Shown here piece by piece: positions 1 to 34,851 of a stretch of 34,851 nt of DNA. The notes below the pieces were generated by a model. That model searched no databases, was not told the origin of the DNA, and worked only from the letters and a program-made list of their open reading frames with translations. The translations under genes and the position numbers were made by a program. Where the stretch lies: the NCBI GenBank assembly GCA_015522685.1, contig WALU01000051.1:1-34851 (forward strand). The letters run 5' to 3'. The DNA comes from Thermoproteota archaeon. Lineage in GTDB: Archaea > Korarchaeota > Korarchaeia > Korarchaeales > Korarchaeaceae. Each line of letters starts with the position of its first letter. Position 1 is the first letter of the stretch.

Positions 1-9
1 GATATAACT

Positions 10-783
10 ATGAGATTGAAGGCAGCAACCTTCAATGTTAATTCGATAAGATCTAGAATACAAGTGGTTACTTCTTGGCTCGAAGAGAACAAGGTCAATC
101 TGCTTTGCATGCAGGAGACAAAAGTAGATGATTTCAAATTTCCTATTAAAGAATTTAAGAATCTAGGATATCAAGTGACATTTCATGGCTCTGGAAGATA
201 TAATGGAGTCGCTATAGCCTCTAAAGAAGGGCTTGATAAGGTGAAATTTGGCCTCTTTGGTAGAGATCCGGACAGGTTGGTGAGAGGAGTCTATGAGGGG
301 GTCTACATAATAAATACGTATGTGCCCCAAGGGCATAAAATAGATGATCCTCGCTATCAGTACAAGATAAGATGGCTTAAAGATCTCAAGAAGCTGTTTG
401 AGGAGGAATATAATCCAAACTGGCTCATACTTTGGTGCGGAGATATGAACGTCGCCCCAGAGCCAATAGACGTTCATAATCCCAAGAGGCTGAAGAACCA
501 TGTTGATTTCCACATAGAGGTTAGAAAGGCATTTAAGAGAATCGTTTCATGGGGATTTATTGATGTATTCAGGAAGCACCATCTGGATGAGCCTCATCAG
601 TACACATTTTACGATTATAGGGTCAAAAATGCTATAAAGAGGGAGCTAGGCTGGAGAGTAGATCATATCTTAGCCACCAAGCCCCTCGCAGATAAATCTG
701 TTGATAGCTACATAGACATGAAACCAAGATTGATGGAGAGACCATCAGATCACACGGTGCTAGTGGCAAAGTTCAACCTCTAG
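10..783 (+). CDS. xth: Exodeoxyribonuclease III / AP endonuclease (XthA-type)
   Basis: This 257-residue protein belongs to the exonuclease III (EEP) family, which cuts DNA 5' of abasic sites and trims 3' ends in base excision repair, using Mg2+. The expected active-site blocks appear in order: N9/N11 in FNVNSIR, E36 in MQETK, Y104 in YVPQG, D145/N147 in GDMN, D218-H219 in RVDHI, and the C-terminal S246-D247-H248. The length matches the family (about 255-270), so the gene is complete even though only nine bases precede its ATG. The upstream promoter lies outside the window. The next gene converges on it 83 bases away. The family is certain; whether AP-lyase-coupled repair or 3' exonuclease activity dominates in vivo is inferred only from relatives. 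Confidence 0.95.
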   Translation: MRLKAATFNVNSIRSRIQVVTSWLEENKVNLLCMQETKVDDFKFPIKEFKNLGYQVTFHGSGRYNGVAIASKEGLDKVKFGLFGRDPDRLVRGVYEGVYIINTYVPQGHKIDDPRYQYKIRWLKDLKKLFEEEYNPNWLILWCGDMNVAPEPIDVHNPKRLKNHVDFHIEVRKAFKRIVSWGFIDVFRKHHLDEPHQYTFYDYRVKNAIKRELGWRVDHILATKPLADKSVDSYIDMKPRLMERPSDHTVLVAKFNL

Positions 784-866
784 CACATAACTCGACTATA
801 ACTATTAAGAAGTGAAAAGTGCGTGAGATGGAAAGAAATTATGCATTTATGTCAATATAGGACATC

Positions 867-1805
867 TTAAGGGATCTCCGTCCCATATACTATCTTATTC
901 CCCTCATTAAATGCAAAAGCCATTTTTGGTGCATTGTAAGCTATTCCAACATTGCCCTTAGGATCTATTATGATGAGACCAGCTCTCCCACCGACTTTGC
1001 TCTCCATTAGCTTTATTGCTCTAACGGCAGCCCTCATTGGATCTCCTTCGAGCTTTATATACCCCAAGGCGGTCTTGGATAGCACAATTTTCATAATGGT
1101 TTCTCCGAGCCCTGTGGCGCTTGCGGCGCCAAGTTCGTTATCTGCATATGCTCCGCACCCTATAAGAGGAGTATCTCCAACCCTACCTGGCATTTTAAAA
1201 GGTATTCCCCCGGTTGAAGTGGCAGCAACCACATTCCCCTTAGAATCCAGAGCTACAGCTCCAACTGTGGAGTACATGGACCTCCTCATTGGATCTAATT
1301 TTCCTTCCTTCATATCCTCCCACTCTTCTCTTCTTCGATCAGTAACGAAGTAGGATAAACTCTCTAATCTCAAGCCAAATTGCTTCGCGAGATTATCAGC
1401 TGAATTCCCTATGAACATATTATTATCTGTTTTTTCCATGATAATTCGAGCGAGTTTCACAGGATTTCTAACTCTCCTAACTCCCGCAATAGATCCCATT
1501 CCTAGATCAGCTCCATCTACTATTATGGCATCCATCTCAACAAATCCATCCTTATTTAGCACAGATCCCTTACCAGCATCGAAGATGGGATCATTCTCCA
1601 TATATACTACTGCTGTCTCTACCGCATCTAGGGCGCTGCCTCCCGATACTAGTACATCCAACCCGACTTCTGCAGCTTTTTTTACACCAACTGAATATAG
1701 ACCGGTATTGTTTTTTGGTATATTACCCGCACCACCGTGCACTATGATTCTTACCTTCTCGGTATACCTCCTCGATAGAAGAGAATTCAAGTTGGTCCCT
1801 GTCAC
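867..1805 (-). CDS. Isoaspartyl peptidase / plant-type L-asparaginase (Ntn hydrolase)
   Basis: This is a 312-residue N-terminal-nucleophile hydrolase. The family is made as one chain and cleaves itself just before a Thr that becomes the catalytic nucleophile of the beta subunit; it hydrolyses isoaspartyl dipeptides and asparagine. Visible features are the N-terminal VHGGAG strand (residues 22-27), the DAGKGS loop, the cleavage site at T180 within STVGAVALD (relatives usually have GTVG), and the substrate-binding GGIPFKMPGRVGD and TGLGE segments. The called start is a GTG that gives about 18 residues before the conserved core. A GAGGAGGT stretch lies inside that extension but no usable start follows it closely, so the true start is not settled. 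The likely role is repair or turnover of damaged aspartyl residues in a hot-living cell (inference). Confidence 0.92.
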   Translation of the reverse strand: MTGTNLNSLLSRRYTEKVRIIVHGGAGNIPKNNTGLYSVGVKKAAEVGLDVLVSGGSALDAVETAVVYMENDPIFDAGKGSVLNKDGFVEMDAIIVDGADLGMGSIAGVRRVRNPVKLARIIMEKTDNNMFIGNSADNLAKQFGLRLESLSYFVTDRRREEWEDMKEGKLDPMRRSMYSTVGAVALDSKGNVVAATSTGGIPFKMPGRVGDTPLIGCGAYADNELGAASATGLGETIMKIVLSKTALGYIKLEGDPMRAAVRAIKLMESKVGGRAGLIIIDPKGNVGIAYNAPKMAFAFNEGNKIVYGTEIP

Positions 1806-1993
1806 TAATCCAATTGGTATTATAAATAATTTGCCTAATCACATATTTAACGCCGAAATATTATGATTAATGATTTTATTATATATGGAATAGGATCATT
1901 CTTACTTACTAGCTGAATGATACTGGGCGCATCTCTTATATTTTCCGATGAAGGTAGCCTATCCAGCTAGGCAAAATATTTCGCAGTAATGAT

Positions 1994-2024
1994 TTAAAAA
2001 TAAATAAATAGAATAAATAAAAAA
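1994..2024 (-). terminator. T-rich terminator tract after binding-protein gene
   Basis: Just 3' of the minus-strand binding-protein gene, the transcript would read a run of T-rich segments (a T6 run, then TTTATTTATT-like repeats). Archaeal RNA polymerase stops at such U-rich tracts without needing a hairpin. The assignment rests on position and composition only. Confidence 0.45.
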
Positions 2025-2039
2025 GCAAAGATAAGGTAT

Positions 2040-3326
2040 TTAGGCTCCAACTTCTGGTGATGGTATATATTTAGGAACGACCATCTTAACTAGCTTGTAC
2101 TTTCCATTCACTATCTTTATTATCGCCACGCCTTTCTGCGGGACTCTATGTCCTGGAGAATAACTTATCTCTCCAGTAACTCCCTGGAATCCATGTATAT
2201 TCTCTAAAGCCTCCGTTATCTTAGCTGGGTTATCCGTTCCAGCGTTCTTTATGGCCTGAGCTAATACCCTCATTGCATCATAACCTAAAGCTGCGAAAGC
2301 ATTCTCCGGCGAATGTCCGAACATGGCCTTGTAATCATTCACGAACTTAACTATCCTCGGATCTTTACTCTCTAAGCTTGTATGTGTGGTGAAGAGAACA
2401 CCTTCAGCATACTTCCCACCCACCTTAACTAGTAAGGGAGTATCAAAACCATCTTCTCCTAAGATCGGTATCTTAACTCCAGCCTGCCTGATCTGCTTTA
2501 CTATAAGACCTGCATTATCTGGTATAGCTCCTATGTAGACTCCATCTACACCTTTCGTGCTCTTCAATCTCGCTATCAATGCGGAGAAGTCCTTATCCTC
2601 AGTCTGGAATGTATCTACATAAGCTATTTTGCCACCTAAATGCTCAAAGGCATTCTTGAAGTACTTAGTAACAGCTACGCTATAATCGACCTTGATATCC
2701 TGCCAAATCGCTATGTTCCTCAAGCCTAAACTGTTGTAAGCATACTCTGCCATGGCTGCGGCCTGTACGTTATCTCCAAAGCATGCTAAAAATGCACCAA
2801 CTCTTTCAGGAATAAGTGGGTAGGTAGCTCCTGGGGTTATAAAAGGAATACCCGCCTTCTGTATTATAGGCCCGGCAGTGAGGACCCAGTGAGTATCTGT
2901 ATAACCTAATACAGCAGCTACATGTTCAACATCCACTAATCTATGTGCAGCAGCAGTTGTTTCGGCCTCATTACCTTTGGTGTCTATTACTGTGGCCTCT
3001 ATCTGTCTGCCTAGCAGGCCTCCTTGATCATTGATCTGCTTTATAGCTAACTTAATACCATTCCAAGCGGGGCCATCTATAGAGGCCCAAGGACCTGTTA
3101 GTCCCATTAGAACTCCTATCTTTATAGGCTTCTTAGATGCAGCTGTTATCGTGGTAGTGGTTCCTGCAGTTTTCGTTACAGTAATGGTCGCTGTCTGTGT
3201 TACGGCCCCTGCAGTTTTCGTTATAGTCTTTACAGCACCAGCTCCACCCCCACCTGCATAATACCCAATAACTAATCCAATAATAAGAAAGATAATAGAG
3301 ATGGTAGTCCATGCCTTAGAATCCAT
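2040..3326 (-). CDS. ABC transporter substrate-binding protein, branched-chain amino acid type (LivJ/LivK family)
   Basis: This type 1 periplasmic-binding protein captures a small ligand outside the membrane and passes it to the LivHMGF importer encoded divergently next to it. From the chosen ATG at 3326 it has 428 residues. A hydrophobic anchor (about residues 6-26) is followed by a Gly patch, a Thr-rich stalk (about 27-65) typical of archaeal surface-anchored binding proteins, and the binding fold starting at KPIKIGVLMGLTGPWAS. An in-frame ATT at 3368 would add 14 residues, but a TATA-like TTTATAAG lies 23-31 bases before 3326, as expected for a leaderless mRNA starting there, so 3326 is preferred. 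Family members bind Leu/Ile/Val but also amides, urea or aromatic compounds, so the ligand is unproven. Confidence 0.92.
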   Translation of the reverse strand: MDSKAWTTISIIFLIIGLVIGYYAGGGGAGAVKTITKTAGAVTQTATITVTKTAGTTTTITAASKKPIKIGVLMGLTGPWASIDGPAWNGIKLAIKQINDQGGLLGRQIEATVIDTKGNEAETTAAAHRLVDVEHVAAVLGYTDTHWVLTAGPIIQKAGIPFITPGATYPLIPERVGAFLACFGDNVQAAAMAEYAYNSLGLRNIAIWQDIKVDYSVAVTKYFKNAFEHLGGKIAYVDTFQTEDKDFSALIARLKSTKGVDGVYIGAIPDNAGLIVKQIRQAGVKIPILGEDGFDTPLLVKVGGKYAEGVLFTTHTSLESKDPRIVKFVNDYKAMFGHSPENAFAALGYDAMRVLAQAIKNAGTDNPAKITEALENIHGFQGVTGEISYSPGHRVPQKGVAIIKIVNGKYKLVKMVVPKYIPSPEVGA

Positions 3327-3348
3327 AGGCTCTTTTCTATAACAGAAA

Positions 3349-3357
3349 CTTATAAAG
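3349..3357 (-). promoter_or_regulatory. TATA-like box for the binding-protein gene
   Basis: On the minus strand the bases read TTTATAAGT, centred about 27 bases before the ATG at 3326. That is the usual archaeal distance from TATA box to transcription start, so transcription would begin at or next to the start codon. It decides between the two possible starts of the gene. Confidence 0.5.
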
Positions 3358-3368
3358 ATATCTATCAA

Positions 3369-3983
3369 ACAGTTCTATTTTATCGTCTGACATAATTTAA
3401 TAAAAATATAAATGTAGAGGAAATTATAGAAATATAATTGAAAAGCCTAACTACCGTGCGATTACCTGATGACTGAATTATGCTGGAAAAACACATCATA
3501 GGTTATATATACCCTTGCACTGATGAAAAACATCATTTGGTTGATATGGAGGAGGCTTTTGAGATGCCATAGTAAACCGCCTATTGAAATTGATTTATTT
3601 AAGCATATTTACTTTTAAGCTAAATATTCACCTTATTCAAGATGAGCTTAATGTCCCTCTAACTTAAAACATATGTTACATCGTTATAATATTAAATCTT
3701 ATATTTAAGTGTACATCTCCACAAAAATTATAATTTAATTGAAAATTATATATTTTTATAAAAATGAGGATCACTTTCATAGCATGATACTGTATCTAAG
3801 CGGCTCTATTGGAAGCTCATTCCCTGAACTGCCTCTGCTCTTAACTAAAATAACGAGGAGGCATTCTAATATTAATAGCGAAAGTACACTAGCTAATTTA
3901 GTGCCTAGTCTTGAAAATATATCCTCTATATTCTTGAATCATAGAGCCCTCCACATATACAAGGTAAATAATGAGGTGGTCAT
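3369..3983. other. AT-rich divergent intergenic region between binding-protein gene and liv operon
   Basis: This long non-coding stretch separates the two divergent transport units. It contains several TATA-like AT runs (around 3700-3710 and 3741-3757) and a clear Shine-Dalgarno GAGGTG at 3973-3978 serving livG, so the livG message carries a leader. An open frame (TTG at 3739, ending in an ATGA overlap with livG) has no recognisable protein character. Two TGATGA-like words (near 3468 and 3523) did not fit the spacing of a C/D-box RNA. No tRNA, riboswitch or repeat was seen. Confidence 0.5.
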
Positions 3984-4760
3984 ATGAGCGTTTTACTTGA
4001 TGTAAAGGATCTTAAAAAATCATTTGGAGGCCTCTGGGCAGTTAAATCTTATAGTTTAGAGTTACCCAAGGGCAAGATATACGGGCTCATAGGTCCAAAT
4101 GGGGCGGGAAAGACGACCATATTTAACATGATCAATAACTTCATAAAACCAAGTGGCGGGAGGATTTCATTTAATGAGGTAGATATTACAGGCAAGAAAC
4201 CGGACTTCATAGCCAGATTAGGGATAGCTAGGACCTTCCAGAACTTGAGGCTGTTCAGAAATCTAAATACAGAGATTAATATAAAGATAGGGGGCCACAA
4301 ATATCTAAAATATGGCTTTTATGACTTAATAACAAATACGTCCAGGTATAAGAAAGAAGAAGAAGATCTAAATAAACTTGTAAATGAGATAATGAATCTT
4401 CTTAATCTCAAAAGATATAAAGATTCAATCGTTGGTAGCTTACCTTACGGTATTCAAAAGAGAGTGGAGATAGCGAGAGCTCTCGTATCTAAGCCTGAAC
4501 TCCTCCTGATGGACGAGCCTACAGCAGGAATGAACCCATCAGAAGCTAGAGAACTGGAAGAATTTGTTAAAGAGGTAAAAGAGGAATTCTCTCTTACAAT
4601 TTTAATAATAGAACATAGAATGCCTTTTGTCATGAGATTGGCGGAGAAGATCCAAGTTTTGGATCATGGAATCCTCATCGCTGAAGGAATTCCTGAAGAA
4701 GTGAGGACAAATCGTAAGGTTATTAAAGCTTATTTAGGAGAGGTGAAAAATCTTGCTTAA
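3984..4760 (+). CDS. livG: Branched-chain amino acid ABC transporter ATP-binding protein LivG
   Basis: This is one of the two ATPases of a Liv-type importer, 258 residues, working on the cytoplasmic face. Walker A is GPNGAGKTT at residues 37-45, the Q-loop follows at RTFQNLR, the signature is the LivG-type variant LPYGIQKR rather than LSGGQ, and Walker B is LLLMDEPTAG with the switch His in IIEHRM. The C-terminal IPEEVRTNRKVIKAYLGE tail is typical of LivG. The ATG follows a GAGGTG Shine-Dalgarno by 5 bases. The stop overlaps livF by 8 bases, indicating translational coupling. The Walker B region shares a 28-base perfect nucleotide match with livF. The family is secure; the transported substrate is inferred only. 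Confidence 0.95.
   Translation: MSVLLDVKDLKKSFGGLWAVKSYSLELPKGKIYGLIGPNGAGKTTIFNMINNFIKPSGGRISFNEVDITGKKPDFIARLGIARTFQNLRLFRNLNTEINIKIGGHKYLKYGFYDLITNTSRYKKEEEDLNKLVNEIMNLLNLKRYKDSIVGSLPYGIQKRVEIARALVSKPELLLMDEPTAGMNPSEARELEEFVKEVKEEFSLTILIIEHRMPFVMRLAEKIQVLDHGILIAEGIPEEVRTNRKVIKAYLGEVKNLA
4493..4520 (+). repeat. 28-base perfect repeat, copy 1 (livG Walker B); copy 2 at 5205-5232
   Basis: The 28 bases beginning gcctgaactcctcctgat, which encode PELLLMDEP, occur identically in livG and livF, 712 bases apart and in the same reading register. The flanking sequences of the two genes diverge. The encoded motif is universally conserved, but identity at every synonymous position suggests recent local gene conversion or strong codon constraint. 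Confidence 0.7.
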
Positions 4761-5454
4761 GCTTGATAAGGTAGATGTCTATTATGGTGCTATTCAGGCC
4801 CTTAGAGGAGTCAGTATAAAAGTGGATGAGGGGAAAGTAGTATCTCTCATAGGAGCTAATGGAGCGGGTAAGACGACTACTCTAAAGACGGTCATAGGAC
4901 TGTTAAAGCCAAAGAAGGGAAAAGTTATATATAAGGGGGAAAATATAGCTCACCTCTCATCTCATAAAAGAGTAAAAATGGGGATATCAATAGTCCCTGA
5001 GGGTAGGAGAATCTTCTCTAGGCTCACTGTATTAGAGAACCTTATGATAGGAGCATACACTAGAGAGGATAAGGGGATAAAGGATGATCTAAATTTTGTA
5101 ATGGATCTATTCCCCATATTGAGGGAGAGAGAGAACCAGCTCGCAGGTACACTGAGCGGTGGGGAGCAGCAGATGCTTGCAATAGCTAGAGCTTTAATGG
5201 GAAGGCCTGAACTCCTCCTGATGGACGAGCCTTCATTAGGACTTGCTCCTAATATAGTAATTGAAGTTTATAAAACGATAAAAGAGATAAATAAGAGAGG
5301 AGTTACAATTCTTCTTGTGGAGCAGAACGTGAATATGGCTCAGAGAGTATCTAGCTATATGTATGTCCTTGAAAACGGAATAGTTAACATATCAGGGACT
5401 CCTCAGAATGTCGTTAGTCTAGATGAGATCAAGAAAGCCTATTTGGGTGGTTAA
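4753..5454 (+). CDS. livF: Branched-chain amino acid ABC transporter ATP-binding protein LivF
   Basis: This is the second importer ATPase, 233 residues, which pairs with LivG. Walker A is GANGAGKTT (34-42), the signature is LSGGEQQM, Walker B is LLLMDEPSLGLAP, and the switch His position reads LLVEQNV, the Gln-Asn variant normal for LivF. The start is a TTG. It is supported by a strong GGAGAGGTG Shine-Dalgarno at 4737-4745 and by the conserved LDKVDVYYG beginning; the gene overlaps livG by 8 bases. The protein ends at KKAYLGG, as in other LivF proteins, and livH begins 2 bases after the stop. Confidence 0.95.
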   Translation: MLKLDKVDVYYGAIQALRGVSIKVDEGKVVSLIGANGAGKTTTLKTVIGLLKPKKGKVIYKGENIAHLSSHKRVKMGISIVPEGRRIFSRLTVLENLMIGAYTREDKGIKDDLNFVMDLFPILRERENQLAGTLSGGEQQMLAIARALMGRPELLLMDEPSLGLAPNIVIEVYKTIKEINKRGVTILLVEQNVNMAQRVSSYMYVLENGIVNISGTPQNVVSLDEIKKAYLGG

Positions 5455-5456
5455 AA

Positions 5457-6356
5457 ATGCTATCAGCCAGCTATTTTGCTCAGCAGTTGATAAATGGAAT
5501 AGTTTTGGGCAGCATGTACTCCCTACTTGCCCTAGGGATGACAGTCGTTTATGGTATACTCAGACTGATAAACTTCGCTCATGGAGCTTTTGTGATGCTG
5601 GGGGCTTTCTTCATATACTTCCTTACATCACTATGGAATGTACCCTTCCCCCTAGCCCTCGTCGCCCTAGCAATCTTCGGAGGTGTGATGGGAGTTTTCT
5701 ATGATACAGTAGGGTTCAGAAAGCTCAGAGGAAGAGGTGAGCTTCCTCTACTTATAACTAGCTTGGGAATATATATATTCCTAGAGAACCTTGCTAAAAT
5801 GATATTCTCGCCTCAGAGCTATGCCTTTTCAGCCCCAGACTATTTTTATGATAGGATAAGCTTGGGAAATGTGAGTATAGCCAATATAGATGTATTCACC
5901 ATAGCCTCCTCCATAATAATAGTTGTTGCATTCTCTCTGTTTCTCAGAAAGACTAAAGTAGGCATAGCTATGAGAGCCACTGCGGAGGATCTTGAAGCGG
6001 CTAGAATGATGGGAATTAATATAGATAAAGTAATACTTACAGCATTTATTATAGGAACTGCTATAGCAGCTCTAACGGGGTTTATGTGGGGAGCCAAATA
6101 TTCCTCAATACAGTACAATATAGGCTTCATGATAGGAGTTAAGGCATTTGTAGCTGTAGTCATAGGAGGGCTTGGAAGCGTTGCTGGATCAATGCTTGGC
6201 GGGTATATCCTAGGTATAGCTGAAATCTTGACTGTTGGGCTACTTCCACCCGGTTATGCGCCATACAGAGATGGAATCGTCTTTACTTTACTTGTTATAA
6301 TACTCCTAACTAGGCCATCAGGTCTCCTTGGTCAGAAGGAGGAGGTGAGGATCTGA
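5457..6356 (+). CDS. livH: Branched-chain amino acid ABC transporter permease LivH
   Basis: This 299-residue membrane permease has about eight hydrophobic segments. The family signature GMTVVYGILRLINFAHGA lies near residues 27-44, and the ATPase-contact (EAA-like) loop ATAEDLEAARMMGINIDKV lies near 177-195, with GGLGSVAGSMLGG further on. It forms the membrane pore together with LivM. The ATG follows livF by 2 bases, and the TGA overlaps the livM ATG by one base (TGATG), so the four genes are almost certainly one transcript. No defect is seen. Confidence 0.94.
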   Translation: MLSASYFAQQLINGIVLGSMYSLLALGMTVVYGILRLINFAHGAFVMLGAFFIYFLTSLWNVPFPLALVALAIFGGVMGVFYDTVGFRKLRGRGELPLLITSLGIYIFLENLAKMIFSPQSYAFSAPDYFYDRISLGNVSIANIDVFTIASSIIIVVAFSLFLRKTKVGIAMRATAEDLEAARMMGINIDKVILTAFIIGTAIAALTGFMWGAKYSSIQYNIGFMIGVKAFVAVVIGGLGSVAGSMLGGYILGIAEILTVGLLPPGYAPYRDGIVFTLLVIILLTRPSGLLGQKEEVRI

Positions 6357-7381
6357 TGAAGAAGGACATGACGAAAGGCATATTAACGATAGTGCTATTC
6401 TTTATAATACTCTGGATAGCCCAACAGAACTTAAACAAGTATGTAATGTTTATAATCGACCTTATAGGCGTTTACATGCTTATAGTCCTCAGCTTGAATC
6501 TCACTAATGGATATACAGGTCTATTTAACTTGGGGCATGCAGGTTTCATGGCTGTCGGTGCATATACATCGGTGCTTCTCACATTTCCTGCGGCAGCTAG
6601 AAAATTTGCAGCTTTACCTTATCTTCCACCATGGCTTGGAGGTCCAAACTATCAATGGCCCTTCCTCCCGGCTCTCTTAATGGGTGGAATTCTAGCTGCT
6701 CTCCTAGCGATACCTGTTGGCTTGCCGGCTCTTAGGCTTAGAGGACATTATTTTGCAGTTATGACGCTGGGTTTTATGATAATAATGGAGACTATAGCCA
6801 TAAATGCTAGGGGACTAACTAGGGGAGCCCTTGGAATAAATGCCATTCCTACATATACAAATGTGTTCTGGACATATGGATGGATTCTCATCTTCCTCTA
6901 TATAGATATAATGCTCATGAGATCTTCGTATGGAAGAGCAATGCTCGCTATAAGGGAGGATGAAATAGCTGCTCAAGCTATGAGCATAAACCTAACGAAA
7001 TACAAGATGGTACCCTTCGTGCTCAGCGCTTTCTTCCAAGGGATAGCAGGCGGTCTCTTCGCTCATCTGACAACTAATATAAGCCCATACGATTTCTCCT
7101 TCGACCTAACATTTGCTACAATAATAATGCTTATAATAGGGGGATCTGGGACTATGACAGGTGCTATCCTAGGCACAAGCATACTTACAGCGCTTTCCTT
7201 CGCATTAAAGCCTGTCGAGGAGGGATTAAGGCTTTACGGCTTGATAGAGCTGATATATTCAGCTCTCCTGATTATAGTAATGATAAAATGGCCTCTTGGA
7301 ATATCTGGGGGAAATGAATGGACGTTGGACTATATAGCTAGGAAATTAAGATTGAAGAGAAAAGATACATATACCACCTGA
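6356..7381 (+). CDS. livM: Branched-chain amino acid ABC transporter permease LivM
   Basis: This second permease has 341 residues. The signature NGYTGLFNLGHAGFMAVGAY is near residues 50-69, the coupling loop AIREDEIAAQAMSINLTKYK near 196-215, and GGSGTMTGAILG near 261-272. It is preceded by a GGAGGAGGTGAGG ribosome-binding site inside the end of livH. A T7 run directly after its stop probably ends the operon. With LivH, LivG, LivF and the divergent binding protein it completes a full importer. Confidence 0.94.
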   Translation: MKKDMTKGILTIVLFFIILWIAQQNLNKYVMFIIDLIGVYMLIVLSLNLTNGYTGLFNLGHAGFMAVGAYTSVLLTFPAAARKFAALPYLPPWLGGPNYQWPFLPALLMGGILAALLAIPVGLPALRLRGHYFAVMTLGFMIIMETIAINARGLTRGALGINAIPTYTNVFWTYGWILIFLYIDIMLMRSSYGRAMLAIREDEIAAQAMSINLTKYKMVPFVLSAFFQGIAGGLFAHLTTNISPYDFSFDLTFATIIMLIIGGSGTMTGAILGTSILTALSFALKPVEEGLRLYGLIELIYSALLIIVMIKWPLGISGGNEWTLDYIARKLRLKRKDTYTT

Positions 7382-7388
7382 TTTTTTT
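7382..7388 (+). terminator. T7 terminator after livM
   Basis: A run of seven T residues starts on the base after the livM stop codon, with more AT-rich sequence behind it. Runs of this kind terminate archaeal RNA polymerase. The next gene has its own 130-base upstream region, which supports an operon end here. Confidence 0.5.
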
Positions 7389-7511
7389 GAATATATGATG
7401 CTTTAAATAGATTTTTTCACTCACATTTGACATAAGGACGATGCTCCTTTGATAAATGTTTCAATCGATAAGGTTATTTCTTACCGTCTGCTGACTTAAT
7501 GGCGATGATTT

Positions 7512-8276
7512 ATGGGCATCATCCTAGATAAGGACGTGAACCTCCTTTTTCTAAGTGGGAAGAAGTTTAGGAAGGGAAGCTACGATAAAGCATTGATACC
7601 AGTTGGAGCATGCGAGAATCACGGGGATCACCTTCCCTTTGGCTCTGATACTATAGTCTCCACTAAGATAGCTGAAGAAGTAGCCAAGAGGGTTAAGGGG
7701 GCATTCGTAGTCCCACCCCTACCCTACGGAATGAGTGAGCACTATGCCATGTTTCCAATAGCCGTCTCTCTCAAACCTGAAACAGTTGTTGCAGTCCTTA
7801 AAGACGTTTTTGAAAGCCTTTACAAGCACGGACTAAGGAAATTCCTAGTAATAAATGGCCATGACGGAAATATAGAGCCTATAGAGATAGCATCTAGGCA
7901 ATTCAAGGTATCTCATAAAGATGCGAAAATAGCAGTACTAGATGCTTGGTGGGTGACGGCAGGAGAGCTCCTGCCTCCTGGTACCTTTGAAGTATGGGAT
8001 GGCCTAGGACATGCTGGTGAGGGTGAAACATCTATCAACTTGGCCATAGCCCCCGAGCTCGTTGATATGAAATCTGCTAAAGGCATAGTTCCAAAGCTTC
8101 CTGAGCACATAAAGATAGAGTGGACCTTCGATGAGCTGACTCCATATGGTGCTACAGGAGATCCAACAAAGGCCACAAAAGAGAAAGGAGAGAAGATGCT
8201 CAATGCAATCGTAGATTTCTTAGTGAAGTTCATACAAGATATGGATGCAAAAGACTGGAATTACAAGCAATACTGA
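7512..8276 (+). CDS. Creatininase-family metal-dependent amidohydrolase
   Basis: This 254-residue protein has the creatininase fold. Members include creatinine amidohydrolase, the archaeal formamide hydrolase ArfB of riboflavin/F420 synthesis, and the mycofactocin peptidase MftE. The metal-binding blocks are visible: E35, H37, H40 and D46 in GACENHGDHLPFGSD, the NGHDGN loop at 115-120, and E in GHAGEGETS. The protein starts at an ATG about 130 bases after the liv operon on the same strand, probably as its own unit. Proximity to an amino-acid-type importer hints at hydrolysis of an imported cyclic amide or peptide, but ArfB is an equally fair reading; the sequence alone does not decide. Confidence 0.85.
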   Translation: MGIILDKDVNLLFLSGKKFRKGSYDKALIPVGACENHGDHLPFGSDTIVSTKIAEEVAKRVKGAFVVPPLPYGMSEHYAMFPIAVSLKPETVVAVLKDVFESLYKHGLRKFLVINGHDGNIEPIEIASRQFKVSHKDAKIAVLDAWWVTAGELLPPGTFEVWDGLGHAGEGETSINLAIAPELVDMKSAKGIVPKLPEHIKIEWTFDELTPYGATGDPTKATKEKGEKMLNAIVDFLVKFIQDMDAKDWNYKQY

Positions 8277-8386
8277 GCTCTACTACTTTTTCTTTCATTT
8301 ATAGCTTTGTAGAGGATATCGTAACTTAAGAGAGAAATCGCATTTTTAAATAGAATCTGACTTAGTCTTCCCTTTTTCTAACAAAA

Positions 8387-8409
8387 ATTCCCCGTGCGCC
8401 TAGGGGAAT
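8387..8409 (-). terminator. Hairpin plus T-run behind the broken membrane-protein gene
   Basis: A perfect 7-base inverted repeat (ATTCCCC / GGGGAAT) encloses a 9-base loop. On the minus strand the right arm runs into TTTTTG, the layout of an intrinsic terminator, about 60 bases after the end of the minus-strand pseudogene. Archaea do not require the hairpin, so it could instead be an mRNA 3' end structure. Confidence 0.45.
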
Positions 8410-8466
8410 AAGTTAAGGAACATATGATTGCTTTTCATTTTTTAGAATAAATTTAAATATATGATC

Positions 8467-9130
8467 TTAATGAATAAAGATTGAGATAACTGTACCGATA
8501 ACTAGACTCGAAAGCATCGAACTAAGAGTAATCTCTGTTAGATTCATCTTGGGATATCCCCAAAGTAAACCGACATAATAAAAGGAAATAGTTGCATTTC
8601 CAACTATCTTTCTTATTTTAAAGAAAGTATTCAAATAAGCTTTAAAAAGATCTGGATTTGTGATATAAAAGTAGTACTGGGAAAGCGTTATAATATCTAT
8701 AAATAGCATAATATAGTATACATTATATGCAATGGAATTTGTTTTTAGAAGGTTACCATACTCTATACTAAATTCACCTAACGTAATCCAAAGAGGCCAT
8801 CCAATTCAAGTAGCGTGAAGAAATAGGCCAAAAACTTAGACAAAAAATGCCGGAATCCAGTGAATAATGTTACAGAGTAGTCCTTTCCTCTATCAAATAA
8901 GTTAATTTTATAAAAGGATAAAAATTCTGTTAGAATTGATAAGATAATAACAGGAAAGAGATATTAATGGTTAAATCATTATCGACATCGCTGATTAAAA
9001 TTGCAAGGCTTAATGAGGCAAGGAATCCTATAAATTGAGAAATTAAAGCACTTGTAATTATACCTTTTTTTGGGTAGTAGTAATAATTATTAATATAGCC
9101 TCCTAACTCCAAGGCTTTATCTCCTCTCAT
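8467..9130 (-). pseudogene. Membrane-protein gene broken by two frameshifts (possible ABC-2-type permease)
   Basis: Three consecutive minus-strand frames give one continuous-looking membrane protein. Segment 1 (from 9130) reads ALELGGYINNYYYYPKKG followed by a hydrophobic stretch. Segment 2 takes over near 8955-8935 with FPVIILSILTEFLSFYK and goes on to KFLAYFFTLLELDG. Segment 3 takes over near 8780-8805 with WPLWITLGEFSIEYGNLL and runs to the stop at 8467. Each frame hits a stop just after the next one opens, so two indels explain the picture. The G-G-Y-I..YYYYP-K-K pattern recalls the coupling helix of ABC-2 permeases, but this is tentative. The 5' end is unclear: an in-frame stop lies 12 bases before the ATG. 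Sequencing errors are an alternative explanation. Confidence 0.6.
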
Positions 9131-9340
9131 AAGGAACGCTTAGCCTTGCAACTCCTCCTAGTTGAGCCTAAGTTTTACTCTGAGTCGCGCGCGAATTATC
9201 TCTTTAATAGGGTCTAATTTGGTCTTTCCTTCTTTCCCTAACTTTCCATAAGTATTTTATCTGGCATACCATAACAATCATTGGGATGCTAATATTACTT
9301 TATTCTGAAGGTTACCCTCTTCAGCTGTAAGGTGATCCTA

Positions 9341-9841
9341 ATGAATATGAATATGGGAGAGTACTGCTTCAAACCAATCGGGTTGGTGAGAGTATTAAAT
9401 GAAAGAGAAGAGATAAAAAGTAGCTATGAAGGCGTCGAAGGATATGTTGAAATATTTAAAGAATTCTCGAAGGGCCTATTGAAGCTGGAAGGTTTTTCGC
9501 ACATAATTCTCATAACTCGCCTCCATGAAGCGACAGAGGAACAGAGGAGAGTATTGGTGGTCAAGCCTAGAAGACTTACTCGATTTGGTATATCAATGGA
9601 CGGTCTACCTGATGTAGGTGTATTTGCTTCTGACTCGCCTCACAGGCCCAACCCTATCGGCCTTCATATAGTAAGGCTAAAGAGAATAGAAGATAACAGG
9701 CTTTATGTCTCCGGCTTGGATACATTCGATAAAACACCAGTTTTAGATATAAAACCATATACTATATCTAGAAAGATAGAGAATCCAGGATATCCTAAAT
9801 GGTACATTGAGCTAGTTCATAAAACTGGAATAGAAGTATGA
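9341..9841 (+). CDS. trmO: tRNA (adenine(37)-N6)-methyltransferase TrmO (TsaA/UPF0066)
   Basis: This SAM-dependent enzyme methylates N6 of t6A at position 37 of tRNA, tuning decoding. From the chosen ATG it has 166 residues. It shows the family beta-barrel start KPIGLVRV, the SAM-site motif SPHRPNPIGLHIVRL (near 98-112) and DTFDKTPVLDIKPY (near 127-140). An in-frame GTG lies 9 bases earlier, but AGGTGAT at 9329-9335 is better placed as the Shine-Dalgarno for the ATG at 9341. Archaeal members are short single-domain proteins like this one. It stands alone between two long gene-poor stretches. Confidence 0.88.
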   Translation: MNMNMGEYCFKPIGLVRVLNEREEIKSSYEGVEGYVEIFKEFSKGLLKLEGFSHIILITRLHEATEEQRRVLVVKPRRLTRFGISMDGLPDVGVFASDSPHRPNPIGLHIVRLKRIEDNRLYVSGLDTFDKTPVLDIKPYTISRKIENPGYPKWYIELVHKTGIEV

Positions 9842-10509
9842 GGACGAAAACTAACTTCCCTTACTATTCAATTTTCTGAAGATCATGTATAACGCTTCAA
9901 CTGCTATAGAGATCCCAAAATAAGCCTATATCTGTAGTACATGAATTTTTTACCTAAAGTCGGGCTTTTTAGTCTAATGTCTTGGCGTCGAATGAAGAAT
10001 TAAGATATCTCTCAAAAGTTCAAGGAAGGCAGGGCGGATTCTTCGCCTTAAAAGTACTCACTCATTTATATGGTCCTATTTCCTGACGGTGCACAGCTGA
10101 CCAATCCTTGGGCATCATAATGAAGGCATCACCAAACTTCCTCTCCCCTTTGGGGATCTCTGATTTTTAGGGACTTCAAGGCTATCTAATAAAGAGAAAT
10201 TTTTTCTCTCGAGCCATAAGAGAATGAAACAGTACAAGGTAGTTATTTTCTATCCTAAAATTCTTAGGACTTCTTCTATCGACGCACTGCCGATTAAGAG
10301 AATTATTCTCCTTTAGTAAGTATAGGCATAAATATTATAACCTATTTCATACAGAATCAAGTAAATAGGCGGCTTATTTTCTTTAATTTGGCTCTCATGG
10401 AGAGTACTCTAGAATAGTGTGTTAGAAGTTACTTGCTATATATCATATCTGATCTAGCACAAATTATTAGATTGATAGTGATACAGTAGCTAATAATTGG
10501 TAGATAAAA
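9842..10509. other. 668-base gene-free region with a coding-like scrap
   Basis: No complete gene, tRNA or repeat family was recognised. Minus-strand bases 10166-10062 read as a protein-like run, ending with DAFIMMPKDWSAVHRQEIG-P-Y-K before a stop and beginning right after another stop. It has no start codon, so it looks like the remnant of a decayed gene of unknown identity. A small stem (TCCCC-TTT-GGGGA at 10144-10156) lies inside it. Bases 10440-10509 are AT-rich and could hold the PfkB promoter. Confidence 0.4.
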
Positions 10510-11394
10510 ATGGAAAGTGACTACCTAGCCATCGGGCATATTACAATAGATGAAATCTGGAAAGGAGATCATAGGAAAGAGGTAAGAATTGGAGGAAGTG
10601 CAGCCTATGGATCCATCTTCGCTTCAGGGCTAGGGTACAAGGCGAGTATTGTATCGAGGATAGGAAAGGATCTCCCAGGAGAGTTCTTGGATTATTTAGA
10701 GAATAGCGGAGTTAGCTTATATCTGCAAGTATCAGATTGCCGGACAACGAGATTCGTTATAAGAAGGGAAGAAGAAAAAGAAGTTATTAATCTATCCTCC
10801 TTATGCGATCCAATCTGGCCAGAAGACCTGAACGACTTGAAGGCTGATGTGATTCATCTTGGTCCAGTAGCATCTGAGGTAGATGATGAAATTATATCGA
10901 AATCGTTATCTCTAGGCAATATAGTTCTCCTGGATCTCCAAGGAATTCTTAGGCATTTTAATTTAAATGGGAGGATTGAACTAAGGAGAGAGAGGCTGAA
11001 CAGCATAGCTGGGCTAGATCTGGCAGTCCATGCAAATGAAGAGGAGGCAAAGGCTGCTACAGGAGAAAATGATCCATTAAAGGCTGTTGAAAGGCTATCA
11101 GATATGTTCTGGCTTGCGTCAATCACCTTAGGAATGAAGGGAGCCTTAATAGCATCATCTGAAGGATTGATAATAGCAAGTCCTCCCCAAGTTGAACAAA
11201 TAGATAGCATAGGAGCGGGAGATGTTTTTACAGCAGCTCTGGGGATTGCCCTTAATAGAGGGGATACATTCGAGGATGCTTCGAGATATGCAGTAGCGGC
11301 TTCAGTATCTTCGACCCTACACAAAGGATCATCAGCGATCCCGGAGGCTGATATAAGGAAGTTCATGAGGAAGGTATCTATAGCTTGGCTATAA
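10510..11394 (+). CDS. PfkB/ribokinase-family sugar or nucleoside kinase
   Basis: This 294-residue kinase phosphorylates a hydroxyl of a sugar or nucleoside using ATP. The N-terminal substrate region contains IGGSAAYGSIFASGLG (residues 27-42, the GG motif). The C-terminal PfkB signature is DSIGAGDVF (232-240), where GAGD forms the anion hole and D238 is the catalytic base. The start is an ATG with a TA-rich upstream stretch. The 11395-11481 gap separates it from the iron-sulfur genes. The substrate cannot be read from sequence; archaeal relatives act on ribose, adenosine/cytidine or 2-keto-3-deoxygluconate. Confidence 0.88.
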   Translation: MESDYLAIGHITIDEIWKGDHRKEVRIGGSAAYGSIFASGLGYKASIVSRIGKDLPGEFLDYLENSGVSLYLQVSDCRTTRFVIRREEEKEVINLSSLCDPIWPEDLNDLKADVIHLGPVASEVDDEIISKSLSLGNIVLLDLQGILRHFNLNGRIELRRERLNSIAGLDLAVHANEEEAKAATGENDPLKAVERLSDMFWLASITLGMKGALIASSEGLIIASPPQVEQIDSIGAGDVFTAALGIALNRGDTFEDASRYAVAASVSSTLHKGSSAIPEADIRKFMRKVSIAWL

Positions 11395-11424
11395 GATGGC
11401 TAATTGAGTGGCAGCTATGCCCTT

Positions 11425-11449
11425 AATTTAACTTAACTATAGTTAAATT
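11425..11449. promoter_or_regulatory. 9-bp inverted repeat (AATTTAACT / AGTTAAATT), possible operator
   Basis: AATTTAACT (11425-11433) and AGTTAAATT (11441-11449) are perfect inverted arms around a 7-base spacer. Inside it, TAACTATAGTTA (11434-11445) is itself a 12-base palindrome, so two overlapping symmetric sites exist. The site lies 32 bases before the MIP18-family gene and overlaps a TATA-like AT run, where a repressor would compete with TBP. It may equally be a chance AT-rich palindrome. Confidence 0.5.
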
Positions 11450-11481
11450 AATAAGATGGATAGGTAATAATCCAAGTTCTG

Positions 11482-11883
11482 TTGGTAGGGAGAGTGATAA
11501 AGACGGGGCTCAGTGCTGAGGAGAAAGAGCATATGAAAAAGGAAGCCATAGAGGCCCTAAAATCTGTTTACGATCCTGAAATACCTATAAATATAGTAGA
11601 TCTTGGTTTAATATATAGGATAGAAGTAGATGACGAAGGTAACGTTACGGTAGATATGACTCTAACCTCCCCTGGATGTCCTGTTGCCGAGATGGTTCTT
11701 AATATGGCTGAAGCATCTATAATGGAGAAGGTAGGAGAAGATAAAAAAATTACAGTGAATCTGATCTGGGATCCTCTATGGACGCCTGATAAAGTCTCAG
11801 AGGAGGGTAGAAATAAACTTCAGGAGATATATGGATATGACTTTGTTGGGGAATGGATAAAAAAGCAGAGAGGTGTGTCCTAA
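11482..11883 (+). CDS. MIP18/DUF59-family iron-sulfur assembly protein
   Basis: This 133-residue protein has one MIP18 (DUF59) domain, the family of SufT/PaaD and the eukaryotic CIA factor MIP18, which help mature Fe-S proteins. The conserved core begins ALKSVYDPEIPINIVDLGLIY and continues to LTSPGCPVAEM, with the invariant Cys in the GCP turn. The called start is a TTG without a Shine-Dalgarno, but it lies where a leaderless mRNA from the upstream AT box would begin. A better-equipped ATG at 11533 (GAGGAG 9 bases before) would give a 117-residue protein holding the whole domain. It heads a likely operon with two ferredoxin-containing MinD ATPases, which strengthens the Fe-S role. Confidence 0.88.
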   Translation: MVGRVIKTGLSAEEKEHMKKEAIEALKSVYDPEIPINIVDLGLIYRIEVDDEGNVTVDMTLTSPGCPVAEMVLNMAEASIMEKVGEDKKITVNLIWDPLWTPDKVSEEGRNKLQEIYGYDFVGEWIKKQRGVS

Positions 11884-11964
11884 TGCTAACGATTATCGAT
11901 CTTATATCTTGCTCGTCTGATTCCACTAAAGCCTCTCCTTTTAGCTTATTGGGAGGTGCAGTTA

Positions 11965-12852
11965 ATGGAACTAAAATCTAGAATGTTATCTATCTCAGGT
12001 GGAAAAGGAGGCACAGGAAAATCGACAGTGGCTGTGAATCTAGCTATCCTTCTAGCTGAGAATTATGATCTAGTAATGGCCGATCTGGACGTAGAAGACC
12101 CAAACGATCATATACTCCTCGGAGCTCAACTTCAAAATGAGAAGCCAATTAATATAATGCTCCCCTTCATTAAGTATAGTAGCTGTATAAAGTGTGGTGC
12201 CTGTGGAAAGGTTTGTGATACAGGAGCGATGCTCATAAGCCCGGACGGACTACCTTATGTAATTCCTAGGCTCTGTAGTGGATGTATGTCCTGCTACTTT
12301 GCCTGCCCAACAAAGGCCATAGTGCAGGGAGAGAGGACGATAGGCTACACCTATGATACCCCCATACAGTTTAAAGGGGAGGAGTTTCGCCTTATCACAG
12401 GTATATTGAGGGAAGGAGAAGAACATACGCCTCCCGCCGTAATTGCAGCTAAAGAGAGAGCCCTCTCTATAGAAAGGAGCTTCTACCTAATAGATACATC
12501 TGCAGGAACTAGTAACACTGTTGCTACAGCTATGGGCGGATCTAAGCTTTTGTTAGCTGTAACAGAACCAACTCCCCTTGGATTGCATGATCTAGAACTT
12601 ATATTACAACTTGCGTCCCAAATGAGCATAGAAACTTGGGTAGTAATGAATAGGTCTGGTTTGGGTCCTGAAGATGAGCATGATAAAATTGTAAAGAACT
12701 ATGGCTCTAAGATAGTGACGAGAATACCCTACTCTAGAAAGATCGTTGAATCCTATGTGAAGGGCATACCTATAGTCCTATCTCATCCAGAGTCTAAGGA
12801 GACCTCCATATTCAGAAAATTGGCCTTTATGGTTAAGGAGGTGATGGAATGA
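11965..12852 (+). CDS. MinD-superfamily P-loop ATPase with inserted double [4Fe-4S] ferredoxin (first of pair)
   Basis: This 295-residue cytoplasmic ATPase combines a deviant Walker A, SGGKGGTGKST (residues 11-21), and switch I DLDVEDPN with a ferredoxin module inserted in the fold. The cysteines are C74, C77, C80, C84 and C104, C107, C110, C114, enough for two [4Fe-4S] clusters; the first set is followed by Asp instead of the usual Pro. Start: a GTG at 11956 is in frame, but GGGAGGTG at 11951-11958 is placed for the ATG at 11965. The gene overlaps its partner by 4 bases (ATGA). The CPxC motif of Mrp/Nbp35 scaffolds is absent. The precise role (Fe-S carrier, redox-gated ATPase) is unknown. 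Confidence 0.88.
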   Translation: MELKSRMLSISGGKGGTGKSTVAVNLAILLAENYDLVMADLDVEDPNDHILLGAQLQNEKPINIMLPFIKYSSCIKCGACGKVCDTGAMLISPDGLPYVIPRLCSGCMSCYFACPTKAIVQGERTIGYTYDTPIQFKGEEFRLITGILREGEEHTPPAVIAAKERALSIERSFYLIDTSAGTSNTVATAMGGSKLLLAVTEPTPLGLHDLELILQLASQMSIETWVVMNRSGLGPEDEHDKIVKNYGSKIVTRIPYSRKIVESYVKGIPIVLSHPESKETSIFRKLAFMVKEVME

Positions 12853-13823
12853 TTGAAATGGCAATAGCAAGTGGGAAAGGAGGGGTAGGCAAATCTACAG
12901 TTTCATCAACAATAGCTATAACGCTAGCAAAGAAAAGGAAGGTTATAGCTGTTGATGCTGATGCTGACGCTCCTAATATGCACTTAATCTTAGGAATGAG
13001 GGAGTCAAAGTGGGAATGGGAAGAGCCATATAGTGACTCCATGGTGGCTAAGATAGTTCAAGCTAAATGCATTAAATGCGATGAATGCCGCAAGATCTGT
13101 CCATATAGAGCTATAAGCATAGATCCCCAAGGGAACTATGTGATAAGCCAAGTTATATGCGAAGGTTGCCTAACATGCTCACTTATCTGCCCAGTAAAAG
13201 GAGCCATAGTAAGAGAGCAAGCTCTATCTGGTATTATGCGAATGACTCATACAAAATATGGGTTTCCCCTGATCTCCGCCAGACTTAGTCCTGGAAGGCC
13301 TAATACGGGAAAACTTGTGACAGAGGAGAAAACAAAGGCTAAAGAGATAGCTGATCAGGAGACAGTTATAGTGGTAGATTCGGCAGCTGGAATAGGATGT
13401 CAGGTGGTATCGAGCCTCGCTGGAGCTAATATGGCCATTCTGGTAGCTGAGCCGACACCAGCAAGCTTCAATGCTCTAAAGAGAGTTCATACTCTAGCTA
13501 AGCATTTCATGCAACCTGCCGCTATAGTTATCAACAAATGGGATATGAACTCCCAGCTAAGCGAAGAAATTGAGGCATATGCTAGAGAGAATAACCTAGA
13601 TTTCTTAGGCAAGGTACCTTACGATGACTCTATTCCTAAGAGTATGGCCCTCATGAAGCCTGTTATGGAAGCATTTCCAGATAGCTCATCATCAAAGGCC
13701 TTGCTCGAAGTAGCCGAAAGGGTTGGCAGTATACTGGACAATTGGAGGAGTTGGTTCATGAGATACAGGCCAAAGAAGCCGGAGCCCTACAAGCCCGTGA
13801 TAATAAAGCCGGAAGGATTCTGA
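12849..13823 (+). CDS. MinD-superfamily P-loop ATPase with inserted double [4Fe-4S] ferredoxin (second of pair)
   Basis: This 324-residue partner of the preceding gene starts at the ATGA overlap behind GGAGGTG. The deviant Walker A is SGKGGVGKST (8-17), and switch I reads DADADAPNMH. The eight cluster cysteines sit at 74, 77, 80, 84, 104, 107, 110 and 114, exactly the numbering of the partner, but here both sets end in the standard Cys-Pro. It has an extra basic, Pro-rich tail (RYRPKKPEPYKP) missing from the partner. Paired genes of this kind are known in anaerobes and archaea and are thought to form a heterodimer; the client is not known. Confidence 0.9.
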   Translation: MIEMAIASGKGGVGKSTVSSTIAITLAKKRKVIAVDADADAPNMHLILGMRESKWEWEEPYSDSMVAKIVQAKCIKCDECRKICPYRAISIDPQGNYVISQVICEGCLTCSLICPVKGAIVREQALSGIMRMTHTKYGFPLISARLSPGRPNTGKLVTEEKTKAKEIADQETVIVVDSAAGIGCQVVSSLAGANMAILVAEPTPASFNALKRVHTLAKHFMQPAAIVINKWDMNSQLSEEIEAYARENNLDFLGKVPYDDSIPKSMALMKPVMEAFPDSSSSKALLEVAERVGSILDNWRSWFMRYRPKKPEPYKPVIIKPEGF

Positions 13824-13882
13824 TTCTACAACTTAATCCTACTAAACTAAACTATTTTTCTTTCTTATTATACTATAACCTT

Positions 13883-14641
13883 ATGTTACTTAATGGTAAA
13901 GTAGCTTTGATAACTGGAGGGACTTCTGGCATAGGCCTTGCCGCAGCTAAGCTGTTCAGCTCGGAAGGGGCATTTGTGGCGATAATGGGAAGAGACCCGT
14001 CTAAGGGAAAAGCAGTTCTTCCTGTTCTCTCGAACGCGACTTATCATAGGGGCGATGTTTCCAGAGAAGAAGATGCCAGAAGGGTCGTCAATGAAGTGGT
14101 GAGCTTACATGAAAGGATAGACATCCTGGTGAATGCTGCTGGTGCCTTCATCAGCTCTCCCATAGACGACATATCCGTGAAGGATTGGGACTATGTAATA
14201 AATGTGAATCTAAGAGGGACCTTTCTCATGACAAAGTTCTCCATCCCTCATATGGGTAATGCAATAATTAATGTCAGTTCGACAGCGGGAGTAAGTCCCT
14301 ATCCAAGAGGGACGGCTTACTGCTCATCAAAAGCAGCAATAATTGCTTTTTCTAAGGCTCTAGCTTTAGAATTAGCAGATAGAGGGATAAGAGTTAATGT
14401 TGTGGCTCCTGGCTTGACAGACACTCCTATGTTAAGGGGAATTGCTGGTAGCAATGAGAAAATGAGAAAATTTGCCTCACTAGTTCCTCTAAAAAGGATA
14501 GCATTGCCTGAGGAGATAGCCCAAGCGATACTATTCCTAGTTTCTAACAGAGCTTCCTACATAACTGGACAGGTTCTCGTTGTTGATGGAGGAATGACTG
14601 CAGGTAGATCGACCACTGCGGGCTCCCTATCTAAACATTAA
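13883..14641 (+). CDS. Short-chain dehydrogenase/reductase (SDR family)
   Basis: This 252-residue NAD(P)-dependent oxidoreductase carries the classical SDR set: TGGTSGIG cofactor motif (11-18), NAAG (84-87), the catalytic Ser in NVSSTAG (near 132), Y146 and K150 in YCSSK, and PGLTDTPM after the active site. A longer frame is open upstream, but it overlaps the previous gene and has no family similarity; the ATG at 13883, preceded by an AT-rich TATA-like run, gives the usual SDR N-terminus. It resembles FabG-type reductases, but the substrate is not deducible. Its last 11 bases overlap the end of the convergent flippase gene. Confidence 0.92.
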   Translation: MLLNGKVALITGGTSGIGLAAAKLFSSEGAFVAIMGRDPSKGKAVLPVLSNATYHRGDVSREEDARRVVNEVVSLHERIDILVNAAGAFISSPIDDISVKDWDYVINVNLRGTFLMTKFSIPHMGNAIINVSSTAGVSPYPRGTAYCSSKAAIIAFSKALALELADRGIRVNVVAPGLTDTPMLRGIAGSNEKMRKFASLVPLKRIALPEEIAQAILFLVSNRASYITGQVLVVDGGMTAGRSTTAGSLSKH

Positions 14642-15812
14642 CCTCCCTTTTCTTTTTCTTCCTCTCTTTTACCCTAGACTCTACTAAACCGAGAGTGCAA
14701 GCAACTCCCCTGTATATCAGCAGGGAGATAGCCAAACCAATTATGCCCATAATCGATCCAAGCATTATGATCGACAGCACCATAAAACTAACCGAAGCTA
14801 TGTTTACAATGAGGATTGCCACAGGATCCTCTCTACTATATTTCCCTGCGGCCCATATACTGAATATTGAATCGAAGATTATGGCAAAGGATGCTATTTG
14901 GGCTGGGGTCGCGCTCATGGGATAGAATCTAGGAAATAGGGTCCTCACAGTCCAAGGTATCAGGAGGAATGCTGACACAGCTACTGCTATAGAAAGAGCG
15001 ATTCCAACGATCTCAGCCATCTTTGTCTTCCTCCCAGAGGATTTCTCCGGTAGCAGGTAATTTGAGAGACTTACTGGTATAACTGTCATTGCAACGTAAA
15101 ACTGGAAAGCTAACTGGTAGTATCCTAAAGCTTCATTTCCAAAGAAGAATCCTATAAGTATCTTGTCAAGTCTTACCCCCATAGCACCTGTGAATCCTAT
15201 CAAAAGGGCCGTTACAGCGAACTCCACATGCTTCCTTATGGACCTGAGGCTTACCTTTAGATCCTTAATCCCCCTAAATATCCAGAGCGATAGAGCTAGG
15301 TAAATTAAAGCAAAACTATATAGAACTCCGCTTACCCCCCATTCAGGTACAAGCAGTATCACCAAGGAGAGTATAGCTGCTCTGCTGGTCCCCTGCATGA
15401 TAGCATAGTCCCTGTACTTCCTTCTTCCAAGCCTCTCCTTTATAGCCAGTGTGAAGAGAGAGCTTCCTAGGATTATCAACGGAAGGGATGGATGTATCAG
15501 CGTCAACGGAATGCCTATGAAAAGAGAGGCTATTAGAACCAGCATAATTGAAGATGGCAGTATGTCCTCTTCTCCCTTAGGAATATACGTTTGCACCGTA
15601 GTCGGAAGGCCAAGCCCAGCCATACTAGCAATTAGGGCACCAATGGATAATATATAATTTGCAAATCCATAATCGCCAACTGTCAGTATTGTGGCCAGTA
15701 TCAGCCAGATAGCAGCCCCCAGAATCACAGCAGCTAGGTTTCCAGCTGTGACTAGCAGTAACCCTTCCTGACTTAAGGCAGCGTGTAGAAGATCTTTAGG
15801 TGAATACTTCAT
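14631..15812 (-). CDS. Polysaccharide/oligosaccharide flippase-like membrane protein (MOP superfamily)
   Basis: This 393-residue, strongly hydrophobic protein has about 10-12 predicted membrane helices and a short basic tail (RVKERKKKKREV). The N-terminal pattern ILGAAIWLILATILTVGDYG and SIGALIASMAGLGLPTTVQ, followed by YIPKGEED, is typical of Wzx-like exporters that move lipid-linked glycans across the membrane. With the GT4 glycosyltransferase 4 kb away, it may serve surface glycan or protein N-glycan export (inference). The ATG at 15812 has an AT-rich GATAAAAAGG about 20 bases upstream. It converges with the SDR gene. Confidence 0.8.
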   Translation of the reverse strand: MKYSPKDLLHAALSQEGLLLVTAGNLAAVILGAAIWLILATILTVGDYGFANYILSIGALIASMAGLGLPTTVQTYIPKGEEDILPSSIMLVLIASLFIGIPLTLIHPSLPLIILGSSLFTLAIKERLGRRKYRDYAIMQGTSRAAILSLVILLVPEWGVSGVLYSFALIYLALSLWIFRGIKDLKVSLRSIRKHVEFAVTALLIGFTGAMGVRLDKILIGFFFGNEALGYYQLAFQFYVAMTVIPVSLSNYLLPEKSSGRKTKMAEIVGIALSIAVAVSAFLLIPWTVRTLFPRFYPMSATPAQIASFAIIFDSIFSIWAAGKYSREDPVAILIVNIASVSFMVLSIIMLGSIMGIIGLAISLLIYRGVACTLGLVESRVKERKKKKREVNV

Positions 15813-16471
15813 TTTAAGGACACCGCCTTTTTATCATTCTTTCCCATGGAGGGGATCTTAAAAAGATACTATAAGCTTCAGAGAGCATCTAAATGCCTAG
15901 TATCTGAGTTAGAAAGGCCCTGTTCTGATATAATTGATTCTCCAGGTAGCCTTATTATTACTGAAGAAAAATTGACGGTTGAATAACTAGGAGCTCAACT
16001 CTCATTCAGCAAGATTTCTACACCCATCACCCAACTCCAACAAGTCAAGTCAAGAAGGAAGAATAGATCAGGGAGATTCAGCCTAAGAACTTGTAGAGGT
16101 GGTTAGGGCGAGATCAATGATTGAACATCACGTTTTTAATCGCACTCAAAACCAAAAAACATGCGGCATTCTCTAAGAGAGAAGTGGCTTGACTTGGAAG
16201 ATGATACCTCTAATGTTGAGGCTTGGGATCCGAATATTTAAGCCTGGGTCTCACTTCCTCTTCTCGCTTTAGCGATAGGTTCCTGTGATGTGGATTCTAT
16301 GAGATGATAAAGAGCGCGCGATCTTCTAATAAAGAAAGAGCTTACCAAGATAGTTAACAATTAGTAACAAGTTATCAATTCACTAATAACTAACCAGTAG
16401 ATTGGGGAAACCCTCTATTATCCTTTTAGCTGGCTAGATATATTAATATACTTGTATTGATACCTTGTTAG
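15813..16471. other. 659-base intergenic region with micro-frames, no clear gene
   Basis: Divergent promoter space between the flippase and DHH genes. Two short frames look protein-like but are unproven: 15846-15986 (ATG, 46 residues, MEGILKRYYKLQRASK...) and 16161-16241 (ATG, 26 residues, MRHSLREKWLDLEDD...VEAWDPNI). The second ends inside a 6-base inverted repeat (AGGCTT/AAGCCT, 16219-16245). They may be remnants of lost genes or small proteins. No tRNA or mobile element was recognised. Confidence 0.4.
16438..16450 (+). promoter_or_regulatory. TATA-like box for the DHH gene
   Basis: The AT run ATATATTAATATA is centred about 28 bases before the ATG at 16472, the spacing expected for a leaderless archaeal mRNA. 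No Shine-Dalgarno is present before that ATG, which agrees. Confidence 0.55.
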
Positions 16472-17464
16472 ATGCCGATTGGAAGATCGAAGAAACTCCC
16501 GAGGACATCTGTTCAGAGCAAACCCATTATGATAATAGCCCACGGTGACGTTGACGGAGTTATTAGTGCTGTAATAGCAGCTAGATCTCTATCCTTGAAT
16601 GACAGGGATGATGTGGAATACTACTTCTCTGGTCCTAGATCAATAGATAATGTGCTATCTAGAATTCCTGGTGGTGGGAAGAGGCTCATAATAGTTGATA
16701 TAGCCATAAATCCAGATAAGCTGGATAAAATAAGGAAACAAATTAAGAGGCTCAGCAAATCGGGTTGGCAGATAACATGGATAGACCATCATGAGTGGCT
16801 ACCTAATGCTCTCGATGGACTTTCTATGTATGCAGATGTGAGGGTTAGGCGAGCTCCAAGCGCAGCTAGAGTCGTGCTCGAGGATCTTAGTGGCAGCGAC
16901 TACGAGAAAGAGCTAGCAGTAATAGCTGATGATGCCGATACAGCTACTTACTCCAATAACAGAGCTAGAATGTACAATTCCCTTACTAGGGACAGGAAAA
17001 AGAGAGAGTATTTACTGAAAGTCCTTCTAGAAGGAAAATTTGAGGACGATCGTGTGATTAAATGGGCTACTAAGAGAATTAGAGAACAGGAAAAAGCTAT
17101 GAGGATAGGAATTAAAGGTAGTATTATAGAGAAGACTAATAAAGGGAGGAGCTTTGCTATAATTGATCTTAGGCCAAGGGGAGGGCCTGGATCCCTAATC
17201 TCCAAAAAGTTGGCCAATGATAAAGGTGTAGGATTTTCCCTCGTCATTTACTCATGTGACAAATTCTCGCTCTATGCCGGGATGGATAAGAGCGCGAATC
17301 TAAAGCCCATCTGTGAGAACCATAGTGGAGGAGGGCATCCCTATGCCTGCGGAGCTAGAATAGATATTCCATATTATAAAAAACTGATCTGCTTATTATT
17401 AGGTAGGATGTACCTTCCTAGGGAAATCAGGGAGCTTACAGAGGAGATAAAGCAGGAACTATAG
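16472..17464 (+). CDS. DHH-family phosphoesterase (DHH plus DHHA1 domains)
   Basis: This 330-residue protein belongs to the DHH group of Mn2+-dependent phosphodiesterases (RecJ, NrnA and cyclic-dinucleotide hydrolases). The metal ligands are visible: H24, D26 and D28 in AHGDVDGV, D76 in VDIAIN, and D105-H106-H107 in the DHH motif. The C-terminal DHHA1 substrate domain ends with GGGHPYACGA. In archaea such proteins act as GAN-like or nanoRNA/oligonucleotide nucleases; which one cannot be told here. It begins as a likely leaderless mRNA and ends 59 bases before the aldolase gene on the same strand. Confidence 0.9.
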   Translation: MPIGRSKKLPRTSVQSKPIMIIAHGDVDGVISAVIAARSLSLNDRDDVEYYFSGPRSIDNVLSRIPGGGKRLIIVDIAINPDKLDKIRKQIKRLSKSGWQITWIDHHEWLPNALDGLSMYADVRVRRAPSAARVVLEDLSGSDYEKELAVIADDADTATYSNNRARMYNSLTRDRKKREYLLKVLLEGKFEDDRVIKWATKRIREQEKAMRIGIKGSIIEKTNKGRSFAIIDLRPRGGPGSLISKKLANDKGVGFSLVIYSCDKFSLYAGMDKSANLKPICENHSGGGHPYACGARIDIPYYKKLICLLLGRMYLPREIRELTEEIKQEL

Positions 17465-17523
17465 TTTAGCCTTTCTAGATAAAGCAGGGAAAAGGAATTA
17501 AGAGAATATTCTATTGCTTTATT

Positions 17524-18417
17524 ATGAAGGATAAGATTCCGGAGGGAGTGATCCCTCCTCACGTAACTCCCTTCAATGAAGGAGGCAATATAGACCTACC
17601 TTCCTTGAGGAAACTTGTATCCTTCTGGCTTGAAGCAGGTGTTCATGCCCTAGCAACATGTGCGAGCAATGGAGAAGGACCATTAATGAGTGAAGATGAG
17701 AGAAATGTCGTAATAGGTCAAGTTATTGATCAAGTTGGGAGCCAAGTTCCAGTCATAGTAGGAGTAAGCTCTCCGTCAACGAGAGGCATCTTGAGGCAGA
17801 TAGCAGATGCTGAGAGGTTGAATGCTGATGCTATACTTCTCGCACCTCCATACTACTTCAAACCAGGGCCTAGAGAACTACTAGAGCATTACAGGGCAAT
17901 CTTAAGGGAAGCTAATCTTCCAGTCATCTTGTACAATGTACCGAAATTTGTGGGCTACAATGTACCGATAGAGGTCATATTCCAAATATCTAAGGAGTTT
18001 GACAATCTAGTAGGGGTTAAGGAGTCAAGCGGCCTTCTTTGGAGAATCTCTGAGCTTATAAGACTCATCGGAGCTAGCATATCGATACTAGCTGGCACAG
18101 GGGATCTACTCCTCCCAACCCTAATGCTGGGAGGTAGAGGTGGTATAGTTGGGGTTGCTATATTCGCCCCTGAGCTTGCTGTGGAACTTTACAATTCCTT
18201 CACTGGGGGAAATATGAGTAGGGCCAGAGAGCTCCAGCTCATCCTAACAATGCTCAATGAGGCGATTGTAAAGAAATTCAATCAATTGAGTGCTACAAAG
18301 GAAGCCCTTAACCTTAGAGGTTTGCCAGCTGGTTATCCAAGAAGGCCTTCATTACCTCTCAGCGAGGAAGAGAGAATCTATGTAAAGCAAGCCTTAGAGA
18401 AAGCCAATATTATTTAA
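17524..18417 (+). CDS. DapA/NanA-family class I aldolase
   Basis: This 297-residue TIM-barrel enzyme forms a Schiff base with pyruvate. K166 in GVKESSG is the Schiff-base lysine and Y137 in ILYNVP is the general acid-base residue. The usual GTTGE turn reads ASNGEGPLM here, so the carboxylate-binding Thr pair is changed, which argues against a standard dihydrodipicolinate synthase. Other family activities (keto-deoxygluconate, N-acetylneuraminate or hydroxy-oxo-glutarate aldolases) are possible. The start is an ATG; the N-terminus (EGVIPPHVTPF) fits the family. It is probably cotranscribed with the DHH gene. Confidence 0.88.
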   Translation: MKDKIPEGVIPPHVTPFNEGGNIDLPSLRKLVSFWLEAGVHALATCASNGEGPLMSEDERNVVIGQVIDQVGSQVPVIVGVSSPSTRGILRQIADAERLNADAILLAPPYYFKPGPRELLEHYRAILREANLPVILYNVPKFVGYNVPIEVIFQISKEFDNLVGVKESSGLLWRISELIRLIGASISILAGTGDLLLPTLMLGGRGGIVGVAIFAPELAVELYNSFTGGNMSRARELQLILTMLNEAIVKKFNQLSATKEALNLRGLPAGYPRRPSLPLSEEERIYVKQALEKANII

Positions 18418-18453
18418 GCTGGGGGATTCCATCAGCCAGGCCATCCAGCTAAG

Positions 18454-18792
18454 CTACCATACCTTAACTCCTACGGGAGCCTTTTCATCTACTTCAATCA
18501 GATATACCTTCTCATTTTCTTCCTCTGCTAGGAGAAGCATCCCTTGACTCTCAACTCCCATCAGCTTCTTTGGTTTCAGGTTTGTCACAAATATCATCTT
18601 CTTCCTCTCCAGATCCCTTGGCTTGTACTGATCCCCTATACCTGTCACGATCGTCCTCTCTTCATCGCCGAAATCCACGACTAGCTTTATGAGCTTCTTA
18701 GATTTGGGAACCTTCTCAGCCTCTTTAACCAGTCCTACTTTCAAGCTGAATTTCCAGAATTCTTTCACATCGTAAAGCTCCATGCGAGTCAT
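18454..18792 (-). CDS. MetG-beta-like tRNA-binding protein (OB fold)
   Basis: This 112-residue protein is a free-standing version of the C-terminal tRNA-binding domain of methionyl-tRNA synthetase (EMAP/Arc1p family). It has the DVKEFWKFSLKVGLV start, SKKLIKLVVDFGDEE, the R-T-I-V-T-G-I segment, and KPKKLMGVESQGMLL, the hallmark turn of the OB fold. Archaea often encode it separately as the beta subunit. It would help the synthetase hold tRNA. The first ATG gives MTRM; the second Met, 9 bases on, is also possible. It shares a 59-base AT-rich divergent promoter region with the M20 gene. Confidence 0.88.
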   Translation of the reverse strand: MTRMELYDVKEFWKFSLKVGLVKEAEKVPKSKKLIKLVVDFGDEERTIVTGIGDQYKPRDLERKKMIFVTNLKPKKLMGVESQGMLLLAEEENEKVYLIEVDEKAPVGVKVW

Positions 18793-18851
18793 CCTACAAT
18801 TGAACTTCCCTCTATTATTTTTATTTTAATGGAAGGCTAATCAAAGCAAGA

Positions 18852-19979
18852 ATGGCCTCAGATGTAGTGGGATTCTTGCAGAGATTAGTTAGAGTTAGGA
18901 GCTTATCAGGTAATGAGGAAGATCTAGCAGGCTTGGTAAAGGATGAGCTATCTTCGTTAGGCGTGGATCAAGTGTGGATCGATAAGGTGGGGAATGTCAT
19001 AGCGAAGGTCTCAGGGACTGGGAGAGGGCCTATACTCTTCGATGCTCATATGGATACCGTGCCAGAGGGGGATTCAACGAATTGGAGAATAAATCCCTTC
19101 TCCGGTGGATTAATTAATGGACATGTCTACGGAAGAGGATCTGTGGATATGAAGAGCGGTTTGGCAGCAATAGTTCACTCGATAAAACTCGTTAAGGAGG
19201 GATTTCCCGATCTAGTATATGCGTTCGTGGTTCATGAGGAGGATCATGAGGGATTTGGCGTTCGACATGTGATAGAATCCACGAGCAAGCCAAAGCTAGT
19301 GGTTCTAGGTGAACCTACTTCCCTTAATTTAGCTAGAGGGCATAGAGGGAGGGCAGAATTGATTGTAGAGCTGAGGGGAAAGACAGCTCACTCTAGCATG
19401 CCTGAACTAGGGGAAAACTGTCTTGACACTCTATGTGATTACATGAAGGAGTTGAAGGGTTTGGATATGCCTTATCACTCTGTCCTAGGTCCGGCCTCCA
19501 TTGCAGCAGTAAATGTGGAAGTAAGCCCCGGAGTCATTCCCATAATCCCAGACAGATGCCAGTTGTTGCTTGATAGAAGAACCTTACCTAGGGAGAGCAG
19601 GGAAGATCTTGAGAGGCAGCTGGGAGGTACCATAGTCAAGAGGATATTGAGGTGCTATACAGGCTACGAGGAAGAAGTTGAAGCATGGTTTCCAGCTTGG
19701 GTGAATAAAGATTCTGATCTTGTTAAATTGACTGGGAGATTAGGTACAGACATGATCATCTGGAGATTTGGAACGGATGGTTCATACACTGCTGGAGAGC
19801 TCGGAATCCCTACGATAGGCTATGGACCTGGCGATCAAGAAATGGCTCATCGTCCAAACGAGATGGTTAGCATAGGAGAAGTTGAAAGAGCAGTTAGAGG
19901 ATATGCCGAAATTATTGAGTGGTTTTCATCATGGTTTGACCGAACAGATCGACTCAATCAGTCAGTGGCCTCACATTAA
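18852..19979 (+). CDS. M20-family metallopeptidase/deacylase (ArgE/DapE/YgeY type)
   Basis: This 375-residue di-zinc amidohydrolase shows the M20 signatures: FDAHMDTVPEGD with the first metal His/Asp, GRGSVDMKSGLAA with the bridging Asp, HEEDHEG with the catalytic Glu pair, a lid domain near LRGKTAHSSMPELGEN, and the last metal His in EMAHRPNE. It closely follows the YgeY branch (RFGTDGSYTAGELGIPTIGYGPGDQ), whose substrates are not established. Relatives deacylate N-acetylornithine, succinyl-diaminopimelate or LysW-lysine. The presence of a LysW-like protein 7 kb away is suggestive but not adjacent. The ATG follows an AT-rich promoter shared with the divergent gene. Confidence 0.88.
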   Translation: MASDVVGFLQRLVRVRSLSGNEEDLAGLVKDELSSLGVDQVWIDKVGNVIAKVSGTGRGPILFDAHMDTVPEGDSTNWRINPFSGGLINGHVYGRGSVDMKSGLAAIVHSIKLVKEGFPDLVYAFVVHEEDHEGFGVRHVIESTSKPKLVVLGEPTSLNLARGHRGRAELIVELRGKTAHSSMPELGENCLDTLCDYMKELKGLDMPYHSVLGPASIAAVNVEVSPGVIPIIPDRCQLLLDRRTLPRESREDLERQLGGTIVKRILRCYTGYEEEVEAWFPAWVNKDSDLVKLTGRLGTDMIIWRFGTDGSYTAGELGIPTIGYGPGDQEMAHRPNEMVSIGEVERAVRGYAEIIEWFSSWFDRTDRLNQSVASH

Positions 19980-20018
19980 CTTATTTAATAAGATTATACA
20001 CAGCGTTCATGTCGGAAA

Positions 20019-21206
20019 ATGAGGGTTTTAGTAATAGCACCTCACTACAATACTTTCGTTAAAGGATCCATCGAAGCCATAGCGAAGAGAGTTAAGCGAG
20101 TCGATGTGCTAGTGCACCATAACAGATTTACGAGCTTGCTCAAATATGTGCCACTTGGAGGATATATAGACTACGCTAGGAGGTTTACTAGGGACAAACT
20201 CCTCAACTTGGAGGGAAAACCCGAGAACGTCAGAGTCCACTTTATATCAAAATTTTACTTCCCACCGAGCTTTAGAAATCTTAAAGTTGGAGATATCTTT
20301 GCTAAGGAAATGCTAAAAATCATAGATAATGAAAGAATAGAGGCAGACGTAATTCATTCTCATTTCATATGGCCTCCAGGTTATATAGGTGCTAAAATTA
20401 AGCCTAATCTCGATGCGAAGCTCGTCATAACTGGGCATGGCTATGATGTATACGACCTTCCCTTCAGAGGAGATGAGTGGATGGAGAGAATAAGGTGGGC
20501 CCTATCCCAGACCGATGCTGTAACTACAGTTAGTAGAAGCAATTTAAAGGTGCTGACAGAGAAACTGGGTGTTGATGTTAGTAAAGCCCATTTAATACCA
20601 AATGGAGTTTCATCCATTTTTAAGCCAATTGATGGATTATATGCAAGGAATGAGCTTGGAATTAAGGGAGATGCTCAGGTGATCCTGTCAGTTGGTAGCT
20701 TTATAGAGATAAAAGGCCATGAATACCTGATAAAGGCTGTGAAAAAGCTGAAGGATTCTGGGTTTCATGTCCTCACCTATATCATAGGTGAGGGCTCCTT
20801 CAAGGAGAGGCTCATCAAGTTAGTGAGAAAGTTAGATCTAACTGATTCTGTAAGGATTGTCGGTCCAAGGCCTCATAGTGAGATTCCTCTGTGGATGAAT
20901 GCTGCTGACGTTTTAGCTTTACCTAGTCTTAAAGAAGGTACCCCAACTGTCATGCTCGAAGCGTTAGCTTGTGGTACACCGCTTGTCGGTTCTAGAGTAG
21001 GGGGAATACCTGATATTATAACCTCTGAGGAATATGGCATATTAGTGGAACCTAAAAACACCGAAGAGTTAACAAAGGCAATATTAGAGGCCTTCAATAA
21101 AGAATGGGATAGAAAGAAGATTGCTGATTATGGAAGTCAGTTCTACTGGGATAAAATATCTGAGAAGATTATTGATCTATATGAAAATCTCCTTAGATTC
21201 AAGTAA
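20019..21206 (+). CDS. Family 4 glycosyltransferase (GT-B fold)
   Basis: This 395-residue retaining glycosyltransferase transfers a sugar from a nucleotide donor. The C-terminal donor-site block reads LPSLKEGTPTVMLEALACG followed by TPLVGSRVGGIPD, containing the family E-x7-E motif. An acceptor-domain start with VIAPHYN and a HSHFIWPPGYIGA loop with ITGHGYD are also visible. There is no signal peptide; the enzyme is cytoplasmic or membrane-peripheral. A palindromic AT box (CTTATTTAATAAG, 19979-19991) lies about 30 bases before the ATG. A role with the flippase at 14.6-15.8 kb in surface glycan assembly is an inference. Confidence 0.9.
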   Translation: MRVLVIAPHYNTFVKGSIEAIAKRVKRVDVLVHHNRFTSLLKYVPLGGYIDYARRFTRDKLLNLEGKPENVRVHFISKFYFPPSFRNLKVGDIFAKEMLKIIDNERIEADVIHSHFIWPPGYIGAKIKPNLDAKLVITGHGYDVYDLPFRGDEWMERIRWALSQTDAVTTVSRSNLKVLTEKLGVDVSKAHLIPNGVSSIFKPIDGLYARNELGIKGDAQVILSVGSFIEIKGHEYLIKAVKKLKDSGFHVLTYIIGEGSFKERLIKLVRKLDLTDSVRIVGPRPHSEIPLWMNAADVLALPSLKEGTPTVMLEALACGTPLVGSRVGGIPDIITSEEYGILVEPKNTEELTKAILEAFNKEWDRKKIADYGSQFYWDKISEKIIDLYENLLRFK

Positions 21207-21299
21207 ATGTGGTAAATGTGGAAATTATGTCTTTAGGAAAAGGCAACTAATACAGCTATAGCGAGATTACATTTATACTCTCTTTACGGTCTTTCTCTT

Positions 21300-22922
21300 G
21301 TGCTCTTCAAGGATCTAGCTAGTATTGCAAGACGAGTTGCAGCCATCACTTCTAGGCAGGAGAAAGTTCGTTATGTCGCTGAGCTAATATCGAAACTTCC
21401 ACCTGATGAGGCTTACAGGGCACTCTTGATACTTACAGGTCGCATATTTCCTCCATCAGATCCTAGAGAGCTCAATGTATCTTGGGCAACTCTCTGGCAC
21501 GTAGTATCCTTACTCGTAGGCGAAGCACAGCCCAAAGGGGTTGATGTAGGCGAACTTATTGAATCCATGCTCCGTTTTAGAAAGATGAAGCAGACATCCC
21601 TCTTTGAGGAGCCCCTCACCATCAACGAAGCTTACAGGATGCTAGAAGCCATAGCTTCTGCGGAAGGTCCTGGATCCAAGGTAAAGAAGGGAGTTATATT
21701 AAGCTCCCTTTTCTCAAAGGTCGAACCTGAGGAAGCTTGGCTGCTGGCGAATGCTATAGTGGGTGAGACGAGACTTGGACTGAGTGAAGGCCTCCTTATA
21801 GACGCTATAGCCTATGCTTACAATCTCAGGAGGGAGGATGTCGAGAAAGCAGCCATGGTGCTAGGTGATCCATATGAGATAGTTAGGAGGGGTGGTAAGC
21901 TAGAACTCCGCCCAGTTATCTTCAGGCCCATCAGACCTATGCTCGCTCAGACAGCGGAAAGTGTTAAATTGGCCATAATGGAGCTGGGGAAATGCGCATT
22001 GGAGTACAAGCTAGACGGTGTCAGGGTTCAGGTTCATGTCAAGGGAAGTGAAGTTAAATTGTTCAGCAGGCGCCTCAGCGATGTGACTGCAAGCATTCCT
22101 GACATAGTTGAAGATGTAAGGAAGGGGCTTAAAGCTGAGAAAGCTATCTTGGAGGGAGAGGTGATAGCTGAGAGGGATGGCAAGCCTTTACCCTTTCAGC
22201 TTCTCATGAGAAGGCTTCACCGAGCTACATTAGATGCCAGCATTATGAGGGAAATTCCGTTAAAGCTATATCTCTTCGATCTCCTACTAATTGATGACAC
22301 AAGCTTCTTAGAAAGGGCTTATATTGAGAGAAGAGCTAAATTGGAGGAAGTTATTGAAGATCCTCTCCAACTGGTTCCCTCCATTGTGACCAAGAGTGTA
22401 GAGGAAGGCCAAGCTTTCATGCAAGAATCCTTGAGAAGAGGGCATGAGGGAATCATGGCTAAGAAACTGAATTCTCCCTACATGCCAGGGGGAAGGGGTA
22501 GGCTTTGGTTGAAGATAAAGCAAATCCATACCCTCGATTTGGTAATAGTGGCAGCCGAACGTGGTTATGGAAGAAGGAGCAGATGGTACAGTGACTATTA
22601 CTTAGCTGCTAGGGATCCCAAGACCGGAGAATTCATAATTGTTGGAAAAACTTTCAAGGGTCTTAGCGATGAGGAATTCGAGTGGACGACTCAGAAGTTG
22701 AGATCTATGGCTGTGGAGGAGACTGGCAAGCTGATCAGAGTTCGACCTGAGATTGTGGTGGAAGTGGCATTCAACGAGATCCAGAAGAGCCCAAAGTATA
22801 AGAGCGGCCTAGCCCTGAGGTTCGCTAGGATAGTCAAGATTAGGGATGATAAAACTGCTGATGAAGCTGATACGATAGATAGAGTTAGAGAGCTTTATGA
22901 GAAGCAGTATAAGAAGCTATAA
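21300..22922 (+). CDS. lig: ATP-dependent DNA ligase
   Basis: This 540-residue archaeal/eukaryal-type DNA ligase seals nicks in replication and repair. The adenylated lysine is K237 in EYKLDGVRVQVH. The N-terminal DNA-binding domain (residues 1-200) contains the expected ETRLGLSEGLLIDAIA segment. The other nucleotidyltransferase motifs follow (FSRRLSDVT, ILEGEVIA, YLFDLLL, EGIMAKKLNSPY, LWLKIK), then the C-terminal OB domain. The length is slightly below the usual 560-600 but no domain is missing. The start is a GTG; the sequence MLFKDLA matches the family start. It is the last clearly housekeeping gene before the 23-24 kb scar. Confidence 0.95.
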   Translation: MLFKDLASIARRVAAITSRQEKVRYVAELISKLPPDEAYRALLILTGRIFPPSDPRELNVSWATLWHVVSLLVGEAQPKGVDVGELIESMLRFRKMKQTSLFEEPLTINEAYRMLEAIASAEGPGSKVKKGVILSSLFSKVEPEEAWLLANAIVGETRLGLSEGLLIDAIAYAYNLRREDVEKAAMVLGDPYEIVRRGGKLELRPVIFRPIRPMLAQTAESVKLAIMELGKCALEYKLDGVRVQVHVKGSEVKLFSRRLSDVTASIPDIVEDVRKGLKAEKAILEGEVIAERDGKPLPFQLLMRRLHRATLDASIMREIPLKLYLFDLLLIDDTSFLERAYIERRAKLEEVIEDPLQLVPSIVTKSVEEGQAFMQESLRRGHEGIMAKKLNSPYMPGGRGRLWLKIKQIHTLDLVIVAAERGYGRRSRWYSDYYLAARDPKTGEFIIVGKTFKGLSDEEFEWTTQKLRSMAVEETGKLIRVRPEIVVEVAFNEIQKSPKYKSGLALRFARIVKIRDDKTADEADTIDRVRELYEKQYKKL

Positions 22923-23009
22923 TGCTGGCTGCCAAGGAACAAGCTATCGTGCACGAAATGTAAAGGGTCACAAATGATTTGAATTCAAAGTCATTTCCTA
23001 ATTAAATCC

Positions 23010-23213
23010 CTAGGATCTACCCTCCTGTGAGATTATCATCTCACCTATGTCTATGGCGGCCTCTGTCGCTATCTGGAAATTTCTCTCAATGGCGCTCCTC
23101 AGTTCGTAGTTCTCCTGGAGATCCTCCAAAGTGATATCTCTCCTACTCCGCAAGTAGCTTAGAGAGATCTCCAAGTACCTGAGCTTCTCGGCGATCTTCT
23201 CTCTGAAGAACAT
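23010..23213 (-). pseudogene. Truncated HEPN (DUF86) toxin gene
   Basis: The 67 residues match the first half of a DUF86 HEPN domain: the helix FFREKIAEKLRYLEISLSYL, the ELRSAIERNFQIATEAAIDIG helix, then an early stop after SQEGRS. A full domain is about 130-145 residues and ends with the catalytic RNase motif R-N-x-x-x-H-x-Y, which is absent here; no continuation was found in the bases after the stop. The gene follows its MNT partner by 4 bases on the same strand, the classic HEPN-MNT arrangement. The toxin is therefore probably dead, while the antitoxin remains intact. Confidence 0.75.
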
Positions 23214-23217
23214 CCTT

Positions 23218-23601
23218 TCACCTCGAAATGATGAGATTGGCCCTCCTCAAGTCGTAATACCTCCTGTCCAAGTAGGTCCTCAGGGTGCGATAGATGAATT
23301 CCTTCCTGATCCTCTCATCCCTGGAGAAAAGGAGCTTACCCTTGAGAACCTCGTAAGACAGTCGATAACTGGCGGTGTTGAGGAGAACGGCATCCACCCT
23401 CACCTCCCTGAAGCTCAGGCGACTGGCTATGTCTAGGAATGTGTTCCACATAACATCATGGGGGAGGGAGGGATTCAGGTACACGGCGATGTCGACATCG
23501 CTCATCTTACCGGCCTCGCCCCTAGCGTAGGAACCGAATAGGTAGGCGAAGACCACATCTTCATGCTCCTTCAGTATCTCCACTATCCTCTTCACGATCA
23601 T
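23218..23601 (-). CDS. mntA: MNT-type nucleotidyltransferase antitoxin
   Basis: This 127-residue minimal nucleotidyltransferase has the full active-site motif FGSYARGEAGKMSDVDIAVYL (residues 21-41; G-S, then D-x-D) and a later Asp in VRVDAVLL. In HEPN-MNT modules this enzyme adds AMP to a Tyr of the HEPN toxin and silences it. The partner gene downstream is truncated before that Tyr. The ATG overlaps the stop of a tiny upstream frame (ATGA). The base composition looks richer in G+C than the neighbouring ligase and ThyX genes, suggesting acquisition by transfer. Confidence 0.88.
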   Translation of the reverse strand: MIVKRIVEILKEHEDVVFAYLFGSYARGEAGKMSDVDIAVYLNPSLPHDVMWNTFLDIASRLSFREVRVDAVLLNTASYRLSYEVLKGKLLFSRDERIRKEFIYRTLRTYLDRRYYDLRRANLIISR

Positions 23602-23781
23602 TTTCCGAGATCTTCCCTGGAGAAGTAGGTAAAAATGTATTTGTTATACAGGTCCATCACCCACCACTCCCCTTTCCTTTAGGTAGTTCAGGATGAGATT
23701 GACCTTCTCTAGAAACCTCTCGTTTCCCGTTTCATGATAGTTCTTAACGAGAAATGCGACGAGGGAGATGGAGTTCTCCAC
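23598..23781 (-). pseudogene. Unidentified coding remnant upstream of MNT
   Basis: Two overlapping minus-strand frames look like parts of one small protein: 23781-23644 (GTG, 45 residues, with SLVAFLVKNYHETGNERFL and LILNYLKERG) and 23657-23598 (ATG, 19 residues, MDLYNKYIFTYFSREDLGK), whose stop overlaps the MNT start. A frameshift near 23655 would join them. I do not recognise the family. The sequence begins directly after the stop of the dead ABC gene. Confidence 0.4.
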
Positions 23782-23784
23782 GAC

Positions 23785-24159
23785 CTAGTCCTCGTAGAAT
23801 ACCTCTAATCTTCCTCCTCTTCTGGGCGGTGAAAAGCTGGAGGGCCTGATCCACACGCGTCCTTGAGGGACAGCCCTGAGCAGGCCTTGCGTGTATGGAT
23901 ACATTGGATCCGAGAATATCCCCTCCTTGCTTACCATCTCCACCATCTTGCTAGCATACATTACAGCCACCCTGCCCCCGACGGTGGCTGTGACGCCCAA
24001 GTTATGCGTGATGAAGATGAAAGACACCTCCACCTGACTCTTTAACTCGGTTATGAGCCTGAGTATCTGGGCCTAAACGCTAACGTCCAGCGCAGATGCC
24101 GGCTCGTCCATTATGACAAGGTCGGGCTCCAGCAAGGGAGAATCACCTAGAGCTAGCAT
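23785..24159 (-). pseudogene. Remnant of a peptide ABC transporter ATPase (OppD/DppD C-terminal part) with in-frame stop
   Basis: One minus-strand frame reads LEPDLVIMDEPASALDVSV, then a TAG (24075-24073), then AQILRLITELKSQ, the switch region FIFITHNLGVTA, and the oligopeptide-type tail SDPMYPYTQGLLRAVP. In functional relatives the position of the stop is Gln (VSVQAQIL), so a CAG-to-TAG change is likely. Everything before Walker B, including Walker A and the signature, is missing, and no partner permease genes are nearby. This is a dead fragment of an Opp/Dpp ATPase. Confidence 0.82.
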
Positions 24160-24222
24160 TTGACTAACTGGAGTAGAAACTACTCCTAATTCCCTTTATT
24201 ATGTGAACGGGTGATTCCTCGA

Positions 24223-25104
24223 ATGAAGGTACTGAGAAAGGAGCTTGTAGGAGGAGAAGGTCTCATATACTTAGCTACTAGAGTTTCAAGGAAGGCTGGA
24301 GGACCTAAGGATATAGCTGAGGAGTTAAAAGACATAAGTAGGGTCAAGAGGCTTTTAACTGGCATAGTAAAGACAGGTCACTTCTCTGTCTTGGAGCATT
24401 CCCTCATAAGGTTGTGGGTAAATGCTGACTGGAACAAAGTAACCAAGACATTCTTCCATCATAAGTACGTGGAAGCAACTCAAAGCGATCCTATACTGAT
24501 ATCAATGAATCCTAGAGCAGCTATAGAGATCTTAGATGATGAGAAAGCCAAACCTCTTGCATTAGAGGCTGTAAAAGAGCTGCCTATAATCTCGAACATT
24601 TTAGGAATAAGGAGCGAAAAAGAGCCCAATTTAAATGTGCAGATGACTAAGGTAAGTGAAAGTCCTCTAGTCTACTTCTTCATAGGTTCTCCTCATGAAG
24701 ATCCGAGGCATGGATTCTACGCTTTTTGGACTGAGATGTCTCGTGTTGCCTCCCACCAATTCGTCAGACATCGCAGGCTCAGCTTCACTCAGCGCTCTGG
24801 CAGGTACACTAAACCAAATGGATTTATCCTCCCTTATGTGAAGGAGGATGCTCTAAAAATCATGGAGGAGCATGCTAATATTAGTTATCTAATCTATAAC
24901 AAGCTTCTTAAGATGAATATAAGAAAGGAGGATGCTAGGTACATACTTCCAGCTGCTTTAAAAACTGCTCTATTCGTGAGCGGCCGCCAATCCGATTGGT
25001 ATCACTTCTTAGAGCTGAGGACAGATATACATGCCCAAGAGGAGATAAGGAAGTTTGCTCAAGTAGTAGCTAGGGTGATGGGTTGGTCTGGTGAGATGAA
25101 GTAA
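24223..25104 (+). CDS. thyX: Flavin-dependent thymidylate synthase ThyX
   Basis: This enzyme makes dTMP from dUMP with methylene-tetrahydrofolate and FAD/NADPH. From the ATG at 24223 it has 293 residues. The ThyX motif RHR-x7-S is exact (R182-H183-R184 ... S192 in RHRRLSFTQRSGR). The early GHFSVLEH block (52-59) and the C-terminal SGRQSDWYHFLELR segment are also standard. An in-frame GTG lies 12 bases earlier; GGGTGAT before the ATG serves as a Shine-Dalgarno, so the ATG is preferred. Some family members carry a mid-protein insertion of about this size. It is a standalone gene just after the scar region. Confidence 0.94.
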   Translation: MKVLRKELVGGEGLIYLATRVSRKAGGPKDIAEELKDISRVKRLLTGIVKTGHFSVLEHSLIRLWVNADWNKVTKTFFHHKYVEATQSDPILISMNPRAAIEILDDEKAKPLALEAVKELPIISNILGIRSEKEPNLNVQMTKVSESPLVYFFIGSPHEDPRHGFYAFWTEMSRVASHQFVRHRRLSFTQRSGRYTKPNGFILPYVKEDALKIMEEHANISYLIYNKLLKMNIRKEDARYILPAALKTALFVSGRQSDWYHFLELRTDIHAQEEIRKFAQVVARVMGWSGEMK

Positions 25105-25176
25105 GGAAGGTAAGATATGTAAAGAAAGAGCGCTAATGGTTATCAAATAAATAGAGATATACATGAGGGTAAGCCT

Positions 25177-25677
25177 ATGGAAGATCTCAATCTCCTTTAC
25201 CGGGGAAGAATTGTCACCCTTGAAGTTAGGCAGGTGAATAGCGGGATTAGGGAGATAGTATATCATCCTGGTTCTGTCTCAATACTCCCCTATGAGAACG
25301 ATTGCGTGTACCTTATCAAGCAGTACAGGTACCCTCTTAATACATATATATGGGAGATACCTGCTGGCACTTTAGAGGAAGGAGAAAGCCCAGAAGAATG
25401 CGCTAAGAGAGAACTTGAGGAAGAAACGGGTTTAATAGCTGGTAAATTGGAGAAGATTTTTGAGGCATATCTGATCCCAGGATACGGTACGGAAAAGATG
25501 AGCTTCTTCTTTGCAACTGAGCTATCTAAGGGAAGAATGCATCCAGAGCCCTCTGAGAAGATAGAGGTTCACAAATTTCGAATTGATGAGGCTGTGCAGA
25601 AGGTAAGGACGAACGAGATAGCAGATGTAAAAACGATAGCTGCACTTCTTTGGTACATGCAAATGAGGAGTGAATAA
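25177..25677 (+). CDS. Nudix hydrolase, ADP-ribose pyrophosphatase type
   Basis: This 166-residue enzyme cleaves nucleoside diphosphate derivatives. The Nudix box Gx5Ex7REUxEExGU is perfect from G64 to L86 (GTLEEGESPEECAKRELEEE then TGL). The upstream VYLIKQYRYPLNTYIWEIPAG stretch and the later YLIPGYGTEKMSFFFA are typical of the ADP-ribose pyrophosphatase branch, which keeps free ADP-ribose low. The ATG lies 72 bases after thyX, so the two may share a transcript. Substrate within the Nudix family is inferred from these motifs only. Confidence 0.9.
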   Translation: MEDLNLLYRGRIVTLEVRQVNSGIREIVYHPGSVSILPYENDCVYLIKQYRYPLNTYIWEIPAGTLEEGESPEECAKRELEEETGLIAGKLEKIFEAYLIPGYGTEKMSFFFATELSKGRMHPEPSEKIEVHKFRIDEAVQKVRTNEIADVKTIAALLWYMQMRSE

Positions 25678-25679
25678 AT

Positions 25680-25697
25680 TTACTTACTTACTTACTT
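25680..25697 (+). repeat. (TTAC)4 microsatellite
   Basis: Four perfect TTAC units plus TT lie immediately after the Nudix stop codon. The tract is short and non-coding. It could vary in length by slippage, but nothing shows a function. The remaining bases up to 25946 hold no recognised gene; AT-rich sequence at 25890-25915 may carry the promoter of the zinc-ribbon gene. Confidence 0.7.
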
Positions 25698-25946
25698 GAT
25701 GTAAACATCACTACCCACACCACTATTCTACGAAAAGATAATTCTCTCTACTACTTCATCCATTAGAATCCCCTTAGTTCACACGCGTTCAACTAGGAAT
25801 TCAATGAGAGAGTAATTTCATTGGGATCTCGACTTACCTAATGCTCAAAAGTATAATTCCTAGCGGAGAATAGAGCTGAATTAAAACATTCTTATGTTTA
25901 AATATCATTTTATTGCCCTTGTAAGCCAAGAGCAGCGGTGATCTCT

Positions 25947-26159
25947 ATGGAGCTTGAATGTCCAGAATGCGGCGCTATAATAGAACTTGATGAAGATGAG
26001 ACAGAAATAGGCCAAGAGATCGAATGTCCAGAATGCGGAACGATACTTATCTTAAGGAAAAGGGGTAAAAAATTCTTCCTAGAACCCTTGGAAGAGGAAG
26101 AGCTAGAAGAAGCGGATGAGGATGAAGATGAGACAGAAGCGGAGGAAGAGGATTATTAG
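25947..26159 (+). CDS. LysW-like zinc-ribbon protein with long acidic tail
   Basis: From the ATG at 25947 this is 70 residues (an in-frame GTG lies 9 bases earlier; GGTGAT sits as a Shine-Dalgarno for the ATG). Two CPECG knuckles (residues 5-9 and 28-32) form one zinc site, exactly the layout of LysW/ArgW, the amino-group carrier protein on whose C-terminal Glu lysine or arginine is built. LysW is about 54 residues and ends in EDWGE. Here the tail is much longer, almost entirely Glu/Asp, and ends EEEDY, so the usual attachment residue is displaced by Tyr. It may be a paralogous carrier or simply a small acidic zinc protein. Its stop is 6 bases from that of the convergent regulator gene. Confidence 0.75.
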   Translation: MELECPECGAIIELDEDETEIGQEIECPECGTILILRKRGKKFFLEPLEEEELEEADEDEDETEAEEEDY

Positions 26160-26165
26160 GAGATT

Positions 26166-26972
26166 TTAAGCTGTCTCAAGTATCTTAAATATAGAGATTC
26201 TTCCTATTCCATATTTCTTTATATTATCTAACCACTTGTCTGATACGGATACTATTGAAAAAATGCCCCAAAGCTCCGAACCCACCTCATCTATAATCCT
26301 CATTATGGCGTCTATGGATTCCAAATTATTAAGAACGTCTTTTACCAAGATGATTTTATCTCCTCTATTAATCGACGACCTTGGAATGAAAACATCCATG
26401 ATCCTTCCCTTATCGTGAGATACATAAGAACCTCTAGCGAAAGCATCCACGGTAAGACCAGGATAATCCAAAGTAGAGACCGCTTTGGAAGAGATCCAAT
26501 CAGATGATATAATAGCTAGGGGAGAAACAGCTGAGGGGTGGGCCAATATTATATTCACATCCTCCTCTCCAACGAATTTGGAGATAATATATCCCATTAA
26601 ATCTAAGAACTTGAAACTCGTAAGTAGCCTCCATGTTTCTACATATCCATAAGCATTTGTTCTCAATATCCTATCAAATGCCCTTTCAATTAGCCGTAGC
26701 TCCTCTATTTTACTAATTATCTTTCTGGCTGTCGGTTTTTCTGGGGTATTCTTAAGGCTAATGTACCTCCATATTACCTGGTAGGGTATGCCTAGCATAT
26801 CCTCAAGCTCTTTAAACGTGAAAAATCCTTTTAGTGAACTTAATAACCTAATTGATACATATGGCGACTCTAATCTACCTATTCTAACCAAAATCCTCAC
26901 CCATTTATATACCCAAAAAGAAGGCTGCCATGCATATAACCTTGAGCTTAAAGGGAAAGCGTGTATACTCAC
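26166..26972 (-). CDS. HTH protein with phosphoribosyltransferase-like domain, probable regulator
   Basis: The 268 residues divide into an N-terminal winged-helix-like part (about 45-85, TFKELEDMLGIPYQVIWRYI) and a C-terminal PRTase fold. In that fold the flexible-loop equivalent SYVSHDKG and the PRPP-binding strand GDKIILVKDVLNNLESI replace the usual DD-x-x-TG-G-T, so PRPP may bind while catalysis is unlikely. This architecture is that of archaeal GfcR/PurR-like sensors. The called GTG start adds 24 unconserved residues; a TATA-like GGGTATATAAATGG (26914-26901) lies inside them, so the real start may be near 26900. The gene is divergent from the four-gene PLP/DUF1611/PP-loop/GNAT operon, which it may control (inference). 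Confidence 0.72.
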   Translation of the reverse strand: MSIHAFPLSSRLYAWQPSFWVYKWVRILVRIGRLESPYVSIRLLSSLKGFFTFKELEDMLGIPYQVIWRYISLKNTPEKPTARKIISKIEELRLIERAFDRILRTNAYGYVETWRLLTSFKFLDLMGYIISKFVGEEDVNIILAHPSAVSPLAIISSDWISSKAVSTLDYPGLTVDAFARGSYVSHDKGRIMDVFIPRSSINRGDKIILVKDVLNNLESIDAIMRIIDEVGSELWGIFSIVSVSDKWLDNIKKYGIGRISIFKILETA

Positions 26973-27084
26973 AGAAATTTAAGGAGGTACCTCTAGTGAA
27001 TTATCATGGAATATTGTTAGCATGATTTTAGTTTAATCAGTCTTTTATTTCCTAATATAAGAAAGGAACGGCTGATCTGGCAAG

Positions 27085-28044
27085 ATGATCCAGAAAGATT
27101 GCTCCTTTGAGAGTTTTAGATTTCCTGGAACTTTTTTTAAAGCAAACTTAGTAGCTAGGATCTTAGGATATAAAGGAGATCTTTACATAAAATGGGAAGG
27201 AGATAACCCTACAGGAACACAAAAGGATAGGGCAGGTTTGAGGCATGCCGCTAAAGCATATTCCCAAAGATATTCTGGTTTAACAGTAGGTACCTGTGGA
27301 AACTATGGGGTTTCAATTGCATATTTTGCAAGTATGATGGGTCTAAAAGCAGTAATTTTCATGCCAAGGAGGTATTCTGGCTCTAGAATAGGAGAGATGA
27401 TAAGACTTGGTGCAAGAGTTATTAGAGTAGACGGGAGCTATGAGGACGCTGTAGAGGCTAGCATTCTAGCATCCCTAGAGGGAGATCTTTATGATGCAAA
27501 TCCAGGAGGGGTAAATGGAGAAGAAGCTCTTAGATCCTTTATGGACATAGCTTATGAAATTGTAAATTCTTTAGGAAAATCTCCAGATTTAGTTTCAGTA
27601 CCTGTAGGAAATGGAACTACCTTAGCCGGGATATACCTTGGATTCAAGGATCTTATGACTAGAGGGCTTACTGACAGAGTACCTAAGATGATCGGGGGAA
27701 CAACCGTCCTTGGAAACCAGGTAGCATTAACCCTTAAGAGATCATCTCGCGAGCTTGTGAATCTATCAGAGAGCGACGTTCGAGAAACAGAGGTCAATGA
27801 ACCTCTTGTGGCGATCAAATCTCTCGATGGGGGCGATGCGATTAAAGCTATCCTAGAAACTAAAGGCAGAGTCTATGAGCTCACCGATGAGGAAATGATC
27901 TCCTTGGCTGAAATTCTCTCGTTAGAGAGAATAGATCCTCTACCGGCTTCTAGCTCCTCATTAGGAGCAATAAGAGAGTATAGTGATGAAAATGCATTCT
28001 CAGGAACTGCCGTAGCAATTATCACTGGGAGAAAATCGAGATGA
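27085..28044 (+). CDS. Threonine-synthase-like PLP enzyme (fold type II)
   Basis: This 319-residue enzyme carries the fold-type-II PLP set. The Schiff-base lysine is probably K47 in NPTGTQKDR (threonine synthase has TGSFKDR). The substrate loop TCGNYGVS (70-77) replaces the usual S-x-GN-x-G, and the phosphate-binding segment is VPVGNGTTLAG. It lacks the long N-terminal region of true threonine synthases and is shorter (usual 350-500). It therefore probably performs a beta- or gamma-replacement on a related phospho- or acetyl-amino acid rather than making threonine. It heads an operon: its stop overlaps the next ATG by 4 bases. Confidence 0.85.
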   Translation: MIQKDCSFESFRFPGTFFKANLVARILGYKGDLYIKWEGDNPTGTQKDRAGLRHAAKAYSQRYSGLTVGTCGNYGVSIAYFASMMGLKAVIFMPRRYSGSRIGEMIRLGARVIRVDGSYEDAVEASILASLEGDLYDANPGGVNGEEALRSFMDIAYEIVNSLGKSPDLVSVPVGNGTTLAGIYLGFKDLMTRGLTDRVPKMIGGTTVLGNQVALTLKRSSRELVNLSESDVRETEVNEPLVAIKSLDGGDAIKAILETKGRVYELTDEEMISLAEILSLERIDPLPASSSSLGAIREYSDENAFSGTAVAIITGRKSR

Positions 28045-29087
28045 AGGAGGCCTTAATATTAACTGAGAGTAAATATCTCACCTCTGATGCTAAAACGGCT
28101 CATGGCTTGATCAGGAAATCATTAAGATATAAAATAGTCGGTGTAATAGATAGCACGGTAGCAGGGGAAGATGCAGGAATGATTTTAGATGGAAAGCCTA
28201 GAGGCATAAAGATATATGAGGATTTGAACTTGGCCTTAACTCATAATCCAAGGGCATCAGTACTTATAGTTGGAGTTGCCACCTCAGGAGGCAAGCTACC
28301 TTCTAGCTATAGAAGCATAGTAAGGGAAGCTCTTGAGAGGGGATTGGATGTAGTTTCTGGTCTTCATGAGTTTCTTAGTGACGACATTGAGCTATCCAGC
28401 ATAGCTAAAGAAAAAGGAGCGAAAATAATAGATGTTAGAAAAATATATCAGAGCATGAAAATTTTTTATACCGGAAAGATACGTGAAGTTAAATCTATCA
28501 GAGTCGTGGTCCTAGGTACAGACGCATGTATAGGAAAAAGAACAACAGCATGGATGCTCGTAGATGAGTTAAATGATAAGGGAATAAGGTCCGTTATTAT
28601 CGGTACTGGGCAAACAGCATGGATGCAAGGAGCTAAGTATGGAATAGTGCTAGATTCTATGATAAACGACTTTATTCCTGGTGGCCTAGAGCATGAAGTT
28701 TGGAGGGCCTACAAGGAGGAAAATCCTGATGTAATGGTGGTGCCTGGCCAGGGATCAATGCTGCATCCCGTATTCCCCGGTAGCTTTGAGATTCTTAACC
28801 TTCTCTCCCCAGAAGTTGTAGTCCTTCAACATGCTCCTGGGAGAAAGCACTTAGAGGACTTCCCAGAGTATCCGCTCCCTCCTTTAGATAAGTACATAAG
28901 TTTGGTAGAACTGATGACTGGAAACAAACCTACTGCGATTACGATAAACACTGAAGGAATGAGGGAAGAGGAAATTAATGCCTACCTAAGGAGAGTGGAG
29001 AGGGATTATGGGATACCTACATGTGCTCCTTTATTGCAAGGAGTTGAAAAAGTAGCTCGTCTAACAGAGAGGAGAATTGAAAGATGA
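28041..29087 (+). CDS. DUF1611 (DgcN-like) P-loop protein
   Basis: This 348-residue member of DUF1611/COG3367 has an N-terminal Rossmann-like domain and a C-terminal P-loop domain beginning GTDACIGKRTTAW (159-171), followed by the family blocks GTGQTAWMQGAKYG and PGGLEHEVWRAYKEE and by PGQGSMLHP. DgcN, a characterised member, N-acetylates D-glutamate in a D-Glu degradation route of marine bacteria and haloarchaea, usually beside the epimerase DgcA. No DgcA-type enolase-fold epimerase is present here; the next gene is a MurL-like PP-loop protein instead. It overlaps both neighbours by 4 bases (ATGA), so it is translationally coupled. The substrate is probably an amino acid or its derivative (inference). 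Confidence 0.88.
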   Translation: MKEALILTESKYLTSDAKTAHGLIRKSLRYKIVGVIDSTVAGEDAGMILDGKPRGIKIYEDLNLALTHNPRASVLIVGVATSGGKLPSSYRSIVREALERGLDVVSGLHEFLSDDIELSSIAKEKGAKIIDVRKIYQSMKIFYTGKIREVKSIRVVVLGTDACIGKRTTAWMLVDELNDKGIRSVIIGTGQTAWMQGAKYGIVLDSMINDFIPGGLEHEVWRAYKEENPDVMVVPGQGSMLHPVFPGSFEILNLLSPEVVVLQHAPGRKHLEDFPEYPLPPLDKYISLVELMTGNKPTAITINTEGMREEEINAYLRRVERDYGIPTCAPLLQGVEKVARLTERRIER

Positions 29088-30541
29088 ATGTCAATTTAAA
29101 GTGCTTTGATAGAATCTCAATTAAAGACCTAAAAGTTAAGCCTCATAGTATATCTTCTACATATTCATTGGAAATGGATGGAATAAGAAGAGAGTATAAG
29201 CTCATTGAGAGCTATACTGAAAATATAAATATAAGAGAAGTAAAGGGTATAGAAGAGCTTGCTAGCCTGATAAGCATAGTCCCAGTAGTTAACTATGCTC
29301 TATTCACAGATGAAATAAGCATAGACTTCCCAATCATAGAGTTAGATCTGAAATTTATGAGAGATATGAGTGAGATAACTTCTAGAGATGTATTTGTAAA
29401 TAGGATAGCTCGCGGGACTGGACTTGTAAAGGGAGAGTATATTCCTGATCCTGAGAGCATATCCCTCATGGATGCCAAGCCTAGGGCATCAATTTATGCT
29501 AGGAGGTCCACCTCTACAGCGTTAGACGAAATTGATGGAGAATATACGTGCGGGACCATGCTCTCTGGGGGTAAGGATAGTCTTCTCACTTATTCTCTCT
29601 TGAAGGAGGCAGGATGCAAAGTATATCCTTTTTTTCTAAATGAATCTGGGAGGCATTGGCTATCTGCTTTGAAGGCATATAGATACTTTTCGAAAAATAT
29701 TCCTCTAACAAGAAGAGTGTGGAGCAATATAGATAGGTTATTTGCATTTATAGAGAGAAATATGAAAATTGTGGTCCCTAATTTCATGAGAAAATCCAGA
29801 GAACTTTATCCTATAAGATTATTCTGGTTTGAGCATTATGCTTTCTCTTTTCTACCGCTTATAATGAAGTATAAAGTAGGGAATATAAATTTTGGAAACG
29901 AATTTGATGATCCCACGAGCTCTTCCTTCACCTTCAGGGGAATAGAGCATTATAACGCAATATACGATCAATCTCAGAGTTTTGAGAAATATATGACCAA
30001 TTGGTTCGGAGAAAGAGGATTGGGCATAAAGCAATGGTCTCCCATAAGGCCAATCTCCGGCTTGATTGTAGAGAAAATCCTCTATGAAAGATATAGAGCA
30101 ATGATACAGCTGCAAATGAGCTGTCACTCTCCTAAAATAGTTAGGGGAGAGCTAATACCTTGTGGAAGCTGCTTTAAGTGCACAGGCGTAATGATATTCC
30201 TCTTAGCTAATGGAATAGATCCAAAAATGGTAGGATACACCACTAGCCTGAGTGAAGTGCTTGCTAGAGTTAGAGAAGGAAAATATAGATTAGATAAGGA
30301 TGAGTTGGAGCATTCCTTATTTCTTATGGGAAAAAGATTTCTTATAAAGAGTCCCAAAGCATCATATCACCCTCATGTTGAGACAATCCACTTCGATAAC
30401 ATATCCTCTCATCTCGACTTTATTCCTCAGAAAAAACTAAGAGAAAGAGTACTTGGTATATTAGAGAGGTATACGAAGGGATATTCTGTCTTGAGGGGAA
30501 ACAAATGGGAGATAATGAACAAGGAAAAGCTATCAATGTAG
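29084..30541 (+). CDS. PP-loop ATPase resembling the glutamyl epimerase MurL
   Basis: This 485-residue protein has an ATP pyrophosphatase PP-loop SGGKDS at 161-166 within CGTMLSGGKDSLLTYSLL, after an N-terminal domain I do not recognise. Further on come GNEFDDP (271-277), YDQSQSFEKYM (294-304) and a Cys cluster C347, C360, C363, C366 (CGSCFKC, likely a metal site). The arrangement (PP-loop, then N-E acidic block, then H/YxQSxSFE, then C-G-x-C-x-K-C) parallels MurL, which inverts the terminal L-Glu of UDP-MurNAc-dipeptide after AMP activation. This cell should have no murein, so the substrate must differ. It is coupled by ATGA to DUF1611 upstream and overlaps the GNAT gene by 37 bases. Family match is from memory of motifs, not a search. 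Confidence 0.68.
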   Translation: MNVNLKCFDRISIKDLKVKPHSISSTYSLEMDGIRREYKLIESYTENINIREVKGIEELASLISIVPVVNYALFTDEISIDFPIIELDLKFMRDMSEITSRDVFVNRIARGTGLVKGEYIPDPESISLMDAKPRASIYARRSTSTALDEIDGEYTCGTMLSGGKDSLLTYSLLKEAGCKVYPFFLNESGRHWLSALKAYRYFSKNIPLTRRVWSNIDRLFAFIERNMKIVVPNFMRKSRELYPIRLFWFEHYAFSFLPLIMKYKVGNINFGNEFDDPTSSSFTFRGIEHYNAIYDQSQSFEKYMTNWFGERGLGIKQWSPIRPISGLIVEKILYERYRAMIQLQMSCHSPKIVRGELIPCGSCFKCTGVMIFLLANGIDPKMVGYTTSLSEVLARVREGKYRLDKDELEHSLFLMGKRFLIKSPKASYHPHVETIHFDNISSHLDFIPQKKLRERVLGILERYTKGYSVLRGNKWEIMNKEKLSM

Positions 30542-31011
30542 AGATTAGAATAGTAGAGTTACCTCCTGAGGAATTTGAGAAGTACATAGAGTTTGACTCT
30601 ATGATGAGTTGGGAGTTTATAGATGAGGAAATAAGGAATAAGATGACCTTTGAAGATTACAAAGAAATTCATAGAAGGCTTGTTAGTATTATTTACTTCT
30701 CTAACTTGGATAACAGAATATTCGCTGCCATAAAGAGAGATGATATAATTGGCATAGCTTGGGTTGGATTGAAAATAGATACAATCAACTACATACCTAT
30801 AGGGTATCTTTATGATATAGAAGTTAGAGAAGATTACAGAAGAAGTGGCTTGGGGAGTAAGCTAATGTATCTAGTGGAAGAGGCTTGCAAGGAATGGAGT
30901 GTAGATAGAATTGTGCTCTCCGTTGACTTGGATAATAAGGAAGCATATAGATGGTATCTAAAGAGAGGATACCATATAAAGAGGCTGATAATGACTAAAA
31001 TACTGAGATGA
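30505..31011 (+). CDS. GNAT-family N-acetyltransferase
   Basis: This 168-residue acetyltransferase has the acetyl-CoA motif A as IEVREDYRRSGLGSKLMYL (R-R-x-G-x-G, near residues 111-129) and the closing YRWYLKRGYHIKR block. It overlaps the MurL-like gene by 37 bases in another frame, which indicates tight coupling as the last gene of the operon. No later ATG would keep the complete fold, so the overlap is accepted. The acceptor is unknown; an amino group of the pathway product, or self-protection by acetylation, are both plausible. Confidence 0.85.
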   Translation: MGDNEQGKAINVEIRIVELPPEEFEKYIEFDSMMSWEFIDEEIRNKMTFEDYKEIHRRLVSIIYFSNLDNRIFAAIKRDDIIGIAWVGLKIDTINYIPIGYLYDIEVREDYRRSGLGSKLMYLVEEACKEWSVDRIVLSVDLDNKEAYRWYLKRGYHIKRLIMTKILR

Positions 31012-31191
31012 TATACTAAGTTTATGTTAAGATAAATAAGTATACTAAAATTACACAATCTTTATTATCGAAATTTATTATCAAAAATAACCTAAGAGCG
31101 CTCGATATTACAGGAATTCAAGCATTCTTTCTAACTATCAATCATTACTTACTTATCTTGGCTTATCCTAGGTCAGGCTAGGGGAGACAGC

Positions 31192-32547
31192 TTGCGAGAT
31201 AATATCCTCTACTTCATGAGATATAATATCCTAGATGATTTGAAGTCTCTTATAGAGAGGGGTGAATTATCGGAGGCTAAAGAGGCAATAAGAGAACTAT
31301 TAAAGAACGCTAATGGCGATTATAAGAGAAGATTAGAGTTCGAAGAAAATAGGCTCTATAGATGGCCCATGCAATATCCATTCGAGGAGGAAGAGGCTTT
31401 AGAGGAGCTGAAGAAGAGAATACCGAGCCTCACCATGGAAGAATTTAGGAAGTTAATAGAGAGGGGATGCATAGACTACAGGCTGCTGGAAGGAAAGGTA
31501 AGGATATTCGAGAGGTTTGTCCCCAATTCCCTCTGGTTATGTCCCGATTTGAAAAACAAGGCTATAGAGGAGAAAGATGAGACTATAGAGAGGGCTAAAG
31601 CAGCCTTAGTTGATAGAGCAATGGACGTCATGAGTTCGAGGGCCAAGCCCCTCACCTACAAGTTCAGGGCGAAGGTTATCCTAGGTAAGGGATCCGTGCC
31701 TAAAGGAGAGAAGGTTCGGGTATGGATTCCCATACCTAGAGTGAGCGATCTGCATCCTGAAGTCAGGATACTGGCATATAATCGAGAACCTTACTTGGCC
31801 GATGAGATGCATAAACAGAGGACGGCATATTTCGAGTTCGCCTCCTCTGGCCTAAATGATGAAGTATGGATAGAATATGAGGTAGTTGCAAAGCCGTTCA
31901 AGGTCGATTTAAAGCACGAAGAGGTGGAAGAAATTAGAATTAGCGATTATCTGGAGGAGAGGATACCTCATGTGAGGTTCACTAGGGAGCTTAGGGACCT
32001 AACTAAATCTATAGTTGGGAATGAGGACAATCCGCTGCTCAAGGCTCGTAAGATATGGGATTGGATAGTGGATCACGTGATATACACTTACGTGCACGAC
32101 TACGCTCTCTTCGATAACATAAGCATGTATGCGGCCACTAAGAGGAGAGGAGATTGCGGAATTCAGGCTATACTACTTATTACAATGCTTAGGCTGGCTG
32201 GCATACCTGCAAGGTGGCAATCAGGCTGGTACGCTAATCCTGTTAGGCCCGGAATGCATGACTGGGCTCAATTCTATATAGAACCATATGGATGGGTCTA
32301 TGCCGATCCTAGCTTCGGCCACCCTAGAGATGGAGAAGATTGGAGGAGGGATTTCTACTTCGGCAGCATCGAGGGCTTCAGGCTGGCTTTCAACTCGGAG
32401 ATAAACCACCCATTCGATCCTCCGAAGGAGCACTTCAGGTCCGATCCCGTTGATAGCCAGAGGGGGGAAGTCGAGTGGGATGGGGGTAATCTCTACTACG
32501 ATAAGTGGGATTTCGAGTTAAACCTCTTGGAGGTAGGATCTCCCTGA
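31192..32547 (+). CDS. Transglutaminase-like cysteine protease-fold protein (cytoplasmic)
   Basis: The 451-residue protein has an alpha-helical N-terminal region (1-150, rich in E/K/R), then a beta domain (about 155-245), then a papain-like transglutaminase core with the triad C322 in RGDCGIQA, H356 in GMHDWAQF and D372 in YADPSFG. No signal peptide or membrane helix is seen, so it acts in the cytoplasm; most archaeal members are secreted or anchored. The TTG start is backed by GGGGAG 8 bases upstream; an ATG at 31216 is the alternative. It may cut or cross-link isopeptide/amide bonds. It follows the PLP/DUF1611/PP-loop operon after 180 bases, on the same strand; a functional link is possible but unproven. 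Confidence 0.85.
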   Translation: MRDNILYFMRYNILDDLKSLIERGELSEAKEAIRELLKNANGDYKRRLEFEENRLYRWPMQYPFEEEEALEELKKRIPSLTMEEFRKLIERGCIDYRLLEGKVRIFERFVPNSLWLCPDLKNKAIEEKDETIERAKAALVDRAMDVMSSRAKPLTYKFRAKVILGKGSVPKGEKVRVWIPIPRVSDLHPEVRILAYNREPYLADEMHKQRTAYFEFASSGLNDEVWIEYEVVAKPFKVDLKHEEVEEIRISDYLEERIPHVRFTRELRDLTKSIVGNEDNPLLKARKIWDWIVDHVIYTYVHDYALFDNISMYAATKRRGDCGIQAILLITMLRLAGIPARWQSGWYANPVRPGMHDWAQFYIEPYGWVYADPSFGHPRDGEDWRRDFYFGSIEGFRLAFNSEINHPFDPPKEHFRSDPVDSQRGEVEWDGGNLYYDKWDFELNLLEVGSP

Positions 32548-32608
32548 TGATTCATCAGCTCCTTTAAAACACAACCAGTTTTTAAGGACTTGCCGGAACT
32601 TATTTCGG

Positions 32609-32929
32609 ATGCCCGCCTACGTGATAGATCTTAGAGCAGATAGAAGATGGATAGAGCTTGTGGAGAGGTTCAAGGAGACTTTACTATCTAGGCTAGGCGA
32701 TCTTCTGGTTAAGATAGTGGCTCTAGCTTCACCTGATGATCAGCTTTACGATTCCAACGTTCTAGTTATCGTAGAGAGGGATGATGATGCAGTGGTATGG
32801 TCCATAATGGAGTCGATAGCAGAGGTCGAGAGATCTGCTGGAATGGAGGGCACAATCTCTCCCTTGATAGTAACCCCAAATGAGAGAAGAATTATAGAGG
32901 GCTTCGAGGGATACGAAGTTGTCTGTTAA
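32609..32929 (+). CDS. Degenerate MNT-like nucleotidyltransferase domain protein
   Basis: The 106 residues align by pattern with minimal nucleotidyltransferases: a helix (ELVERFKETLLSRLGDLLVK), the strand IVALASPDDQLYDSNVLVIVE where relatives have FGSxARG...SDIDLLVVV, then helices ending ISPLIVTPNERRIIEG. The Gly-Ser and both catalytic Asp positions are replaced (ASPDD; DSNVL), so catalysis is unlikely. A TTTTTAAG box lies about 26 bases before the ATG (leaderless). The stop overlaps the following HEPN gene, as in HEPN-MNT pairs. It may act as a non-enzymatic antitoxin, or be decaying. Confidence 0.65.
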   Translation: MPAYVIDLRADRRWIELVERFKETLLSRLGDLLVKIVALASPDDQLYDSNVLVIVERDDDAVVWSIMESIAEVERSAGMEGTISPLIVTPNERRIIEGFEGYEVVC

Positions 32930-33255
32930 CAAGGCCATGAGGCTAATGAATCAGGCTAAGGTAGATCTTGAGAACGGATGTTATGATAAGGCTATAAGTG
33001 CATCCTACTTTTCAGTCAGAATGCTATCTGAAATATACCTCAAGGGAATCAAGACGAGAAGGGACGATAAAATAGCAAATGCCTTGGGCAGAAAGCTAGG
33101 AGATCAAGTGAGGCTAGAATATTTGCGCCTTCTTTGAAAGGAGGAAGGAAGCAGACCATAGGGATAAGATTTTTAGCGAGGATGAAGCTAGAAGGATAGT
33201 AGCTAGGGCAGAGGATCTATTTAACAGGCTAATTTCACTTTTAGGTGAGAAGTAG
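32919..33255 (+). pseudogene. Frameshifted HEPN-domain gene
   Basis: The first frame (TTG at 32919, or ATG at 32937) encodes a HEPN start: AMRLMNQAKVDLENGCYDKAI, SASYFSVRML, and so on to LEYLRLL, then TGA at 33135-33137. The adjacent frame continues with the expected C-terminal helices FERRKEADHRDKIFSEDEAR-R-I-V and EDLFNRLISLLGEK, ending at 33255. A small indel near 33125-33135 explains the break. HEPN toxins of this class (COG1895/2250) are about 110-130 residues, matching the joined length. Loss of function would leave the degenerate MNT without a partner; a sequencing error is the alternative. Its end is one base from that of the convergent RNase HII gene. Confidence 0.75.
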
Positions 33256-33256
33256 G

Positions 33257-33919
33257 CTACTGCAGGAAATCTGTTAATCTAGTTCTCCTTTTCTCCTCAA
33301 TTATATTTTGGAGGGTTGCCCATCTCCATCTTATCTGCTCCTTTGGAAAAGGAAAGCCTTCCAGCACCTTAGATAGGAATTCCCTCGTCTTCTGATCCCC
33401 TGGATAGCCAGAGCCAAAATCGTATCCTGCAATTTCCCTGAGCCTCGCTACCCTTTTATCTCTCTCCACCTTGGCTATTATGGAAGCAGCTGCTACATGA
33501 ACGAACTTCTTATCTGCTTTATTTTCTGCCCTTATCCTCACCTTTAGACCACCTAGCATGGACTTGAGCGTCTCCTTAAACTTCTTGGTATTTCTTCCAG
33601 GAGCATCAACTATGATGAATGAGGGCTTAAGCTCCCTCACTAGATCTGCCATAACTTCAGCTTCCAGCATGTTAAGGCCGTTTTTAGCCACGACTTCATC
33701 TATCCTCTTGGGTTCTATTACCCTCATTGCATACGCATCAGATAGCTCCTTTATTATGGGAGCTAACTCTTCCCTTCTCCTAGGAGTTAACTCCTTCGAA
33801 TCTCTAACACCTAAAGATCTTAGCTCCTTAGCTGCTTTTTTGGATAGAACCACGATAGCTATTACCATTGGGCCTATAACGGGGCCTCTGCCTGCCTCGT
33901 CCAATCCAGCAGTTCCCAT
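33257..33919 (-). CDS. rnhB: Ribonuclease HII
   Basis: This 220-residue enzyme removes RNA primers and single ribonucleotides from DNA. The catalytic acids are all present: D7 and E8 in GLDEAGRGPVIGP, D105 in FIIVDAP, and D136 in ENKADKKFVHVAAASI, the same set as in the well-studied archaeal enzymes. The C-terminal GSGYPGDQKT is also conserved. The ATG is preceded by a TATA-like TTTATATGG about 40 bases upstream. Length and domain content are normal. Confidence 0.95.
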   Translation of the reverse strand: MGTAGLDEAGRGPVIGPMVIAIVVLSKKAAKELRSLGVRDSKELTPRRREELAPIIKELSDAYAMRVIEPKRIDEVVAKNGLNMLEAEVMADLVRELKPSFIIVDAPGRNTKKFKETLKSMLGGLKVRIRAENKADKKFVHVAAASIIAKVERDKRVARLREIAGYDFGSGYPGDQKTREFLSKVLEGFPFPKEQIRWRWATLQNIIEEKRRTRLTDFLQ

Positions 33920-34138
33920 TTATTCCTTCCCTATCGCTAAAGTTCCAAAATTTATCCATATAAACTAAACTCCTCTTTTTCTCCTTGGATTCAACAAATT
34001 CAGATCTTAGGGAAAGTACTCTCTTGTGGCGCACCTGACTTCCCCTCTTACTTCTATCGGATCAATTCCTAGCTCTACTCAAATATCTCTTCTTCATCGG
34101 TAAGTTTTTAGTTTCCTCATCTTTACTAGCTTGGGAAG

Positions 34139-34333
34139 ATTTCTGTCCCAGTCGAATTAAAGGAGATCAAGAAGAAGCTAGAGGCTATAGAATCCATGGT
34201 GATATTGCTTTTAGAGAGAGGAATACTGGAAGACAAGCCCCTTTCAGATGAAATAGATGCCATAGAGTCTGAGGAAGAACTGATCAGCTTGGAGGATGCC
34301 AAGAAAATGCTGAAGAGTAATGAAGGGGGCTGA
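34139..34333 (+). CDS. RelB-like antitoxin (short frame, no standard start)
   Basis: A short frame reads ISVPVELKEIKKKLEAIESM, then VILLLERGIL and an acidic stretch ending AKKMLKSNEGG before TGA at 34331-34333. The ISVP opening and two charged helices are typical of ribbon-helix-helix-like archaeal RelB antitoxins. No ATG/GTG/TTG lies at the expected place: the frame opens after a TAG at 34127 and the best candidate is ATT at 34139; the internal ATG at 34196 would remove most of the protein. Either an ATT start is used or the start has been lost. The frame overlaps the toxin gene by 14 bases. Confidence 0.6.
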   Translation: MSVPVELKEIKKKLEAIESMVILLLERGILEDKPLSDEIDAIESEEELISLEDAKKMLKSNEGG

Positions 34334-34614
34334 TCGCATCCCTCTCAAGTTTTCATTGTATTTGAAGAAAAGAGTTCTAAAAGAACTGAGGAGCCTAGAT
34401 AAGGAATTAAGGGATAAGGTTATTGAAACTTTGGAGATTCTGAAGGAGTATCCAATTCCTCGTTTTCTTTATCTTTAAAAAGCTTCGAGGATATAAGGAT
34501 ACCTACAGGATAAGAATGGGGAGAGTTAGAATAGTGTATTCGATAAACTGGGAGAAGGAAAAGATAGTAGTTCATTTCATCGGTCCTAGGGAGAAGGCTT
34601 ATCGAGATATCTAA
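34320..34614 (+). pseudogene. RelE-family toxin gene with single-base frameshift
   Basis: From ATG 34320 the frame reads FSLYLKKRVLKELRSLDKEL and on to YPIPRFLYL, then TAA at 34476-34478. The next frame supplies the rest: KKLRGYKDTYRIRMGRVRIV, then SINWEKEKIVVHFIGPREK and AYRDI, ending at 34614. Removing one T from the CTTT at 34473-34476 restores a perfect RelE/ParE-type toxin of about 97 residues with the conserved K-L-R-G...Y-R-I-R core. It overlaps the antitoxin, as in real relBE operons. Frameshift in a homopolymer makes either a loss-of-function mutation or a sequencing error possible. Confidence 0.82.
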
Positions 34615-34851
34615 TGACATTGCTACATGAATGCTGGCAAGTTTTTGTTTTAACAAGAAAAAGAAAGACCTACTTCATTAACCAACCTCATATGGCCTCG
34701 GTTCTACCTAATAACCGAACTTCCCTGAAATCATAGAACGAGGCAATCTTAGGGCTTAAGACTTTCCATCGGTGAAATTATGCTGTGTGTGGAAGATCGT
34801 TATTACACCGTCTTGCCTACTAAATTTTCATATAAAAAATAAATGATGAAA

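Follow-up and report, generated by a model that had tools for sequence, protein, structure and literature searches.

The locus considered here raises the question of which pathway could call for a fold-type-II PLP enzyme, a DUF1611 protein, a MurL-like PP-loop protein and a GNAT acetyltransferase to be encoded together. The four genes lie in a window of 34,851 nucleotides (the whole stretch of DNA that was analysed) from a 1.48 Mb draft genome of the Korarchaeaceae, and a first-pass annotation had described them as a single coupled operon. The four reading frames and their overlaps of 4, 4 and 37 bases, as given by the ORF coordinates, were confirmed at the exact positions, and the family assignments proved correct on the basis of matches to Pfam and NCBIfam models and the homology of the PP-loop protein to MurL. 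The extent assigned to the system was, however, too short, as it left out a regulator-like gene that belongs to it in Korarchaeia and Thermofilaceae. The features are:

26166 to 26972, minus strand: divergent gene for a protein with an HTH and a phosphoribosyltransferase-like domain whose PRPP motif is degenerate; probably regulates the cassette

27085 to 28044, plus strand: fold-type-II PLP enzyme of the PRK06381 family, with an ATG start

28041 to 29087, plus strand: operon-type DUF1611 protein, with a Rossmann-like DUF1611_N domain and a P-loop domain; ATG start

29084 to 30541, plus strand: MurL-related PP-loop protein with no Pfam match; ATG start

30505 to 31011, plus strand: GNAT acetyltransferase, a putative accessory tailoring gene; ATG start

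The operon is separated by 112 bases from the divergent gene and by 180 bases from the next gene downstream, and the 37-base overlap between the PP-loop and GNAT genes has the identical length in G009, G010, G011 and G012. Five further genomes of the window's genus have these four genes in identical order, and in this genus the set is all-or-none (six genomes with it, ten without). Within the same family, G022 carries all four genes, the record of Candidatus Methanodesulfokora washburnensis (L025), placed by NCBI in the Korarchaeia, has the same cassette as G022, and G023 retains the first cassette genes up to a contig end that falls inside the PP-loop gene. A scan of genome contigs with the PP-loop alignment additionally matched Thermofilaceae, a Thermoplasmatota MAG, NC10/Methylomirabilota, Caldiserica, Planctomycetota and Acidobacteria, and the PLP, DUF1611 and PP-loop genes recur as a trio in Thermofilaceae, Thermoplasmatota, Thermococcales-like archaea, NC10, Planctomycetota and Acidobacteriota. 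As the set recurs in the same order in distant genomes, its arrangement is not due to chance. In certain Thermofilaceae the PLP and DUF1611 genes and the PP-loop and GNAT genes occupy two separate loci, and in others the PLP, DUF1611 and PP-loop genes share one locus. The Caldiserica MAG has the DUF1611, PP-loop and GNAT genes, and a PLP gene was not found beside them on its short contig. The conserved unit is the trio of fold-type-II PLP enzyme, operon-type DUF1611 protein and Pfam-less PP-loop protein. Thus, the neighborhood survey that the first-pass annotation had called for was strongly positive, with the families kept together across archaea and some bacteria; its view of the four genes as a unit held for the trio but not for GNAT, which is replaced elsewhere by other tailoring genes, and its archaeal setting held for the archaeal copies but not as a restriction to archaea, the trio being complete in NC10, Planctomycetota and Acidobacteriota.

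Co-occurrence across genomes likewise bears out the reading of these genes as one functional unit. The core PP-loop family is present in 16 of 297 archaeal genomes; all 16 encode a PRK06381 enzyme scoring over the cut-off, as against 3 of the 281 genomes without it, and all 16 have a strong DUF1611 match, as against 36 of 281 (by our own table count). The corresponding Fisher test values (8e-24 for PRK06381, 9e-14 for DUF1611) are descriptive only and overstate independence, because the genomes are related and fall into few lineages. DUF1611 was also found in all 11 of the non-korarchaeal PP-loop genomes tested. In the family that we label Thermococcales-like, an apparent affinity taken from a neighboring protein closely similar to PDB 6a34, which we take to be a Pyrococcus entry, a full-length PP-loop gene is present in 21 of 94 genomes and several others have frameshifted or fragmentary remnants; therefore, the gene is accessory and often lost there. 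The decayed remnants in G463, G465, G450 and G451 show that this loss was repeated. The class around G158 has the PP-loop gene in 24 of 150 genomes, nearly all within two families. A further group appears to be Thermoplasmatota-like from its tree position beside the named Thermoplasmatota MAG.

Maximum likelihood trees of the three trio proteins are largely congruent, although deep branches are weakly supported in the PLP tree: in these trees the bacteria group together, as do the Thermoplasmatota-like sequences, and the window's genus lies nearer to Thermofilaceae than to G022, a member of its own family. Pairwise identities of the three proteins correlate with r of 0.83-0.93. Based on the congruence of the trees the trio travels as a unit, and these sequence relationships would fit co-inheritance of the three genes, with lateral transfer of the whole block included; a search of a plasmid collection for plasmid-borne spread of the cassette gave no match. 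The operon-type DUF1611 proteins form a clade with support of 100/99 that includes only two outsiders, L097 and L162, and in L097 the gene adjoins a distant MurL-like PP-loop gene.

The PLP enzyme (PALP, 155 bits, E 2.7e-45) exceeds the cut-off of the NCBIfam model NF004996, named "threonine synthase" (PRK06381; 378.7 bits against 266), and its predicted model (pLDDT 91.7) has threonine synthases as the nearest solved folds. With ThrC it shares fold type II, the overall fold and the NPTGxxKDR lysine motif (here NPTGTQKDR, with K47 invariant). Hence, it might be read as catalyzing ordinary threonine biosynthesis, with the other genes coupled to it by accident, and one Thermoplasmatota-like genome (G192) indeed has no other thrC over the cut-off. 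However, the general thrC equivalog TIGR00260 scores only 72 bits against a cut-off of 167.1, so that the match is confined to the narrower PRK06381 model. Canonical threonine synthases use the STGNT, NSVNPxR and GNAGN blocks in substrate and cofactor binding; their residues were not found in the alignment of the operon proteins, which are shorter and have invariant blocks of their own (TCGNYG, NPGG, GNGTT and NEPL). Moreover, a separate thrC over the cut-off is present in 17 of the 19 genomes tested, including a canonical copy elsewhere in the window genome (289 bits), and the partner genes are conserved over several phyla. Because of this separate thrC it is very unlikely that the operon gene serves the cell as its threonine synthase; together with the differing signature this led us to reject the threonine reading, which we judge highly improbable, and the database name of this gene group is very probably wrong. 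Four draft genomes with the PP-loop gene (G061, G063, G383 and G410) yielded no homoserine dehydrogenase, which weakly disfavors homoserine as a substrate, although G063 still has thrC. In two genomes of the window's family (G016, L157:6474-7508; G020, L158:6385-7419) a PRK06381-type PLP gene over the cut-off lies in a different neighborhood, and both genomes are without the DUF1611 or PP-loop gene.

The second protein matches both domains of DgcN-type proteins (DUF1611, 220 bits; DUF1611_N, 103 bits), has the P-loop motif GTDACIGKRTT and has 2g0t, 7xrj and 2obn as relatives. The first-pass annotation had invoked DgcN, which with DgcA forms a route from D-Glu to L-Glu (PMC10845958); the chemistry ascribed to DgcN here draws on the name of its NCBIfam model and on PMC12363236 and PMC10845958. 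Membership in the DUF1611 family stands, but DgcN activity cannot be transferred to this protein because its score falls far short of the DgcN model NF041892 (176.5 bits against a cut-off of 480). The two systems are alike in placing a member of the DUF1611 acyltransferase family beside an inverting enzyme, and the bacterial cassettes even include a DgcA-like enolase; the cassette differs in adding a PLP enzyme and a PP-loop protein, and a DgcA racemase partner is absent from the window operon, the DgcA-like enolase occurring in bacterial but not archaeal cassettes. Outside the cassette, archaeal DUF1611 genes lie beside or near enolase-type epimerases in five loci (L159, L160, L161, L167 and L168) and ornithine-racemase-like genes in three others; no racemase-type or MurL-like neighbor was found for those of L162, L164 and the divergent L169-L172 group. 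The cassette puts DUF1611 into a role wider than D-glutamate use. The pairs with ornithine-racemase-like genes (L163:4930-7073, L165:5451-7608 and L166:4773-6928; Orr scores of 395-410 bits in the two tested) were not found described in the literature searched. In a Caldiserica contig (L089:3899-6286) a second DUF1611 gene lies directly 3' of a homoserine dehydrogenase gene; it was rejected as a clue to the substrate as it falls with the ornithine-racemase-linked group in the tree, outside the operon clade.

The third protein, with no Pfam match in the window, carries the PP-loop motif SGGKDS at residues 161-166 and four cysteines invariant over the family (C347-x12-C360-x2-C363-x2-C366), a spacing variant of C(x)8CxxCxxC, so that it combines an SGGxDS loop with a C-CxxCxxC motif. 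These cysteines match in order the zinc ligands C334/C354/C357/C360 of QatC (comparison with PMC13279940), pointing to a shared QatC/QueC-type predicted zinc site, and QatC is also the best PDB fold for the predicted model (pLDDT 90.1), which further resembles Cap9 and QueC. At the sequence level, the affinity is with MurL: the MurL model, the sole NCBIfam model matched, detects 15 of 20 family members (best E 5.7e-9), and profile comparison joins the family to archaeal MurL-like proteins (E 3.9e-24), whereas QueC (PF06508) reaches at best E 0.014, in 5 of 20 members. The MurL-like motifs noted at first are therefore upheld as homology, but MurL activity cannot be transferred because the scores fall far short of the model NF041275 (cut-off 700): the window protein reaches 12.8 bits (E 0.03) and that of L033 33.5 bits.

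MurL acts on a peptide precursor, the terminal L-Glu of which it inverts unidirectionally while converting ATP to AMP, probably via a carboxyl adenylate (PMC5808125, PMC8788868), and QueC-family relatives spend ATP on a carboxyl-bearing substrate to yield an amide, a nitrile or a protein conjugate (PMC13329287, PMC13279940, PMC11996544); activation of a carboxylate is therefore the common denominator. Like MurL, the protein is of the PP-loop type, about 450-490 residues long and related in sequence, and in the MurD2-MurL pathway, as is proposed for the cassette, an amino group is first blocked before the residue is inverted at the cost of ATP to AMP. It differs in its host family in Korarchaeia and in having DUF1611 and a fold-type-II PLP enzyme as partners; neither MurD2 nor peptidoglycan genes were recognized beside it. 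With QueC, QatC and Cap9 it shares the predicted fold, loop and zinc cluster, as well as an N-terminal extension as in QatC, but it lies outside Pfam QueC, conserves other pocket residues and has no recognized 7-deazaguanine or defense neighbors. It represents, within the MurL/QueC fold group, a conserved family missing from Pfam. More distant archaeal MurL-like PP-loop genes adjoin genes for D-Ala-D-Ala-ligase-like ATP-grasp proteins (L091:5910-9719 and L094:5751-8738), with two PP-loop genes in tandem in L091 and a PRK06381 enzyme and a GNAT gene also present in L094; these could possibly constitute a separate D-amino-acid ligase system.

The fourth position is variable. It is a GNAT gene in Korarchaeia (in the window, Acetyltransf_1, 58.8 bits against a gathering score of 20.7, E 7.8e-16), Thermofilaceae, Thermococcales-like genomes and Caldiserica, a methyltransferase in G027 of the same phylum, where it stands in place of GNAT, and a dipeptide-epimerase-like member of the enolase superfamily in NC10, Planctomycetota and Acidobacteriota; Thermoplasmatota-like genomes have none. 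The bacterial enolases have the enolase fold and keep the KxK lysines and the DxD motif familiar from dipeptide epimerases; that of Planctomycetota finds the dipeptide epimerase 3jva as its best PDB match (E 9e-70), and they score 149-168 bits against DgcA. In Planctomycetota and Acidobacteriota the PP-loop protein carries a creatininase domain as a C-terminal fusion, and in three Thermofilaceae the PP-loop gene has a divergently oriented Asparaginase_2 gene as its neighbor. We read this pattern as a constant core with variable tailoring genes. The creatininase-family amidohydrolase fusion (L031:11513-12295, L032, L033 and L195-L197) has MftE as its nearest NCBIfam model, under the cut-off. 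Downstream of the Planctomycetota cassette, on the opposite strand, is an open reading frame of 2103 residues (L031:14865-21176), whose start reads like a polyketide synthase.

In light of the above, we tentatively propose that the operon is a copy of a horizontally mobile biosynthetic cassette, whose product would be a small amide-linked, probably D-configured, amino-acid metabolite. What the analysis establishes is how the genes are ordered, that they co-occur and are inherited together, and what their family relations, predicted folds and conserved motifs are; the reactions, their order and the product are inferred as follows. The PLP enzyme would make or remodel an amino acid, the amino group of which DUF1611 may block by adding an acyl or aminoacyl moiety. 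In a subsequent ATP-dependent step, the PP-loop protein would adenylate the carboxylate of the blocked amino acid (yielding AMP and PPi) and, as our first choice, invert its alpha carbon unidirectionally in the manner of MurL or, as the second, couple the adenylated carboxylate to an amine. The GNAT, methyltransferase or enolase/creatininase enzymes would tailor or release the product. An undescribed ATP-driven, one-directional inversion pathway, by which archaea lacking peptidoglycan would make a D-configured small molecule and whose mobile cassette would be shared with bacteria, is possible, though we would place somewhat less confidence in it. The parts belong to known families, and by analogy the logic would resemble that of MurD2-MurL and DgcN-DgcA. 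No described pathway of such composition was found within the open-licence literature searched, in line with the first-pass annotation, which knew of none, and the MurL homology and the DUF1611 neighbors favor the connection it suggested with amino acids that are D-configured or N-acylated. Reports of free D-amino acids with no known purpose in hyperthermophilic archaea and Thermoplasma go back many years (PMC6047364, citing Matsumoto 1999, Nagata 1999 and Long 2001); the cassette offers a concrete, testable gene set for them, with copies available in single-contig Thermococcales-like and Thermoplasmatota-like genomes.

This inversion proposal draws on the co-occurrence of the trio, its all-or-none presence in the genus, the largely congruent trees and the retention of the parts when split in Thermofilaceae; on the MurL link, with MurL-like genes beside an operon-clade DUF1611 (L097) and beside PRK06381 and ATP-grasp genes (L094); on the epimerase or racemase neighbors of DUF1611 elsewhere; on the bacterial enolases; and on the precedent of MurL itself. 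Against it, the MurL equivalog score is not reached, several DUF1611 genes have no racemase beside them, the Caldiserica copy is without a PLP gene on its short contig, and a second inverting enzyme would be redundant in bacterial operons that already hold an enolase epimerase. Furthermore, the closest folds are those of relatives that form an amide, a nitrile or a protein conjugate instead of inverting a center, and so the PP-loop protein may instead be an amide or peptide ligase that, in the manner of QueC or Cap9, joins an adenylated carboxylate to ammonia or an amine. The trio would then build an L-configured amide or dipeptide, with stereochemistry, where wanted, coming from the separate DxD-bearing bacterial epimerase. 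The QatC-like cysteines and the constancy of the trio beside a varying tailoring gene agree with such a ligase, but the family is related in sequence to MurL and not to QueC, and the QueC signature motifs YxQxHxxE and VPxRN (PMC13329287) are absent among its invariant residues; we consider a ligase unlikely.

A role in salvage or catabolism, with D-amino acids (such as D-Glu or D-Asp of bacterial debris) converted to L-forms via N-acyl intermediates by a relative of DgcN-DgcA, would be in keeping with the DUF1611 family, the DgcA-like bacterial enolase and the D-Glu to L-Glu direction of that route, and the patchy distribution and decay in Thermococcales-like genomes would suit an accessory catabolic trait. 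Yet genes for a transporter, an oxidase or a deacylase are missing from the archaeal operons, the MurL reaction is restricted to the L to D direction (PMC8788868) and consumes ATP, nothing in the DgcN-DgcA scheme calls for the PLP enzyme, and the DUF1611 protein is far below the DgcN cut-off; accordingly, we hold this to be quite improbable. The fold similarity to QatC and Cap9 might also suggest a protein- or nucleotide-conjugating defense module like QatABCD or type IV CBASS. However, PADLOC models match none of the four operon proteins (a marginal match, E 0.0086, concerns the phosphoribosyltransferase-like neighbor), no Qat or CBASS partner was recognized in the neighborhoods and the partners of the PP-loop protein are amino-acid enzymes, so that this candidate was rejected as exceedingly unlikely.

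The product of the divergent gene combines an N-terminal HTH-like region with a phosphoribosyltransferase-like domain (PRK08558, 99 bits against a cut-off of 184), whose PRPP motif is degenerate in all orthologs aligned; its function is therefore probably regulatory and not enzymatic. Within the genus, all six operon-bearing genomes have a close ortholog and the ten without the operon have none, only distant paralogs at most, and the gene adjoins cassette genes in Thermofilaceae. This phosphoribosyltransferase-fold protein probably regulates the cassette in Korarchaeia and Thermofilaceae. Elsewhere in the window (11956-13823), two neighboring genes with a 4-base overlap code for MinD/ParA-type P-loop ATPases, each with 4Fe-4S ferredoxin domains.
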